From assembly GCA_024399655.1 (NCBI GenBank), contig JAKSNP010000010.1, forward strand, positions 1-64,000: a stretch of DNA of 64,000 bases. The letters are read 5' to 3'. Of the stretch, positions 1-64,000 are shown piece by piece; the stretch's first letter is position 1; every line of letters begins with the position of its first letter. A model generated the notes under the pieces. It saw only the letters and a program-made list of their open reading frames with translations. It was not told where the DNA came from and did no database searches. The DNA is from Paludibacteraceae bacterium (GTDB lineage: Bacteria; Bacteroidota; Bacteroidia; Bacteroidales; Paludibacteraceae). The position numbers were made by a program, and so were the translations under genes.

Positions 1-839
1 ATCAGAACGAGCGTTTTGCGCATTATGAGCCGGAATACAGCACGATATATGGTGCAAGATACCGTTTCACGGGCAAAGAATTGGATAGGGAGACGGGCTA
101 TACCTACAACGAGCAAAGATATCTGTGTACGGACGCAGGGATTTGGCTTTCTGTCGACCCGCTGGTGGACAAATACCTCAGCATCTCCCCCTACAACTAC
201 TGTAACTGGAATCCGATCAAGTATGTCGATCCGAATGGACAAGAATGGGAAAGCGAAGCTGATCAACAATATGCCCAAAAACTCCGTTCTGCTATAAACA
301 ATAAAATTAGTCAAATTGACAAACAACGTTCGCATACATACAACAAAAATAGGAGAAAGGAATTGTCAGATCGTCGCGATATTTTAGAAAGTGCTTTAGT
401 TGAGTTAAACGAGATGGAGGAAACCACCAAGTGTAGATTTAGATATGCAAGCGTTCATAAACAAGAAACAGCTTATACTGAATTGAGTGAAGATGGTCTC
501 ATAACAATGTATATTGATGAAGAATTATCAATAGAACTTGGTATTCATGAGTCTAGTCATGCATATGATATGTATAAATCACAAGATCAAAATAGTAGTG
601 CAAACTGCAATAGTGAAATCAAAGCCTATAGTAGGCAGTTGTCATTAATGGGTATACTTCCACAGAGTATATGCGATAAAACAATAGGAGGCTTCATCTC
701 TGTTTTTATAAATCCTCAAAAGCATCACAAGTTAAAAGATATTACACCTGATTGGGTCAGGGGAATCTATTATTATAATCCAGGTGATGAAAATGCAGAT
801 ATTTTTGGTCGCGTTTTCCCATATAAAAAATATAACTAA
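1..839 (+). CDS. RHS repeat-associated core protein, C-terminal part, with putative metallopeptidase toxin tip (5' end outside window)
   Basis: The reading frame is open at the left edge (first full codon at base 3), so this is the end of a larger RHS/YD-repeat protein. Residues encoded up to about base 240 are RHS core: RFTGKELDRETGY, then NPIKYVDPNG, the usual boundary before a variable tip. The tip (about 200 residues) has no core similarity. It carries HESSH (bases 546-560), a zinc-metallopeptidase HExxH signature, and a downstream Glu (codon 615-617, EIKAY) that could be the third zinc ligand. The tip is clearly related to that of the RHS protein at 1762: shared LGIHExSHAYD, a shared ExKAYxRQ segment, and DITPxxxRGI near the end. 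In RHS systems the C-terminal tip is the toxin. That this one cleaves protein is inferred from the motif only. A small exported protein follows 14 bases downstream. Confidence 0.85.
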   Translation, partial: QNERFAHYEPEYSTIYGARYRFTGKELDRETGYTYNEQRYLCTDAGIWLSVDPLVDKYLSISPYNYCNWNPIKYVDPNGQEWESEADQQYAQKLRSAINNKISQIDKQRSHTYNKNRRKELSDRRDILESALVELNEMEETTKCRFRYASVHKQETAYTELSEDGLITMYIDEELSIELGIHESSHAYDMYKSQDQNSSANCNSEIKAYSRQLSLMGILPQSICDKTIGGFISVFINPQKHHKLKDITPDWVRGIYYYNPGDENADIFGRVFPYKKYN

Positions 840-853
840 AAATAGTTGATGAC

Positions 854-1570
854 ATGGATATATCGCATAACATTAATCTCAAAGTATTAATTGTCATTTT
901 ATTAGCGGGAATTTGTGCTTTTTGGCCGCAAAAGTCATGTGGAAACTCTAAAGAAGATGAATATAATAGACCATTTAATCGTATTGATGCGGAAATCATA
1001 CGGAAAATGACAAAATATATGAGAGATTGTAATGATACCATTTCTGCTTTCATAATTAAGCAACGGTATAAAGCGCGTTGGCCTATTAGTTCGGACCCAG
1101 GAAGTCGTGAAGATGTACTTTTGTATTTATTTGAAAATGGTTATTTTTTTATGAGTGGCTATGGGTATCCGCTCACTATTGTATCAACCACTGGCGTAAA
1201 TTCAATGGGACGATGGAGCGAAACGGAGTCGTGTATTTATTTGCAATCTGACACTACATATCGGTCATCGACCGACATGATGAAAGAACCTTGTCCATTT
1301 TGTACTCCTATATGCTATGAATTTCATGACATGCCGCTCTATAAAAAAGACACGAAATTAATTATTAAGTCATGTCACCGGGATTGTTGTAGAGAAACGA
1401 GTCCATCGATGAAAGATCATTGTTATTATTATTATAAATCCAATAGATTTTTTAGAACATATTGTAATGCTGCTGATTGTAAGAACAAATGGTGGGATGA
1501 TCAGATGGTATGTCAACGTATTGCATTTACTATTTTAGAAGAGCGCGACGCCATTTGGGAATGGAAATGA
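854..1570 (+). CDS. hypothetical exported protein, candidate partner/immunity of the RHS tip
   Basis: This is a 238-residue protein of no family I recognise. The N-terminus has a hydrophobic stretch (LKVLIVILLAGICAFW) consistent with a signal peptide or membrane anchor. The mature part is rich in Cys and Tyr, including CPFCTPICYE and CHRDCCRE clusters that could hold metal or form disulphides. It starts 14 bases after the RHS stop, the usual position of an immunity gene in polymorphic toxin loci. The immunity role is inferred from position only. Export, if real, would suit a toxin acting in the periplasm or at the cell surface. The gene is AT-rich compared with the block from 5.4 kb onward. 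Confidence 0.6.
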   Translation: MDISHNINLKVLIVILLAGICAFWPQKSCGNSKEDEYNRPFNRIDAEIIRKMTKYMRDCNDTISAFIIKQRYKARWPISSDPGSREDVLLYLFENGYFFMSGYGYPLTIVSTTGVNSMGRWSETESCIYLQSDTTYRSSTDMMKEPCPFCTPICYEFHDMPLYKKDTKLIIKSCHRDCCRETSPSMKDHCYYYYKSNRFFRTYCNAADCKNKWWDDQMVCQRIAFTILEERDAIWEWK

Positions 1571-1598
1571 ATAAATAGACTATGATATATCTAGCTTC

Positions 1599-1629
1599 TT
1601 GCAATTGTAACTATCTTTTCGTACCTTTG
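1599..1629 (+). promoter_or_regulatory. Bacteroidetes-type promoter of the orphan RHS tip
   Basis: TTG at 1599-1601 and TACCTTTG at 1622-1629 are 20 bases apart, matching the -33/-7 pattern of Bacteroidetes sigma-ABfr promoters. The RHS tip starts about 130 bases downstream. Confidence 0.75.
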
Positions 1630-1712
1630 CAGGCAAAATACAGAGAAGTGGTATTTTGTTGCGAAACAGAAACCCAAAGCGATATTTGACATACCATCAT
1701 ATTCCCTACTCG
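1616..1712 (+). repeat. promoter/leader module, copy A
   Basis: This stretch starts at the promoter -7 box and runs to GATATTTGACATACCA. It recurs with a few substitutions and indels at 3489-3572. Shared blocks include TTTCGTACCTTTGCAGGC and CCAAAGCGATATTTGACATA. It looks like a duplicated 5' region that gives each tip cassette its own start of transcription. Confidence 0.75.
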
Positions 1713-1761
1713 AAGGACCAAAAAGGCTGTTTGACCATGTTGACGAACTCTAATTTACATT

Positions 1762-2718
1762 ATGTCAAATAGACCTGAGTGGGTTTCGGAGATATATTAC
1801 TATCATTCCGACCATCTGGGGTCGACTTCATGGGTGACGGACGGAGGAGGCAATCCCATAGAATATATCTCCTATCTCCCCTACGGAGAAGAATATCAGA
1901 ACGAGCGGTTCGCGCATTATGATGATAACATTTACGGCAAGGAAGCGAGATACCGTTTCACGGGCAAAGAATTGGACAGAGAAACGGGCTATACTTACAA
2001 CGAGCAACGATATCTGTGTACGGACTATGGCTTCTGGACAAGAGTCGATCCGCTGGTAGATAAATACCTCAACATCTCTCCCTATGCATATTGCAACAAT
2101 AATCCGTTGAAGTATGTCGACCCGGATGGAAGGCAATACGAATCTTCGGATGATCTCGCCTTCCACGATGAGTTGTATTCTGCTGTAGAAGCAAAGCTTA
2201 CAGAATTGGAAAATAAACCAGGCATGCATAGGAAAGAAATTAAGTCGTTAAATAATGCCCTTAATGAACTTGATTATATGAAATCTACGGAAGATTTTAT
2301 TTTCCATTTTGATAAAACCTCTCAAGCATATGGTGCTCAAACCAATATTATAGACGGTAAAATCGTTATGGAGTTACCACAAGAAGAGAGTCTGTGCCTA
2401 GGTATCCATGAAGCGTCGCATGCTTATGATTTGTCTCAGAAAATATTGGAATTGGGAGGTGATATTGGGAATAATGGAGATAAAGCCAAACGCCTTATAT
2501 ATAACATAGTAGGTGAACAAAAAGCATATCAACGGCAATTCCTTATAGGCGGATATAATAGCATGCCAAAATCTAAATATCTAGATTTACAACCCGGAGA
2601 ACACATGACCTATAATGACATTACTCCGCTATATATTAGAGGAATAGAATTATATGAAAAACAAGATGATGGCATATGTCATAAAAAGTATATATATGAA
2701 TCAATTGAAAGAAAATAA
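1762..2718 (+). CDS. orphan RHS core fragment with putative metallopeptidase toxin tip
   Basis: This 318-residue protein starts inside the RHS core (YYYHSDHLGSTSWVTDGGG) and lacks the YD-repeat shell. An in-frame TGA at 1741 shows the ATG at 1762 is a true beginning. The core runs to NPLKYVDPDGR near residue 122. The remaining ~195 residues form a tip with HEASH (residues 216-220, bases 2407-2421) and a possible third zinc ligand, Glu252, in EQKAYQRQ. The tip is a diverged homologue of the one ending at 839. Shell-less tips are known as orphan cassettes that can be recombined onto a full RHS gene through the shared core. Here the orphan has its own promoter and so may be expressed. The next gene overlaps its 3' end. 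Protease activity is inferred, and I cannot name the peptidase family. Confidence 0.8.
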   Translation: MSNRPEWVSEIYYYHSDHLGSTSWVTDGGGNPIEYISYLPYGEEYQNERFAHYDDNIYGKEARYRFTGKELDRETGYTYNEQRYLCTDYGFWTRVDPLVDKYLNISPYAYCNNNPLKYVDPDGRQYESSDDLAFHDELYSAVEAKLTELENKPGMHRKEIKSLNNALNELDYMKSTEDFIFHFDKTSQAYGAQTNIIDGKIVMELPQEESLCLGIHEASHAYDLSQKILELGGDIGNNGDKAKRLIYNIVGEQKAYQRQFLIGGYNSMPKSKYLDLQPGEHMTYNDITPLYIRGIELYEKQDDGICHKKYIYESIERK

Positions 2719-3310
2719 AATAATAATAGCTATTATAGCATCTGTTGTAATGTTGTTATCGTATGTTCAAGATGTATCTGCAGGAAAGTTTTATATACCT
2801 TGTTATTGGAATGATTCTACTTGGAATTGCGATTCTCTTTGTGTTTTATGGTTGCGTGAAGACTCTTCGTTTGTCTATTTTAAGAAATGGAGGGGGCCAA
2901 TAGATGAAATATCATGCGGCAGATGGAAAATAAACAATGATGTTTTGATACTCTATAGTGATAAAAAATACATTACTCACCCTAAAATTTTATATAACCG
3001 CTACAGATTAGATTATTGTCTATTATGGCAACAATATGATGGTTTGAAGTTTGTTATGCAAACAGATTCTTTAATAGTTAGTACACCTTTTCAGGATGCT
3101 AAATGTAGGCAGATACATTACAAGGATCGGTCTATTAACACACAAGTCAAGTCCAAAAACATTCAAGAATATAGTTTCGGGAAAAAGAATAGTTACATAT
3201 TTGATGGGAAGGTAGATATTAAAAGTATAAAATGGACTTATCGTTTAGTACCTATCTCTGTTGAAATAGAATTTCTCATCCAAGAGGCACGAGAAATTTT
3301 AAGCGATTGA
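2696..3310 (+). CDS. hypothetical exported protein, candidate partner of the orphan RHS tip
   Basis: I chose the ATG at 2696, which overlaps the RHS tip by 23 bases and gives 204 residues starting with a clear signal peptide (KIIIAIIASVVMLLSY, likely cut near VSAG). Upstream in-frame ATGs lie deep in the RHS gene and would spoil the signal. The mature part alternates short polar and aromatic stretches (ISCGRWKINNDVLILYS), resembling small beta-rich lipocalin-like proteins common in this phylum, but I cannot assign a family. Overlap with the toxin gene suggests translational coupling, as expected for an immunity protein. It shows no obvious similarity to the partner at 854 although the two tips are homologous. 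Confidence 0.6.
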   Translation: MNQLKENKIIIAIIASVVMLLSYVQDVSAGKFYIPCYWNDSTWNCDSLCVLWLREDSSFVYFKKWRGPIDEISCGRWKINNDVLILYSDKKYITHPKILYNRYRLDYCLLWQQYDGLKFVMQTDSLIVSTPFQDAKCRQIHYKDRSINTQVKSKNIQEYSFGKKNSYIFDGKVDIKSIKWTYRLVPISVEIEFLIQEAREILSD

Positions 3311-3471
3311 AAATATGATGTCCCCTATACTATATAGAGGAAGAGGAATATATAAACAGCATTTACCATCGAGCATCGAAAAAATATAGAAATGTATGAC
3401 TGTATTCTTCCCTCAAATGTAGCCCCTCTTAAGATTGGAAGTGTATAACAGTCCCTCAAAATTTTATACAA

Positions 3472-3503
3472 TTTGCCGGAATAAAATATTTTTCGTACCT
3501 TTG
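3472..3503 (+). promoter_or_regulatory. Bacteroidetes-type promoter of the third cassette
   Basis: TTTG at 3472-3475 and TACCTTTG at 3496-3503 are 20 bases apart. It is part of the second copy of the module that also precedes the RHS tip at 1762. Confidence 0.75.
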
Positions 3504-3572
3504 CAGGCGAATTGTGGAGAAATGATATTTTTGTTGTGAAACAAAAAGCCAAAGCGATATTTGACATACCAC
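3489..3572 (+). repeat. promoter/leader module, copy B
   Basis: Second copy of the module at 1616-1712. Identical blocks include TTTCGTACCTTTGCAGGC and CCAAAGCGATATTTGACATA, with small indels between them. Copy B ends at GACATACCA, after which the DNA switches to a piece of RHS core. Confidence 0.75.
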
Positions 3573-3574
3573 TA

Positions 3575-3595
3575 ATACCGATTCACGGGCAAAAA
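3575..3595 (+). repeat. RHS core remnant (recombination scar)
   Basis: The bases here match the RHS core segment at 59-80 and at 1950-1971, which encodes RFTGKE, with about two mismatches in 21. The match sits directly between the promoter/leader copy and the start codon of the next gene. It looks like what remains after deletion or exchange of an RHS cassette between leader and core. Confidence 0.65.
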
Positions 3596-3597
3596 AT

Positions 3598-4539
3598 ATG
3601 TTGAGAAAATCTATTATATTGCTCTTTATAGTGTTGCTGATTAGACCTGTTCAAATGATTCAGGCTCAGACCAGCAGCAATAAATATGTTGTGGTGGATA
3701 TAAAGAGACACGACAATCGGGTGTCGATAATTGATGTGCAGAGAAACGATTCAGTATTTCGCATTTATAGCATTATACGGGAACCTATTGACTCCACCTA
3801 TAGCCTACTAAGCATCGGAGATTCTCTGGAAGCAGAGTTGAATCGTTTTCCAAAAACATTTTTGGAAGTATCGAGCCTTGAAATAGTAGAAGAAATATAT
3901 CCTAAATTATATATCGGGAATCACTCGCCTCGGGGAACCGAAGGTGTATATCTATGTTCCCGTCTTAATGGGAAATATATCAAGAAAGATTCGTACCCTC
4001 CGTTTCCTGTAGGTCCGAGTGATTTCACATCCCCGCCTATTTATTATATGACTACGAAAAAAATTGATACTGAAATTTGTCATGGTATGGAGAGTCAAAT
4101 AAAGGATTCTACCTATTATTTGTACATCGGAGATTCTCTGGTTTTTACGATTGATAAAGGTGAGCTCCACACTTTCCCCATAATTTTGGCTGAAGCCTCA
4201 GTTCGTGAAGATGACAGATTTACCAAATTTTTATATGATTTTTGTCAAGACAGTGTGTTTCAAATGAAGCATATACGCTTCCCGTTGACCGTCAGAAATG
4301 TTCCTTATCTAAATAGTTCAAATACAGATATTTCTCATATAAATAGAAATCAATGGGAGATAATCGATTTTTGGAACTCTCATAAAAGGTTTATTTTAAC
4401 TGAATATCGAGAAAACAAGGACATAAGGTTGAATATCCAAATAGAGGATACCGGTAGATATACGGATTATTTGTTTAAAAAGCGACTGGGATCATGGATC
4501 TTATTCGGTATAACTGACAGAAGCAATCCGGCAGAATGA
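3598..4539 (+). CDS. exported protein, DUF4348-like C-terminal half
   Basis: 313 residues with a signal peptide (SIILLFIVLLIRPVQMIQAQ). The ATG at 3598 follows the RHS core scar directly. An internal repeat is visible: DSTYSLLSIGDSL near residue 65 and DSTYYLYIGDSL near 175. The last third (DRFTKFLYDFCQDSVFQMKHIRFPL, split as read, then WEIIDFWNSHKRF and a closing GSWILFGI) resembles the Bacteroidetes DUF4348 fold. I recall this pattern and cannot test it here. Function is unknown. Its position under a toxin-type promoter suggests it travelled with an RHS cassette, possibly as an immunity or accessory gene (inference). Confidence 0.6.
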   Translation: MLRKSIILLFIVLLIRPVQMIQAQTSSNKYVVVDIKRHDNRVSIIDVQRNDSVFRIYSIIREPIDSTYSLLSIGDSLEAELNRFPKTFLEVSSLEIVEEIYPKLYIGNHSPRGTEGVYLCSRLNGKYIKKDSYPPFPVGPSDFTSPPIYYMTTKKIDTEICHGMESQIKDSTYYLYIGDSLVFTIDKGELHTFPIILAEASVREDDRFTKFLYDFCQDSVFQMKHIRFPLTVRNVPYLNSSNTDISHINRNQWEIIDFWNSHKRFILTEYRENKDIRLNIQIEDTGRYTDYLFKKRLGSWILFGITDRSNPAE

Positions 4540-4608
4540 TATGTCACATATTTCAATAATGAATTAGCCCCAAAAAGTTTCCGAATAATTTGCACCTCAA
4601 ATCACACA

Positions 4609-4735
4609 GATTGCAGAATTGCACATCCATGCAGGTTCTTATTTTCTGGCCATTATATAATATATAATTATATATTAATAATGATTTTATTTTATGACCA
4701 CTACCAACCCACAACGATGTGCAATTCTGCAATCT
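4609..4735. repeat. 20-base perfect inverted repeat with AT-rich spacer
   Basis: AGATTGCAGAATTGCACATC at 4609-4628 is the exact reverse complement of 4716-4735. The 87-base spacer is AT-rich and has no open frame of note. It could be a miniature mobile element end pair, a protein-binding palindrome or a long hairpin. Confidence 0.75.
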
Positions 4736-4825
4736 ATACAATCTCTCCTACTCTCCCCTCTAAAACAAAACTTGTCATATCCCCCCCAAAAAAAAAGAAC
4801 AATATTTAGGTTTTTTAGCAACCAA

Positions 4826-4986
4826 AAGTAACAAGGTAACAAGGTAACAGGTTTTTTTGTGTTGGGTACACTTTTGGGGGTAGGGGGTATATAATATATA
4901 TATTATTAAAATAATATAATATTATAATTTTACATTGGATATCGTATCTGACAAAATTTCTTGTTACCTTGTTACCTTGTTACCTT
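4826..4986. repeat. inverted repeat made of tandem GGTAACAAG units
   Basis: The left arm 4826-4851 holds nearly three units of GGTAACAAG. The right arm 4960-4986 holds three units of the complement (CTTGTTACC). The arms share 21 bases of perfect complementarity. The spacer is a G-rich patch followed by alternating AT. The unit length of 9 and lack of unique spacers rule out CRISPR. Confidence 0.75.
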
Positions 4987-5067
4987 AAAAAAATATTAAA
5001 AATACTGTCTTTTTCTAAATTCCTTGACCGTTATCCTAAATCGGTTGACATAGGTGGTTGATATACT

Positions 5068-5104
5068 CCCAAAATCTCGCTTTGCTCGAACGAAGATTTT
5101 TGGG
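5068..5104. other. hairpin
   Basis: CCCAAAATCT (5068-5077) pairs with AGATTTTTGGG (5094-5104), with a one-base bulge. No proper U-run follows directly, so a terminator role is uncertain. It lies just upstream of the M16 peptidase promoter. Confidence 0.45.
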
Positions 5105-5147
5105 GGCATATATTTGCAATTTTTTTTTGCATTTTTTTCGGAAAAAA

Positions 5148-5180
5148 TTTGCAAAACCTAAAATGTTCATAGTATCTTTG
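5148..5180 (+). promoter_or_regulatory. promoter of the M16 peptidase gene
   Basis: TTTG at 5148-5151 and TATCTTTG at 5173-5180 are 21 bases apart, matching the Bacteroidetes consensus. It implies a 5' leader of about 230 bases before the ATG at 5420. Confidence 0.7.
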
Positions 5181-5272
5181 TCGTCGAATTTGACTCACCT
5201 ATATGATTACCACTAAAGCGGTGCTGAACGATGATATATAAGCCTCCTTCCGCGAGTCGGGATCAGAGCCAA

Positions 5273-5320
5273 TATGGGCGGACGACTGTCGGGAGACTGT
5301 CGGTTGACTGTCGGCCCATA
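5273..5320 (+). promoter_or_regulatory. structured 5' leader element with three GACTGTCGG repeats
   Basis: TATGGGC (5273-5279) pairs with GCCCATA (5314-5320). The loop holds three direct copies of GACTGTCGG at 5284, 5295 and 5306, one every 11 bases. The element lies in the long leader of the M16 peptidase gene, about 90 bases after the expected transcription start. A related arrangement occurs in the leader of the minus-strand operon at 50270-50310. It could bind RNA or a protein. No known riboswitch class fits. Confidence 0.5.
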
Positions 5321-5419
5321 AGCGAAAAAAAATATTAAAAATCAGTATTTGTTGTAGTTTAAAAATAGACTTCTGCGTCTAATACAACAAAACGAACAAC
5401 CAAAAAAACAATAATCAAC

Positions 5420-8233
5420 ATGAAAAAAGCAATCATCCTCTGCGCAGCAATATGTATGGCTGCTATGGCTTCCGCTCAACAGGAAATGCCAATCCCGATT
5501 GACCCTGCCGTTAAAATAGGACAATTGGACAACGGACTAACCTACTACATCCGTCACAACGAAGAACCCAAAGGACAGGCCAACTTCTACATCGCCCAAA
5601 AAGTAGGTTCATGCCTCGAAGACGAAAACCAACGAGGCTTGGCTCACTTCCTGGAACACATGTGCTTCAACGGTACACAACATTTCCCCGGCAACGGCGT
5701 AATCCAATACTGCGAACGCATCGGCGTGAAATTCGGCGAGAACCTGAACGCCTACACCGGTGTGGACGAAACCGTCTACAATATCGACAATGTACCCGTC
5801 AGCGCCATACCATCCGCCGTGGATTCGTGCCTGTGGATCCTGCACGACTGGGCTGACGGCCTGCTGCTGACCGACGACGATATCGACCACGAACGCGGCG
5901 TGATACACGAAGAATGGCGTACACGATCTAACGCCCAAATGCGACAACTCGAGAAATTCCTGCCTGTAATCTACCCCGACGGCAACCGCTACGGCAACCG
6001 ACTGCCCATCGGACTGATGGAAGTGGTGGACAACTTCCCCTACAAAGACCTGCGCGACTACTACGAGAAATGGTACAGACCCGACCTCCAAGGAATCGTT
6101 GTGGTGGGCGATATCGATGTGAATGAAGTGGAATCCAAAATTCGCACCATCTTCTCCACTATCGACACTCCCGTCAATCCCGCCAAACGCGAATACTTCC
6201 AGATTCCGGACAACAAAGAACCCATCGTCTGCATCACCACCGACAAAGAACAACCCTACGCACTCAGTTATATCTACTGCAAACACGACCCCTACCCCAT
6301 GCAAATGCGTAGCGGAATTAACTATTATGTATATCAAGTGATGATGAACGCTGCCGCTCTGATGGCTCAGGCACGCATCGACGAACTGACACAATCAGCC
6401 GAACCGCCTTTCATACAGGCCTTCGTGGGCGACGGAGCATTCTTCATCTCATCCACCAAACACGCCTGGCAAGGACAAGTGATATCATCCGAATCCAATA
6501 TGACCGAAGCCGTAACAGCACTCTACCGCGAAATGCTCAGAGCCGCCAGATGCGGATTCACGGCATCCGAATTCGAACGCGCCAAGGCACAAATTATGGC
6601 TACGGTGGAAGCTAACTACCAGGCTCGCAACAACCGAAAAAGCGCCGACTTCTGCAAAGAATACGTACGCTACTTTATCGATAACGAACCCATCCCCGGC
6701 ATCGAAAACGAAATGGCCCTACTGCAACAGATCATGCCTCTGCTCACCGTGGAGAACGTGAACGCCATGATGAAAGCGCTGGTTAACGACAACCTGGTGG
6801 TGATTTGCATGCTGCCCGACAAGGAAGGCGTCAACTACCCCTCCGAAAAGGAACTGGCACAGATGATGGCTGACGTGGAAGCCGAAGATATTCAGCCTTA
6901 TGTGGACCAGGTGTCCGACGAACCGCTGATGAGCCAATTGCCCGCCAAAGGAAAAGTGGTGAAACGCAAAGCTGCCGGAATGGGCTACACCGAATTCACC
7001 CTCTCCAACGGTGCGAAAGTATATTTCCGATCCACTGACTTCAACGACAACGAAATCGTGTTCAGCGCCGTGAGCTGGGGAGGACAATCACTCCTGCCCG
7101 ACAACGAATTCCCCTACGCTCAGAAAATCAACGACGTGATGACCGTGGGAGGCATCGGGCAATTCAGCACCACCGAACTGCTGAAAAAACTGGCCGGCAA
7201 GAAAGTGAGCCTCACCGCCAATATCAGCTACCTCGGAGAAGGCACCACCGGTTCATCCACTAAAGCCGACCTGGAAACGATGTTGCAACTCAACTACCTC
7301 ATGTTCACCCAACTGCGGGAGGACCAAGCCGCGTTCGAATCATGGAAAATACGCGAAAAAGCCCAACTGGCCAATCAGGAACTGGATCCCATGTTCGCCT
7401 TGCAGGACAGCGCCAAACATCAATTGTATGCCCGATATCAACGTCTGGCCGACATGAACGCCGAACAAATCGACCGAATCGACTATCACCACCTGATGCA
7501 AACGGCCGCTCAACGATTTGCCAATGCCGCCGACTTCAAGTTCATCATCACGGGAGCCGTGGACGAAGCCACACTGCTGCCGCTGATCGAACAATACATC
7601 GCCTCCCTCCCCGCAGGCGGCAAAAAAGAGAAAGCCGATATCAAAACCATGGCCATGAACAACAACAATGTGCATTGCGAATTCACACGACAGATGGAAG
7701 TGCCGATGGCCACCAATATCTTCTTCTACCACTCCACCGCCAAAAGCAACCTGAAAAACCGACTGGCACTGGATCTCGCCACCAATGCGCTGAGCGTGGT
7801 GCTGCTGGAGGAAATACGTGAGAAAGAAGGCGCCACTTACGGCATCGGAGCCTACGGATCGATGTCGGGATATCCCACCCGCCAATCACTCATGCAGATA
7901 AGCTATCAAACCGACCCCGCCCGCTACAAAGACATGAACCAACGTGTACGCGATATCGTGAATGACTTCGTCAAAAACGGTCCTTCCGAGGAAAACCTGG
8001 CCAAAGGAAAAGAATTCATGCTCAAGCAACACAACGAACAACTGCGCGACAACAACTATTGGACCGAAGCCTTCGAATACCTGCTCGACAACGGAGAGGA
8101 CCTCACGGACAACTATGAAGCCGTACTCAAATCGATCACCTGTGACGACGCTCGCAAAGCCATCGCCGACATGCTGAAGAAAGGCTATTGCAAGGAAATC
8201 ATCATGGTGGGCGAAAACAACGCAGCCGAATAA
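5420..8233 (+). CDS. M16 family zinc peptidase (PqqL/pitrilysin-like), exported
   Basis: A 937-residue protein with a signal peptide cut near residue 19 (MASAQ). The inverted zinc motif HFLEH is at residues 76-80, with the third-ligand Glu around 158 in the ERGVIHEEW segment. Length and layout match the two-repeat, roughly 100-kDa M16 peptidases: an active N-terminal half and a second, inactive half (from about residue 520). These enzymes degrade peptides in the periplasm or at the outer membrane. Codons end in C far more often than in later genes, suggesting high expression. The gene stands alone between its own promoter and a strong terminator. Confidence 0.92.
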   Translation: MKKAIILCAAICMAAMASAQQEMPIPIDPAVKIGQLDNGLTYYIRHNEEPKGQANFYIAQKVGSCLEDENQRGLAHFLEHMCFNGTQHFPGNGVIQYCERIGVKFGENLNAYTGVDETVYNIDNVPVSAIPSAVDSCLWILHDWADGLLLTDDDIDHERGVIHEEWRTRSNAQMRQLEKFLPVIYPDGNRYGNRLPIGLMEVVDNFPYKDLRDYYEKWYRPDLQGIVVVGDIDVNEVESKIRTIFSTIDTPVNPAKREYFQIPDNKEPIVCITTDKEQPYALSYIYCKHDPYPMQMRSGINYYVYQVMMNAAALMAQARIDELTQSAEPPFIQAFVGDGAFFISSTKHAWQGQVISSESNMTEAVTALYREMLRAARCGFTASEFERAKAQIMATVEANYQARNNRKSADFCKEYVRYFIDNEPIPGIENEMALLQQIMPLLTVENVNAMMKALVNDNLVVICMLPDKEGVNYPSEKELAQMMADVEAEDIQPYVDQVSDEPLMSQLPAKGKVVKRKAAGMGYTEFTLSNGAKVYFRSTDFNDNEIVFSAVSWGGQSLLPDNEFPYAQKINDVMTVGGIGQFSTTELLKKLAGKKVSLTANISYLGEGTTGSSTKADLETMLQLNYLMFTQLREDQAAFESWKIREKAQLANQELDPMFALQDSAKHQLYARYQRLADMNAEQIDRIDYHHLMQTAAQRFANAADFKFIITGAVDEATLLPLIEQYIASLPAGGKKEKADIKTMAMNNNNVHCEFTRQMEVPMATNIFFYHSTAKSNLKNRLALDLATNALSVVLLEEIREKEGATYGIGAYGSMSGYPTRQSLMQISYQTDPARYKDMNQRVRDIVNDFVKNGPSEENLAKGKEFMLKQHNEQLRDNNYWTEAFEYLLDNGEDLTDNYEAVLKSITCDDARKAIADMLKKGYCKEIIMVGENNAAE

Positions 8234-8274
8234 AATCCTTACAACCGATACGAAGCGCCACGCGCTAAACATAC

Positions 8275-8320
8275 AACCGATACGAATTCCGTGACTGAAA
8301 CGGGGTTCGTATCGGTTTTT
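8275..8320 (+). terminator. intrinsic terminator of the M16 peptidase gene
   Basis: AACCGATACGAA (from 8275) pairs with TTCGTATCGGTT (ends 8318), followed by a short T run. An extra copy of ACAACCGATACGAA at 8241-8254 could form a competing stem with the same right arm. Confidence 0.85.
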
Positions 8321-8368
8321 CAGCAGGCACGGGCCGACACATCAATTGCCCCCCTACCTACACACCGT

Positions 8369-8398
8369 AAAAAAAGAAAACAGCCCTTCAACGGGCTG
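8369..8398 (-). terminator. intrinsic terminator of tRNA-Gly
   Basis: Read on the minus strand, CAGCCC and GGGCTG (8381-8398) form a hairpin followed by a U-rich run (8369-8380). It lies just beyond the tRNA 3' end. Confidence 0.8.
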
Positions 8399-8404
8399 CC
8401 GATG

Positions 8405-8475
8405 AGCGGCTTACGGGAATCGAACCCGCCTCCTCAGCTTGGGAAGCTGATGCACTACCGATGTGCTAAAGCCGC
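8405..8475 (-). tRNA. tRNA-Gly (anticodon CCC)
   Basis: A 71-base tRNA. The acceptor stem GCGGCTT/AAGCCGC is perfect and is followed by discriminator U, as in bacterial glycine tRNAs. The anticodon stem TCAGC/GCTGA encloses TTCCCAA, so the anticodon is CCC (reads GGG). The T arm contains GGTTCGAATCC. CCA is not encoded. It has its own promoter and terminator. Confidence 0.95.
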
Positions 8476-8498
8476 ATATCATTATCGATTTGCGACTG

Positions 8499-8530
8499 CA
8501 AAGGTACTACTTTTTTCCCAATTGACCAAA
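8499..8530 (-). promoter_or_regulatory. promoter of tRNA-Gly
   Basis: On the minus strand, TTTG (8527-8530) and TACCTTTG (8499-8506) are 20 bases apart. The -33 box sits 5 bases from that of the divergent S9 peptidase promoter. Confidence 0.8.
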
Positions 8531-8535
8531 ATAAA

Positions 8536-8567
8536 TTTGTTTTTTTCGTAAAAAAGATGTAACTTTG
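8536..8567 (+). promoter_or_regulatory. promoter of the S9 peptidase gene
   Basis: TTTG (8536-8539) and TAACTTTG (8560-8567) are 20 bases apart. The leader is about 95 bases. It is divergent from the tRNA-Gly promoter. Confidence 0.8.
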
Positions 8568-8667
8568 CACGATTTTTCGTCAACGAAGCACCGTACAGAG
8601 CGGAAGACAGGTACCTTCGCGGCTATCCCCTACCGACAGACTGACAAAACAAACAATACACAACTAT

Positions 8668-10791
8668 ATGAAATTGAAACACTTAATTATGGCATCATTG
8701 GCCTTGACGGCAGGATTATGCTCCTGCAACCGACAAAACGAATCTGCCAATCAGGAGGCAGCACCGATCACCAAACCACAAATCACTCTCCAATCCGACC
8801 AATTCACCGCAGAAGCCCTCTGGGCTATGGGACGCATCGGCAGCGTGAAAATTGATGTGGAAACCGGATGGATCGCTTACACCGTCAGCTACTACAGCGT
8901 GGCCGAGAACCGCAGCACCACATGGACGAGAATCTGCGTGGAAGAAGGCGACAGCCTGAAACTGATCGACGAATTTGTAGGCTACGATCCGGAATGGTTT
9001 GGCGGAAGCGGCGTGCTGACCTATCTGAAAGGCGGGAAACTCTATCTCCGTCAGGACAAAAGAGACATAGAAGTGACCCTGGAAAACAGCGCCGAATACT
9101 TCGCCGACGGCATCGAAGGATACCTGCTCAGCCCGATGCGTGACAAAATCGTATTGATCGCACAAGTGAAAACAGTGGCCTCCACGGCCGACAAATACCC
9201 CGATCTGGACAAAGCGTCGGGACGAGTGGTGGACGACCTGATGTACAAACATTGGGACGAATGGACCGAAACAGCCCCCCAACCGTTCGTACTGGACCTG
9301 AAAGTGAACTACAAAGGCGAAATGACCGTGGCATCAGCCGGCATGAGCAACGCCGTCAATATCCTGGAAGGCACGGTATACGAAAGCCCCATGAAACCAT
9401 GGGGAGGCGTGGAACAACTGGCTTGGGCACCCGACAACAAAACCGTGGCCTACACCTGCCGCAAAAAAGCCGGACTCGAATACGCCGTATCCACCAATTC
9501 GGACATCTACCTTTATAATATCGAAACGCGCGCGCATGAAAATATAACCGAAGGCATGATGGGCTACGACACCAATCCGATGTTCTCACCCAACGGACAA
9601 TACATAGCATGGCTCAGCATGGAACGCGACGGATATGAGAGCGACGAAAACCGACTCTTCATCATGGACATGAACACCCGCGAAAAAACCTTCCTGAGCA
9701 AAGGACTGGACACCAATGTAGATTCCTATATGTGGACCGACGACAACACCATCCTCTTCAACGCCGTTTGGCACGCCACCGAACACCTCTACTTCACCAA
9801 CCTCAAAGGCGAACGTACCGAACTGACCGACGGACAATACGACTACGAACCCGTAGGACTGACCGACAACCGACTCTATTATCTACGCCACTCGATGTGC
9901 GAAGCCAACGAACTCTTCGCCCTTGACCTGGCCGCCAATACGCCTGCCGTACAACTGACACACGAAAACAGCAATATCTACGACCAGGTGGAAATGGGAA
10001 CCGTAGTTCCGCGCTGGCAAACCACCACCGACGGCAAACAGATGCTGACCTGGATCGTACTGCCCCCGCATTTCGACCCCAACAAGAAATATCCCACCCT
10101 GCTCTACTGCGAAGGCGGTCCACAATCACCCGTCAGCCAATTCTGGAGCTATAGATGGAACTTCATGATGATGGCCGCCAACGGCTATGTAGTGGTGGCG
10201 CCCAACCGCAGAGGTCTGCCCGGATTCGGACTGGAATGGAACGAGGAGATAAGCGGCGACTACGGAGGACAATGCATGCGCGACTATTTCACCGCCATTG
10301 ACGAGGCTTGCGACTCGCTGCCCTATATCGACCGCGACCGCCTGGGATGCGTAGGCGCTTCATTCGGAGGATTCTCGGTATATTGGATCGCAGGACATCA
10401 CGACAAACGATTCAAGGCCTTTATCGCACACGACGGCATCTTCAATATCGAAATGCAATATCTGGAAACCGAAGAGAAATGGTTCGCCAACTGGGATATG
10501 GGCGGAGCCTACTGGGAAAAAGACAACGCCATCGCACAAAACACCTTCGCCAATTCGCCTCACAAATTCGTGGACAAATGGGACACCCCCATCCTCTGCA
10601 TCCACGGCGAGAAAGACTACCGTATTCTGGCCAATCAGGCCATGGCCGCTTTCGACGCCGCCAAGATGCAAGGAGTTCCTGCTCAACTGCTCATCTTCCC
10701 CGACGAAAACCACTGGGTACTGCAACCGCAGAACGGCGTGCTCTGGCAACGCACCTTCTTCAACTGGCTCGACCGCTGGCTGAAAGAATAA
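8668..10791 (+). CDS. S9 family prolyl oligopeptidase-type peptidase, lipoprotein
   Basis: A 707-residue serine peptidase. The N-terminus is a lipoprotein signal with lipobox LCSC, so it is probably membrane-anchored in the periplasm. The first ~420 residues are beta-propeller-like, with repeated SPNGQYIAW and TDDNTILF segments. The C-terminal alpha/beta-hydrolase domain carries the triad: Ser565 in GASFGGFS, Asp650 in HGEKDYR and His682 in DENHW. Members cleave short peptides, often after proline or releasing dipeptides, and fit an amino-acid-fermenting life. It has the same C-rich codon use as the M16 gene. The thioesterase gene follows 44 bases downstream, probably in the same transcript. 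Confidence 0.92.
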   Translation: MKLKHLIMASLALTAGLCSCNRQNESANQEAAPITKPQITLQSDQFTAEALWAMGRIGSVKIDVETGWIAYTVSYYSVAENRSTTWTRICVEEGDSLKLIDEFVGYDPEWFGGSGVLTYLKGGKLYLRQDKRDIEVTLENSAEYFADGIEGYLLSPMRDKIVLIAQVKTVASTADKYPDLDKASGRVVDDLMYKHWDEWTETAPQPFVLDLKVNYKGEMTVASAGMSNAVNILEGTVYESPMKPWGGVEQLAWAPDNKTVAYTCRKKAGLEYAVSTNSDIYLYNIETRAHENITEGMMGYDTNPMFSPNGQYIAWLSMERDGYESDENRLFIMDMNTREKTFLSKGLDTNVDSYMWTDDNTILFNAVWHATEHLYFTNLKGERTELTDGQYDYEPVGLTDNRLYYLRHSMCEANELFALDLAANTPAVQLTHENSNIYDQVEMGTVVPRWQTTTDGKQMLTWIVLPPHFDPNKKYPTLLYCEGGPQSPVSQFWSYRWNFMMMAANGYVVVAPNRRGLPGFGLEWNEEISGDYGGQCMRDYFTAIDEACDSLPYIDRDRLGCVGASFGGFSVYWIAGHHDKRFKAFIAHDGIFNIEMQYLETEEKWFANWDMGGAYWEKDNAIAQNTFANSPHKFVDKWDTPILCIHGEKDYRILANQAMAAFDAAKMQGVPAQLLIFPDENHWVLQPQNGVLWQRTFFNWLDRWLKE

Positions 10792-10835
10792 GAATCCACC
10801 GGACTGGTGAAGAGCGATCCTAACGAACAGAGACA

Positions 10836-11615
10836 ATGAGACATATATATTCATACGAAATCCAATATCAGGAAGTGGATGCCGACAGACGACTGCGTCT
10901 CTATACGCTGGAGAACTATCTGCTGAATGTGGGCGGACGCGCTGCCGACGACGGCGGATTCGGCACCAAAGCCCTGTTGCCCTACGGCTACACCTGGATC
11001 ATCACACGACTGAACCTGACGATGGATTATATCCCCACCCACGGCGATATCATCACGATTGAAAGTTGGGTGGAACACAACGCCCACATGCTCTCCATCC
11101 GCGACTATCGCATCTATCTGTCCTCCTCCAGACCCGATTTCACGGACGGCAGATGGCAGGAGGAGAAAGCCCAATGGCTCAACAACAACGCCCGGCTGAT
11201 CGGACAGGCCAAAAGCACCTGGGCCGTACTCGACCTGGAGAAACGCGAAATAGTGAACGCGTTCGACCTCGATATATTCAACAACGTATGCGACCCACAA
11301 ATACTGGAGATGCCCAAAGCCGAACGACTCACCCCCATCCTGCAACCTACCGGAAGCGGAAAACATACCATCTGCTATTCGGACGTGGACTACAACGGAC
11401 ACTGCAATTCATGCAAATACCTGGAATGGATGCTCAATACCCGACGCATCAATCCCAACGGATCCGCTATCAGACTGGATATCAATTATGTGAAAGAAAT
11501 GCACCTGGGCGAAGTGATTGAAACGATTTATCTGGAGCAGCCGGACAGCATACAATATCAACAAAAAAACGAAGCCGGACAAACCTGCTGTTCATCAAAA
11601 ATGAAAATATTTTAA
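10836..11615 (+). CDS. acyl-ACP thioesterase
   Basis: 259 residues made of two hot-dog domains. The N-terminal one starts YSYEIQYQEVDADRRLRLYTLENYLLN (split as read), with FGTKALLPYGYTWIITR after it. The second contains SDVDYNGHCNSCKYLEWML, the usual Asn/His active-site segment of bacterial FatA-like enzymes. It releases fatty acids from acyl carrier protein in the cytoplasm. It follows the S9 peptidase gene without its own promoter and is closed by a terminator. Confidence 0.9.
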   Translation: MRHIYSYEIQYQEVDADRRLRLYTLENYLLNVGGRAADDGGFGTKALLPYGYTWIITRLNLTMDYIPTHGDIITIESWVEHNAHMLSIRDYRIYLSSSRPDFTDGRWQEEKAQWLNNNARLIGQAKSTWAVLDLEKREIVNAFDLDIFNNVCDPQILEMPKAERLTPILQPTGSGKHTICYSDVDYNGHCNSCKYLEWMLNTRRINPNGSAIRLDINYVKEMHLGEVIETIYLEQPDSIQYQQKNEAGQTCCSSKMKIF

Positions 11616-11666
11616 AAGGTATAATGTTCAAAACTTTCTGTTTTGGAAAACTTTTCAACTTTTAGA

Positions 11667-11705
11667 AAAACGCAAGTGGTTAATTATTAGCCATTTGCGT
11701 TTTTG
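11667..11705 (+). terminator. intrinsic terminator after the acyl-ACP thioesterase
   Basis: AAACGCAAgTGG pairs with CCAtTTGCGTTT around an AT loop, followed by T-rich sequence. Confidence 0.85.
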
Positions 11706-11751
11706 TTTTGGACAACTTTGCTATATGTTGAAAATTTTTTATGTTAAATTA

Positions 11752-11783
11752 TTTGTGGGAATAAAATTTTTGTAGTACCTTTG
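11752..11783 (+). promoter_or_regulatory. promoter of nrdJ
   Basis: TTTG (11752-11755) and TACCTTTG (11776-11783) are 20 bases apart. The ATG follows 40 bases later. No cobalamin riboswitch fits in this short leader. Confidence 0.85.
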
Positions 11784-11822
11784 CAGTCGCATTTCGAAAA
11801 AATATTTATACACCCAAATTAT

Positions 11823-14378
11823 ATGGATCGTAAAACTTACACCCAAAAAGAAGCCGAGCAGGCGTCCGTTGAGTATTTCAACGGCGACGAATTAGCTGCT
11901 CGCGTATGGTCGACCAAATACGCCCTGAAGGACAGTTTTGGCAACCTCTTTGAGCTCACCCCCGATGACATGCACCATCGTTTGGCAAGCGAGATAGCAC
12001 GCATCGAGCAGAAGTATCAGAATCCGATGACCGAACCCGAACTCTTCGAACTGATGCGAAATTTCCGTTACATCGTACCTCAAGGCAGCCCGATGACCGG
12101 TATCGGTAATGATTTTCAAGTGGCCAGTTTGAGCAACTGTTTCGTGATCGGTCAAGACGGCAACGCCGACAGCTACGGCGCCATCATTCAATTGGACGAG
12201 GAACAGGTGCAACTGATGAAACGCCGTGGAGGCGTTGGGCACGACCTGAGCCACATCCGTCCGAAAGGCAGTCCCGTAAAGAATTCGGCCCTGACCAGTA
12301 CAGGATTGGTTCCTTTCATGGAACGATATAGCAATTCCACCCGCGAGGTGGCCCAAGACGGCCGACGCGGCGCTCTGATGCTTTCAGTAAGTATCAAACA
12401 CCCCGATTCGGAAGCGTTTATCGATGCCAAAATGGAACAGGGCAAAGTGACCGGAGCCAACGTGAGCGTAAAAGTGCACGATGATTTCATGAAGGCCGCC
12501 ATCGACGGCGTACCCTATCAACAGCAATACCCCATCCTGGCCGAAAATCCTCTCTATAAAAAGGAAATAGACGCCAAAGCCCTGTGGAAAAAGATTATCC
12601 ACAACGCATGGAAAAGTGCCGAACCCGGCGTTCTGTTCTGGGACACCATCCTTCGCGAGAGCGTGCCCGACTGCTATGCCGACCTGGGTTATCGCACCGT
12701 GAGCACCAACCCCTGCGGCGAAATTCCGTTGTGCCCCTACGACAGCTGCCGACTCCTGGCCATCAACCTCTATTCCTATGTGAAGAATCCGTTCACCGCT
12801 AAAGCCGAGTTCGACTGGGAACTCTTCCGCCAACACGTGGGCGTAGCGCAACGAATGATGGATGACATCATCGATCTGGAGATGGAAAAGATTGACAAGA
12901 TTCTTCAGAAAATCGCATCCGACCCCGAAGACGACAACATCAAACGCACCGAACGCGAATTGTGGGAGAAAATCAAAGCCAAAACCGTACAGGGCAGACG
13001 TACCGGCGTGGGAACCACAGCCGAAGGCGACATGCTGGCCGCCATGGGTCTCACCTACGGAACCGATGAAGCCACCGCTTTCTCCGTGGAAGTGCACAAG
13101 AATCTGGCTTTGGCCGCCTATCGCAGCAGCGTGAATATGGCCAAAGAACGCGGAGCGTTCACCGTATACGACGCCAAACGCGAACTCAACAATCCGTATA
13201 TCAACCGCATCAAAGAAGCTGACCCCGAACTATATAAGGAGATGGCCAAATACGGCCGTCGCAACATCGCCTGCCTGACCATCGCTCCTACCGGCACCAC
13301 CAGCATCATGACGCAGACCACCAGCGGCATCGAGCCCGTATTCCAACCCGTTTACCGTCGCCGTCGCAAAGTGAACCCCAACGACAAGAATGTACACGTG
13401 GATTATGTGGACGAAGTGGGCGACAGCTTTGAAGAATACATCGTATTCCACCATAAATTCATCACCTGGATGAACGCCAACGGCTATACCTACGACGCCA
13501 CACATCGCTATTCGCAAGCCGAAGTGGACGAACTGGTACAGAAATCGCCCTACTTCCACGCCACCGCCAACGACGTGGACTGGCTGCAGAAAGTAAGGAT
13601 GCAAGGCGCTATCCAGAAATGGGTGGACCACAGCATCTCCGTAACCATCAACCTGCCCAGCGACGTGACCGAAGAACTGGTGGGCAACCTCTATGAAGAG
13701 GCTTGGCGCTGCGGATGCAAAGGGTGCACCGTATACCGCGACGGCAGCCGTGGCAACGTATTGGAAAGCGTTGACAAAAAAGATAAGGAGAAAGACAAGG
13801 ACAAAAAGAACTGCGTCTGCTTCGACAACAAAGTGCGCGTCCGCCCCAACGAACTGGAATGCGACGTGGTTCGTTTCCAGAACAACAAGGACAAATGGAT
13901 TGCCTTCGTAGGCCTGAAAGACGGTATGCCATACGAGATTTTCACCGGTCTGGCCGATGACGAAGACGGACTGCTCCTGCCCAAATCCGTGACCAAAGGA
14001 AAAATCATTCGCGTAACCCAGGAAGACGGAACCCACCGCTATGACTTCCAATTCGTCAACAACCGCGGCTTCAAGACCACGATGGAAGGCTTGAGCTACA
14101 AATTTGACAAAGAATTCTGGAACTACGCCAAATTGATATCCGGCGTGCTCCGCTACGGCATGCCGATCGACCAGGTGATCAAGATGATCAGCGGTCTGCA
14201 GATGGATTCGGAAAGCATCAACTCCTGGAAAGTGGGCGTGGAACGCGCCTTGAAGAAATATATCCAGGACGGAACCGTGGTGCAAGGACAGTTGTGCCCC
14301 GAATGCGGCGAACCTCTGGTATACGAAGAAGGCTGTATGCACTGCCCGAAATGCGGATACTCGAAATGCGGCGGATAA
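11823..14378 (+). CDS. nrdJ: adenosylcobalamin-dependent (class II) ribonucleoside-diphosphate reductase
   Basis: An 851-residue protein. I placed the start at ATG 11823; an in-frame TTG further up lies in the promoter. It has the family's order of motifs: a first redox cysteine in SLSNCFVIG, VGHDLSHIRP, NPCGEIPLCPYDSC around the radical cysteine, then APTGTTSIMTQTTSGIEP. The C-terminal ~150 residues hold a basic linker (rich in KDKEK) and a four-Cys zinc-finger tail ending CPECGEP...CMHCPKCGYSKCGG, which carries the cysteines that reduce the active site. It makes dNTPs without needing oxygen. It is a single-gene unit with its own promoter. Confidence 0.95.
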   Translation: MDRKTYTQKEAEQASVEYFNGDELAARVWSTKYALKDSFGNLFELTPDDMHHRLASEIARIEQKYQNPMTEPELFELMRNFRYIVPQGSPMTGIGNDFQVASLSNCFVIGQDGNADSYGAIIQLDEEQVQLMKRRGGVGHDLSHIRPKGSPVKNSALTSTGLVPFMERYSNSTREVAQDGRRGALMLSVSIKHPDSEAFIDAKMEQGKVTGANVSVKVHDDFMKAAIDGVPYQQQYPILAENPLYKKEIDAKALWKKIIHNAWKSAEPGVLFWDTILRESVPDCYADLGYRTVSTNPCGEIPLCPYDSCRLLAINLYSYVKNPFTAKAEFDWELFRQHVGVAQRMMDDIIDLEMEKIDKILQKIASDPEDDNIKRTERELWEKIKAKTVQGRRTGVGTTAEGDMLAAMGLTYGTDEATAFSVEVHKNLALAAYRSSVNMAKERGAFTVYDAKRELNNPYINRIKEADPELYKEMAKYGRRNIACLTIAPTGTTSIMTQTTSGIEPVFQPVYRRRRKVNPNDKNVHVDYVDEVGDSFEEYIVFHHKFITWMNANGYTYDATHRYSQAEVDELVQKSPYFHATANDVDWLQKVRMQGAIQKWVDHSISVTINLPSDVTEELVGNLYEEAWRCGCKGCTVYRDGSRGNVLESVDKKDKEKDKDKKNCVCFDNKVRVRPNELECDVVRFQNNKDKWIAFVGLKDGMPYEIFTGLADDEDGLLLPKSVTKGKIIRVTQEDGTHRYDFQFVNNRGFKTTMEGLSYKFDKEFWNYAKLISGVLRYGMPIDQVIKMISGLQMDSESINSWKVGVERALKKYIQDGTVVQGQLCPECGEPLVYEEGCMHCPKCGYSKCGG

Positions 14379-14402
14379 TTTCCGCATGACATAGGCTATC
14401 CT

Positions 14403-14440
14403 TAACAAACCGTTGCCCTTTACAGAGCAGCGGTTTGTTG
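14403..14440 (+). terminator. stem-loop after nrdJ
   Basis: AACAAACCG and CGGTTTGTT form a stem around an 18-20 base loop. There is no U-run after it, so termination may be weak or need Rho. Confidence 0.5.
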
Positions 14441-14522
14441 CATCCATCCACATCCGTATCGGCATGCAGGAAGGACAAAGGAGATCATATAGAACAGAAA
14501 AAACAGAAAAATCACCCTAAAA

Positions 14523-14554
14523 TTTGCACAAATCACATTTTTTTCGTAATTTTG
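14523..14554 (+). promoter_or_regulatory. promoter of the LuxR-tilS-aroE-recN operon
   Basis: TTTG (14523-14526) and TAATTTTG (14547-14554) are 20 bases apart. A small palindrome CCTAATTATAAATTAGG (14559-14575) lies at the expected transcript start and could be an operator or a 5' stabilising hairpin. Confidence 0.8.
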
Positions 14555-14583
14555 CAGCCTAATTATAAATTAGGCGCAATAGG

Positions 14584-15399
14584 ATGTATAATGCAAAAGA
14601 TAAAATGGCCGAGCTGATGAATGCCGATGCAGAGACTCTGCAGATCATCAGCCGTTTCGGATTGCCGTTGGGCGTAGGCGACCAAACCGTGGATGAAGTG
14701 TGCCAGGCACACCATATCCATACCGAAACCCTCCTCAGCGTGGTGAATCATATCAAGAACGAGATCATAGACATACCTACATTGATGATCTATCTGAGCA
14801 ACGCTCACAAATACTTTCTGGAATATCAGTTGCCGCGTATCCGTCAAACGCTGATCGAAGCCGTGAGCAGCATAAAAACAGGAAGTCAGGTCCCGCTGTT
14901 GATCATACGGCTGTATGACGAATACGTGGAAGAAGTGAAAACACATATCGCCCACGAAAACGAGAACAATTTCCAGCAACATCAGGACGACGACCAACAT
15001 GTGGCCGCCAAATTGAAAGAACTGAAAAACATCATCATCCGCTTCTATCCGGCCGAAGAACCCAACAACCTGCTCTATGCCGCTTTGCAAGACATCTTCC
15101 AGATAGAAAAAGAACTGGCTTTGCATTGCTCGATTGAAGACGATATACTGCTGCCCGCCCTCAGCCAGGTGAAAAAAGAAAGCGACCAACTGACCGACCG
15201 GGAAAAAGATGTGCTTGTACAGGTGGTGAAGGGAATGAGCAACAAAGAGATTGCCGATGTTTTGAATATTTCGACCCACACGGTTATATCCCACCGCAAG
15301 AATATAGTAAGGAAACTGAATATCCACTCGGCTGCGGGATTGACCATCTATGCCATTGTCAACAAACTGGTATGCTTAGACGCGTTAAGAAATTCATAG
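14584..15399 (+). CDS. ScdA_N/hemerythrin-like sensor fused to LuxR-type DNA-binding domain
   Basis: 271 residues in three parts. Residues ~10-60 look like the ScdA/RIC N-terminal domain (DUF542 type: SRFGLPLGVGDQTVDEVCQ), but the usual CC pair is replaced by LG. Residues ~75-195 are a helical hemerythrin-like domain with spaced His/Glu/Asp, ending HCSIEDDILLPAL, a typical HxxxE iron-ligand segment. Residues 203-255 are a LuxR/GerE helix-turn-helix (LTDREKDVLVQVVKGMSNKEIA). The likely role is a transcription factor that senses oxygen, NO or redox state through a di-iron site (inference). It is the first gene of a long operon and overlaps tilS by 28 bases. Confidence 0.8.
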   Translation: MYNAKDKMAELMNADAETLQIISRFGLPLGVGDQTVDEVCQAHHIHTETLLSVVNHIKNEIIDIPTLMIYLSNAHKYFLEYQLPRIRQTLIEAVSSIKTGSQVPLLIIRLYDEYVEEVKTHIAHENENNFQQHQDDDQHVAAKLKELKNIIIRFYPAEEPNNLLYAALQDIFQIEKELALHCSIEDDILLPALSQVKKESDQLTDREKDVLVQVVKGMSNKEIADVLNISTHTVISHRKNIVRKLNIHSAAGLTIYAIVNKLVCLDALRNS

Positions 15400-16139
15400 C
15401 CGACAAGCATCTTCCGGCATCCGGGAATCGTGTATTGGTGTGCGTAAGCGGCGGTGCCGACAGCGTTGCCCTGTTGGATGTGCTGCTCCGCGCGGGATAC
15501 GAATGCGTAGTGGCTCACTGCAACTTCCACCTTCGCAGCAAAGAAAGCGACAGGGACGAACAGTTTGTAAGAAATTTAGTGGAACGGTTTTTGCAGCGTG
15601 ACTATGTAAAGGCTCTGCCTTTGGAGGTGAAACACTTCAACACCCTGGATTATGCACAAGAGCAAAACATGAGTGTGGAAACCGCCGCTCGCGAATTGCG
15701 CTACGAATGGTTCGGACTGATTGCCGAACAATACAACTGCAAAGCGATAGCTGTGGCGCATCATCAAAACGATCAGGCAGAAACCGTTATGATGCATATC
15801 CGCCGGGGGTGCGGACTGAACGGCCTATGCGGCATGAGGCCTTCGGCACCAAATCCCGTACTACAAAAATGCGAACAAGACAAACCGGGGAAAGACATTC
15901 CGGTGATACGACCGCTGCTGTGTACGACACACGACTATATATGCCATTATCTGCGCGACATACGCGGCATTGAATGGATGGAGGATTCCACCAACGATGA
16001 TACGCGATTCAAACGAAACGCCGTTCGCGAGGAATTGAAATCCTGGAGCAAAGCCGAAATAGAACATATCGCCCAACTGGCGGAACGGATACAGGAAGTA
16101 TGCCGAACGAAAGAAACTGAAAACGAAGAAGAACAATAA
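15372..16139 (+). CDS. tilS: tRNA(Ile)-lysidine synthase, short form
   Basis: 255 residues with the PP-loop motif SGGADS at residues 26-31 and the family segments VAHCNFHLR, ETAARELRYEWF and AVAHHQNDQAETVMMHIRRG. It modifies C34 of the AUA-reading tRNA-Ile, which is essential in most bacteria. The protein ends after the catalytic domain: the C-terminal tRNA-binding domains found in enzymes of about 310-440 residues are missing. There is no sign of a frameshift; aroE starts 1 base after the stop. It starts inside the regulator gene (28-base overlap), implying coupled translation. Confidence 0.88.
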   Translation: MLRRVKKFIADKHLPASGNRVLVCVSGGADSVALLDVLLRAGYECVVAHCNFHLRSKESDRDEQFVRNLVERFLQRDYVKALPLEVKHFNTLDYAQEQNMSVETAARELRYEWFGLIAEQYNCKAIAVAHHQNDQAETVMMHIRRGCGLNGLCGMRPSAPNPVLQKCEQDKPGKDIPVIRPLLCTTHDYICHYLRDIRGIEWMEDSTNDDTRFKRNAVREELKSWSKAEIEHIAQLAERIQEVCRTKETENEEEQ

Positions 16140-16140
16140 G

Positions 16141-16857
16141 ATGCTACACTACGGACTGATAGGGAAAAAACTCGGGCATTCGTTTTCACCTGACTATTTT
16201 GCGGCAAAATTCAGGAACGAACAGATCAATGCCGACTATACGGCATACGAAACGGATGACATCGCTCACCTACCCGATTGGGACGGATGGAATGTAACCA
16301 TCCCCTATAAACAGGAAATCATTCCCCATCTTGACATGCTGGATGATGCCGCCTGGGAGATAGGTGCAGTGAATGTGGTGAAACGCCAAGACAATCTTAC
16401 GATCGGCTATAATACCGACTGGATAGGATTCGTACGATCCATCCGACCGCTACTGTCACCATCCGACCGGAAAGCGCTTGTACTGGGAACTGGAGGCGTA
16501 GCCCAGGCCGTAGCCTACGGGGTGAAACGACTGGGATTGGAATTCACCATGGTAAGCAGGAAAAGCGACGAAACCCGACACATACTCGGCTATGGCGACC
16601 TCGAGGAAACCGTAATACGTGAGCATAGCGTAATCATCAATTGCACCCCTTTGGGCATGTATCCCGATATCAACCACCAGCCGGATATCCCTTACATGCA
16701 AATTGGAAGACAGCACCTGTTGTTCGATTGCATTTACAACCCCGAAGAGACACGTTTTCTCCGACATGGACGAGAAGCCGGGGCACGCACCAAAAACGGC
16801 TACGAAATGCTCATCATTCAAGCTGAAGAAGCCTGGAAAATATGGAATGAAAAATGA
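16141..16857 (+). CDS. aroE: shikimate dehydrogenase
   Basis: 238 residues, slightly shorter than the usual 270. Visible are the shikimate-binding start GLIGKKLGHSFSPDYF, NVTIPYK with the catalytic Lys, GYNTDWIGF, and the nucleotide-binding LGTGGVAQAV. The C-terminus has GYEMLIIQAEEAW. It reduces 3-dehydroshikimate in aromatic amino-acid synthesis. It is in the operon between tilS and the DUF4831 gene. Confidence 0.93.
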   Translation: MLHYGLIGKKLGHSFSPDYFAAKFRNEQINADYTAYETDDIAHLPDWDGWNVTIPYKQEIIPHLDMLDDAAWEIGAVNVVKRQDNLTIGYNTDWIGFVRSIRPLLSPSDRKALVLGTGGVAQAVAYGVKRLGLEFTMVSRKSDETRHILGYGDLEETVIREHSVIINCTPLGMYPDINHQPDIPYMQIGRQHLLFDCIYNPEETRFLRHGREAGARTKNGYEMLIIQAEEAWKIWNEK

Positions 16858-16894
16858 CAGACTATGTTTTGAAACAGAATAAATTGAACGAATT

Positions 16895-17644
16895 ATGAAT
16901 AAACGCTTTTTATCACTAATCACCATCCTGAGTATGGGTTTGGGCCTGTCGGCACAAACCATCTTCCGCATCACCTATGAGGAAGTGACCACCCAACGCG
17001 GACAATTTTATCAATATTCGCGTCGCTATCTCAACACCGAAGATGTGGCCACTGAAAACACCACCACCTATCGCTTGCTGAGTATCGAACCGGTAGAAAC
17101 AGCCGAACCGATCGTGGAAACGGTAATCCAACCGGAAAAAGCCGAAATACTGGCTCCGCTGTCGGAAGAGGCCTTGCAATCCGGCAGCACCCAGAAGATG
17201 GCGGAACAGGTAGCCAAACAAATCTACAGGATAAGAGAGGCACGGATCAACCTGCTGTCAGGAGAAGTGGAGCACGTTCCGGCCGACGGTGAAGCCATGC
17301 TGCTCGTGCTCAACGAACTGGACAGACAGGAACGCCTGTTGACGGCTGAATTCATCGGGAGCAGCACCACTGTACGTCACACCACTTACGTGCAAGTGGA
17401 CACGTTGGCAGACGGACGCAGCATACTGCTCCGCTTCAGCAAAATTGCAGGGCCCGTGGCTAGCGACAATCTGAGCGGCGATCCGGTATTGATCGATGTG
17501 GAATGCGAATATGAACAGGTGCTGGCAGCACAACAACCCAAAAAGGACAAAGAACCACGCAACTACGTCAATCAGCTTAAAAGCAGAAAGATGATCATCA
17601 TTTACAACCACAAAACTATCTATGAAGAAAATACTGCTCGTTAG
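16895..17644 (+). CDS. DUF4831 family exported protein
   Basis: 249 residues with a signal peptide (ITILSMGLGLSAQ). The body matches what I know of DUF4831, a Bacteroidetes-only family of unknown function: an early YEEVTTQRGQFYQYSRRYL segment, then GEVEHVPADGEAMLLVLNEL. It overlaps the PorD-like gene by 23 bases. Location in the periplasm or cell envelope is inferred. Confidence 0.75.
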   Translation: MNKRFLSLITILSMGLGLSAQTIFRITYEEVTTQRGQFYQYSRRYLNTEDVATENTTTYRLLSIEPVETAEPIVETVIQPEKAEILAPLSEEALQSGSTQKMAEQVAKQIYRIREARINLLSGEVEHVPADGEAMLLVLNELDRQERLLTAEFIGSSTTVRHTTYVQVDTLADGRSILLRFSKIAGPVASDNLSGDPVLIDVECEYEQVLAAQQPKKDKEPRNYVNQLKSRKMIIIYNHKTIYEENTAR

Positions 17645-18533
17645 TATAGGAATATTGCTCGGCCTGTGCGGTAAGGCACAAGAATTGAGATGCAACGTAA
17701 CAGTGAATTCGGACCGGATTGAAGGCTCGAACAAACAGGTCTACTCCACGCTGCAGCAAGCCGTTTCCGAAATGATCAACACGACCAAATGGACCAATAT
17801 GACTTTTGCGGACAAAGAGCGGATCGACTGCAGCATGATGATTATCGTGACGCAGGCCAATGACAATCTTTACCACTGCGAAATGCAGTTGCAGAGCCGA
17901 CGTCCCGTATATAACAGTGCCTACAACACCACCCTGATCAACTTCAAGGACAACGAATTCAATTTCACCTATCAGGAATTCGACCGGCTGGATTTTCAAG
18001 TCGACCAGTTCAGCAGCAACCTGACCTCGTTGATCGCTTATTACTGCTATCTGCTGATCGGCTATGATCTGGATACCTACTCACGCTTGGGTGGCAGCAG
18101 CTGTTTCCAAATATGCGAAAATATATGCAATAGCGCTCAAACGGCATCCATCGAGGAAGCCGAACTGACCGGATGGAAAGCCTTTGGCAGCAACCGCAGT
18201 CGTTTCTCCCTTATCAACAACCTCCAGGACGATGCGTTCAGGGCGTTTAGAGAGTTTCTGTACACTTATCACCGGCTCGGGCTGGATATCATGGAAAAAA
18301 ATGTGGACAACGGACGCGCGCGCATCGCAGAGGACATACATGTATTGAAAGAGGCCTACAACGCACGACCCGCCACCTATGTAATCAACACATTTCTGGA
18401 TGCCAAAGCCGATGAAATAGCCAATATCTTCCAACGAGGAACGACGGACGAAAAAACGGCTGTTTACAAACTGCTGATGGATATAGATCCTACACGACAA
18501 GAAACATACGACCATATAAAAGAAACACAATAG
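17622..18533 (+). CDS. DUF4835 family protein, type IX secretion PorD-like
   Basis: 303 residues with signal peptide (LLVSIGILLGLCGKAQ). The start of the mature protein, ELRCNVTVNSDRI, and TKWTNMTFADKERIDCSMMI are hallmarks of DUF4835, a family now often annotated as PorD of the type IX secretion system (recalled, not tested). It sits directly before recN, as is common in Bacteroidetes. Its stop TAG shares a base with the GTG start of recN. Confidence 0.8.
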   Translation: MKKILLVSIGILLGLCGKAQELRCNVTVNSDRIEGSNKQVYSTLQQAVSEMINTTKWTNMTFADKERIDCSMMIIVTQANDNLYHCEMQLQSRRPVYNSAYNTTLINFKDNEFNFTYQEFDRLDFQVDQFSSNLTSLIAYYCYLLIGYDLDTYSRLGGSSCFQICENICNSAQTASIEEAELTGWKAFGSNRSRFSLINNLQDDAFRAFREFLYTYHRLGLDIMEKNVDNGRARIAEDIHVLKEAYNARPATYVINTFLDAKADEIANIFQRGTTDEKTAVYKLLMDIDPTRQETYDHIKETQ

Positions 18534-20107
18534 TGCTGCAACATCTTCACATACAAAATTATGCTCTGATAGCCAATCTGGATATTGATTTCACATCCGG
18601 ATTTTCGGTACTGACAGGCGAAACGGGTGCTGGTAAAAGTATCATCCTGGGTGCTTTGGCCTTGGTGCTCGGCGGAAAAGCCGATGCCAAAAGTATTACT
18701 GACGGCGAAGAGCGTTGTGTAATTGAAGCCGATTTCGGCGAATATCTTATCAGAAGAGAACTGCACCGAAACGGCAGAAGCCGATCGTTTGTCAACGATG
18801 AAGTGGTGTCACAAGCCGAACTGAAAACGCTGGCATCCCAACTGATCGATATTCACTCACAACATGAAAACCTGCTAATCGGCAGCGATTCATTCCAGTT
18901 GTCAGTAGTGGATTCGCTGGCCGACAACGCCCGGCAGCGACAGGAATACACCCAAATATTTGACGCCTACACCGACACCTTCAACAAGATAAAGGAACTG
19001 AAAGACGTAGCGGAAAAGACGAAGAAAGACGCCGATTATATTCGATTCCAATGGCAGCAACTGAATGATATCCGTCTTTCGGCCGGCGAAGAGGAGGAAT
19101 TGGAAGACGAAATATACAAATTGAGCCATGCGGAGGAAATCCGTGCCCAATTGATTGCAGCCGGACAACTGCTCAACGGAGACGAGAACAGTGTACTGAC
19201 CTTGCTGCACAACTGCCATCTTGACGGCGCCGACAACGAATTGGAAGAACGGCTGCGAAGTGCCGAAATCGAATTGACGGACATCGCCCGTGAAGCGGAT
19301 CGCATGGCCGAACGAACCGAAAGCGACCCTACCCGTCTGCAAGAAGCGGAAGAACGCATGGATGCGCTCAATTCACTCATGCACAAGCATCATTGCAGCA
19401 ACACCGGCGAATTGATCGAATTGCGTCAACGATTTGAGGAGCAGTTGCTACATATCGATTCGTTTGATGATGAAATAGCCGGATTGGAACGACAATTGGC
19501 AGATCAAAAACGGGAACTGACCGATAAAGCCGACCGACTGACCCTGTCACGCGCAAACGTAAAACAGGATATCTGCCGCCGCTTGACCGACAACTTGAGC
19601 CAATTGGGTATCCGACACGCACATGTGGATATATCGATGGACAAATTAGCCGACTTTACCCCGGACGGTCAAGATGATGTGCAATTCATGTTTGCCGCCA
19701 ATCTGAATCAGTCGCTTCGCCGTGTCAGCGAAGTGGCCAGCGGAGGCGAAATAAGCCGTCTGATGCTTTGCATCAAATCGTTGATAGCGCAAACCAACGG
19801 TCTGCCGACGATTATTTTTGACGAAATTGACACCGGTGTTAGCGGTGAGATAGCTACCCAGATGGGGGTCATCATGCGTAAAATGGCCGATTCTTGTCAG
19901 ATCATAGCCATCACCCATCTGGCACAGATAGCCGCCTTAGGACAAGAGCAATATAAAGTATACAAACAAGATACCGCCAATCGTACGGAAACGGCAATCA
20001 TCCATTTGACAACGGAGCAACGCATACATGAAATCGCCACCATGTTGTCAGGCAACACTCCCACCGACGCCGCGTTAACCAATGCACGACAATTATTAGC
20101 GAAATGA
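18533..20107 (+). CDS. recN: DNA repair protein RecN
   Basis: 524 residues, SMC-like. Walker A GETGAGKS is at residues 29-36. A long coiled-coil arm follows, then the ABC signature VASGGEISRLML and Walker B IIFDEIDTGVSGEIA. It acts in double-strand break repair by holding DNA ends. It starts with GTG overlapping the TAG of the previous gene, so translation is probably coupled. It is a little shorter than the usual ~550 residues, with no key motif missing. Confidence 0.94.
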   Translation: MLQHLHIQNYALIANLDIDFTSGFSVLTGETGAGKSIILGALALVLGGKADAKSITDGEERCVIEADFGEYLIRRELHRNGRSRSFVNDEVVSQAELKTLASQLIDIHSQHENLLIGSDSFQLSVVDSLADNARQRQEYTQIFDAYTDTFNKIKELKDVAEKTKKDADYIRFQWQQLNDIRLSAGEEEELEDEIYKLSHAEEIRAQLIAAGQLLNGDENSVLTLLHNCHLDGADNELEERLRSAEIELTDIAREADRMAERTESDPTRLQEAEERMDALNSLMHKHHCSNTGELIELRQRFEEQLLHIDSFDDEIAGLERQLADQKRELTDKADRLTLSRANVKQDICRRLTDNLSQLGIRHAHVDISMDKLADFTPDGQDDVQFMFAANLNQSLRRVSEVASGGEISRLMLCIKSLIAQTNGLPTIIFDEIDTGVSGEIATQMGVIMRKMADSCQIIAITHLAQIAALGQEQYKVYKQDTANRTETAIIHLTTEQRIHEIATMLSGNTPTDAALTNARQLLAK

Positions 20108-21081
20108 AAGAAATAAATCGAATACGAGCAGTGAAAAACGGAGCCCTGTTATGCATAACGGACCGGATTATCGTACTTCCCGTTTTACGGAGAATGGTTC
20201 GTAAAACGGCTGACGGACTGGAATTGCTCGGTACTGAGAATATCAGTCCCAAAGAGGGACATCTGTTTCTGACCAACCATCGGGACATCGTATTGGATTC
20301 ATCATGGCTCACCCTGCTCCTTCGTGAGAAATGGAATATCCGTCCGTATATCGGTATAGGCAACAACCTGTTCGGCAAATGGTGGATTGAACCCTTCGTA
20401 CGTTTCAACCGCTGTTTTGTGGTGATCAGAGACGGCAATCCTAAAGACAGAATAACTCATGCCACCATTTTGGGGCAATATATCCGTAATCGAATCAGCG
20501 AACGCCACAGCGTTTGGTTGGCGGAACGGGAAGGACGCTCGAAAGACGGCAACGATCTGTGCCAGCCTGCCGTTCTGAAAATGCTCACTATGGGCGAAGA
20601 TAATCTGCTGGATGCGATCAAGGCGCTGAATATTTGTCCGGTCAGCATATCTTACGAATTCGACCCCTGCGATTACCTTAAAGCCCGTGAAATGCAATTA
20701 AAACGCGATAACCCGGAGTGGAAGAAAAGCAAAGAAGACGATTTGTTATCCATGCGCACCGGCATTTACGGAAAGAAAGGACATGTGGTATTTCATCTGA
20801 CCCCCTCTATCAATACATGGATTGATGAACATATCGACTCCTTGCGGCAAATGCCCCGCAACAACCAATTGGCGGCTATCGCTCAACGTATCGATTTCCA
20901 AATTCACAGCAATTACCACATCTTTGAGCGAAACGAGTCGTTCGACCGTTATCTGCGGCAACAAATCGACAAAATATCTGTTCCTGACAAAGATAATGAT
21001 TTCCTCTTGGAACAAATGAAAAATATGTACTTGAATCCGGTAATCAATTATGAGAAGAGCCATCTTTCCGGGGAGCTTTGA
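20104..21081 (+). CDS. 1-acylglycerol-3-phosphate acyltransferase-like protein
   Basis: 325 residues, ATGA overlap with recN. It has the PlsC-type motif region LTNHRDIVLDSSW and a later EGRSKDGND that matches the EGxR-like block. The His-to-Asp spacing (HRDIVLD) differs from the textbook HX4D; HRD at +2 or D at +6 would have to serve. The likely role is transfer of acyl groups in phospholipid or lipid A-type metabolism at the inner membrane. No clear transmembrane segments are seen. The substrate is not assignable. Confidence 0.75.
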   Translation: MKEINRIRAVKNGALLCITDRIIVLPVLRRMVRKTADGLELLGTENISPKEGHLFLTNHRDIVLDSSWLTLLLREKWNIRPYIGIGNNLFGKWWIEPFVRFNRCFVVIRDGNPKDRITHATILGQYIRNRISERHSVWLAEREGRSKDGNDLCQPAVLKMLTMGEDNLLDAIKALNICPVSISYEFDPCDYLKAREMQLKRDNPEWKKSKEDDLLSMRTGIYGKKGHVVFHLTPSINTWIDEHIDSLRQMPRNNQLAAIAQRIDFQIHSNYHIFERNESFDRYLRQQIDKISVPDKDNDFLLEQMKNMYLNPVINYEKSHLSGEL

Positions 21082-21499
21082 TCCCTTTACAATCGGTCAC
21101 TACGACATCGTGATTCGCGGTCTCGATTTATTTGACGAAATAATCATCGGCATTGGAAAAAACAACGTAAAAAAAGAAACATTTCCTCTTGATCAACGCT
21201 TGGAAGATATCCAAAACGCTTTTGCCAACGAGCCACGAGTGAAGGTGGTGGTATACGACAATCTGACGGTTGAATTCGCCCGCGAACACGATGCCAAATT
21301 CCTGCTGCGTAGCATTCGCACCCACTCCGACTTCGAATACGAACAAACCATGGCGGAAGCCAACCGCGAATTAGGCGGCCTGGAAACCGTGATATTATAT
21401 ACACGCCCGGAGTTGGCACATATTTCGTCTACATTGGTAAGAGACCTGTACACTCATCATTTTGATATCAGTTCATATCTCCCTCATTCTAATCTATGA
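21050..21499 (+). CDS. coaD: pantetheine-phosphate adenylyltransferase
   Basis: 149 residues. It has the nucleotidyltransferase motif FPGSFDPFTIGH near the start, LRSIRTHSDFEYE in the middle and the ISSTLVRD motif near the end. It makes dephospho-CoA, the penultimate step of CoA synthesis. The ATG at 21050 lies 32 bases inside the acyltransferase gene, and the end overlaps the S41 gene by 4 bases. Confidence 0.95.
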   Translation: MRRAIFPGSFDPFTIGHYDIVIRGLDLFDEIIIGIGKNNVKKETFPLDQRLEDIQNAFANEPRVKVVVYDNLTVEFAREHDAKFLLRSIRTHSDFEYEQTMAEANRELGGLETVILYTRPELAHISSTLVRDLYTHHFDISSYLPHSNL

Positions 21500-23049
21500 A
21501 AACCAGATCATTTTTTTGCGGAATATTGATTATCCTGACTTCAGTGCAAGTAACCGCCACTGAATCCAAATCAACCAGGATCAACAAAAACCTTAATATA
21601 TATAATGATGTCTACCGCCAATTGGATATCAATTACGTGGACACATTGGATTACGACAAACTGACGAAGATCTCGATCAACGAAATGCTTCGCCAGGTGG
21701 ATCCTTACACGGTGTACATCCCTAAAGAAGAAGACGACAATCTGAAGTTGATGACAACAGGCAAATACGGCGGAATCGGAGCCATCATCATGCAGCGTGA
21801 CAGTTTCGTATGCATATCTGAGCCCTACGAAAACATGCCAGCACAAGAAAACGAAGTGTTGGCCGGTGATAAAATTCTGTCAATAGACGGCACCAACTGC
21901 AAAGGCAAGACGACGAAAGAAGTGAGCGATATGCTTCGCGGAGTGCCCGGAACAACCGTGACGCTTAAATTGGAACGCCCCGGTGTGGACAAACCTTTTA
22001 CCAAGGTGTTGACACGCAAAGAAATTCACATGCCTCCTGTCAGTTATTACACCACTTATGGGGAAACAGGATATGTACTGTTTTCTGAATTCACTTCCGG
22101 ATCGGCTCAGGAAGTACTGAAAGCCGTAGAAGAGATGATCAAGAGCCGACATATAACCGGGTTGGTACTTGACCTGCGCGGAAATGGAGGCGGCCTGGTG
22201 GATGAAGCGATTCAATTGGTCAGTTATTTTGTGGACAAGGGAACAATGGTTGTTTCCACAAAAGGCAAGACCCAACAAAGCAATCGCGAATACACTACCA
22301 AAACCTCCCCCATCTACAAAGACCTGCCTATAGCGGTTTTAGTGGACGGACGCTCGGCTTCAGCTGCTGAAATAGTAAGCGGCTGTTTCCAGGATTTGCA
22401 TCGAGCCACACTGATCGGTCAACGCACCTTCGGTAAAGGCCTGGTACAAAGCATCAGACCGATCGCTTTTGACGGTCATTTGAAAGTGACTACCGCACAC
22501 TACTATCTACCGTCAGGAAGATGTATCCAAGCCATCGACTATAGCGAACTACAAAAGGGGAACAAACTGCACAAAGATACCGCAGGCGGTATTTTGCCCG
22601 ATATTGTAATGACCGATTCGGCAAAAGTGGATATTACCTACTCGCTCTATCAACAACAGATGTTTTTTGATTATTCAGTATTGTATCATTCGCAACATGC
22701 CGCAATCGCCGCTCCCGAAGAATTTGAACTGTCGGATCAAGAATTGGAGGATTTTATCGCATTCCTTGATTCCAGACATTATTCTTACCAGACGGAAACA
22801 GGCAAATATATGCACGATGTGATCGAGATGGCCAAACACGAAGATTTGGATTCGGTTACGATCGCTGACTTACAAGCGTTTGAGCAACGGCTCAAGCCAT
22901 CATACCGAGATGCCATCATGCGCAACAAAGAAGATGTAAAACGCCTGTTGTCAGAAGAAATTATTGAACGCTATTATTTCCAGAAAGGCAGAATCGCCTA
23001 TGTTCTGAGATTTGACAAAGAACTGAAAAAGGCATTAGAAATTTTATGA
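21496..23049 (+). CDS. S41 family C-terminal processing protease
   Basis: 517 residues, signal peptide at residues 1-20. A PDZ domain (about 85-165: GGIGAIIMQRD, GDKILSIDG) is followed by the S41 catalytic domain. The nucleophile is in VDGRSASAAEIVSG and the Lys in GQRTFGKGLVQ, giving the Ser-Lys dyad of CtpA-like proteases. It acts in the periplasm on C-terminal tails of proteins. ATGA overlaps at both ends show tight coupling with coaD and the next lipoprotein gene. Confidence 0.92.
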   Translation: MKTRSFFCGILIILTSVQVTATESKSTRINKNLNIYNDVYRQLDINYVDTLDYDKLTKISINEMLRQVDPYTVYIPKEEDDNLKLMTTGKYGGIGAIIMQRDSFVCISEPYENMPAQENEVLAGDKILSIDGTNCKGKTTKEVSDMLRGVPGTTVTLKLERPGVDKPFTKVLTRKEIHMPPVSYYTTYGETGYVLFSEFTSGSAQEVLKAVEEMIKSRHITGLVLDLRGNGGGLVDEAIQLVSYFVDKGTMVVSTKGKTQQSNREYTTKTSPIYKDLPIAVLVDGRSASAAEIVSGCFQDLHRATLIGQRTFGKGLVQSIRPIAFDGHLKVTTAHYYLPSGRCIQAIDYSELQKGNKLHKDTAGGILPDIVMTDSAKVDITYSLYQQQMFFDYSVLYHSQHAAIAAPEEFELSDQELEDFIAFLDSRHYSYQTETGKYMHDVIEMAKHEDLDSVTIADLQAFEQRLKPSYRDAIMRNKEDVKRLLSEEIIERYYFQKGRIAYVLRFDKELKKALEIL

Positions 23050-24926
23050 AACGAAATCAAATCATATATATAGCATCTGCTCTGCTGATCGGCTGTGGGA
23101 TTTGTATCTCGTGCGCCAATAGAGGTATCGGTCCACAAGGAGGTCCCAAGGACGAGACCCCGCCTGTGGTATTAAAAAGCACTCCGGAAAACGGGACTCT
23201 CCATTTCAACGCTCAACGCATCGAAATACAATTTGATGAATACGTGCAATTGGAAGATGTAAGCAACAACGTATTGATGTCACCTCCTCAGCAACAACCA
23301 CCTGAAATCAAATCATTAGGCAAAAAAGTACGTATTGATTTCAAAGAGCCGTTGCAAGATTCCACCACTTATACATTGGATTTCGGTGCCGCTATCGTTG
23401 ACAACAACGAGCGTAATCCGCTATCCGGATTCGTATATAGTTTTTCTACCGGAGATGTGATTGATTCGTTGGAAATCTACGGAACACTATTAAATGCGGA
23501 GGATCTGAATCCGATTAGCGGAATTACCATAGGTTATCACAGCAATTTGGAAGATTCGGCCTTCTCCACCCTTCCGTTCTGCCGCATAGGACGAACGGAC
23601 AACTATGGAGAATTCTCCATCAAAAATATTCCTCCTGGCACCTATCGATTATACGGATTAGGAGAAGCATCACGCGATTATCGCTATCAACCCGGTGACG
23701 GCGTCGCTTTTCTTGATTCCCTCATTACCCCGTATATCAATATCACCACTGAATCCGACACCATTTTCAGACGTGACACCTTGGCGGCCGACAGCAGTTT
23801 GATTCCGGATAGTATCATCACATCCGAATATTATTACTACGAGCCATCCAATCTGGTGCTGTTCTATTTCCAGGAGAACAAACAGAAAAAGTATTTTCAA
23901 CGGGCTTTGCGCGATAAGGCACATTGTTTCACTTTATATTTTGCCGGAGCTCAGGACACTTTGCCGCAACTGAAAGCACTCAGATTGCCATCCGACTCAC
24001 TGCAACAAGATTCAGCCTGGGTCGACTTTACACAATATATGTTGATTGATGCCAATCCTTCCAATGATACCATCACCTATTGGTTGACCGATTCGGCTGC
24101 TATTCGGATGGATACCATTCGATTTGAAATGACTTATCTCAAATCCGATTCATTATATGAATTGTATCCACAAACGGATACGATTCAAGCGATTTATCGT
24201 GAACCGCGATTATCGGATAAGGCTCGTGAAAACAAACGGAAAAAAGAAATGAGCACTCCGTTGGCAATCGACCTGAAGAAGCAAGGAACACTTGAAATAT
24301 ACGACACCTTAATGTTGACAAGCGCCACTCCGTTGGTGCGTATTGAGCAAGACAGCCTTCACTTATATCAGATGGTAGATACCGTCCGCAAAAAAAACGC
24401 CTTCCAACTCCAAGCTGCTGATTCGTCATATCGACGCTTTTATATCATCTTCCCGATGACTCAGAACTGCAATTACGAATTTGAATTGGACTCTGCTGCT
24501 GCTCAGGATATTTACAATAAAGTCAACATCCGAAAGAAATGCAGTTTCAATATTCGAAATATCGAAGAATACGCCAGCTTGAAAGTAATACTGAAAGACT
24601 ATGACGCTACTGCCATCATTCAACTGCTGGACGAGAAAGATACACCGGTTCGTACGCTGAAAGCCGATCCTGCTGGCACCACCTTTATGCATCTTCTACC
24701 CAAGAAATATTATCTGCGTCTTTTCCTTGACTTGAATGGTGACGGCAAATGGACCACAGGTGATTGGAGCAAGCACCAGCAACCCGAACCGGTATATTAT
24801 TGCCACAAAAAACTAAATTTACGAGCCAATTGGGACTTTGAGGAACAATTTGATTGGAAGAATATACCCATTCTGCAACAGAAACCTGAGGAAATAAAGA
24901 AGGATGCTAACCCGAATAAAAAATAA
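23046..24926 (+). CDS. large Ig-like (Big_5) domain lipoprotein
   Basis: 626 residues with a lipobox (GICISCANRG). The segment TPPVVLKSTPENGTLHFNAQRIEIQFDEYV (read in parts) is the start of a bacterial Ig-like Big_5 domain. It is followed by a prealbumin-like region with GTYRLYGLGEASRDY. The rest is beta-rich, and near the end LDLNGDGKWTTGDW is a calcium-loop-like stretch. Such proteins are conserved in Bacteroidetes next to CtpA/recN-type genes, function unknown. It is probably anchored in the outer membrane. Confidence 0.8.
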   Translation: MKRNQIIYIASALLIGCGICISCANRGIGPQGGPKDETPPVVLKSTPENGTLHFNAQRIEIQFDEYVQLEDVSNNVLMSPPQQQPPEIKSLGKKVRIDFKEPLQDSTTYTLDFGAAIVDNNERNPLSGFVYSFSTGDVIDSLEIYGTLLNAEDLNPISGITIGYHSNLEDSAFSTLPFCRIGRTDNYGEFSIKNIPPGTYRLYGLGEASRDYRYQPGDGVAFLDSLITPYINITTESDTIFRRDTLAADSSLIPDSIITSEYYYYEPSNLVLFYFQENKQKKYFQRALRDKAHCFTLYFAGAQDTLPQLKALRLPSDSLQQDSAWVDFTQYMLIDANPSNDTITYWLTDSAAIRMDTIRFEMTYLKSDSLYELYPQTDTIQAIYREPRLSDKARENKRKKEMSTPLAIDLKKQGTLEIYDTLMLTSATPLVRIEQDSLHLYQMVDTVRKKNAFQLQAADSSYRRFYIIFPMTQNCNYEFELDSAAAQDIYNKVNIRKKCSFNIRNIEEYASLKVILKDYDATAIIQLLDEKDTPVRTLKADPAGTTFMHLLPKKYYLRLFLDLNGDGKWTTGDWSKHQQPEPVYYCHKKLNLRANWDFEEQFDWKNIPILQQKPEEIKKDANPNKK

Positions 24927-25581
24927 CATTTTTGTCGCATTATTCCTGACGATCGGAATCAGTATTCAGCTGATTGCTTATTATTTGGTTCCCGACCGTC
25001 CGATATCTCTAATTAGCGGAATATTAGGTATTTGCAGCGTTGTATTGTGTTCTGTAGGTAATATTTCCACTTTCATTTTCGGATTTGCTCAAATTGCCAC
25101 TTATCTATACATTTGCTACCTCAATCAATTATACGGAAATCTTGCTATCAATGTATTTTATTTTATTGCACAGATCTACGGTCTATATGTATGGAGGAAA
25201 CGAGGCAGTTCGCTCAATTCATCCCTGATTACCCGCCATCTGTCTGCATTAAAGTTGATAATCCTGACTGTGATAATGATTGTGGCCTCCGTATTGGTGG
25301 GTTTCGTATTACAGCGATTCACCGATGATCCACAACCCTATCTGGACGCCTTTACAACGGTTCCTGCCGTGGTGGCCGAAATATTGATGGTTTTAGCCTA
25401 TCGGGAGCAGTGGTTCATCTGGTTTCTGATCGATGCCACCTATGTCGTATTATGGGCACGAACCGGTAACGCATGTATGCTTTTGCAATTTGCGTTCTGG
25501 TGTATCAATTGTGTGTACGGATTTATTCGTTGGAATCAAGCATTAGAAATTCGTAACCGGCACTCTGAAGATATTGGATGA
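24904..25581 (+). CDS. PnuC-like nicotinamide riboside/mononucleotide transporter
   Basis: 225 residues with about seven hydrophobic helices. The signature stretch YGNLAINVFYFIAQIYGLYVW and later QWFIWFLIDATYVVLWAR match the PnuC family, which carries vitamin B3-type precursors or, in some members, thiamine. It is the last gene of the operon, starting 23 bases inside the previous gene. Its 3' end overlaps the convergent deacetylase gene by 59 bases. The exact substrate is not decidable from sequence. Confidence 0.85.
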   Translation: MLTRIKNNIFVALFLTIGISIQLIAYYLVPDRPISLISGILGICSVVLCSVGNISTFIFGFAQIATYLYICYLNQLYGNLAINVFYFIAQIYGLYVWRKRGSSLNSSLITRHLSALKLIILTVIMIVASVLVGFVLQRFTDDPQPYLDAFTTVPAVVAEILMVLAYREQWFIWFLIDATYVVLWARTGNACMLLQFAFWCINCVYGFIRWNQALEIRNRHSEDIG

Positions 25582-26173
25582 CCAACGGCAAAGCGACCAA
25601 CACGTTTTTTGCCGCTTTTCGGGAATCGTGAAAAACAATTATACTGCCGTTTCTAACCAATTTTTTCACAATTTCTACTATTTGGTCTGGCGTATAATTG
25701 GGATTATAGTCATGAGTGACAATATCCCATAGATATATTCGGAAATCCTTGCGTATTTTCAGGATTTGTGATATCTTCATTCGTCCGTATGGCGGACGGA
25801 ATATACGTGCCGAATGCCAATCATGTCCCAAATTGGCGGTTATGATTTCTTCCGTCAATTGAATGTTATTTGTATAAAGCCTCAAGGTGTTTTTCCATCC
25901 TGAAATATGGTTGAACGTGTGATTGCCTATCCGGTGTCCTCTTTTTACCACTTCTTTTGCCACTTCCGGATGACGGAATACATTTTCACCGACCCAGAAA
26001 AAAGTGGCTTTTATGCCATATTCATCCAATATGTCCAATATTTGCGGAGTTATCTCCGCAATCGGTCCGTCATCAAAGGTCAAATATACACATTTGCGCT
26101 CTGAATCGCCACGCCAATGCAACGAAGGCGTCAAACGATGAAACCATTGAGGAAATTGATATAGTAGTCTCAT
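25523..26173 (-). CDS. polysaccharide deacetylase (NodB homology domain)
   Basis: 216 residues from ATG 26173, which shares a base with the TAA of the ROK gene (TAATG). The carbohydrate esterase 4 motifs are complete: TFDDGP, HRIGNHTFNH (metal His pair) and FRPPYG, with a late IIVFHDS. It removes acetyl groups from peptidoglycan or exopolysaccharide. No signal peptide is evident, although the first residues (MRLLYQFPQWFHRL) could be a short membrane-associated helix. Confidence 0.92.
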   Translation of the reverse strand: MRLLYQFPQWFHRLTPSLHWRGDSERKCVYLTFDDGPIAEITPQILDILDEYGIKATFFWVGENVFRHPEVAKEVVKRGHRIGNHTFNHISGWKNTLRLYTNNIQLTEEIITANLGHDWHSARIFRPPYGRMKISQILKIRKDFRIYLWDIVTHDYNPNYTPDQIVEIVKKLVRNGSIIVFHDSRKAAKNVLVALPLVIQYLQSAGYEFLMLDSNE

Positions 26174-27123
26174 TATATTTGCCAAGCTAAAGCAGCTGCT
26201 CCTAAAATGGCGGCATCTGCGCCATCCAATCCGGATACCGTCACTTTGATTTTACGACGCCATATCGGCAACAGGTTTTTGTTTAAAGATTCTTCGGTTG
26301 GCTCCAACAACCATTTTCCTGCATTGGTCAAACCACCGAACAAAACAACCGCTTCCGGAGACGAAAAGGATACGAAGTCTGCTATTTTTCTTCCCAATAG
26401 GCGTCCTGTATACAACCATATCTCTTTAGCTACCTCATCCCCCTGCTCTGCTGCGGAATAGACATCATAGGATGTCAAATGGTCGATAGTTCTTAAGAGA
26501 GAGGGTTTGTTCGTCTTTGTCAGTATTTCTTTTGCAGTTCTCACTACGCCGGTTGCACTCACATAAGTTTCCAGACAGCCTCTCTTCCCGCAATTGCACC
26601 GTCTGGCATTTGATGCGGCATTTGCACATACATGGCCCAATTCTCCCGCCAAGCCATCGTGTCCGTATACCACTTGCCCGTTAATAACTATACCGCTTCC
26701 CAAACCGGTTCCCAATGTGAGTTCTATAAAGTTTTTCATTCCTCTGGCAGCGCCAAATTCCATTTCTCCCAATGCAGCCGCATTGGCGTCATTGGTAATT
26801 TTGCACGGAATTTGAAATCGCCCGGCAACTAGTTCGGCAAATGGAATTTGTTCATGCCACGGAAGATTCATGGCATGTTCGATATTTCCCGTATAGATAT
26901 TGCCATTGGGAACTCCTGCTCCTATCGCCTTTACCGATCGGAGGCCGCCATACGGTTCGGTCAGATGCACGGCCGATTTGTAGAATGCATCGATATACGT
27001 GTCCACCGTTCGATAATCGGCAGTTGACAAAGACATACGGTTGAAAATATGTCCTTGTCGGTCCACCAAGCCTATCTCGCTATTGGTTCCGCCTAAATCC
27101 AATGCCAATACATAGGAAGACAT
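26173..27123 (-). CDS. ROK family sugar kinase (glucokinase-like)
   Basis: 316 residues. It has ATP-binding LALDLGGTNSEIGLVD at the N-terminus, the DGLAGELGH substrate/zinc His region and the ROK zinc site CNCGKRGCLETY. It phosphorylates glucose or a related hexose or N-acetyl sugar in the cytoplasm. It forms a two-gene unit with the deacetylase, and the DPP-IV-type gene lies 21 bases upstream. Confidence 0.92.
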   Translation of the reverse strand: MSSYVLALDLGGTNSEIGLVDRQGHIFNRMSLSTADYRTVDTYIDAFYKSAVHLTEPYGGLRSVKAIGAGVPNGNIYTGNIEHAMNLPWHEQIPFAELVAGRFQIPCKITNDANAAALGEMEFGAARGMKNFIELTLGTGLGSGIVINGQVVYGHDGLAGELGHVCANAASNARRCNCGKRGCLETYVSATGVVRTAKEILTKTNKPSLLRTIDHLTSYDVYSAAEQGDEVAKEIWLYTGRLLGRKIADFVSFSSPEAVVLFGGLTNAGKWLLEPTEESLNKNLLPIWRRKIKVTVSGLDGADAAILGAAALAWQI

Positions 27124-27144
27124 TTCCGCCTTAATTCCGGTTAC

Positions 27145-29205
27145 TTACAGGTTCTTCTCCAAAAATTCCATCAGTCTGCGATGCAGATGGTCATAATTGG
27201 AGCGTTTACGCAAGAAATGATTGTCATCAGGATAAAGTTGCATGTCAAATTGTTTGCCTGCCTTAACCAATGCATCTATAAACAATAAAGCATTTTGAGC
27301 ATGCACGTTGTCATCGGCCAATCCGTGAACCAGCAGGAGACGTCCTTGCAACTGGTCGGCCATACGAGTCAGATCGGCATGATCATAGCCGAACTCATTC
27401 ACCTGCGGACGACGCATATATCGCTCCGTATAGGCTGAATCGTACAAGCGCCAATCTATCACGGGTGCAATGGCCATGCCGCATTTAATCGGACTGCCAG
27501 GTTCACACATCGTTCTGATGGTCTGGAAGCCGCCATAGCTCCATCCTACCATCGCGATTCGCTCACCGTCTACATAATCCAATCCGGCCATGTATTTGGC
27601 TACTGAGATTTGGTCTTCTGCTTCTTTCTTACCCAAATTCATATAGGTTGCATTACACCACGCACGACCTCTACAGGCGGTTCCACGACCGTCTGCGTCA
27701 ACTACTATATAGCCTTCATTGGCCAAATATGTGCCCCAACGTTTGCGCCATTTGTTCAAAACCCGTTGACTGCCCGGACCGGAATATTGTATCAGAATAA
27801 CAGGATATTTCTTTCCTGCTTCCATATTGTTTGGCATTATGGTATAAGCGTTCAGGGTATCGCCGCGTTCGGTAGGGATCTTCGTAAATTCGGTTTTGGG
27901 CAGTTGGGCTGCTTCCCAACGTTGTTGCAAGTCGTCATTATTGAGCAGTTCCTTCACCTTCTTGCCGTCTTGCGTATACAACGTATATCGATTGGGCACT
28001 TCAAGACTTTGGTAACAATCGATATATTGTTTCATATCGTCGCTGAAAGTTAAGTCATGAGTTCCTGCTTCTTTGGTCAACATTTTGATATTGCATTTTT
28101 TCATGTCCACCGCATAAGCTTGCCGTTCCATCGGATTGGGAGCGGCCTGGTAATATACCATATTCTTCTGTTCATCCATACCATAGATGCAGGTCAGATC
28201 CATTCCGTCTTTGGTCAATTGTTTCAATTCTCTGCCGTCGGATGCATAGAGATAAGCTTGCATCCAACCGCTCTTCTCACTCAACACAACGAAACTGCCG
28301 TCGGACAACCACACCCATTGATCAAATAATGAATAATCCACATAGTATTTGTCACATTGTTCTTTATAGAAAGGATGAGTGACTGTCGTTTTGGGATTTC
28401 CGGCCAATATCTCCATGTGGTTCTGGTCGCGATTCATTTTTTGAATCAATAATTCCTGATTGGTTTCTTTGCCTTTATATGTCTCGCGCCATGTAATACG
28501 AGGTATATACCAATTGTCCATTTCGCCTAACTGCATGGTACGCGTCGTCTTGTCGGCGAAATCATATACCAAGACGGATGCCTGTGCATTATGGTCGCCT
28601 GCCTTCGGGTAGCGAAGGGAAAACAAATTGGGATATCTTAATGCTTCGCCCGTTTCATCCAGCATCTTCTGCCATGAAAAAGTGGGTACTTCGGTTTCGT
28701 CCAAACGGACAAATGCCACTTTCTTGCTATCGGGAGAGAAGGCAAACATGCAGGTTATACCGAATTCTTCTTCATACAACCAATCGGAAATGCCATACAA
28801 ATGTTCAGGATTCTTATCATCGGTTATGGCCAAATTCGTCTTAAAATCAACCTTATATACATACAGGTTATTCTGTTTGGCATATACTATATATTTGCCG
28901 TCAGGTGACATCTGAGCATCACGTATCGGCTGGTCACAGATGTCGTAACGTTTGCCTTTTTGGTCTATAAGGTAATAATTGGCCTCAAATGAATGACGGA
29001 ACAATTGCTTCTTGTTTTCATAATGCATGGTATATTGACCGGTTACTGTGGCTTTCTTTTCTACGTTTGAGCCATTCAGTACTGAATCCATCTGGTCGTC
29101 TGACATCGTTTTGGCCTTGTAGACATCACCCAACAAATCGCTCAACAAATCCGCATTGGCTGCCAACGGCAACATCATCATTAAATAAACTAATACTTTT
29201 TTCAT
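27145..29205 (-). CDS. S9B dipeptidyl peptidase IV-type serine peptidase
   Basis: 686 residues from ATG 29205; GAGG lies just upstream and the start gives a clean signal peptide (VLVYLMMMLPLAANA). A beta-propeller half (AFSPDSKKVAFVRLDE) is followed by the hydrolase domain with Ser556 in GWSYGGF, Asp631 in ADDNVH and His663 in DDNH, the DPP-IV-type triad. The Glu pair that binds the substrate N-terminus appears as YEEEFG near residue 145. It releases N-terminal X-Pro/X-Ala dipeptides in the periplasm. Confidence 0.93.
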   Translation of the reverse strand: MKKVLVYLMMMLPLAANADLLSDLLGDVYKAKTMSDDQMDSVLNGSNVEKKATVTGQYTMHYENKKQLFRHSFEANYYLIDQKGKRYDICDQPIRDAQMSPDGKYIVYAKQNNLYVYKVDFKTNLAITDDKNPEHLYGISDWLYEEEFGITCMFAFSPDSKKVAFVRLDETEVPTFSWQKMLDETGEALRYPNLFSLRYPKAGDHNAQASVLVYDFADKTTRTMQLGEMDNWYIPRITWRETYKGKETNQELLIQKMNRDQNHMEILAGNPKTTVTHPFYKEQCDKYYVDYSLFDQWVWLSDGSFVVLSEKSGWMQAYLYASDGRELKQLTKDGMDLTCIYGMDEQKNMVYYQAAPNPMERQAYAVDMKKCNIKMLTKEAGTHDLTFSDDMKQYIDCYQSLEVPNRYTLYTQDGKKVKELLNNDDLQQRWEAAQLPKTEFTKIPTERGDTLNAYTIMPNNMEAGKKYPVILIQYSGPGSQRVLNKWRKRWGTYLANEGYIVVDADGRGTACRGRAWCNATYMNLGKKEAEDQISVAKYMAGLDYVDGERIAMVGWSYGGFQTIRTMCEPGSPIKCGMAIAPVIDWRLYDSAYTERYMRRPQVNEFGYDHADLTRMADQLQGRLLLVHGLADDNVHAQNALLFIDALVKAGKQFDMQLYPDDNHFLRKRSNYDHLHRRLMEFLEKNL

Positions 29206-29355
29206 ATTATACCTCATTAATATTTACACAGTATTCTTAATATAAATTTATACATAGCGCCATTTTATTAAAATTGCTCTCACCAATAGTTCAGTATAGG
29301 ATCTCCGATACGTTAGCGAACAATCAGGCAACTATGCGTTTTAACATTTGTAACT

Positions 29356-30066
29356 TTATTTTTTACGAGTGGCCAATGACATGAACACACCCAACATCAC
29401 ACCCAACAAAGCGGCAAACAAGACGCGCCATTCGGGAGGCAACATAAAGGTGATGGTATGTGCAGGTATCCAGAACAAGGGAATGGTTTTCTTGTAGAGG
29501 AAATTCCAAATGGTGGTCCAATCCAATGATGCAAAGATTCTACCAAAATCCAGACGGGAGAAATAGCCGCTCAAAGTTCCGTTATGTTCCATAATATGAG
29601 TATCGCTCACTTTGTGCAGAACCATAAAGACGGGAGCGAAGAGACAGTTCATGAATAAAGAGACACAGAAGGCTGCCAACACATGAAACCAGGAACGACT
29701 CGTCAATATTCCGGTCTTCAGCAATTCGCCATAGCTGCAACCGTCGGGAACCAAACCGATAGTAGTGAGTACGGCGGGCACACCGGTAGAGAAAATGGTC
29801 ATCGCGGCAGTAATCAACATGCCCAAAAAGCCCCAGGTGATTCCGCGAGGTACCACTCCAAAGCCTTTAGGGGCATACTCCCCACTCCGTATACGCTGAC
29901 CTATACATTCACCGGCAGTTGATAAAATTCCGAATTTGATAAAAGCCATTAGAAAAGGATGATTGATAGTCATCCACATAAAAGCGCCATAGACCGGTTT
30001 TATTACAAAAAAGGGAAACAATACGACGATACACCCTAAAATAAAATAAAAATCTTGTTTTTTCAT
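29356..30066 (-). CDS. conserved membrane protein, unrecognised
   Basis: 236 residues with about five hydrophobic helices, starting MKKQDFYFILGCIVVLFPFFVI. The motif order (FIKFGILSTAGECIGQRI, a Gly/Trp-rich second helix, and a later WTTIWNFLY plus IPAHTITF) recalls the Mpv17/PMP22 family of channel-like proteins, but I am not certain. It is placed between the BrkB-like gene and the DPP-IV-type gene with gaps of 75 and 150 bases, so it may be its own unit. Confidence 0.6.
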   Translation of the reverse strand: MKKQDFYFILGCIVVLFPFFVIKPVYGAFMWMTINHPFLMAFIKFGILSTAGECIGQRIRSGEYAPKGFGVVPRGITWGFLGMLITAAMTIFSTGVPAVLTTIGLVPDGCSYGELLKTGILTSRSWFHVLAAFCVSLFMNCLFAPVFMVLHKVSDTHIMEHNGTLSGYFSRLDFGRIFASLDWTTIWNFLYKKTIPLFWIPAHTITFMLPPEWRVLFAALLGVMLGVFMSLATRKK

Positions 30067-30141
30067 ATTTCTGTTCTACATTATTTACCTGTTATCTATA
30101 CCGATTGAAGGACTCTTGAACGGAATCGTTTGATTCATTTC

Positions 30142-31440
30142 TTATAAATCGATCACCAATATGTCATTCAAGGAATTATGTTTATGCTTCATTTCGGCAA
30201 ATCTTGTCCAAAATTCCTGCAATTCACGCGGCGCATGTACCAGGAACTGCTCTGCCCCCTGTGAATCTATACGTTCAAAAATCATACCAACCGTTATGAT
30301 ATGCGTATCCATTGCTGGTTGATAAGTACGTTCTTCTTTGCCTTCCACAAATACGGCGCGCAGCACTTTCACATCTTCCATGCGGCTCAACAAACGGCTT
30401 ACCAAACGGATGGGAAGGTGATAGGTATGCGCCAGCTCTTTGGCTGTCATCGGGCTCTCATCCTTATTGAAACGGTCGATTATCACATTAAGCAGGAATA
30501 GCATGATACAATCCTTATATCTGCGCGACATAAAATTCAAGTCGTCTTCGTATTCAAAATCTTCTTTATTCTGAATACTGTATGATATTTGGGCTCCTAC
30601 CAAAATCAATATACTGGACCATTGCAGCCACATCAACATCAAGGGGATAGATGCAAATGCACCATATACGATACTCGTCCTACTCAAAAATACAATGATA
30701 TAGACGGATAGAGATTGAAGCAATTGGAAGAGCGTTCCGATTAGGATACCGGGAATCAAGGCCGGTATTAAACGGACTTTTGTATTGGGTATAGCCCAAT
30801 ACATCCACACGAACACAAGACAGATAAAGGCATAACTGACCACCTTTACCAGCCAGGTCTGCATATTCCTCAATATTTCTACTTCCTGCAAGGCTGAAGC
30901 TGCGGAGTTGAGGAATATACTCAAACCGGATGTAACCACAATCAATACCGGTATCAGGAAAAGAATACAGATATAGTTGGTCAATTGTTTGCCGATTTGA
31001 CGAACGCCCTTCACATTCCAAATTCCGTTGAAGGCTATCTCCACATTACGGAAAAAGAAATATACGGCACATATCAATATGATCAGGCCGATACCGATAA
31101 ATGCGCCACCTTGGGCCGTATCCAAATAACGTTGTACAAAACCCATTATGGTCGGCACCAGATTCATTTCACCTAAAAAAGAAGCGGTCAGCTTCTCTTC
31201 TATCATTGCTTCAAATCCAAACCCTTTGGCTATTGCCAGAATCATTGCCAATATGGGCACTATGGCAAACAACAACGAATAGGTCAAGCCGTTGGCCAAC
31301 AGATTGATTCGTTTGGCACCGAAGCCGCGAGCGGTCAATATGATGGTCTGCATCGTTGCATATCCGGCTTTGGCTCTACCGGTTACATCTGCCCCGGTCA
31401 CTCGCCATACATCTGTAGAAAAGAAATTTTTCAGACTCAT
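30142..31440 (-). CDS. YihY/BrkB family membrane protein
   Basis: 432 residues. The N-terminal two-thirds hold six transmembrane helices with the family's signatures (GLTYSLLFAIVPILAMILAI split as read, and VYGAFASIPLMLMWLQWSS). The C-terminal ~150 residues are soluble and contain a winged-helix-like segment (MTAKELAHTYHLPIRLVSRLLSRM). This tail is also seen in other Bacteroidetes members. The family was once named RNase BN; the true function is unknown, perhaps transport. It follows the thioesterase gene after 30 bases. Confidence 0.88.
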   Translation of the reverse strand: MSLKNFFSTDVWRVTGADVTGRAKAGYATMQTIILTARGFGAKRINLLANGLTYSLLFAIVPILAMILAIAKGFGFEAMIEEKLTASFLGEMNLVPTIMGFVQRYLDTAQGGAFIGIGLIILICAVYFFFRNVEIAFNGIWNVKGVRQIGKQLTNYICILFLIPVLIVVTSGLSIFLNSAASALQEVEILRNMQTWLVKVVSYAFICLVFVWMYWAIPNTKVRLIPALIPGILIGTLFQLLQSLSVYIIVFLSRTSIVYGAFASIPLMLMWLQWSSILILVGAQISYSIQNKEDFEYEDDLNFMSRRYKDCIMLFLLNVIIDRFNKDESPMTAKELAHTYHLPIRLVSRLLSRMEDVKVLRAVFVEGKEERTYQPAMDTHIITVGMIFERIDSQGAEQFLVHAPRELQEFWTRFAEMKHKHNSLNDILVIDL

Positions 31441-31470
31441 AGTCGCTTCTTATTGTGACTTTTTGGTTTT

Positions 31471-31833
31471 TTACAGTTTACTCATAAAGCGCTCGGCATT
31501 CACGCGCACACGCTCGTGGGTGGCGATAGCAATCTCTTCGCCGTCGGAATTCACCACGCGAATCAAAAAACAGAATTTCTTGTCATCAATCACATCCTTC
31601 AGACAAGCCGTACAGGAAACCGTATCGCCTACTTTGGTGGCTTTCTCATGTTGAATATCAATATGAACGCCAACGGTTGTATAGCCGTCAGGCAGATCTT
31701 CTATACACATACAGGCCGTGCTCTCCATCAGAGCTACCACTGCTGGAGTTGCATATACGGGCAACAGACCGGAACCTTGACGCTCGGCTGTCAATTCGGA
31801 TGTTACGGTTAATTGTTGAGTTTTAAGTATCAT
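31471..31833 (-). CDS. hot-dog fold thioesterase (FlK-like)
   Basis: 120 residues, single hot-dog domain. PVYATPAVVALMESTA, then YTTVGVHIDIQHEKATKVGD, are typical of the fluoroacetyl-CoA thioesterase-like family, with the Thr/Glu/His set (T in ATP, E in MEST, H in IQHE). It probably hydrolyses an acyl-CoA in the cytoplasm; substrate unknown. It is first in a transcript with the BrkB-like gene and has its own promoter. Confidence 0.85.
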   Translation of the reverse strand: MILKTQQLTVTSELTAERQGSGLLPVYATPAVVALMESTACMCIEDLPDGYTTVGVHIDIQHEKATKVGDTVSCTACLKDVIDDKKFCFLIRVVNSDGEEIAIATHERVRVNAERFMSKL

Positions 31834-31865
31834 ATGTCAAGTATATTTGCATCTGTTTCAGCCTG

Positions 31866-31897
31866 CAAAATTAGTAATTTATTTTGATATATGCAAA
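31866..31897 (-). promoter_or_regulatory. promoter of the thioesterase gene
   Basis: On the minus strand, TTTG (31894-31897) and TAATTTTG (31866-31873) are 20 bases apart. Confidence 0.8.
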
Positions 31898-31902
31898 TTT
31901 TA

Positions 31903-31934
31903 TTTGCACAAGTTGTAGAAAAGCAGTATCTTTG
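31903..31934 (+). promoter_or_regulatory. promoter of the DUF2461 gene
   Basis: TTTG (31903-31906) and TATCTTTG (31927-31934) are 20 bases apart. The -33 boxes of this and the divergent thioesterase promoter are only 5 bases apart. Confidence 0.8.
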
Positions 31935-31978
31935 CAACGCGAAACAAAGGATTTGTTCATCGTTCAACTATTATTTCT

Positions 31979-32644
31979 ATGCAGGCTACTTTAAATTTCT
32001 TGCGCGATCTGTCCGCAAACAACAATCGGGAATGGTTCAATAGCAATAAAGACCGTTATATTGCATGCCACGAACATTTCCTCGCTTTTAGCGAGAAGTA
32101 TATTGATATGCTTTCATCCGTCGACCCTTCTATTCAAGGATTGATGCCTAAAGACTGCATCTGGCGCATATATCGTGACACTCGTTTCAGTAACGACAAA
32201 CGCCCATATAAAGAATGGTTTGGAGTATTTCCTGCGGCGGAAGGAGGTCGTAGAAGTCCGCACGCAGGATATTATCTGCATATACAGCCCGGGCATTGTA
32301 TGTTTGCCGGAGGAATATGGTGTCCCGACAATAACCTGTTACGCCAATTGAGAAATGAAATTTTGGCCAACGATGACGAAATAGCTGAGATTATGCAAAT
32401 GCCACAATGGAAAAAATATTTTGGCGATTTCGATAGCGAATATATGCTGAAACGATTGCCTTTGGAATTTGCAAATAGAGAAATGTCGAATCAGGTAGCC
32501 GAATGGATCAAAAGAAAAGCATATACATTCAGCACTCCTCTGTCTGACGCACAGATTTGTTCACCGGATATTATGAACGACTTGAAAGAAATAGCACAAA
32601 CGGCCTACCCTATGATTCGATTCTTGAACTACGTTTTCGAATAG
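31979..32644 (+). CDS. DUF2461 family protein
   Basis: 221 residues. FLRDLSANNNREWFNSNKDRY, RIYRDTRFSNDKRPYKEWFG and YYLHIQPGHCMFAGGIWCP are the conserved blocks of DUF2461, a widespread cytoplasmic family of unknown function. It is a single gene with its own promoter, flanked by minus-strand genes on both sides. Confidence 0.9.
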   Translation: MQATLNFLRDLSANNNREWFNSNKDRYIACHEHFLAFSEKYIDMLSSVDPSIQGLMPKDCIWRIYRDTRFSNDKRPYKEWFGVFPAAEGGRRSPHAGYYLHIQPGHCMFAGGIWCPDNNLLRQLRNEILANDDEIAEIMQMPQWKKYFGDFDSEYMLKRLPLEFANREMSNQVAEWIKRKAYTFSTPLSDAQICSPDIMNDLKEIAQTAYPMIRFLNYVFE

Positions 32645-32687
32645 TCGGGCAGCCTATTTTCTATTCTGAGACACAATCCGATAACTG

Positions 32688-33482
32688 TCAATCAAGAGCC
32701 GTCCTTTCATAAGGGACAAAGCGGAATGATGCAGAATCCGTATAGACGGCATTCCACATATACGGCTCAGGTGCATAACGGGTTTCTACATCATAATACC
32801 CCGCCATTACGATAATCGTATCCCCAGCCTCCATATTGGGATAAAACAGCAAAGCATCTTCTTTATCGGGACCTTGCGACACTATATGAGGCATAATTTC
32901 ATAGGTTTCGTAATACGATATCATATGATAATAGTAATATAGAGGATTGCTCATATATTCCATATCGGCTTCTTCCGGTGTCAAATAATCCCAATAATAG
33001 GTATCATTCGAATTGGACGGGAGGATTTGCAGGTTACTTCCTTCGGCGGCAATCTCAAAGGTCAAATCGTTAGCTTTCTCTATTGGTGTTGTTACGGGAT
33101 GCTTGATAAGCATATATATAGGATTGCGTTTGTTATCCATTCGGTAACAACAGATATAATATCGGGTTCCGGGCTGAAGGTCCTCTATCATCATTCTAAT
33201 CCCCGTACAATATACATGATCTTCATCTATTCGGGCCTGAACACTATCAATAACGGCTCGAGTGCCTTTATCATTCAATTCTGCTGACGACACGACAAAG
33301 GTAGTATATTCCACCCCATTGAATTGAGGATAGATATCATAATAGATTAGTGTTGTATTTACATACAGCACATTAAATGTAAAGGACATGTCAGTCACAT
33401 CTTGTTGTTTTTGACACGAGATGAACAAATTGCCGAACAACACAATCAGACAAATGACTATATATGGATATCTTCTAATCAT
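32688..33482 (-). CDS. hypothetical lipoprotein
   Basis: 264 residues from ATG 33482, which overlaps the hydrolase stop as ATGA. The signal ends in lipobox LFISC. The rest is beta-rich with a fibronectin-like feel (LNDKGTRAVIDS, LQPGTRYYICCY). I recognise no family. It is the last gene of the HU-rng-barrel-hydrolase run. The overlap with the secreted hydrolase suggests they are made together and may work together at the envelope. Confidence 0.65.
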   Translation of the reverse strand: MIRRYPYIVICLIVLFGNLFISCQKQQDVTDMSFTFNVLYVNTTLIYYDIYPQFNGVEYTTFVVSSAELNDKGTRAVIDSVQARIDEDHVYCTGIRMMIEDLQPGTRYYICCYRMDNKRNPIYMLIKHPVTTPIEKANDLTFEIAAEGSNLQILPSNSNDTYYWDYLTPEEADMEYMSNPLYYYYHMISYYETYEIMPHIVSQGPDKEDALLFYPNMEAGDTIIVMAGYYDVETRYAPEPYMWNAVYTDSASFRFVPYERTALD

Positions 33483-34780
33483 AATTGTTGCATGCATTTG
33501 ATTAAGAATTTCAACATGCCGGATGTATGATCGCCATAATAATCAAAATCATACACTATATCCTTGCATCCGGCTGTATCAAACTGTACTTGTAATTTCT
33601 GTGAATTGATAAAGGGAACGGTTTGGTCATCCATTGAATGGAACATATACATGGGAGAAGAAGGCACATAATAGTCGCTTATACTGTTGTTGGCCAATTG
33701 GCGATACAAACGTTGCGTTTCGTCATTTGACTTGTTGGTGCCCTCTTCGGTCAAAATATCCGACAACTTATTGACATTAATCAAAAGATTGATTTGTTTT
33801 ACGGTATATTTCTTTGAATTAAGCCATTCTTGATAGTTGCTCAGTAACGGTTCCTTGAAAAAATAGGCCATATCCAACGGTTCACCCATCCCAACTGACA
33901 TTCCTTGAATGATCATCGGTACAGCACACGGAATACCGGTCTTATCCAGCTTGATGCTATAATCATATGTTTGTGCCACATCATACGGACCTGCTCCGCA
34001 ATATGTACGTTTGATACGGAAAAGCGGAGTTCCGTCGGTTCTACGATAATAAGGTTCGGTTTCGATTAATCTCTGAACATGTAAAGTGGTGGCGCCGCCT
34101 TGACTGTATCCCAATAGAATAAGGGAAGTATCTTTCACTTGTATATTCCTTTGTTTCATCCAAGGTACTACAGCCAACGCCATATCCAGCACATTGGAGG
34201 CGGTCAGATCGGCTTGCAAATAAGGATGGATTCTATCGGAGGTCACACCATAACCGATATAATCCGGCACGATAACCAGATAACCTAATGTAGACAACAA
34301 TCCTTCCAAAGAAAAAGCTTCACTGGGGCATTCGAAATTGGCACCTATCGTGAAATGCGACACTAAGATGATGTTTTTGATATCTCCCTTTTCCGGATAG
34401 AATACTTTTCCTGACAATCGGATTGGTTGCCCGTCCACATCTTCACTCATATATGTCCCTGCCACTTGATGAACACGTTTGCAATTTCCGAATTCGACCA
34501 AAGATCTTACTACGCTTATCAAATCGGTTGAAGTGGCTTTGCCCATTCCTTCCGGAGTCGTAACATCATAATCTGCCGAATATTCCTTTGCATACATATC
34601 CCATGGAGCTTCTTCTAACGCGTTTGATGTCGTTTCATAAAATGCTTTAAACGGTTCAACACCGGCTTTACAAGCATCAAAGTCAACATATTCAGCCACA
34701 CCATATCTGCATGCCGTCAGCATAATACAGATAATCGGCATCAAACGGAAACATATAGTTGTATTTTTAATCTTGAACAT
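33479..34780 (-). CDS. secreted alpha/beta-hydrolase, lipase-like
   Basis: 433 residues from ATG 34780, preceded by AAGGAAAA; an upstream in-frame ATG lies in the previous gene. Lipoprotein-like start (IICIMLTACRYG). The hydrolase core has FTIGANFECPSEAF, VIVPDYIGYGVTSDRIHPY, the nucleophile elbow GYSQGG, and a late SMDDQTVPF (Asp) and GDHTSG (His). This resembles the secretory lipase (LIP) or tannase-like group. It is probably outer-membrane anchored and acts on ester substrates. Confidence 0.8.
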   Translation of the reverse strand: MFKIKNTTICFRLMPIICIMLTACRYGVAEYVDFDACKAGVEPFKAFYETTSNALEEAPWDMYAKEYSADYDVTTPEGMGKATSTDLISVVRSLVEFGNCKRVHQVAGTYMSEDVDGQPIRLSGKVFYPEKGDIKNIILVSHFTIGANFECPSEAFSLEGLLSTLGYLVIVPDYIGYGVTSDRIHPYLQADLTASNVLDMALAVVPWMKQRNIQVKDTSLILLGYSQGGATTLHVQRLIETEPYYRRTDGTPLFRIKRTYCGAGPYDVAQTYDYSIKLDKTGIPCAVPMIIQGMSVGMGEPLDMAYFFKEPLLSNYQEWLNSKKYTVKQINLLINVNKLSDILTEEGTNKSNDETQRLYRQLANNSISDYYVPSSPMYMFHSMDDQTVPFINSQKLQVQFDTAGCKDIVYDFDYYGDHTSGMLKFLIKCMQQL

Positions 34781-34791
34781 AATTTTCCTTA

Positions 34792-35397
34792 TTATAATCT
34801 GCAACCTATTGAGACGGATAAGATACGTGAATCCAACAAATAGATTTCGTGAGCGTTGTTAAGCGAGAACAGCCCTCCCACTTCCAAGGCTCCGAACCAA
34901 TGGTTTTTACCGATTCTGACTCCCAAAGCTGTTAATCCGAAATCGGCGCTTAGGGCCACTTGCTTTCCTTTATAATTGAGTTCGGTACCGCCATTTATAT
35001 TTAATCCTAAAAAAACAGAAGAATATAATGCTACCCACGGATTATAAAAATAGGTAAAACGAACCGTAGGCATTAAAGCGATGTTATAAAAATTAGCCGG
35101 TATAGGTTCTTCCATTTTTATACCGTTGATATATTCTTTTTTCCACCACACCTGTTCATAATCAACTTGTGCTCCGGCGGATAGCCAATTATTTATTTGA
35201 TATTGATATTCTGCGAATACATGTCCTGTATATCTATATTCCGCATTCGAATGATTCGGGTGGTAAACCAGAGATTCAAACATATAATCTCCCCAACCTA
35301 TACGTACTTCATGACGGGTGGAATCTGGCTGTAAAACTTTGGCGCTACCAAATATAGGCAGCGCCAAAAGAATAAGTAAGAATACTTGTTTTTTCAT
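34792..35397 (-). CDS. outer-membrane beta-barrel protein, hypothetical
   Basis: 201 residues with signal peptide (VFLLILLALPIFGSA). Alternating strands with aromatic ends (HVFAEYQYQINNWLSAGAQ, VRFTYFYNPWVALYSSVF) and a C-terminal strand ending in an aromatic/Leu pattern (ILSVSIGCRL) point to a small eight-stranded barrel. It starts 2 bases after the rng stop, and the hydrolase gene follows after 11 bases. Confidence 0.7.
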   Translation of the reverse strand: MKKQVFLLILLALPIFGSAKVLQPDSTRHEVRIGWGDYMFESLVYHPNHSNAEYRYTGHVFAEYQYQINNWLSAGAQVDYEQVWWKKEYINGIKMEEPIPANFYNIALMPTVRFTYFYNPWVALYSSVFLGLNINGGTELNYKGKQVALSADFGLTALGVRIGKNHWFGALEVGGLFSLNNAHEIYLLDSRILSVSIGCRL

Positions 35398-35399
35398 GA

Positions 35400-36968
35400 C
35401 TACGGTTTTTCTACACTTAGTCTGGTTTCCAGGAATCCTAAACTTTGGTCCTCACAAACGAGAACATTGTACTGATGTTTCCAACGGCGTTTAATACTGC
35501 GCCAGCCTCTATCCACATATGCATATACATATGGATGCAAACTCAATATTAGACGTTGTTGGGTCTCTTCCCGTTTTTGAATCAGTTGTTCCTCTATACG
35601 GTCGGTAAACAGAATCGTTGGTTCTACCTTACCATGACCATGGCATACAGGACATTCTTCCATTACATCTACCTCAACTGCCGGGCGCACGCGTTGACGG
35701 GTAATCTGCATCAGACCAAATTTACTGAGCGGCAATATATTATGCTTGGCTCTGTCCTTTTCCATCAATTGACGCATATGGTCATACAATTGCTGTTGAT
35801 GCTCCTTATTGTCCATATCGATAAAATCGATAATGATAATTCCACCGATATCACGAAGTCGCAATTGGTGAGCTATCTCATCCGAAGCCAGCATGTTGTA
35901 CTGAAATGCGTTTTCCTCTTGATCTTCATAAAGACGCTTGGATCCGGAATTCACATCAATCGAGAATAGTGCTTCCGTCTTGTCTATTACCAAATATCCC
36001 CCATGTTTGAAACCTACTGTTCGTCCCAAACCGGTCTTCATTTGACGGGTGATATCGTAATAATCGAAAATCGGTTTATCACCTTGATAATGTCTTACGA
36101 TATCTGCAGATTGAGGGGCGATTAGCGATATATATTGGCACACTTCCTGATACACAGCCTGATCATTGATTTGTATCGACTGAAACTCAGGGGTAAACAA
36201 ATCACGGATAATACCTACGGTCCTACTCATCTCAGCTAAAATCAGTCTGACTTCCACATCTTTCTGCTGCTTTCCGTCTGTTGATTTTATGCTTTTGGCG
36301 GGTTGTTGTATTTGAGCAACGGTCTTCTCCCATCGTTCAATGAGTAATTTGAGCTCATTATCCAACTCAGCCACCCGTTTATCTTCTGCCAACGTGCGGA
36401 CAATTACGCCATATCCCGCCGGCAATATCGACTGAACCAATTGTTTGAGTCGACTACGCTCGCTTTCCTTCTTGATTTTTGAAGACACCATCACCTTATC
36501 GCCGAATGGCATCAACACCATATTTCGTCCGGCAATACTGATTTCAGCTGTTAAGCGTGGTCCTTTGGTATTGATTGGTTCTTTCGACACCTGTACAGGC
36601 AACAAATCACCCACTTTCAGATAATCTCCGATTTGGCCTTCCTTGCCGGTTTCTGCCTGACGAGGTTGGCGGGACATTGATGGCATTTTGCGTCTGTCAG
36701 CTACCGACTTGGCATAATACGCTTGAGTGGTCAGGAAATTTGGTCCCAGATCCAAATAGTGCAGAAAAGCCTCTTTCTCATGTCCTACATCCACAAAGAC
36801 GGCATTTAGAGCCGGCATCACTTTTTTGACACGTCCGATATAGATATTACCTACTGAAAAGGTATCTTCCAATCGTTGCTCACGACTCACTTCCATCAAG
36901 CGGTCGTCTTCTGTCAATGCGATGGCAATTTCTTCAGGTTGTACATCTACAATCAAATCGCTTTTCAT
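35400..36968 (-). CDS. rng: ribonuclease G
   Basis: 522 residues from ATG 36968. It has an N-terminal S1 domain (GNIYIGRVKKVMPALNAVFVDVGHEKEAFLHY, read in parts), then the RNase E/G catalytic core with GFKHGGYLVIDKTEALFSIDVNSGS (metal-binding Asp) and IDFIDMDN. The zinc-link cysteines are in CPVCHGHGK. It processes rRNA and decays mRNA. It sits downstream of HU and the COX24 peptide, as in other Bacteroidetes, with a terminator between. Confidence 0.95.
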   Translation of the reverse strand: MKSDLIVDVQPEEIAIALTEDDRLMEVSREQRLEDTFSVGNIYIGRVKKVMPALNAVFVDVGHEKEAFLHYLDLGPNFLTTQAYYAKSVADRRKMPSMSRQPRQAETGKEGQIGDYLKVGDLLPVQVSKEPINTKGPRLTAEISIAGRNMVLMPFGDKVMVSSKIKKESERSRLKQLVQSILPAGYGVIVRTLAEDKRVAELDNELKLLIERWEKTVAQIQQPAKSIKSTDGKQQKDVEVRLILAEMSRTVGIIRDLFTPEFQSIQINDQAVYQEVCQYISLIAPQSADIVRHYQGDKPIFDYYDITRQMKTGLGRTVGFKHGGYLVIDKTEALFSIDVNSGSKRLYEDQEENAFQYNMLASDEIAHQLRLRDIGGIIIIDFIDMDNKEHQQQLYDHMRQLMEKDRAKHNILPLSKFGLMQITRQRVRPAVEVDVMEECPVCHGHGKVEPTILFTDRIEEQLIQKREETQQRLILSLHPYVYAYVDRGWRSIKRRWKHQYNVLVCEDQSLGFLETRLSVEKP

Positions 36969-36990
36969 ACGCAATAACAATTAAATAAAT

Positions 36991-37047
36991 AAAAAAGGCT
37001 TTGCGGCCAACTATCTTGCGCCCAAAATAGCATAACACCACAAAGCC
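36991..37047 (-). terminator. terminator after the HU/COX24 unit
   Basis: On the minus strand, GGCTTTGTGG pairs with CCGCAAAGCC around a ~35-base loop, followed by TTTTTT. It would partly separate HU/COX24 from rng, which has no clear promoter of its own and may depend on read-through. Confidence 0.7.
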
Positions 37048-37088
37048 AAAATACAATCGTCCTATCGACTTTTAGCCAAAATTATGGC

Positions 37089-37178
37089 TTACTTATGCTT
37101 ATGACGATTCTTACGCAAACGTTTTTTACGCTTGTGGGTAGACATCTTATGTCTCTTATGCTTTTTTCCGTTTGGCAT
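37089..37178 (-). CDS. 29-residue AURKAIP1/COX24 domain peptide
   Basis: A tiny, extremely basic peptide: MPNGKKHKRHKMSTHKRKKR, then LRKNRHKHK. This is the Bacteroidetes AURKAIP1/COX24-domain protein, related to the mitochondrial ribosomal protein mS38, and probably a ribosome component. It lies between HU and rng, the usual place. It is too short for most gene finders. The start ATG is at 37178 and the stop TAA at 37091-37089. Confidence 0.88.
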   Translation of the reverse strand: MPNGKKHKRHKMSTHKRKKRLRKNRHKHK

Positions 37179-37228
37179 AATAGTAAGAATTTTTTATGTT
37201 AATATTATTTTTATTTCAGAATTTGATA

Positions 37229-37501
37229 TTAATTCATCATATTCAGGAACTCAGGACTTGCCTTGAATGACGGAATACGATGCTCCGGTACTACCAAAGA
37301 GGTATTACTTTTAATATTTCGAGCAACTTTTTCTTTTCGTGTCTTAATCACCAGACTCCCAAATCCACGAAGATATACATTTTGGCCTTCCGCCATGGTC
37401 TTTTTTACGGTAAACATTGCACTCTCTACAATATTCATAATCGTCACGCGATCATAACCGGTCTGGATGGCAATGTTATTAACGAGTTCTGCTTTTGTCA
37501 T
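37229..37501 (-). CDS. HU/IHF family DNA-binding protein
   Basis: 90 residues. MTKAELVNNIAIQTGY and GQNVYLRGFGSLVIKTRKEKVARN match HU, and the DNA-inserting arm is around residues 55-75 (NTSLVVPEHRIPSF). It bends and packs DNA. It is first of the unit with the COX24 peptide, divergent from mutY. Confidence 0.93.
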   Translation of the reverse strand: MTKAELVNNIAIQTGYDRVTIMNIVESAMFTVKKTMAEGQNVYLRGFGSLVIKTRKEKVARNIKSNTSLVVPEHRIPSFKASPEFLNMMN

Positions 37502-37566
37502 AATATTTGTTTAACTGAATTTTGGGTGGGCATGCAAAAAAACACACTTCCACTCAAATTGGACTG

Positions 37567-37597
37567 CAAAATTACTATATTTTTTTGAATTACAAAA
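37567..37597 (-). promoter_or_regulatory. promoter of HU
   Basis: On the minus strand, TAATTTTG (37567-37574) is preceded by TTTTG (37593-37597), 18 bases apart, slightly short of the norm. Confidence 0.65.
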
Positions 37598-37637
37598 GTT
37601 TTTTTGAAAAAAAATTCATTTTTTGATGTTTTTTTTG

Positions 37638-37645
37638 TAATTTTG
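37638..37645 (+). promoter_or_regulatory. -7 box of the mutY promoter
   Basis: TAATTTTG is followed 23 bases later by ATG 37669. No TTTG lies at the usual distance upstream (nearest at 12 bases), so the -33 element is weak. The close -7 box favours ATG 37669 over ATG 37657. Confidence 0.55.
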
Positions 37646-37668
37646 CACCCGATTTCATGTTACGCATT

Positions 37669-38682
37669 ATGGATAAGTCCGTTTTTTACATTCATTTATA
37701 CAATTGGTACGAACAAAACAAACGTATTCTTCCTTGGCGGGAAACTGACAATGCTTACTATATTTGGTTGTCTGAAATTATCCTTCAACAAACCCGTGTC
37801 GCACAAGGGATGGATTATTATTTGAGACTTATCAATCGTTTCCCTACCATTGCGGATTTAGCCAATGCTTCCGAACAGGATGTCCTTCGCGAATGGCAAG
37901 GATTAGGCTATTATTCACGTGCACGAAATCTTCACAAAGCGGCAAAAATAATTGGTAATCAACCTTTTCCTGATACATTTGATGCCATTCGAAATTTACC
38001 TGGCATCGGGGATTATACTGCCGGCGCTATTATGAGTTTCGCATTCAATCAACCCTATCCTGCAATAGATGGCAATGTCTATCGCGTATTGGCTCGGCTC
38101 GGAGATATTGACACTCCTATTGATACTTCTGAAGGGAAAAGGGTTTTACTCGCAATGCTTAACGATTTGATGGATATTAACAATCCCAAGCTTTTCAATT
38201 CCGCTATAATGGAATTCGGTGCATTATTCTGCACAGAACAAAATCCGGATTGTTCTCATTGTCCGATATCCGCTTTTTGCAGAGCGTACGACCACGCTAC
38301 GGTGGCGCTACTTCCGGTCAGGAAACCTAAAGCCAAACCTAAAGATAGATTTTTTCTATACTCCATATATACTACACCCAACGGCCGTACTCTTTTGCAT
38401 CAGCGAAATCAGAAAGACATTTGGCAGCACTTGTGGGAATTTCCCATGTCTGAAGTTGATACTGATTGGTCAATAGATACCAACCATTCGGAAGATATCA
38501 GGAATTCGTTTGTCTTGAAACATACACTTTCGCATCAACGCATACACGCACGATATATTATAAAAAAGGTATCCGAGTTACCTCAGATACCCGACACAAT
38601 AGCCATTGCATGGAGTGATTTGGATAAATATCCCTTATCACGCCTCACACTGAAGGCTTTAGAAAAAATAGCGGGTCTATAA
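37669..38682 (+). CDS. mutY: A/G-specific adenine glycosylase
   Basis: 337 residues. The helix-hairpin-helix is LPGIGDYTAGAIMSFAF with the catalytic Asp in AIDGNVYRVLARL. The 4Fe-4S cysteines are in FCTEQNPDCSHCPISAFC. A C-terminal NUDIX-like domain (from about residue 230) recognises 8-oxoG. It removes adenine paired with 8-oxoguanine. Its last 21 bases overlap the minus-strand rnpB gene, including rnpB's terminator run. Confidence 0.95.
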   Translation: MDKSVFYIHLYNWYEQNKRILPWRETDNAYYIWLSEIILQQTRVAQGMDYYLRLINRFPTIADLANASEQDVLREWQGLGYYSRARNLHKAAKIIGNQPFPDTFDAIRNLPGIGDYTAGAIMSFAFNQPYPAIDGNVYRVLARLGDIDTPIDTSEGKRVLLAMLNDLMDINNPKLFNSAIMEFGALFCTEQNPDCSHCPISAFCRAYDHATVALLPVRKPKAKPKDRFFLYSIYTTPNGRTLLHQRNQKDIWQHLWEFPMSEVDTDWSIDTNHSEDIRNSFVLKHTLSHQRIHARYIIKKVSELPQIPDTIAIAWSDLDKYPLSRLTLKALEKIAGL

Positions 38683-38995
38683 GCCGGGTTCTGTACGCCT
38701 TTCGGCGCGCTCACCATTAATCTCGAACTTACCATTACTGGCAGTTTCTCTCGCTTCCTACCCTCCCACTCGCGCGAGCAACGCTCAATCGTGGGTATAC
38801 ATGGAATTGCAACACATAGTATGCTCGTTCCACCCGCATCTTTCAATGCGACTCGTCTCTATGGCAGTGACCAACCGTTACCGACTGACGGCCGTTAACC
38901 GCTATGTTGCTCTTTGTTGCCCGGACTTTCCTCTCCGTGAGGGATTAAGCAATACATACTTTCTTCCTGCACGTAGCGATGAGCCGATCCGCTAT
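38662..38995 (-). ncRNA. rnpB: RNase P RNA (bacterial class A)
   Basis: The minus strand holds the universally conserved GAGGAAAGTCCGGGC near the 5' end, AAACTGCCAGTAATGG in the middle and ACAGAACCCGGCTTATAG at the 3' end. P1 is closed by ATAGCGGATC (5', 38986-38995) with GACCCGCTAT (38668-38677), one mismatch. A run of six U follows (38662-38667), so P1 doubles as part of the terminator. The length of about 330 bases is usual. It is the catalytic RNA that trims tRNA 5' ends. The 3' end overlaps the end of mutY. Confidence 0.95.
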
Positions 38996-39031
38996 ATATT
39001 ATGTTTTTTCTTTCTTATTCAATTGCAAGTG

Positions 39032-39063
39032 CAAAAGTACTGCTTTTTTATGATATATACAAA
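39032..39063 (-). promoter_or_regulatory. promoter of rnpB
   Basis: On the minus strand, TTTG (39060-39063) and TACTTTTG (39032-39039) are 20 bases apart. The predicted start is about 30 bases before P1, so a short 5' precursor is expected. Confidence 0.8.
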
Positions 39064-39130
39064 TATTACTCCATTTTCTTAATCTGGAATCGTATTTTTA
39101 TAAGTTGTTACTGCTAATCAACCATCTTTT

Positions 39131-40528
39131 TCAATATATTTGCTGAGTAAGATCTATGTATCTTCGTGCATGAACTCGTAAAGCAATTCTTGCATCAGTC
39201 AAATCGTTTTTTGCTTTCAGATACATACTTTGGGCTTGAAGCAGATCGGTTATGGATTTCATTCCTGATTCATAAGCTGCAGTAATTAATCTGTAATTTT
39301 CAGAAGCCGTTTCTACCGAGCTCTCTGCAGAGTTTACCATTAACATCGATTCTACCATTTGGTCAAATGCTTGCTGCACACGCAAATGGAGCTTCTCGTT
39401 CATATCTTTTTGCTGCAACTCGGCATCTTCCATCTGCAGTTTATTTTCTTTGATCTTATGCGCCGCACCCCACCATGCTGTAAGAGGAACATTTACCGTA
39501 ACAAACAAAGCTCCGTTCCACCCCCCTAATCCGTTAGTCAACTCTTTCGTATCCAAATGTGAATATCCGTAATTTGCACCTATGGCCACTTGTGGCAATG
39601 CTTCTGCTATAGCCATATCTCGACGAAGACGGGCTGCTTGAACCTGCAAGGCCAATAGATTTGATTCCGGAGATAAATCATTGATATCAGGCAATACATC
39701 CGTTTGCGGCAACAATGCAAGAGTAGAATCCAATGGTTCAATCAATAAAACGGAATCACTTATAGATATCCCGATTGCTTGTCCCAATGCTTGACGTGCC
39801 AATGACATTCCATTGGTTAATTGCAATTTGGTACGAGTCAATTCATTTTGCTTTAATTGAACTTCCATTTTATCGGTAGGAAGTGCCAAACCGGCTTCAA
39901 CTGCAGCATCCACAATATGAGATAATGTATCAAGCAAGGAAGCAACGGCTTCTACGGTTTCTAATTTATCCTCCAGCCCGACACACAACCAATAGGAAGC
40001 CTCCACGTCTTCCAAAACATCGCGTTCTTGAATTTCATACTGCAATTTTGCTGCATCCACACCAACTTGTGCCAATTTATTGCCTTCTACGATCTTTCCA
40101 CCCATAAATACAGGTTGAATAGCAGTTATACCGGCTATCGTTCCGTATTGAAACAATTGTAATGTATTACTTATGCCCAAAGTAGAACCGAAATTATCAT
40201 AAATAAATTGCAACGTATTACGGACGTTTTCATTATTCAAATCTTCTATTGCAACATTGATTGGAGGTTGCAAACTGTGATAGGCCATAGCTGAAATTTG
40301 CACCTGCGGAAAATAATACGACAAGGCTGCATTTTTCACCTGTTTGGCTCGTTCCACCGCCAATTCCGAACGTGATAGATTATAATTGTTATTTCGGGCA
40401 AGGTTCAAACAACTGTCCAATGACAATTCTTGCGCGCAACTTCTATGATTAACACATAGCAAACCACCCAATATTAAAAATGGAATCAGAATGACATGGA
40501 AATAATATTTCAAACTAGTGCTAATCAT
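39131..40528 (-). CDS. TolC family outer-membrane efflux channel
   Basis: 465 residues with a hydrophobic signal (YYFHVILIPFLILGGLLC). It shows the two-fold repeat of TolC proteins: DSCLNLARNNNYNLSRSELAVERAKQ (read in parts) and later ITAAYESGMKSITDLLQAQSMYLKAKNDL. It is the outer-membrane exit of the pump encoded just upstream. Its start overlaps the RND gene by 8 bases. Confidence 0.93.
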   Translation of the reverse strand: MISTSLKYYFHVILIPFLILGGLLCVNHRSCAQELSLDSCLNLARNNNYNLSRSELAVERAKQVKNAALSYYFPQVQISAMAYHSLQPPINVAIEDLNNENVRNTLQFIYDNFGSTLGISNTLQLFQYGTIAGITAIQPVFMGGKIVEGNKLAQVGVDAAKLQYEIQERDVLEDVEASYWLCVGLEDKLETVEAVASLLDTLSHIVDAAVEAGLALPTDKMEVQLKQNELTRTKLQLTNGMSLARQALGQAIGISISDSVLLIEPLDSTLALLPQTDVLPDINDLSPESNLLALQVQAARLRRDMAIAEALPQVAIGANYGYSHLDTKELTNGLGGWNGALFVTVNVPLTAWWGAAHKIKENKLQMEDAELQQKDMNEKLHLRVQQAFDQMVESMLMVNSAESSVETASENYRLITAAYESGMKSITDLLQAQSMYLKAKNDLTDARIALRVHARRYIDLTQQIY

Positions 40529-43500
40529 ATTTATGCGTAAATATTTTCCAATACATAACGGGTAATATGGTCAAAGTTAAAGGCAGGGTAAATATCGTAC
40601 CGAAGCAAATAACCACTCCCATTGGCATCCACAAACTGGTATGTGCAATAATCATCGGCAATACACCCAAGGCCGTAGTTGCTGAAGTAAGAAATACAGG
40701 TCTCATGCGTCGAACTCCGGCTTCAAAAGCGGCATCTTTGGTTGACAAATGCCTGGTTTTTCTGAGTTCTTCTGCATATTCATACATCATAATGGCATTT
40801 CTCACAATAATACCGATCAAACTGACAATTCCCAAAACAGCTGTAATGGAAATATCCAAGCCGAATATCCACAACCCCAAGAAGGCTCCAAATATACATA
40901 ACGCGGCTGACGACAAGGTCAATAGGGCCAACGATACATTTCCGAAATGATATAGAAGCAACACAAACATCACTAACAATGCGGCTACAACAGACCATAG
41001 TATCTGCGGTATCATTTGTCCGTTTATGCTGCTCAAACCTCCGTAACTGATAGATACCCCTTCTCTTTTCAGATTTTGAGAACGAATCCATTTTTTCACT
41101 TTCTTTTCAGCAGCCACTTGAGATGTTTTCCCTTGCAAATCTGCACCCACAGCGATAGTACGTATGCCGTTTCTATGCACTAATGTGGCATGATGCCATG
41201 CCGGTTCACAATCTGCCACTTGACGCAATGGAACCCATACGCCAGGATAAGCTGTCGGTACCATCAAATCACGCAAATGGTCTATTGACATGCTATCAAC
41301 TCCGGAGGTATATAGCATAACCGGTACTTTTACATCATTCTCCCAAATCGTAGTAAGTGCAGCACCTTCCGTAACTGAGGCCAAATACAATGACAGCATC
41401 GTTTCAGTAACACCCAGTCTGAACGCTTCATCTGTATGGAGAGTAATCGCTATGCGGCGGGCATATTCGTCAAAATCGGAATGAACCCACTGCAATTCCG
41501 GCTGTTGTTTCATATACCATTTTATCGTATCGGCCACTTCCTGCATCCCATCCCAATTATCACCTTGAACATATATTTCAAGCGGATTCTTGGCTGCCTG
41601 ATAATCCATTTGTTTGAAACGGACATAGGCATTAGGAAAGTGGTCTTCACATTTTGGGGTATATTCTTTCAATATGGCAGCTGTTGCCTTTGACGAAGTG
41701 GTATTGACAATAAATTGAGCATAATTTGAAGCCGCCATCTGAGGCGTATAAGTAGCGTGAAAACGAGGCGAGGCCTGCCCAATAAAAGAAGTTACGGATT
41801 TGATTCGTTTATCTTTAGTCAATATATGAGCTAAGGAATCGGCAACACTTGCGGTTTCTTGGATTGAAGAGCCCTCACGAAGATGAATCTCTACGGCAAA
41901 CACCTCGCGTTCGGCTTTCGGAAGAAGTTGCATATTCAATACAGTCATCAAATACATACCAATTCCTAATGCACCGAACAAAAGGATATATGTCACCCAA
42001 GATTTTTTGAAACAAGACGACAGAATATGGTGATATCCTTTTTGCAATTGTGAGAAAAATCGCGTTTGCAAGCGTTCAAATGTATTCATTTCATCCGGCT
42101 GCATACGACGAATAAATTGGGTTGACAAATATGGCGTAACCCATGCTGCATAAAATATACTTGCGCCCAATGCAAATGCCACGGCAAAAGGAAACAAACG
42201 TACAAATTCACCTAAGGGACCGGTAATAATTTTGGTCATGGGGAAAAACATACCCGATATCGAGCACGTGGCAATCGTCATTGGTAGGAATAATTGACGG
42301 GTGCTGGTGGTGGCAGAATACCATCTTGAATGTCCCTTTTCCAACACATTGGTATAGCCGTCTATTACTATAACCGAATCATCTACAATCATCCCGAGAA
42401 CAAATATCAAGGCGGCAAGCGTTACCGTATTCAATTCGATACCTGTCAGATACATCAATCCTATACATATCGCCGTACATACAGGAACGCCGGTACTGGC
42501 TACTAATGCTGTCCTTAACGGGAAAAGCAGCAACATTACGGCGATAACAACTATTATTGAAATAAGAATATCTCGCAAAAATGACATTACCGAATCATTC
42601 ACCACTTTAGGCTGGTCGGTGATTCGATGGAATTGGATGTCAGGCGGCAATTCAGATTTCAAAAGAGCTAGTTCACGATCGACATCATTTCCAAATGCTA
42701 CTATATTATGACCGGGAACCATCTCGATATTCACAATCAAGCAAGATGATTTCTCTATCGTTTCTTCATTTTCCTCATATGCGTAATATTCCACATATTT
42801 ATCCGGATGAGGATATCTTCTTTCTATCGTTGCAATATCTTTTAATCGGATGGTTGATCCGTCTATCGGATCTGCCCATACAATCTGTTCGGCGATTTCT
42901 TGTTCACTTTTATATGGAATACTTACTTGTAAGGCTTCCGATGTAGGTAATGTACCGGATAATGTTCTGAATCCTTGCAATAATAATGAAGCTTGCAATT
43001 GGGTCTGATCAATGTTATATGACGACAGACAAGCAGGATCGATTGTGACTGCAATTTCCTCGTATTGCTGCCCCATTATCTTCAAATTGCCCGTTTCAGG
43101 AATCGTACGTAATCTTGAACATAATTGCTTGGCATAACCTTCTAGTTCTCTTGGAGAACGTTGCGCACTTTCCACTGCCAACAGCAACGACGATGTGTTA
43201 CCGAAATCGTCAATCAACACCACTTGCAATACACCGGGAGGCAAAGTGGTTGTTTTGAACAATCCCAAGCCGGCACGCATTTTTGCCCATGCTTCCCCCA
43301 TCGAACTGACTGAGTTACGAAGCATGACATACACATATACCACACCGTCATTCGTTACGGAATAGGTGTTCGATTTATCAACTTCCGAATAAGAATTGAT
43401 GAATTCTTCCAGAGGTTTGGTTACCTGCTGCTCCACTTCCTCGGCAGTTGCACCGGGATATATAGCGGCAACTACACCTTGCCGTATAGTGAATTGAGGG

Positions 43501-43619
43501 AATTCATCTTTGTTCATTTTGGGTAAAGCCCAAATGCCGAACAGCATCAGAATTCCAAACAAGAAAAACACCATACGATGATTTCTCATGGCACCTAATA
43601 TGTGGTCTCGTTTTCTCAA
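40521..43619 (-). CDS. RND family efflux permease
   Basis: 1032 residues, 12 transmembrane helices in two halves. The N-terminus (MRNHRMVFFLFGILMLFG), the periplasmic PGATAEEVEQQVTKPLE and the proton-relay region LGMIVDDSVIVIDGY are typical of AcrB/HAE1-type pumps. The start is taken as TTG 43619 (TTGA overlap with the adaptor stop). ATG 43589 is the alternative, but the first ten residues look conserved. It exports drugs, bile-like compounds or other toxic molecules; the substrate is not predictable. Confidence 0.93.
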   Translation of the reverse strand: MRKRDHILGAMRNHRMVFFLFGILMLFGIWALPKMNKDEFPQFTIRQGVVAAIYPGATAEEVEQQVTKPLEEFINSYSEVDKSNTYSVTNDGVVYVYVMLRNSVSSMGEAWAKMRAGLGLFKTTTLPPGVLQVVLIDDFGNTSSLLLAVESAQRSPRELEGYAKQLCSRLRTIPETGNLKIMGQQYEEIAVTIDPACLSSYNIDQTQLQASLLLQGFRTLSGTLPTSEALQVSIPYKSEQEIAEQIVWADPIDGSTIRLKDIATIERRYPHPDKYVEYYAYEENEETIEKSSCLIVNIEMVPGHNIVAFGNDVDRELALLKSELPPDIQFHRITDQPKVVNDSVMSFLRDILISIIVVIAVMLLLFPLRTALVASTGVPVCTAICIGLMYLTGIELNTVTLAALIFVLGMIVDDSVIVIDGYTNVLEKGHSRWYSATTSTRQLFLPMTIATCSISGMFFPMTKIITGPLGEFVRLFPFAVAFALGASIFYAAWVTPYLSTQFIRRMQPDEMNTFERLQTRFFSQLQKGYHHILSSCFKKSWVTYILLFGALGIGMYLMTVLNMQLLPKAEREVFAVEIHLREGSSIQETASVADSLAHILTKDKRIKSVTSFIGQASPRFHATYTPQMAASNYAQFIVNTTSSKATAAILKEYTPKCEDHFPNAYVRFKQMDYQAAKNPLEIYVQGDNWDGMQEVADTIKWYMKQQPELQWVHSDFDEYARRIAITLHTDEAFRLGVTETMLSLYLASVTEGAALTTIWENDVKVPVMLYTSGVDSMSIDHLRDLMVPTAYPGVWVPLRQVADCEPAWHHATLVHRNGIRTIAVGADLQGKTSQVAAEKKVKKWIRSQNLKREGVSISYGGLSSINGQMIPQILWSVVAALLVMFVLLLYHFGNVSLALLTLSSAALCIFGAFLGLWIFGLDISITAVLGIVSLIGIIVRNAIMMYEYAEELRKTRHLSTKDAAFEAGVRRMRPVFLTSATTALGVLPMIIAHTSLWMPMGVVICFGTIFTLPLTLTILPVMYWKIFTHKYD

Positions 43620-44641
43620 TTCTTTATAGTTATATCTACTTCTGCTCCTTGATACAGTTTCTGGAAACCGTCAGTTATTACATGGTCACCCTGTTTGAGG
43701 CCGTTTGTTACCAACACCCCTTTATCTACCACTGTGCCGATTGAAATCAAGATTCGCTCGGCTTTTCCGTCTTTTTCTATCCATATAGCAGGACCTTCTT
43801 TCAACATTTCAATACATGCCATAGGAATGAAATAACCGTTCATCCCAGATGATACTAGATATACCTTACCTACCATTCCGGGAAGAAAGGTTTGAGCGGT
43901 TTCTTGACTCACATTGGCATGTATTTCGTATGTATGGGCTATTCGCGAACCGATCAAACCTTTTTCCGTTACTACAATTGGGATGTTCTTCATATCCAAT
44001 GCAGGGACTTCCATGTATCCGTTATCCCCCACTCTGATGTTGGCCACTTCACCTTCTGGAACTTCAAACACGACTTCACATCCCGACTGTCGCAACAGAG
44101 TAATAATAGGTTGACCGGGCAAAATGGTTTGTCCTGTTTGTACATCACATTCTGCCACAATTCCATCCATAGGTGCCGTCAAGCGGCAATCTGATAATGC
44201 TTTTTCTGCCATAGAAGCCATCGATTGAGCCTGTGACAAGCGCGTCTCGGCCTCCACTTTTTGTTGATCGGTCACGCCACCTTCTTTATATACACGCATT
44301 ACGCGCGCATAAGCATCTTCAGCTTGATGCAATGTTGCACGAGCGGATTGGGCCGTATTTACATTTTGTACCGAATCCAATTCTAATAATATTTGCCCAC
44401 GATGAACTTTGTCTCCTCTGCGTACCTTTACACTCGTTATTTGCCCGCCGGTTTGCGCCGTCAAATGCAATGTGTGCGCGTCTTCCAATGTACCCACATA
44501 ACTATGCGTACATACCACAGTATCCGCTATTATCTCTTGAGCGGTTACCGCAATCGGCTTTGTATGGTTTTCTGTCTGGTGTCGGCTACATGAGCTGAAA
44601 CCAATTCCCATCATTAGAATTATTAGAATCTTTTTCGTCAT
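43616..44641 (-). CDS. HlyD/RND periplasmic adaptor lipoprotein
   Basis: 342 residues from ATG 44641 (ATGA overlap with the NUDIX stop). Lipobox FSSC. Barrel-sandwich half-motifs GGQITSVKVRRGDKVHRGQILLELD (read in parts) and LTAPMDGIVAECDVQTGQTI flank a coiled-coil hairpin (about 95-145). It links the RND permease to the TolC channel. Confidence 0.93.
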   Translation of the reverse strand: MTKKILIILMMGIGFSSCSRHQTENHTKPIAVTAQEIIADTVVCTHSYVGTLEDAHTLHLTAQTGGQITSVKVRRGDKVHRGQILLELDSVQNVNTAQSARATLHQAEDAYARVMRVYKEGGVTDQQKVEAETRLSQAQSMASMAEKALSDCRLTAPMDGIVAECDVQTGQTILPGQPIITLLRQSGCEVVFEVPEGEVANIRVGDNGYMEVPALDMKNIPIVVTEKGLIGSRIAHTYEIHANVSQETAQTFLPGMVGKVYLVSSGMNGYFIPMACIEMLKEGPAIWIEKDGKAERILISIGTVVDKGVLVTNGLKQGDHVITDGFQKLYQGAEVDITIKN

Positions 44642-45189
44642 TTCGCAAAATATTTCCACAAGGGTGCCGCATGCAAGGCTTGAATTATTTCACCCTTTTC
44701 CAACAGTTGCTTTACATCATCTTTCGACATTACATGAACACGAATATCTTCGCTTTCTTCTTCATGTGGTTCACTGGTCTTTTCTACGCCTCGTGCCAAA
44801 AAAGTTATACTCAAATTGTCTTGACAAGAAGTATTCGGACATAAAATCATATATTCCTCCCATTCGCCTCCTCCGAAACCGGTTTCTTCGTTCAATTCTC
44901 GTTTGGCAGCCTCTAGCGGACTTTCTCCCGGATCTATCACACCGGCCACTAGTTCATAGGCGGTTACGCCCAAACCGTGACGATATTGATCGTTCATTAC
45001 CAGTTGACCGTCTTTGGTCTCGGCTATTACATTGATCCAGTTGGGATATTCCAACACGAACCACGTCGGGATTCTGTGACCATTTGGAAGTTCCACTTCT
45101 TCCTGTCTCACACTTAGCCATGGACCTATCTTCAGGATATTTTCACTTTTCAGCACCTTCCAGGGACGGTGTACCAAAGGTTCTATCAT
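44638..45189 (-). CDS. NUDIX hydrolase (ADP-ribose pyrophosphatase-like)
   Basis: 183 residues. The Nudix box is complete: GVIDPGESPLEAAKRELNEE followed by TGF. It probably hydrolyses ADP-ribose or a similar nucleoside diphosphate. It overlaps the MATE gene by 47 bases and the adaptor gene by 4. A role in NAD breakdown would fit nadA in the same operon (inference). Confidence 0.9.
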   Translation of the reverse strand: MIEPLVHRPWKVLKSENILKIGPWLSVRQEEVELPNGHRIPTWFVLEYPNWINVIAETKDGQLVMNDQYRHGLGVTAYELVAGVIDPGESPLEAAKRELNEETGFGGGEWEEYMILCPNTSCQDNLSITFLARGVEKTSEPHEEESEDIRVHVMSKDDVKQLLEKGEIIQALHAAPLWKYFAK

Positions 45190-46471
45190 ACAAATTTCTC
45201 CATTTTATTTGCAAATAAACTACACGTGCTCCCAAATGAGCAAAATATGCCAAATAAAGAGCTTGCATTCCCCATCGATTATGTAACAACAAATAGCATA
45301 CCACAAAAGCGATTGCTGCCCATATCATAGCGTTTCGGATTTCGTTTCCGGCTGTTGCCCCAACATATACGCCATCCCACATAAAAGCCAACGTGGATAT
45401 CAATGGCATACCGATCAACCAACCCATATATTTCCCGCATGATGAAAGCACATCTGTATTGTCCGTCATCAGTCGGATGAATTGATTGCCGCTCAACCAA
45501 TATATCAAGGTAAAGAGCGCCCCCACACCTAACGACCAGACAAACAATACTTTTACGGCTGTCTTTACCTTGGATGACTGTCTTTCTCCGATATATCTGC
45601 CCACTAATGCCTCGCCTGCATATGCAAAACCGTCAACAAAGTACGAAAACAGCATGAATAATTTCATCAGTATGCTTGAGATAGCCAATTCCACATCCCC
45701 ATAAACGGCAGCCAATGCGGTAAAACCTACATATACCACCATAAAACAAAACGACCGCACGAACAGATTGCCGTTCAATACCAGCAGACGCTTCATTCCG
45801 GCTATGTCTTTCACGACATCAGGAATCTGACTGCATGCTATAGTTTTACGATATTTTCCCACTAAAATTCCAACAGCCACCAACAAACCCGTAGTTTGCG
45901 CGATTACCGTACCATGAGCAACCCCTACAGCTCCCAAAGGAGTGTAGATGGCCAACACATACGAAACCACCATATTCACCACATTCACCACGATATCAAT
46001 CACCATTGGCGAAATCGTATCTTGCATACCGATAAACCAGCCCTTAAACGCCATCAGACTCAAAGTTGCTGGAGCGGCCCATATTCTTACAAAGAAATAG
46101 CGCTTGGCAAAATCCGCCACTTCTGGCGAACAGGGGACACAAGCCAATACGGCTGTTACAAATATCCATTGTATAGCCCAAATCAACACCGTAGCGGCAA
46201 GCGCTATCGTCAAGGCCTGTATCAGTAGTTTCGAGCACTCGTCTTTGTCATTACGGCCGAATGCCTGTGCCGTCATTCCGCTTGTTCCTACACGCAGAAA
46301 ACCGAAATTCCAATATAGCAGGTCAAATAGCATCGTTCCGATGGCAATTCCACCGATATCGACAGCGTCTGCCACATGCCCGACTATAGCTGTATCCACC
46401 AATCCCACCAAGGGAATAGTGATGTTTGCCAAGATGCTGGGCAATGCCAGTTTCAATACCTGTTTATGCAT
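45143..46471 (-). CDS. MATE family multidrug exporter
   Basis: 442 residues from ATG 46471; an upstream in-frame TTG lies in mnmA. Twelve hydrophobic helices. LALPSILANITIPLVGLVDTAIVG is the family start, and RVGTSGMTAQAFGRND the first cytoplasmic loop. It is probably an Na+- or H+-driven exporter, close to the DinF-type group. It is followed by the NUDIX gene with overlap. Confidence 0.9.
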   Translation of the reverse strand: MHKQVLKLALPSILANITIPLVGLVDTAIVGHVADAVDIGGIAIGTMLFDLLYWNFGFLRVGTSGMTAQAFGRNDKDECSKLLIQALTIALAATVLIWAIQWIFVTAVLACVPCSPEVADFAKRYFFVRIWAAPATLSLMAFKGWFIGMQDTISPMVIDIVVNVVNMVVSYVLAIYTPLGAVGVAHGTVIAQTTGLLVAVGILVGKYRKTIACSQIPDVVKDIAGMKRLLVLNGNLFVRSFCFMVVYVGFTALAAVYGDVELAISSILMKLFMLFSYFVDGFAYAGEALVGRYIGERQSSKVKTAVKVLFVWSLGVGALFTLIYWLSGNQFIRLMTDNTDVLSSCGKYMGWLIGMPLISTLAFMWDGVYVGATAGNEIRNAMIWAAIAFVVCYLLLHNRWGMQALYLAYFAHLGARVVYLQIKWRNLYDRTFGTPSLEGAEK

Positions 46472-46475
46472 TTTC

Positions 46476-47486
46476 TCAACCTTCAATGATTCCTCCTCCT
46501 ACCAGCAGGTCATCTTGATAGATTACTGCCGATTGTCCGGGCGTTACTGCCCATACGTTTTCATCAAACAGCAAAGTCCCGTTATCATAATATGCTGGGG
46601 TCGGTTTGCTTCTGTATCGGATCTGAGCCATCACGGGTTTGGCGCTATCGCCTCTGAACACGACATCTCGCAATCTTACTGATTTCGTATTCAAATCATC
46701 ATGCGCACCCAGTTCTACTACATTATTTTCCGCATCAATACGCGTTACAAATGCCGGAGTGCCCAAGGCTATACCCAAACCCTTCCGTTGACCGATGGTA
46801 TAATTGGCATATCCTATATGATGACCAACCACTTTTCCGCTCTTGTCCACATAATCACCCTTTTGTTCGGGCAACTGAAGAAAAGTTCGGTAATCGTCTT
46901 TTATGAAACATATATCTTGACTTTCGGATTGTTGCGCCATAGTGGCGTAACCCTTGCTTGACAGATAATTTCTCACTTCAGGCTTGGTCATATCACCTAA
47001 CGGAAACAGAATTCTTTTAATCTGGTCCGAATCCAGACGCCATAGAAAATATGTCTGATCTTTATGTTCGTCTTTTGCACGTTGCAGATATTCATGTCGG
47101 AATATCCGGGCATAATGTCCCGTTGCGATATACGCGCAACCCAATTTATCGGCCTCTTGCAATAGTTGTCCGAATTTTATCTGTTTGTTGCATAACACAC
47201 ACGGATTGGGTGTCCTACCGGCCAAATATTCTTCTTTGAAATACGAAACGATTTCACGGTCGAACACTTCGTCATAGTCCAACAAATGATGTTCTATCCC
47301 CAGATTACGAGCCAGATCCACAGCGGATTGGAGATTTTTTTCGGATGTGTATCGGGTTTTGAATGTACATGCCACCACTTGGTAGCCCTGCTCCATCAAG
47401 AGCAGGGCTGCAGCAGTAGAATCCACTCCGCCCGATAGGGCAAGTAATATTTTTGTTTGTTGTCGGTCCAAGTCTTTTAACTCCAC
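46476..47486 (-). CDS. mnmA: tRNA-specific 2-thiouridylase
   Basis: 336 residues. PP-loop LALSGGVDSTAAA, the catalytic cysteine in TPNPCVLCNKQIKF and the second cysteine in QSESQDICFI are present. It puts sulfur on U34 of Lys, Glu and Gln tRNAs. The start is GTG at 47486, overlapping the nadA stop by 10 bases. Confidence 0.94.
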   Translation of the reverse strand: MELKDLDRQQTKILLALSGGVDSTAAALLLMEQGYQVVACTFKTRYTSEKNLQSAVDLARNLGIEHHLLDYDEVFDREIVSYFKEEYLAGRTPNPCVLCNKQIKFGQLLQEADKLGCAYIATGHYARIFRHEYLQRAKDEHKDQTYFLWRLDSDQIKRILFPLGDMTKPEVRNYLSSKGYATMAQQSESQDICFIKDDYRTFLQLPEQKGDYVDKSGKVVGHHIGYANYTIGQRKGLGIALGTPAFVTRIDAENNVVELGAHDDLNTKSVRLRDVVFRGDSAKPVMAQIRYRSKPTPAYYDNGTLLFDENVWAVTPGQSAVIYQDDLLVGGGIIEG

Positions 47487-48376
47487 TCAAGCATTTTCTT
47501 TATTGGAAGTACGGCTTTTTCCGCCAACTCAGGTTCCACACGAACCACTGGTGTTTCGTCGCGCAAACAGTCGCGAAGTTTTTCTAAAGTCACCTGACGC
47601 ATGTATTCGCATCGGTTCTCCTCCGCAATCAATTCTACATCGGGGCATGACTTTCGCATCTCATACAAGATGCCGGGCTCCGTACAGATGATAAATTGCT
47701 TGTATTCGGCGTGACCTTTTACGAAATTCAACAAAGCGGCGGTTGACCCTACCACATTGGCTTGATCAAGGATATCTTTCTTGCATTCGGGATGAGCCAA
47801 TACGGGAGCGTTAGGATATTGCTGACGGAGAGCTTGCAACTTTTCGGCAGAAAAACGGGAATGTACATGACAGCAACCATTCCAAAGTTCCATCTCCCTA
47901 CCCGTTTCTTCCATAATATATCGACCGAGATTTTGGTCCGGACCGAAAAGAATCTTGTCCTCTTTGGGCAAACGGCGGACAATCTTGAGTGCATTACTGC
48001 TGGTTACAACTATATCCGTCAATGCCTTCACTGCAGCAGATGTATTGACATAACTTACCACCTTATATTCCGGATGTTCTTCTTTCCAACGCTTTAAATC
48101 AGCGGCCTGGCAACTGTCTGCCAGCGAACAACCTGCTGTTGCGTCCGGAATCAGCACTTTACGGGTTGGGCACAAAATGGCAGCTGTTTCTGCCATGAAA
48201 TGAACACCGCACATAACGATTATATCGGCTTGGGTCATTTGAGCCTGTTGCGCTAAGGCAAGGCTGTCCCCTATTATGTCGGCCACATCCTGAATTTCGG
48301 GACGCTGATAATAGTGAGCAAGTATAACCGCATTCTTCTGACGGCACAACTCGCGGATTTCTTCTTGAATGGTCAT
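47477..48376 (-). CDS. nadA: quinolinate synthase
   Basis: 299 residues. Family blocks are NAVILAHYYQRPEIQDVADI, VMCGVHFMAETA (first Fe-S Cys), WNGCCHVHSRFS (second) and ICTEPGI (third), which hold the 4Fe-4S cluster. It condenses iminoaspartate with DHAP, an early step of NAD synthesis. It starts 2 bases after the lpdA stop. nadB and nadC are not in this window. Confidence 0.95.
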   Translation of the reverse strand: MTIQEEIRELCRQKNAVILAHYYQRPEIQDVADIIGDSLALAQQAQMTQADIIVMCGVHFMAETAAILCPTRKVLIPDATAGCSLADSCQAADLKRWKEEHPEYKVVSYVNTSAAVKALTDIVVTSSNALKIVRRLPKEDKILFGPDQNLGRYIMEETGREMELWNGCCHVHSRFSAEKLQALRQQYPNAPVLAHPECKKDILDQANVVGSTAALLNFVKGHAEYKQFIICTEPGILYEMRKSCPDVELIAEENRCEYMRQVTLEKLRDCLRDETPVVRVEPELAEKAVLPIKKMLEWS

Positions 48377-48378
48377 AA

Positions 48379-49710
48379 TTACAAGATTTCTTTCAAAATT
48401 TCGCTTACGGTTGGATGAGGGAATACCACTTGTTGGAATTCAGGAACCGTATATCCCATTCTTACAGCGAAACTGGCGGCTGCAATAAATTCCGAACACG
48501 GGTTGCCGATCATGTGAACACCCATCACACTTTGAGTCTTCTTGTCAATAAGCATCTTGCACATGCCGGTTTCTCCCTCGTTTTCTGCCACGAAACGGCC
48601 GGAGAAAGTCATAGGAATCTTTCTTACTTCGCAATCCATCACATCTTCGGTAATGCCTACGGAAGCGATTTCCGGATTGGTGTATACTACTGAAGGAATT
48701 GCATTATAGGCGATGCGTTGAACCGGAATCTGTTTCAACATTCTGTCTACGGCCACTTCTGCCTGTCGACTGGCTACATGAGCCAACATGATTTTGTTGG
48801 TAACATCACCGGCGGCATATACATTGCTCAGATTGGTTTTCATAAAGTCATCCACCACGATACCGCGGTTGATTTCCAAATCGGTCAGAGCTTCCAAACC
48901 GGCAAGATTGGCGCGACGACCTACCGATATCAAAATATGTTCGGCTTCCAAGGTGATAGCGTCTCCTTCTTCGGGTTGGGCTGTCACTTTATTGCCTTCC
49001 AACGACATCACCTTCGTGCTGGTCAGAATCTTGATTCCGGCTTTCTCGTATTTCTCACGCAAAATACCTACTATATCCTGATCCAGATTCGGCAGAATCT
49101 TCGGCATAGCCTCAATTACGGTTACATGAACGCCCAGCTCGTGATATAATGTCGCGAACTCCATTCCGATCACACCGCCACCTACAATAATCATGGATTG
49201 AGGCAATTCGGTTGCTGCCAAAGCGGCGGTCGAATCCCATACAGCTGCATTGTCTTTCACGCCGGGAATCGGGGGAACGAAATTGGTTGAACCTGTGCAT
49301 ATCAGCAGATTTTCTGCTTCATATTGTTCTCCGTTGCAGGTCATTACCACTTTCTCATCCGTACGGCTTACCACACTCGCCTGACCCGTGATTACGGTAC
49401 AATGCTCATTGTTCAGTTTCTGTTTGATGCCAGCCACCAACTTGCGAACGATTTTCTGTTTGCGTTGAGCGATCTTTGCATAATCAAAAGATACATTTTC
49501 TGCTTTTACACCATATTTGTCTGCATGAGTAGCATTATAATACTGTTTGGCGCTATAGAGCAAAGTTTTGGTCGGGATACATCCTACATTCAGACAGGTT
49601 CCGCCTAATGCGGTTTGCTCAAAAATCACTACTTCCATTCCGGCTTTTGAAGCCTTTTCTGCGGCAGTGTAACCGGCAGGTCCACCACCAAGAATTGCTA
49701 AATTGTACAT
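48379..49710 (-). CDS. lpdA: dihydrolipoyl dehydrogenase
   Basis: 443 residues. FAD-binding AILGGGPAGYTAA, redox disulphide GGTCLNVGCIPTK, NAD-binding IIVGGGVIGMEFA and the C-terminal HPTVSE with the active His-Glu. It reoxidises lipoamide. No 2-oxoacid dehydrogenase or glycine-cleavage genes lie nearby, so its partner is elsewhere. Confidence 0.93.
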   Translation of the reverse strand: MYNLAILGGGPAGYTAAEKASKAGMEVVIFEQTALGGTCLNVGCIPTKTLLYSAKQYYNATHADKYGVKAENVSFDYAKIAQRKQKIVRKLVAGIKQKLNNEHCTVITGQASVVSRTDEKVVMTCNGEQYEAENLLICTGSTNFVPPIPGVKDNAAVWDSTAALAATELPQSMIIVGGGVIGMEFATLYHELGVHVTVIEAMPKILPNLDQDIVGILREKYEKAGIKILTSTKVMSLEGNKVTAQPEEGDAITLEAEHILISVGRRANLAGLEALTDLEINRGIVVDDFMKTNLSNVYAAGDVTNKIMLAHVASRQAEVAVDRMLKQIPVQRIAYNAIPSVVYTNPEIASVGITEDVMDCEVRKIPMTFSGRFVAENEGETGMCKMLIDKKTQSVMGVHMIGNPCSEFIAAASFAVRMGYTVPEFQQVVFPHPTVSEILKEIL

Positions 49711-49725
49711 ATCGTTTTATTTTAG

Positions 49726-50202
49726 TTATTTATTGTCTTCTTGTTCATTCAGACTTTTAAGAAAAATTCGCGTGGTGTTTCCTACGATTTCCACACATGG
49801 ACGTTTTCTGTAATATTCTGCAGTTCGGGCTTCTGGTTTCGGACCGTCGGCCTTCAACGCAGTCAATTCCGCACAACTGATGGCGCCGTGTTCTTGACGA
49901 AACGCCTCCAATAAATGCTGTACACGGGCATAATTGGCACCTTTTCCTTCCATATCGCCTGCGATGCAACAACCGCTATTCATACCTTCCAACAGCACCA
50001 TGCCACATACTGCCCCACATGTCAGACGCATTCTTCCGATACCGCCGCCGAAACCGGCACCTATCTTCAAAGCCAACTCCTCATTGTCAATACCATATAT
50101 ATCCGCACATGCGGCCACTACAGATTGCGCGCAGTTGAATCCTTGTTTGAAGTAGCCTTGAGCTTTCTCCACACGACGGTCTATTTCGTTGTCACTAATC
50201 AT
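49726..50202 (-). CDS. C_GCAxxG_C_C family redox-type protein
   Basis: 158 residues. GFNCAQSVVAACADIYG is the CA-type start of the family, followed by GAGFGGGIGRMRLTCGAVCGMVLLEG and a late ISCAELT. The conserved cysteines suggest a metal or redox site; the function is unknown. It leads an operon of about 11 kb and has a 240-base leader. Confidence 0.85.
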   Translation of the reverse strand: MISDNEIDRRVEKAQGYFKQGFNCAQSVVAACADIYGIDNEELALKIGAGFGGGIGRMRLTCGAVCGMVLLEGMNSGCCIAGDMEGKGANYARVQHLLEAFRQEHGAISCAELTALKADGPKPEARTAEYYRKRPCVEIVGNTTRIFLKSLNEQEDNK

Positions 50203-50269
50203 AATTCTTTACATTTTCTTCCTTTTGTCAATTTCCGTTGAACGGTCATTCTTTCACCTGTTTTTGTCG

Positions 50270-50310
50270 AGACCTAACCGAGAGTCGACCGACAGTCGTT
50301 CGGCACTTTT
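50270..50310 (-). promoter_or_regulatory. leader element with GACTGTCGG-type repeats
   Basis: Read in the direction of the operon (minus strand), the leader contains GACTGTCGGTC followed by GACTCTCGGTT and AGGTCTCG, an 11-base period of the same word found three times in the M16 leader at 5284-5314. Both lie in long 5' leaders, in the sense direction. Flanking stems are less clear here. Confidence 0.4.
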
Positions 50311-50447
50311 TCGGCTTGTTTATTGCCGATTTACAATGTCTGACGATGCCTTTATTTATCCAATTGACAAATCAGCCGAGTGCAATCAAATAACTTTGTT
50401 ATTTTCCGTTACCCCCATGCACCAGTCGCTTTTTTCCAATTAGCCTG

Positions 50448-50479
50448 CAAAATTACACATTTTTTTTGTTATATGCAAA
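50448..50479 (-). promoter_or_regulatory. promoter of the C_GCAxxG-lpdA-nadA-mnmA operon
   Basis: On the minus strand, TTTG (50476-50479) and TAATTTTG (50448-50455) are 20 bases apart. Confidence 0.8.
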
Positions 50480-50547
50480 TTTTTTTGGCTTACTAATGCA
50501 TTTTTGTCCCGTTCTTTTCGATTACCGCTCAAAATCTTCCTTTCAAA

Positions 50548-50579
50548 TTTGCATAGTCAAAAAAAAAATCGTAACTTTG
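50548..50579 (+). promoter_or_regulatory. promoter of the small lipoprotein/amidase/rlmD operon
   Basis: TTTG (50548-50551) and TAACTTTG (50572-50579) are 20 bases apart. Confidence 0.8.
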
Positions 50580-50614
50580 CAGGCTGAATCGTTTTTATTT
50601 AATTTATTCATAAT

Positions 50615-50983
50615 ATGAAAAAAATCATCTTTATCCTTTTTGTGGCGTGCGCAACCGTTTCTTGTATCCCTGAAATCGACCAGAACCCGATTGTTTCTCA
50701 CGCCTTTTCCGTAACTCAAGATAGCCTGATGAGAGAGTTCTATTTCCACACGGATAGCACTTGTACTGAAACTACCGTAAATTATGCGTCGGACAACGAG
50801 ATGAAACTGTTCCACTACACATATCAACTCATCTCACCTACCGAAGCTGACCTTTATTGCGATAGCACTTCAGAATGGGCCGACCAACAAAAAGGAAAAT
50901 TCTACGACAAGGCTGTCTACAGCGCAGCTGACAAAACCCTTACATTCAGAGATTCACAAATCGTGCTCAAACGCAACAACTAA
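50615..50983 (+). CDS. small hypothetical lipoprotein
   Basis: 122 residues. The signal ends in ATVSC (lipobox). The mature protein is short and acidic, with no recognised domain. It lies 15 bases before the amidase-like gene and probably shares its transcript. Confidence 0.7.
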   Translation: MKKIIFILFVACATVSCIPEIDQNPIVSHAFSVTQDSLMREFYFHTDSTCTETTVNYASDNEMKLFHYTYQLISPTEADLYCDSTSEWADQQKGKFYDKAVYSAADKTLTFRDSQIVLKRNN

Positions 50984-50998
50984 TCGGCTTTCTGCTGA

Positions 50999-53341
50999 AT
51001 GAAGTCGTTTCGTCGTCTCATATTGTTTTGTTCGCTGGCATTGGCTGCTATGCCGGCTTTTCCCATTTCGCCTGTACAACTGTCCGATTCGCTCGAACAG
51101 TTCGCACGTCTGCATATCAACCATATCGGAAAAGTGCGAGTCAGTTCTATCCGACAACGGAATCTGAATATTGACATCGAAACTAATCTGATTTTGTCGG
51201 GAGTCGGCATGAGTAAACAAGAATTGAACGATCTCTATCGACATATCAGCCTCTGGGTGAGAGGGGATGAAAAAGGAAAAGTGAACATCTATTCCGACGG
51301 ACACGAACTGCGAGAACTGATCAATCCATATCGCCGTTTGCCGGCTGACAATTCGGATACTGCACTCACATGGCTTACGGCTAACGGGGATTGGGAAGAC
51401 GATACAGACGGAATTCCCGACCTACATGGAAAAACCATCGCCCTATGGCCAAGTCATGGTTTATACCACAATCGGACGGAAGATGCATGGCATTGGCAAA
51501 GAGCTCGTATGTGGGGGATTGTCGAAGATATCTACACCGTCAAATACGCCGAATTGGTTTCACGAATGCTGGAAAACGCAGGCGCAAAAGTCATCTGGCC
51601 ACGACCGAGAATCGGTATTGACCCGGATGCTACTGCAATTGGCCAAAGCGGATGGCCTAGATGGATGGAAGGTGCACGCTATTGGCTTGAATATCAACAT
51701 TATCCATCAGATATATGGAATACTGCGAACGGCAAGAACGATTACAACGACGATATGCGTTCGCGCGGAAATTGGGTCAACTACATGAACGACTCTATTG
51801 GAGTGGATCTGGTCATTGCACTTCACTCCGACGGCATTTCGCTACAGGGAGATTCCGATATCGTCGGTACCCTTTGTATCTACACCGATTGGAACGATGA
51901 AAAACGATATAAACTGAAAGATGGTCGATCCAGATTGCAGTCCCGATTCATGGGCGATTTTGTCCAAAGTCAGTTGGCTTATGACATTCAATACACCATG
52001 TGTCCAAAATGGTCGAAAAGAGAATTGCGACAAGCCAATTACTGCGAAACACGCAAACCGGATATTCCTTCCGTCATCTTGGAAATACTCAGCCATAAAA
52101 ATCGGGCTGATATGGTTTACGGATTGGATCCCAAATTCCAGTTTATAGCTGCACGCGCTATATATAAAGGTATTCTCAAATACCTGCATGCCGTTGATAA
52201 TCAGCCATATCTGGTTCAACCGCTACCGGTACGTAATATGCAAATTGAGTGTGTCGACTTCAAAAACGAAGCCCGTTTTCGTCTCATTTGGAGTCCTACC
52301 GTCGATTCTTTGGAAACATCTGCAGCACCATCTTCCTACATCGTTTATATTCGGCAGGATGGTGGAGAGTGGAACGAAGGCATCAGCGTTGACAAAACGC
52401 ATTTCACCTTTCAACCCAACAAAGGAGTGCGCTACGACTTCTATGTTGTCGCAGTTAATCAGGGTGGCGTCAGTTTCCCGTCTGAAACGTTAAGCGCTTA
52501 TCTGTCGCCGGTCTATTGCCCGTCATCCGATTCACCGCTCGCACTGGTAGTCAATGCCTTCAATGATGTTCGTGGGCCGGAATGGTTTGTTGATACTCAT
52601 ACCGCCGGTATTGTTCCGAACACATATGCAATACCTTATGGTATTGATCGCATGTATTTGGGTGAACAATTCGACTACGATAAAGCACACGATTGGGTTA
52701 ATGACGACGACTGCGGATTAGGTATGTGCCATAGCAATTACCTCGGACAGGAAATCGTGGGAAATACATTCGACTATCCTTGCCTTCATGGAAAAAACCT
52801 GCAACAGATGGACATTTCGTATGTAAGTTGCAACTTGGATGCCCTACCCGCTCTCGGCAGATTCAAGTTGGTTGACATCATCTTTGGCAAACAACTCGAA
52901 TGGCCTGCTGATCTCAATGCCCAATTACAACGCTTCTGCCATGCTGGAGGCAGATTGTTGGTCAGCGGTGCATATCTCAAAGGAGAGATGGTCAGAGCCC
53001 ATAATGCATGCAATAATGGAGAATTGATTTTGCGACTGGATACCACCTTGTCACCGGCTCCGCGGTTCAACTACTACACTAAACCAAATACACATACTAT
53101 TCAGGCTGAAAATGTGACTGGACTCAAAACTTATAAAAAAGCACAAGTGGTTGCACGCTACGCAGATACCAATATGGCAGCTGCATTGGCATGGATCGAC
53201 CATTTAAGCAACGGACAAATGTCAAAAGCTTTGCTTTTTGGACTGCCTCTTGAATCTGTTGATAACTTCGATACTATATATAAATCTTGTATTCAATGGC
53301 TATATGAAGAAAAAGAATCTGCCGATACTGACCGACATTGA
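50999..53341 (+). CDS. exported N-acetylmuramoyl-L-alanine amidase-like protein with Fn3-type domain
   Basis: 780 residues with a signal peptide (LFCSLALAAMPAFP). Residues ~140-400 look like Amidase_3: LHGKTIALWPSHGLYHN (first metal His), DLVIALHSDG (second His) and PSVILEILSHKN (Glu). Residues ~410-500 are Fn3-like, and the C-terminal part (from ~510) is an unassigned globular domain. Similar Bacteroides proteins have been annotated as amidases or as xanthan lyase-like. It probably acts on peptidoglycan in the envelope. Its end overlaps rlmD by 38 bases. Confidence 0.78.
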   Translation: MKSFRRLILFCSLALAAMPAFPISPVQLSDSLEQFARLHINHIGKVRVSSIRQRNLNIDIETNLILSGVGMSKQELNDLYRHISLWVRGDEKGKVNIYSDGHELRELINPYRRLPADNSDTALTWLTANGDWEDDTDGIPDLHGKTIALWPSHGLYHNRTEDAWHWQRARMWGIVEDIYTVKYAELVSRMLENAGAKVIWPRPRIGIDPDATAIGQSGWPRWMEGARYWLEYQHYPSDIWNTANGKNDYNDDMRSRGNWVNYMNDSIGVDLVIALHSDGISLQGDSDIVGTLCIYTDWNDEKRYKLKDGRSRLQSRFMGDFVQSQLAYDIQYTMCPKWSKRELRQANYCETRKPDIPSVILEILSHKNRADMVYGLDPKFQFIAARAIYKGILKYLHAVDNQPYLVQPLPVRNMQIECVDFKNEARFRLIWSPTVDSLETSAAPSSYIVYIRQDGGEWNEGISVDKTHFTFQPNKGVRYDFYVVAVNQGGVSFPSETLSAYLSPVYCPSSDSPLALVVNAFNDVRGPEWFVDTHTAGIVPNTYAIPYGIDRMYLGEQFDYDKAHDWVNDDDCGLGMCHSNYLGQEIVGNTFDYPCLHGKNLQQMDISYVSCNLDALPALGRFKLVDIIFGKQLEWPADLNAQLQRFCHAGGRLLVSGAYLKGEMVRAHNACNNGELILRLDTTLSPAPRFNYYTKPNTHTIQAENVTGLKTYKKAQVVARYADTNMAAALAWIDHLSNGQMSKALLFGLPLESVDNFDTIYKSCIQWLYEEKESADTDRH

Positions 53342-54704
53342 GATTACTGATGTTGCAGCCGAAGGAAAAGCACTCGCAAGAGTGGATGACATGGTGGTTT
53401 TTGTTCCTTATTGCGTTCCTGGTGATATCGTCGACCTCCAGGTCACCAAGAAAAAACATTCGTTCATGGAAGCTCGCGTTTTGCGGGTGGTGAAACCGTC
53501 ACAACTGCGTTGCGAGTCGGTTTGTCAGCATTATGGCACTTGTGGAGGTTGCAAATGGCAGATATTGCCTTATGCCGAACAATTACGATGGAAACAACAA
53601 CAGGTGATGGACAATCTCACACGCATCGGACATGTCAATCTACCGGAAATATCCCCTATTCTCGGCAGTTCTAAAATATATGAATACCGCAACAAACTCG
53701 AATTCACCTTTGCCGATCATAAATGGCTGACCACGGAAGAAATGAAAGCCGGTATTCCATTTGAACCTGGACTCGGTTTTCATATTCCTAACTGTTTTGA
53801 CAAAGTCTTGCAGATTGACGAATGCCATTTGATGCCTCCTATCCAAAACGATATACGAAACGGTATTCGCAACAAAGCCATCGAATTGGGGATGACATTT
53901 TATAACGAGCATACCCATGCCGGACAATTGCGCAATCTGATGATTAGGTCAAATCAGCATGGACAATTGATGGTTGTGATTGCTTTCGGACAACCGCTCA
54001 ACGAACAAGGGGAAATTCTGCTCCGTTTTATTCGCGATTCGTGGCCTGAAATCATCAGCCTGCAATACGTCATCAATACAAAAATGAATGATACTGTCGG
54101 CGACTTGGACATCATTGTATATAATGGTCAAGATCATATAATTGAGGAGATGGAGGATCTGCGGTTCAAAGTAGGACCCAAATCGTTCTATCAGACCAAT
54201 ACGGAACAGGCCTACGAATTATACAAGGTGGCTCGTTCTTTCGCCAATCTTAACGGTAATGAAATTGTTTACGACTTGTATACCGGCACCGGTACGATTG
54301 CCAATTTCGTAGCCCATCAAGCAAAAAAAGTAATCGGCATAGAATATGTCCCTGAAGCTATTGAAGATGCCAAAATCAATGCGAAGTTCAATAAACTGAA
54401 TAATACAGAGTTCTTCGCAGGCGACATGAAGGATATCTTGACCGATGATTTTATTGCCGCTCATGGACAACCGGATGTAATAATTACCGATCCGCCTCGC
54501 GCTGGAATGCATGAAGACGTGGTCAATGTAATTCTTAATGCCGAACCTGAACGCATTGTTTATGTTAGCTGCAATCCGGCCACTCAAGCACGGGATTTGA
54601 ATCTTTTGGATACGAAATATGTAGTTACAAAAGTACAACCTGTTGATATGTTCCCTCATACGCAACACGTAGAAAATGTGGTCTGTATGGAATTGAGAAA
54701 ATAA
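53304..54704 (+). CDS. rlmD: 23S rRNA (uracil-C5)-methyltransferase, RlmD/RumA type
   Basis: 466 residues from ATG 53304. An N-terminal TRAM domain is followed by Fe-S cysteines CESVCQHYGTCGGCKW. The SAM domain has YDLYTGTGTIANF, DPPRAGMH and the nucleophile in VSCNPAT. It methylates a uridine of 23S rRNA, either U1939 or another site. It starts inside the end of the amidase gene. Confidence 0.92.
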   Translation: MKKKNLPILTDIEITDVAAEGKALARVDDMVVFVPYCVPGDIVDLQVTKKKHSFMEARVLRVVKPSQLRCESVCQHYGTCGGCKWQILPYAEQLRWKQQQVMDNLTRIGHVNLPEISPILGSSKIYEYRNKLEFTFADHKWLTTEEMKAGIPFEPGLGFHIPNCFDKVLQIDECHLMPPIQNDIRNGIRNKAIELGMTFYNEHTHAGQLRNLMIRSNQHGQLMVVIAFGQPLNEQGEILLRFIRDSWPEIISLQYVINTKMNDTVGDLDIIVYNGQDHIIEEMEDLRFKVGPKSFYQTNTEQAYELYKVARSFANLNGNEIVYDLYTGTGTIANFVAHQAKKVIGIEYVPEAIEDAKINAKFNKLNNTEFFAGDMKDILTDDFIAAHGQPDVIITDPPRAGMHEDVVNVILNAEPERIVYVSCNPATQARDLNLLDTKYVVTKVQPVDMFPHTQHVENVVCMELRK

Positions 54705-54836
54705 GTTTTTTACTCATTGGCCAGCCTAATACAAACAACAGATAAACATGATGTAACCAATTAATCGAAATAAGTTTATCGTTTTTACTTCAACTACTGA
54801 ATAATACTATTTAATTCATTTGTAACCCGATTGAAT

Positions 54837-56273
54837 ATGTCACTACTTAGCATTCTGTTAGCCTCACTTACATGGTGGATTCAATTTACCGACAAACAAG
54901 GTAGTTCCGAAATATGTTTGAGCCAAAGGGCTCTTGACCAACGAGCAGCTTGGAACATTGCCATTGACTCATTGGACTATGAAGTAAGTCCGATTTATTT
55001 GGACAGTCTACGAGCCCATGGACTTACTGTTATGCATACAAGCCGTTGGATGAACGGAGCCACGGTTTCCGGTACTGCTGCACAAATCAACACCTTGCTA
55101 TCCGCCACTTGGATTACACATATCCAACCCACTCGCGATAACAGCTCTCCTAACATTTGGTATAGCGCAAAACGCATAAACGAAACTCAACAAAACGACC
55201 CGCCGGTAATATCCGTTTCTGAAACGGAAAAACAATTGAATCTTTATCATCTTGCCCCACTCCATCGTCTCGGTTTTCATGGACAAGGTATTTTGATGTG
55301 TGTCTGCGACGGAGGATTCTACAATGCGGACAGACTATCGGGTCTTGATTCGGTTCGTGACCAAATTTTAGGCGAATTTGACTTTACTGATGATTCCTAT
55401 GATTTTTATCGTTCAGGTACAGGTTCGCACGGAACAGAATGTTTAAGTGCCATTGCCGGACAACAGGAATCATTTCATGGAGCGGCCACAAAAGCTCAAT
55501 ACTATTTGATGCGCTCGGAAGAAAACGATACGGAAAGTCCGAAAGAAATGGATAACTGGATTGCCGCTGTGGAAAAATGCGACAGTCTCGGTGTGAATGT
55601 CATGTCCACTAGTCTCGGCTATTTCAACTTCGACAATTCTTCTTGGGATTTAAGTTATGCTGATATGGACGGCAAAACGACACGAGCAAGCCGTGCCGCA
55701 TTAATTGCTGCAAGAAAAGGAATGCTTGTGGTTGTGGCAGCCGGTAACGAAGGAGATGCTGGTTGGCACTATATTGACGTTCCTGCCGATGCAGATAGCA
55801 TACTTACCGTAGGAGCTGTTGATACAGATGGCAATATTGCCTATTTCTCTTCCTACGGTCCAACCCACGACGGACGAATCAAGCCGGAGGCATGTGCTGT
55901 TGGATATCGAGCTACACTGCTTGATCCGAGCGATAGCGAAATCATCCATAGCAACGGCACCAGTTTCGCTTGTCCGTTGCTGGCAGGAATGGCGGCTACG
56001 CTTTGGAGCGCGATTCCAAATGCTACGGCACAGACGATACGAACACTGATTATTCAATCCACCGACAGATATACCAATCCCGATGATCAATACGGCTATG
56101 GTATTCCCAATGCCTACAACGCCTATCAAACTGCTATCGCCACCGGTTTGGTTGAAAATCCGGCATCCGAATCTTCTTATCACGAAAGCACTAAAATATT
56201 GATAGACGGACAAATATACATCCTGAAAGATGGTGTGATTTATACGCTGCTGGGCACAAAAAAGGCAGGCTAA
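54837..56273 (+). CDS. S8 subtilisin-like serine peptidase with possible type IX secretion tail
   Basis: 478 residues from ATG 54837 (in-frame TTG 6 bases up is less likely). The short hydrophobic start (SLLSILLASLTWW) is a possible signal. The catalytic triad is Asp in MCVCDGGFYN, His in GSHGTECLS and Ser376 in NGTSFACPL; the oxyanion Asn is in AAGNEGD. The last ~30 residues (STKILIDGQIYILKDG, then VIYTLLGTKK) resemble the C-terminal sorting signal of the type IX secretion system. The final codons overlap the terminator of the SRP RNA gene on the other strand. Confidence 0.88.
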   Translation: MSLLSILLASLTWWIQFTDKQGSSEICLSQRALDQRAAWNIAIDSLDYEVSPIYLDSLRAHGLTVMHTSRWMNGATVSGTAAQINTLLSATWITHIQPTRDNSSPNIWYSAKRINETQQNDPPVISVSETEKQLNLYHLAPLHRLGFHGQGILMCVCDGGFYNADRLSGLDSVRDQILGEFDFTDDSYDFYRSGTGSHGTECLSAIAGQQESFHGAATKAQYYLMRSEENDTESPKEMDNWIAAVEKCDSLGVNVMSTSLGYFNFDNSSWDLSYADMDGKTTRASRAALIAARKGMLVVVAAGNEGDAGWHYIDVPADADSILTVGAVDTDGNIAYFSSYGPTHDGRIKPEACAVGYRATLLDPSDSEIIHSNGTSFACPLLAGMAATLWSAIPNATAQTIRTLIIQSTDRYTNPDDQYGYGIPNAYNAYQTAIATGLVENPASESSYHESTKILIDGQIYILKDGVIYTLLGTKKAG

Positions 56274-56363
56274 CTTTATCGCACCGCTACAACCTCATAC
56301 CCTTGCTTCGGTCAAGACCTGGGGGAATTCTGAAGGAGCTGGTCGTAAAGCACCTGCCTAAAT
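56258..56363 (-). ncRNA. ffs: signal recognition particle RNA (small bacterial, 4.5S-type)
   Basis: The minus-strand RNA of about 105 bases folds as a long hairpin. 5' AGGCAGG (about 56353-56359) pairs with 3' CCTGCC (about 56264-56269), followed by a U-run (56258-56263). The apical part has GGTCTTGACCGAAGCAAGGG, the Bacteroidetes form of the SRP GGAA-tetraloop domain and asymmetric loop. It targets membrane proteins together with Ffh. The 3' end and terminator overlap the stop codon region of the S8 peptidase gene. Confidence 0.85.
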
Positions 56364-56369
56364 CGAGTG

Positions 56370-56401
56370 CAAAGGTACGGCTTTTTTTTGATATGTGCAA
56401 A
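56370..56401 (-). promoter_or_regulatory. promoter of the SRP RNA gene
   Basis: On the minus strand, TTTG (56398-56401) and TACCTTTG (56370-56377) are 20 bases apart. The -33 box touches the presumed start of the helicase gene on the plus strand. Confidence 0.85.
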
Positions 56402-56403
56402 TT

Positions 56404-57783
56404 TTGATAGAAAAATTTTTAAAAAATAAGATTATTTCTTGTCTGCCGTTCATTCCAAACGCAGGACAGGAACTTTTATTGGACAGTATTTCACAATTTC
56501 TGTTCACTTCCGACGAACGTCCCGTATTCGTGCTACGAGGATATGCTGGTACTGGAAAAAGCAGCATTGTGGGAGCATTGGTCAAAGCACTTCACCTATT
56601 GGAACAGAACTGCATTTTGCTTGCCCCTACTGGTAGAGCCGCCAAAGTCTTGGCCAAATACTCCGGATATCCCGCTTTCACTATCCATAAATGCATATAT
56701 CGCCGTGACAATGCCACTGGTGAACAATTCTCTTTGGGATGGAACAAGTGTTCTAACACCTTGTTTATTATCGACGAAGCCAGTATGATTTCAGCCGATC
56801 GCGACAATCAGACATTCGGGACAGGCAGTCTGCTGGACGATCTCATCCAATATGTATTCCAACAAAACGGAAACCGACTTCTATTATTGGGAGATGATGC
56901 CCAATTACCGCCGGTAGGACACAATGACAGTCCCGCTCTCAATAGCGAATTTCTGAAAGGATATGGCCTATCCGTTACGGATGGATATCTAACAGAAGTG
57001 GCTCGTCAAGCCGGCGATAGCGGTATTTTATTGGATGCAACAGCCGTTCGAAGCGGCAATATCGATATTGCAGAACAAGCGGATGTCCATTGGATGGAAG
57101 CTCAAGACATGGTGGAATCTATCGAACGGTCATACCAAGAAGTAGGAATGGCCGACACTTTGATTATCACACGTTCGAATTGGCGGACCAATATGTATAA
57201 CAACGGCATACGTTCTCAGATTCTTTGGAAAGAGGAATTGTTAAGCGGAGGCGACCGGATTATGGTTAGCCGTAACAATTATTATTGGACCGAACAATAC
57301 GAGGGACTTCCTTTTCTTGCTAACGGAGATATGATGGAAGTGCAACGCCTTCATAACGAGCGGGAATTATATGGTTATCATTTCGTTGACGCCCAACTTC
57401 GTTCATTGGATTATGACTGGGAAATCGACGTGTTGATCTGGCTTGACACGCTTTCTACAGACACGCCTGAGAAAAGTTATCTGATGCAACGCGATTTGTA
57501 TTCCAAAATTGCAGAAGACTATCCTGAAATCCACAATCGCAAAGATCTTCACGAAAAGATTGTTTCTTCCCCATATTACAACGCTTTGCAAATCAGGTAT
57601 GCTTATGCGGTCACTTGTCATAAAGCACAGGGTGGACAATGGAAACATATTTATATCGACCGCGGTCCGTTAAATCCTGAAGTGGATCAAAATAATCCAT
57701 CGGTAAAAATAGAAGAGCAAAGGTGGCTATATACTGCCCTCACCCGTGCTACCGAAAAAGTTTTTTTACTTAAATATAAGTAA
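56404..57783 (+). CDS. RecD-like ATP-dependent DNA helicase (UvrD_C_2)
   Basis: About 460 residues. The start is TTG 56404 or GTG 56395; no ATG is available near the N-terminus. Walker A is LRGYAGTGKSS, Walker B LFIIDEASM, then LLLGDDAQLPPVG. The C-terminal motif VTCHKAQGGQWKHIYID with YTALTRA is UvrD_C_2. It is shorter than RecD2 and lacks its N-terminal helix-hairpin-helix region, matching the short helicases common in Bacteroidetes. Confidence 0.88.
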   Translation: MIEKFLKNKIISCLPFIPNAGQELLLDSISQFLFTSDERPVFVLRGYAGTGKSSIVGALVKALHLLEQNCILLAPTGRAAKVLAKYSGYPAFTIHKCIYRRDNATGEQFSLGWNKCSNTLFIIDEASMISADRDNQTFGTGSLLDDLIQYVFQQNGNRLLLLGDDAQLPPVGHNDSPALNSEFLKGYGLSVTDGYLTEVARQAGDSGILLDATAVRSGNIDIAEQADVHWMEAQDMVESIERSYQEVGMADTLIITRSNWRTNMYNNGIRSQILWKEELLSGGDRIMVSRNNYYWTEQYEGLPFLANGDMMEVQRLHNERELYGYHFVDAQLRSLDYDWEIDVLIWLDTLSTDTPEKSYLMQRDLYSKIAEDYPEIHNRKDLHEKIVSSPYYNALQIRYAYAVTCHKAQGGQWKHIYIDRGPLNPEVDQNNPSVKIEEQRWLYTALTRATEKVFLLKYK

Positions 57784-57787
57784 ATAC

Positions 57788-57818
57788 TTGCATATATGAA
57801 ATATTTTTTGTACCTTTG
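57788..57818 (+). promoter_or_regulatory. promoter of the large lipoprotein/DUF5723-OmpA pair
   Basis: TTG (57788-57790) and TACCTTTG (57811-57818) are 20 bases apart. Confidence 0.75.
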
Positions 57819-57881
57819 CAGGCTGAATGGAATAAATCGTTCATTTTCACGCAAAGTGTACACCCCTTCTCTATTTTATAT

Positions 57882-59657
57882 ATGCAAAAACATTTGCTAA
57901 ACACATTGATTCTCGCGCTTACAGTCTGTCTTTCATTCGGTTGTCAGGCTGATTTGGGAGATGTAGATACCACATCTGGTCTGTATGTGGATATGGCAAT
58001 GCCGATCGGTGCCGTCACTATATCTATGAACGATTTGCTTCATAGCGATGATATTAGCAATATATATATAGATGAAAATGGTTTGTTCCATATTATGGAT
58101 ACAACCCGTATGCCTTATAAGCCCTACCACTCTATTGACCTGACTCAATATCTTATTTTGAACGAAGGCGGACAAACTTTCAATGTTTCCGATCAACTCG
58201 CTTCTTTGGGTTTTTCCGGTTGCCTCGTTGGCAACGGTCACACTACTATCACGCTTGAATTCCCCATGTCAATGCATCTGCATGGATTTAACGGAAATCC
58301 GGATGATGAACGCATCGATAGCATGACCGTCAATTTGGCGGATTTCACGTCATTTGTCAACATTTCAAATTTCAATCTTGATTGGAGCGATATCAGCAGT
58401 ATTGAATTGGTGCTCGGCGACAGAATCCGTCGTTCAGATGGTAATACGGTAGTCATTCCAATACAGGGAAAAGGCTTTGGGCAGGAAATTCCTATTTCCG
58501 TTGACCGCTTTACGCTTTGTTTGTTGGAAAATCCCGCGCAACAGGTTTCTTGCGCTTCTGAGGTCAGTTCCGTAGATTCCATCGAGATGCGTATTCGTTT
58601 CAACATCTGCTTGCCCGAAGGAAAAACAGTAACCATCAACCCCAACAGTTGCTTCACCTATTCACTGGATATCAATCTCATCACCTATCAGGCCATTTGG
58701 GGATACTTGCGTGAATCGGCCGAACTGATTGATGCCGACCATATTCTTATGTCTGAGCTGTGGAAAGGTTGGGCGGACGAAGAGAGAATGAAACTGCATT
58801 TTGCAGAACCCGCTTTAAAAATGTATATTGCGCATCATATCGGAGCGCCGCTCATAGCGCATATCGATTATATGTATTCTGTCAATCAAGCGACAGGACA
58901 ACGCACTTATGCTGAAGCCAACGGTTCTTGTGATTGGGACATTCCTTTTACCAATGTATTGGACCCTCGTAATACTGGACTGCAGGATTCCGTTGTTGAA
59001 GAGTTGACTTTCTCCTCTTTGCCGGATCAAGGTAGGATGGACCTGCTTTTTGCCAACAATCCCGATAGTTTTTGCTATGCCTATCATATTCATACCGATC
59101 ACGAGCGCGAGTGCGAATATCCCCAGCATCGCATTACGGACAATATCGGTATCAGTTCCTACGCTGTATTGGATTTGCCGTTCTCTTTCGCCGAAAATAC
59201 GGAACTTTCTAATATTCAATATATTTGGAACAATCGATTGACTACCTTGTCGCTTGATTCATTATTGAACCAAATCAACATACAATCGGATTTCCAAACA
59301 AACGATCTTACTATTTTGACAAAAATTGAAAATTCCATACCCTTCGACATCGACATCGTCATGGAATGTCTGGATAGCACAGACAATATAGTGGACATCC
59401 ATTTCTTTGATGGAGACACGCTTCATGTGGCTGCTGCATCAACTGATGATTTGTCTGATAGGGTGACCACACCCACAAATGGACAATGTTACGGACATAT
59501 TAATCGTACTGACTTTGCACGCTTGGCACAAGTCACCCATATACGCATGAAAACATATTTGAGCCACAATCCCAAGAAAGCCCGTCTCACGGAAACCAAT
59601 AAAATCAGATTATGGTTCGGCATTTCAGTTAACGCAGAAGGAACATTCAAATATTAA
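57882..59657 (+). CDS. large hypothetical lipoprotein
   Basis: 591 residues from ATG 57882; upstream in-frame TTG is part of the promoter. Lipobox LSFGC. The body is beta-rich and mostly polar, with repeats of the type LTFSSLPDQGRMDLLF. I recognise no domain. It lies 14 bases before the DUF5723-OmpA gene, so the two are probably co-translated and may form a surface or peptidoglycan-linked complex (inference). Confidence 0.7.
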   Translation: MQKHLLNTLILALTVCLSFGCQADLGDVDTTSGLYVDMAMPIGAVTISMNDLLHSDDISNIYIDENGLFHIMDTTRMPYKPYHSIDLTQYLILNEGGQTFNVSDQLASLGFSGCLVGNGHTTITLEFPMSMHLHGFNGNPDDERIDSMTVNLADFTSFVNISNFNLDWSDISSIELVLGDRIRRSDGNTVVIPIQGKGFGQEIPISVDRFTLCLLENPAQQVSCASEVSSVDSIEMRIRFNICLPEGKTVTINPNSCFTYSLDINLITYQAIWGYLRESAELIDADHILMSELWKGWADEERMKLHFAEPALKMYIAHHIGAPLIAHIDYMYSVNQATGQRTYAEANGSCDWDIPFTNVLDPRNTGLQDSVVEELTFSSLPDQGRMDLLFANNPDSFCYAYHIHTDHERECEYPQHRITDNIGISSYAVLDLPFSFAENTELSNIQYIWNNRLTTLSLDSLLNQINIQSDFQTNDLTILTKIENSIPFDIDIVMECLDSTDNIVDIHFFDGDTLHVAAASTDDLSDRVTTPTNGQCYGHINRTDFARLAQVTHIRMKTYLSHNPKKARLTETNKIRLWFGISVNAEGTFKY

Positions 59658-59671
59658 CCTCTACTCCAACT

Positions 59672-62188
59672 ATGAAGCAAAAATTCAAATATATTGCAAT
59701 TCTAAATATTGCGTTCTTGCTGGCATTCACGATGAATGCCCAGCAGGTCAATACGCTTTATTTCTTGGAGAGCGCTCCCATGCGACATACTATCAACCCC
59801 GCATTCCAACCCGTCAGCAACATTTATATCGGCCTATCACCGATTAGCCTAACCTCCTTTAATTTTTCCAATGCCATTTCCTATAGCGATTTCGTATATA
59901 AAAAAGACGGTAAAACGATTACTGCGCTATATCCTGGAGAAGAAGCGGCTTTGAGAGATAAACTGTCTGACGGACTTTGGACCGCATTCGATACTGAATT
60001 GGCGATTCTAAATTTCGGATTCCGGCTGAAAGAAAAGGGGTATATATATGTAGGGATTAATGAAAAAGTTCAAGTAGCAGCATCTCTCAATCCCGATATT
60101 CTGAATATTTTATTCTCGCCCGACATTCAATTTGGCAACCCTCTCAGTCTATCCAATTCCAATTTATTGCTATCGGCTTACACGGAAGTCATGCTTGGAT
60201 ATGCCCATCAATTGAACCAACATTGGACAATTGGTGCCAAACTCAAATATCTTTACGGCAATGCACATGCAGGTTTGTATATAGATCAGATGAGCGTAAA
60301 TCAATCCATGGAGCAATGGTCGGCACATATGCAAGGCGACTTATATCTTTCCACCGGTTTTTCTAAAACGCAGACTCCTCAAGAAGGTTCCACCCTATTT
60401 GATATTGGACAATCGTTCAAACAAGAAAAATGGCAAAATTATTTGAAATCTGCAGGAAATGGGGTTGCCGTCGATTTTGGTTTTACTTATAATCCAATCG
60501 ATCAAATCCGCCTTGCATTAAGTGTATCGGACTTGGGATTCATATATTGGAATGGCTATCAACAAGGAGTAAACGGTGAAACTGTATATTCTGGGGCCGA
60601 ATATTCGTTTGATGACTTCAAGGAACTCAGCGGCGCAAAGATAAGTGATAGCACGATTACACATCTTAAAGATTTCTTCATAGAAACGATATCCACCGAC
60701 GGCAACTCCGAAAATGGATACGCCAGAATGCTCAATTGTAAATTGAATGCCGGTTTTGATGCCAATTTCTGGAATAACAGAATAGGAGTAGGCATATATT
60801 CGCGTACTTCGTTTTTTGATAAACAGGTGTATGAAGAAGTTACTATCGGTGCATCTTTCCGCCCGGTAAATTGGTTCAATTTCGCTGCCAGTTATTCATT
60901 CATCAATGGAAGATGGAATTCCATGGGTGTTGGTATCAATCTGATGCCATACGATGGACTGAGTTTAACATTGGTGACCGACTATCTGCCATTCACCTAC
61001 ACCACAATTGATCCTCTTCATCTTAGTGAGGATGAGCAAGTGCAAAAGATTCCGGCTCCCTACAAAACCAATGCACTCAATTTGACTTTCGGCTTGAATA
61101 TTGTGATCGGAAGTAACACGAACAAACGTAAAGACTCTGATAAAGACGGAGTTCCTGACTATTTGGATATGTGTCCGCTTACCCCTTCCGATGTTCAAGT
61201 GGATATTACGGGCTGTCCGTTGGATATGGACGGAGATGGAGTTCCCGACTATATGGATGAATGTGCCAACACTTCATATCAAGCCTACGGATTGGTAAAT
61301 GAGCACGGCTGCCCTATAGATTCCGACAACGACGGCATACCTGATTATTTGGACAAATGTCCCGATACACCGAAAGAAGCCATCGGATATGTGGATCAAC
61401 AAGGATGCTATATGGACACGGACAAAGACGGCATTCCCGATTTCTTGGATTTATGCCCCGACACTCCTGCTGAAGCCATCGGATATGTTGACAACAATGG
61501 TTGTGTAGTGGATACCGACATGGATGGAGTTCCCGATTATTTGGACCAATGTAATGATACACCGCTTGCTGCCAAAGGTTATGTTGATGAATCGGGCTGT
61601 CTTCTGGATACCGATCTTGATGGTGTACCTGATTATTTGGATCAATGTCCCAACACCCCTTCTGTGGATCCGATTTTTGTCAATCAATATGGATGTCTGA
61701 TAGATTCGGATGATGACAGCGTTCCTGATTATCTTGACCTTTGTCCTAACATAATTGGTTCGTCCTCTAATAACGGCTGCCCAGAATTGACATCCGAAAT
61801 GAAGACCATGCAACAAAAAGCGCTACAAGGAATTCAGTTTGATAATGGCAAAGCCACTATATTATCTTCATCTTTTCCCCTACTCCGCCAATTGGCCAAT
61901 ACGTTGGAAGACCATCCTGAATATATGATGGAGATACAATGCCATACCGACAATATAGGTGATCAGCAAATGAATTTGGAATTATCCGAAAAAAGAGCTA
62001 TGGCTATTCGTAAATTCTTGATAGATGCCGGTGTATCGTCAACACAACTTACTGCAAAAGGCTATGGCGATACGATGCCGGTTGCAGACAATATCACAAA
62101 GGAAGGACGCACACTGAATCGCAGAATTGAACTTATCGTATCATTCAACTTCGCTAATTCCGATGCCTACAATTCACAAGAACAATAA
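59672..62188 (+). CDS. DUF5723 barrel with thrombospondin type-3 repeats and OmpA domain
   Basis: 838 residues with signal peptide (AFLLAFTMNAQ). Residues ~20-480 match DUF5723-type barrels (MRHTINPAFQPVSNIYIGLSP, read in parts). Residues ~488-705 hold seven or eight calcium-binding TSP type-3 repeats of the form DxDxDGxPDYLDxCPxTP. Residues ~720-838 are an OmpA peptidoglycan-binding domain (CHTDNIGDQQMNLELSEKRA, then GRTLNRRIEL). The plan is an outer-membrane barrel tethered to the wall through a calcium-stiffened rod. Confidence 0.88.
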   Translation: MKQKFKYIAILNIAFLLAFTMNAQQVNTLYFLESAPMRHTINPAFQPVSNIYIGLSPISLTSFNFSNAISYSDFVYKKDGKTITALYPGEEAALRDKLSDGLWTAFDTELAILNFGFRLKEKGYIYVGINEKVQVAASLNPDILNILFSPDIQFGNPLSLSNSNLLLSAYTEVMLGYAHQLNQHWTIGAKLKYLYGNAHAGLYIDQMSVNQSMEQWSAHMQGDLYLSTGFSKTQTPQEGSTLFDIGQSFKQEKWQNYLKSAGNGVAVDFGFTYNPIDQIRLALSVSDLGFIYWNGYQQGVNGETVYSGAEYSFDDFKELSGAKISDSTITHLKDFFIETISTDGNSENGYARMLNCKLNAGFDANFWNNRIGVGIYSRTSFFDKQVYEEVTIGASFRPVNWFNFAASYSFINGRWNSMGVGINLMPYDGLSLTLVTDYLPFTYTTIDPLHLSEDEQVQKIPAPYKTNALNLTFGLNIVIGSNTNKRKDSDKDGVPDYLDMCPLTPSDVQVDITGCPLDMDGDGVPDYMDECANTSYQAYGLVNEHGCPIDSDNDGIPDYLDKCPDTPKEAIGYVDQQGCYMDTDKDGIPDFLDLCPDTPAEAIGYVDNNGCVVDTDMDGVPDYLDQCNDTPLAAKGYVDESGCLLDTDLDGVPDYLDQCPNTPSVDPIFVNQYGCLIDSDDDSVPDYLDLCPNIIGSSSNNGCPELTSEMKTMQQKALQGIQFDNGKATILSSSFPLLRQLANTLEDHPEYMMEIQCHTDNIGDQQMNLELSEKRAMAIRKFLIDAGVSSTQLTAKGYGDTMPVADNITKEGRTLNRRIELIVSFNFANSDAYNSQEQ

Positions 62189-62218
62189 ATAATACATTAA
62201 TATTAAAAATTCTAATTT

Positions 62219-62938
62219 ATGGGAAGAGCTTTTGAATATCGCAAAGCGACTAAACTAAAACGCTGGGGGCACATGGCCCGTACATTCACCAAACTTGGTA
62301 AAGAAATTACTATTGCAGCACGCGAAGGTGGTGCTGATCCAGACGGTAACCCCCGTTTGCGTATGTTGATCCAACAATGCAAACGCGAAAACATGCCGAA
62401 GGATAATATCGATCGCGCTATCAAGAAGGCTACGGATAAGTCCTACGAAGGCTATAAAGAAATCAATTACGAAGGATATGGTCCTCATGGTGTGGCTATT
62501 TTTATTGAAACAGCTACCGACAATCACATGCGTACCGTTGCTAACATCCGTAGTTATTTCACTAAACACGGAGGTACACTCGGAACGCAAGGTTGCCTGC
62601 AATTCCTGTTCGACCGTAAAGCATGTTTTACCATCACTATGAAAGATGGCATTGATTTGGATGAACTGGAATTGGAACTGATTGACTTCGGTGTAGAAGA
62701 GTTAGGCGTTGATGAAGAAGAGAACACTATCGTTATTTATTCCGACTTCGATCAATATTCCGGTATGCAGAAATACTTGGAGGACAACGGATTCGAAATC
62801 CAATCATGTGAATTTGTGCGTATCCCCAATGATACCAAACAACTCACAGACGAACAACGCGAATCTGTTCAGAAATTGATTGACAAAATCGAAGAAGACG
62901 AGGATGTTCAAAACGTCTTTACCAATATCGCTGACTGA
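62219..62938 (+). CDS. YebC/PmpR family protein
   Basis: 239 residues. MGRAFEYRKATKLKRWGHMA and TFTKLGKEITIAAREGGADP are the family's opening; DNHMRTVANIRSYFTKHGGT follows. Long annotated as a transcription regulator, the family is now linked to translation of polyproline stretches. It overlaps rsmG by 35 bases. Confidence 0.94.
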   Translation: MGRAFEYRKATKLKRWGHMARTFTKLGKEITIAAREGGADPDGNPRLRMLIQQCKRENMPKDNIDRAIKKATDKSYEGYKEINYEGYGPHGVAIFIETATDNHMRTVANIRSYFTKHGGTLGTQGCLQFLFDRKACFTITMKDGIDLDELELELIDFGVEELGVDEEENTIVIYSDFDQYSGMQKYLEDNGFEIQSCEFVRIPNDTKQLTDEQRESVQKLIDKIEEDEDVQNVFTNIAD

Positions 62939-63521
62939 TCAGCAGGAGCAGCAAATAGCTGCCCTTGATGGCCTATATCGAGCGTGGAATGAGAAAATTA
63001 ATCTCATTTCACGCAAAGATATAGATAATTTGATGGAGCATCATGTGTTCCATTCAATGAGCATTGCTCAAGTAATCCGTTTTCAACCGGGTTCAACCAT
63101 TCTGGATGTAGGAACGGGAGGTGGATTCCCCGGAATTCCGTTGGCGATTCTATTTCCCGATTGCCGATTCACACTAATTGACAGTATCGGTAAAAAAATT
63201 CGTGTTGCCGATGATATTGCTCACCAAATCGGCTTAACAAATGTAGAATGTATCCAAGAGCGTGTTGAGGACGAGAAGCGCCAATTCGATTTTATCGTAT
63301 CACGAGCAGTAATGCCCTTACCCGATTTGGTCAAATTGGTTCGCAAGAATGTACATCATCATCACCTGAACGCTATGCCTAATGGGTTGATTGTACTGAA
63401 AGGTGGAAATCTTGATTCTGAAATTCATCCATTTAAAAACATTGTTGAAGTAACCGAGATATCCAACTTTATGGATGGCGAATGGTACAAAGAAAAACGA
63501 GTGATTTATCTTCCGCTATGA
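62904..63521 (+). CDS. rsmG: 16S rRNA (guanine527-N7)-methyltransferase
   Basis: 205 residues from ATG 62904; TTG 62880 is an alternative. WNEKINLISRKD and ILDVGTGGGFPGIPLAI (SAM-binding) are the family signatures. It methylates G527 of 16S rRNA, and its loss gives low-level streptomycin resistance in other bacteria. It overlaps yebC, and its stop overlaps the next ATG (ATGA). Confidence 0.94.
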   Translation: MFKTSLPISLTDQQEQQIAALDGLYRAWNEKINLISRKDIDNLMEHHVFHSMSIAQVIRFQPGSTILDVGTGGGFPGIPLAILFPDCRFTLIDSIGKKIRVADDIAHQIGLTNVECIQERVEDEKRQFDFIVSRAVMPLPDLVKLVRKNVHHHHLNAMPNGLIVLKGGNLDSEIHPFKNIVEVTEISNFMDGEWYKEKRVIYLPL

Positions 63522-64000
63522 ACATAAAAACTTTTTATTGTAATCCATACCGCGAATGCACCTATATCGTATCACAGAACAACAATTGCTTCATAATTGA
63601 TCCGGGAATGTATGGTGAACGAGAACAAAAGCGGGTGATTGATTATCTTCATGACAATCAATTACAACTGCAGGCCATCTTTATTACACATCGCCATCCT
63701 GATCATATATGCGGATTGGAATCGCTACAGAATCTATATCCCGAAATTCCCGTTATCGTATACGATCCCGAAAATCCTCCACAAAACTTATTATTCCAAG
63801 AGGCTGGCTTATCGATTGAGTTAATTCCTACACCCGGGCATAAGGAAGATGCCGTATGTTATTACATACGACAAGAAAATACCCTTTTCTCTGGCGACAC
63901 GCTTTTTCAAGAAAGCATCGGACGAACGGATTTGCCTGGAGGAGATATGGCTCAGCTATGCAAATCGTTGGCCAGACTACGTACTCTTCCTGACAATACA
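63518..64000 (+). CDS. metallo-beta-lactamase-fold hydrolase (glyoxalase II-like), 3' end outside window
   Basis: 161 residues seen, running off the right edge. The zinc motif HRHPDH is near residue 61, followed by TPGHKEDAVCYY and FSGDTLFQESIGRTDLPGGD, the pattern of small glyoxalase II-like hydrolases. It probably hydrolyses a thioester or a similar substrate in the cytoplasm. The ATG at 63518 overlaps the rsmG stop (ATGA), so the genes are coupled. Confidence 0.9.
   Translation, partial: MNIKTFYCNPYRECTYIVSQNNNCFIIDPGMYGEREQKRVIDYLHDNQLQLQAIFITHRHPDHICGLESLQNLYPEIPVIVYDPENPPQNLLFQEAGLSIELIPTPGHKEDAVCYYIRQENTLFSGDTLFQESIGRTDLPGGDMAQLCKSLARLRTLPDNT

What the first reader, a model, noticed from the sequence alone, without database searches (positions are those of the whole stretch)
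1..2718. Two homologous RHS tips with an HExxH metallopeptidase signature
Both RHS C-termini end in a ~195-residue tip that shares LGIHExSHAYD, ExKAYxRQ and DITPxxxRGI. HExxH plus a downstream Glu suggests a zinc protease toxin. RHS toxin tips are often nucleases or deaminases, and I do not recognise this tip family. Two diverged copies in tandem point to active diversification.
Basis: partly seen in the sequence, partly recalled or inferred. Interest (0 to 1): 0.7.

Follow-up and report, generated by a model that had tools for sequence, protein, structure and literature searches.

The report
Zinc-protease toxin tips on RHS proteins
Two neighbouring bacterial weapon genes carry related tips that look like metal-dependent protein-cutting toxins, each followed by a gene that probably protects the producer; the type of weapon is known, but no curated family model that I scanned covers this tip.

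Summary
Window 228-839 and 2119-2718 encode homologous RHS C-terminal tips (29% identity, E 2e-18) with HExxH and a downstream Glu. The tips match no curated family. They belong to a diverged tip family scattered through Bacteroidales (19 other genomes of 393 searched in the order; 10 loci in named genomes). The downstream Glu is kept in 24 of 24 diverse rows chosen for HExxH; one further member has a broken HExxH. An AlphaFold model (pLDDT 78, pTM 0.78) puts HExxH and the Glu on successive helices after three strands. The five best PDB fold matches, all weak (E >= 0.02), are zinc peptidases. Other members connect distantly to Peptidase_M91 (HopH/NleD type). Best reading: zinc-metallopeptidase toxin tips of an interbacterial RHS system. 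Each is followed at once by a gene for an exported-looking protein; partner 2, more weakly partner 1, resembles partners of other family members rather than those of other tips, so they are probably immunity proteins, perhaps periplasmic. Activity, toxicity and site are inferred. The copies are not a recent duplication. Copy 1 is cut by the contig start; copy 2 is an orphan cassette with its own promoter-like site.

The parts
3..227 (+). 3' end of RHS core of copy 1, cut by the contig start
   Evidence: TIGR03696 58 bits; window base 1 = contig base 1; contig C4 starts with the same 55 bases
228..839 (+). Tip 1, predicted zinc metallopeptidase toxin domain (HExxH 546-560, third-ligand Glu 615-617)
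854..1570 (+). Partner gene 1: exported-looking protein, candidate immunity protein of tip 1 (assignment weak)
   Evidence: starts 14 bases after the tip 1 stop, hydrophobic N-terminus; partner profile 8.2 bits vs best control 5.8; no significant pairwise match
1599..1629 (+). Promoter-like site TTG-N20-TAnnTTTG before the orphan module
   Evidence: 14 such sites in window, both strands, vs 1.0 expected; repeated before module 3
1762..2118 (+). RHS core stub of the orphan module (119 aa before DPDG), no signal peptide by eye
   Evidence: TIGR03696 59.6 bits; ORF
2119..2718 (+). Tip 2, predicted zinc metallopeptidase toxin domain (HExxH 2407-2421, Glu 2515-2517)
2696..3310 (+). Partner gene 2: exported-looking protein, candidate immunity protein of tip 2, overlapping its end (the ORF tool gives the start at 2654; 2696 is my choice)
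   Evidence: phmmer 1.7e-4 and 4e-4 to partners in L090 and L097 in a set of 33; partner profile 14.3 bits vs best control 5.8
3473..3503 (+). Promoter-like site of module 3
3575..3597 (+). 23-base remnant of RHS core, 91% identical; no tip follows
   Evidence: repeat family D2
3598..4539 (+). Gene left alone in module 3, candidate orphan immunity gene (hydrophobic N-terminus by eye)
   Evidence: DUF4348 26.9 bits, just under the cut-off of 27.2; position after the repeated leader

Best explanation
The two tips are zinc metallopeptidase toxin domains (HExxH plus a downstream Glu as third ligand) at the C-termini of RHS polymorphic toxins used against other bacteria. Copy 1 is probably the tip of a full-length RHS protein. 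Copy 2 is an orphan tip/partner cassette that could be recombined onto the RHS core. The gene directly behind each tip encodes an exported-looking protein that most likely binds and blocks the peptidase, so the tip most likely cuts a protein in the periplasm of the target cell. Shown: homology, conserved putative metal-site residues, predicted order of strands and helices, conserved tip-partner gene order. Inferred: zinc binding, peptidase activity, toxicity, inhibition, periplasmic site, substrate.
For: H, E, H and E stand in 24 of 24 diverse rows and 12 of 12 close rows; HExxH was a selection rule for the diverse rows, the downstream Glu was not. 18-36 residues lie between second His and Glu. 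Of 26 places found by profile in other genomes of the order, 24 belong to the family with HExxH, one (L098) is spurious and one (L091) has HEGTNSH. Model of tip 1: strands 70-76, 83-86, 91-97, helix 102-118 holding HExxH, helix 127-141 holding E130, pLDDT 78, pTM 0.78. The five best of 155 Foldseek matches are zinc peptidases (1g12 and 1ge6, the same fungal enzyme; PprI 8slm; selecase 4qhf; M61 7xyo), E 0.02-0.46. Other members reach DUF6782 putative metallopeptidase (4 of 24, best 3.2e-4), Peptidase_M91 (3 of 24, 1.4e-4) and XopG/HopH (3 of 24, 6.3e-5). hhalign: near subfamily to rest of family 99.6%, rest to M91 tips 95.7%, unrelated tips 2.7-3.1%. A partner ORF follows 33 of 35 motif-bearing tip loci, the other two lying at contig ends. 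Both window partners and 9 of 15 held-out family partners score above every one of 31 partners of other tips.
Against: The tips themselves hit no peptidase family, and the tip subfamily reaches M91 directly at only 20%. In some searches unrelated coiled-coil models reach similar E-values (SpiroCoCo_C 4.9e-5, ASRP 1.6e-4), presumably through the N-terminal helices, so the M91 and HopH hits are suggestive only. Fold matches are weak, none with E <= 0.001. L091 is a family member (2.3e-12) whose motif reads HEGTNSH, so the site is not kept everywhere. Partner 1 has no significant pairwise relative, and 6 of 15 held-out partners do not beat the controls. An exported partner is not special to peptidase tips: 27 of 31 other RHS tips in the genus also have one by my rule, so the compartment is weakly argued. 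Delivery is unknown: no T6SS sheath gene (VipB) in 178 genus genomes.
Confidence: 0.72

Rival explanations
1. The tip is a processing protease that releases or matures the RHS protein rather than a toxin.
For: PVC-type metallopeptidases with an HExxHxxQ-E signature are proposed to do this in other polymorphic toxins (PMC3482391, passages read).
Against: It sits at the extreme C-terminus with nothing behind it to release, the genus carries many other tips at the same DPxG joint, and it has its own partner gene.
Confidence: 0.08
2. The tip is an effector against eukaryotic cells, like NleD/HopH1, cutting a host protein.
For: The broad family is distantly linked to M91/HopH.
Against: An exported-looking partner gene follows 33 of 35 tips, which fits self-protection.
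Confidence: 0.1
3. Both copies are decayed reserve cassettes without activity.
For: Copy 2 lacks an export signal by eye, module 3 has no tip; one relative elsewhere has a broken motif (L091).
Against: HExxH and the downstream Glu are kept in both copies despite about 2.7 changes per column between them, and the frames are open.
Confidence: 0.08

Closest known systems
Tox-MPTase1-5 and Tox-HopH1 (Peptidase_M91) tips of polymorphic toxins (Zhang et al. 2012, PMC3482391, passages only)
   Same: Zincin-like HExxH domain at the C-terminus of RHS proteins, also in Bacteroidetes
   Different: The window tips reach no such Pfam model; two long N-terminal helices; E..AY..Q motif; exported-looking partner gene, where the table passage lists no immunity protein for MPTase1-5 or HopH1
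VgrG2b C-terminal metallopeptidase with immunity PA0261 (Tpe/Tpi; Wood et al. 2019, PMC6899460, abstract and passages)
   Same: Antibacterial metallopeptidase that acts in the periplasm; immunity protein exported, in some relatives a lipoprotein
   Different: Carried on a T6SS spike; the 178 genus genomes here have no VipB; no VgrG2b hit in the PDB sequence searches
DUF6782 putative metallopeptidase family (PF20573)
   Same: 4 of 24 family members hit it weakly, best 3.2e-4
   Different: The window tips do not hit it
TANFOR polymorphic toxins of Bacteroidetes (PMC7073777, passages)
   Same: Bacteroidetes polymorphic toxins with signal peptide and downstream immunity gene
   Different: Other N-terminal domain; the tip tested there is a DNase

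Membership tests
RHS polymorphic toxin | RHS-associated core domain before a variable tip | tested here: met
   TIGR03696 58 and 59.6 bits over cut-off 32.5; many tips at the same joint in the genus
RHS polymorphic toxin | adjacent immunity gene | tested here: inconclusive
   partner gene directly behind each tip and family-linked profile; protection not testable
RHS polymorphic toxin | full-length RHS repeat protein with export | tested here: inconclusive
   copy 1 cut at contig start, copy 2 a stub; no RHS_repeat match in the own genome; a relative, L073:7626-16565, has a hydrophobic N-terminus by eye, SpvB, TcdB_midN and RHS repeats
HExxH zinc peptidase (zincin, Glu third ligand) | HExxH and downstream Glu conserved | tested here: met
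   in both tips and 24 of 24 rows (rows selected for HExxH, not for the Glu); broken in L091
HExxH zinc peptidase (zincin, Glu third ligand) | fold with sheet, active-site helix, ligand helix | tested here: inconclusive
   predicted order fits; best fold matches are zinc peptidases but E >= 0.02
HExxH zinc peptidase (zincin, Glu third ligand) | both His and Glu close around one metal; zinc bound | not testable with these tools
   no model coordinates returned
Peptidase_M91 / Tox-HopH1 | score over PF14891 cut-off (25 bits) | tested here: not met
   no hit for the tips; none in the whole genome up to E 10, no candidate passing the first look
Tox-MPTase families (that Pfam holds models of them is recalled) | score over the curated cut-off | tested here: not met
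   scan of all Pfam-A up to E 10 lists none, HMMER's filters on
Tpe/Tpi (VgrG2b type) | sequence or fold relation to VgrG2b metallopeptidase | tested here: inconclusive
   no VgrG2b-named hit in PDB sequence searches or the 50 of 155 fold matches listed; that its structure is held was not checked
Tpe/Tpi (VgrG2b type) | toxicity in periplasm, exported immunity | not testable with these tools
   partner exported by my rule; toxicity needs the bench

The most novel reading that the evidence does not exclude
A widespread, so far uncurated family of Bacteroidales RHS tips works as periplasmic zinc peptidases, each paired with its own line of exported beta-rich (lipocalin-like) lipoprotein inhibitors, and is delivered without a type VI secretion system by SpvB/TcdB-type RHS proteins that swap tips from promoter-bearing orphan cassettes.
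Probability: 0.3. Interest if true: 0.6.

Novelty: new member of a known kind. Interest (0 to 1): 0.4.

Why it matters
Bacteroidales are major gut bacteria. A family of peptidase tips with its own partner-protein line gives a direct test of how RHS proteins attack neighbours where no type VI sheath gene is found, and which envelope protein is cut. As a kind of system it is not new: metallopeptidase RHS tips are described.

Tried and rejected
Tip profile A1 in 395 genomes of the phylum gave 7 weak hits outside this genome; none of those loci shows an open frame of over 90 aa with HExxH, so I read them as coiled-coil matches. The genus hit L011 (0.007) lies in a long repeat protein, not an RHS tip. 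Nothing in viral contigs, plasmids (tip 1 only) or phages (tip 2 only). The first genome-contig scan with A1 found nothing; the second, with a better alignment, found 10. PDB sequence searches with tip profiles gave no peptidase with E below 1 (secreted protease C at 1.8; an agmatine ureohydrolase at 0.08 does not cover the HExxH); those with the partner profile gave galectin-3 at 0.1, read as chance. Weak Pfam hints of NlpE and Lipocalin_4 for partners (2 and 1 of 9, best 0.072 and 0.033) are leads only. A fold of the partner (A7) was never accepted by the busy machine.

The 16 training partners were chosen after seeing cross-matches, two of the 15 held-out ones are the same sequence, three of 31 controls and 3 to 5 of each 100 shuffles got no reported score, and three controls are near copies. 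The export rule is a hydrophobicity rule of mine, not SignalP.

Full report
What is there. The window is the first 64 kb of contig C2 of a 1.4 Mb, 75% complete genome. The ten relatives fetched by name carry Bacteroidales or Bacteroidia titles. Two frames carry an RHS-associated core followed by a tip: 3-839, open at the contig start, and 1762-2718. The core DNA of the two copies is 81% identical over 186 bases.

Family. No library names the tips. A first search with tip 2 in 300 genomes of the taxonomic family found only the two window copies. I then took RHS tips from 40 stretches of own- and same-genus genomes (47 tip calls, some of them double) and found remote relatives with HExxH. A profile with three of these and the two window tips (A2) matched in 21 of 393 genomes of the order: the own genome, one spurious hit (L098) and 19 others. 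The tip in L087 matches tip 1 at 2e-20 and tip 2 at 6e-14 in pairwise BLASTP. A genome-contig scan found 10 loci in named genomes (Azobacteroides, Bacteroides, Mediterranea and others), of 32 stretches that fitted a pattern. Within the genus 8 of 178 genomes have a match, the own included; two of these (G165, G251) are weak partial matches.

Active site. In 12 close rows HExxH, the downstream Glu and KAY..Q are invariant; in 24 diverse rows only H107, E108, H111 and E130 are, with A133 and Y134 among the columns kept in at least 90%. The diverse rows had been picked for HE..H, so the two His and the first Glu are partly selected; E130 is not. So 24 of 25 true family places outside this genome keep HExxH. 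The spacer from second His to Glu is 18-36 residues. The AlphaFold model of tip 1 (12 rows, pLDDT 77.9, pTM 0.78) has two long N-terminal helices, three strands, helix 102-118 with HExxH and helix 127-141 with E130; residues 145-155 and 185-203 are unreliable. Foldseek gives no match at E <= 0.001, but the five best of 155 are zinc peptidases, two of them the same enzyme. hhalign links the near subfamily to the rest of the family (99.6%) and the rest to M91 tips of the same genus (95.7%), with controls at 2.7-3.1%; the near subfamily itself reaches M91 only at 20%. Sub-threshold Pfam and NCBIfam hits of other members agree, but coiled-coil models reach similar E-values there.

Partner genes. 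Directly behind the tips (14 bases after the stop of tip 1; overlapping the end of tip 2) lies a gene for a protein with a hydrophobic N-terminus. All 33 of 35 motif-bearing family loci that have a downstream ORF fit; the two others end at a contig end. The 8 partners aligned from named loci have a Cys at a lipobox-like place by eye; window partner 2 does not. Control: 27 of 31 other RHS tips in the genus also have an exported partner by the same rule, so export is a habit of these RHS loci rather than of peptidase tips. The partner sequence family is more specific: a profile of 16 partners scores partner 2 at 14.3 bits and partner 1 at 8.2, above 31 control partners (best 5.8) and the shuffles (best 6.4 and 5.8); 9 of 15 held-out family partners are also above the controls and 6 are not. 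For partner 1 this is weak.

Locus history. The tree puts tip 1 and tip 2 together (92/81) with branches of 1.1 and 1.62; the pair is old, and a recent tandem duplication does not fit this divergence. Copy 2 and the remnant module 3 each follow a repeated leader with a TTG-N20-TAnnTTTG site, a pattern I recall as the Bacteroidetes promoter. Copy 2 shows no export signal by eye, as expected of an orphan cassette. Contig C4 starts with the same 55 bases and continues into another tip, which suggests that the assembly broke inside a shared RHS core. The full-length RHS of a relative has SpvB, FG-GAP, TcdB_midN and RHS repeats ahead of an M91 tip.

Mechanism. Most likely the tip is a zinc peptidase toxin that the exported partner neutralises, as in VgrG2b/PA0261, where toxicity is periplasmic and the immunity protein needs its signal peptide (PMC6899460, abstract and passages). 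That an orphan tip without export signal is kept behind its own promoter-like site also fits a target outside the cytoplasm, but is no proof. Delivery is open: no VipB in 178 genus genomes (68 of them at least 90% complete), while the control rang in E. coli.

Novelty. Metallopeptidase tips on RHS proteins are known (PMC3482391, passages). I saw no paper on this family in the listings of searches, which cover open-licence papers only and cannot find a family that bears another name. I rate it a new member of a known kind.

Noticed in passing
L062:227-788 (contig C4 of the same genome, 1-9000): Contig C4 starts with the same 55 bases as the window and ends its RHS core in a different tip with IHVFGHG and FHSCQVG motifs, similar to tips in several genus loci (caspase-like by recall).
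   Followed up: partly
L091, minus strand, frame of 312 aa: A family member whose HExxH reads HEGTNSH while the rest of the tip and an exported-looking partner gene are kept: possibly an inactive tip.
   Followed up: partly
window 3473-4539: Third module with leader repeat, 23 bases of RHS core and a lone gene (DUF4348, just below cut-off): candidate orphan immunity gene.
   Followed up: partly
window, 14 sites incl. 1599-1629 and 3473-3503: TTG-N20-TAnnTTTG occurs 14 times against 1.0 expected, so it looks like the genome's promoter pattern.
   Followed up: partly
L073:7626-16565 and L064, L066, L080: Same-genus RHS loci hold several tips in a row, some beside a gene of about 3000 codons, with many different tips, some of which look like cysteine peptidases or NlpC-type (by eye).
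   Followed up: no
window 4608-4735 and 4825-4986: Two long imperfect inverted repeats (30 and 36 bases, 87 and 86% complementary) behind the RHS locus, the second built of GGTAACAA repeats.
   Followed up: no
L111:4621 and 6807; L114:4642 and 6023: Some named genomes carry two motif-bearing tips of this broad family close together, as in the window.
   Followed up: no
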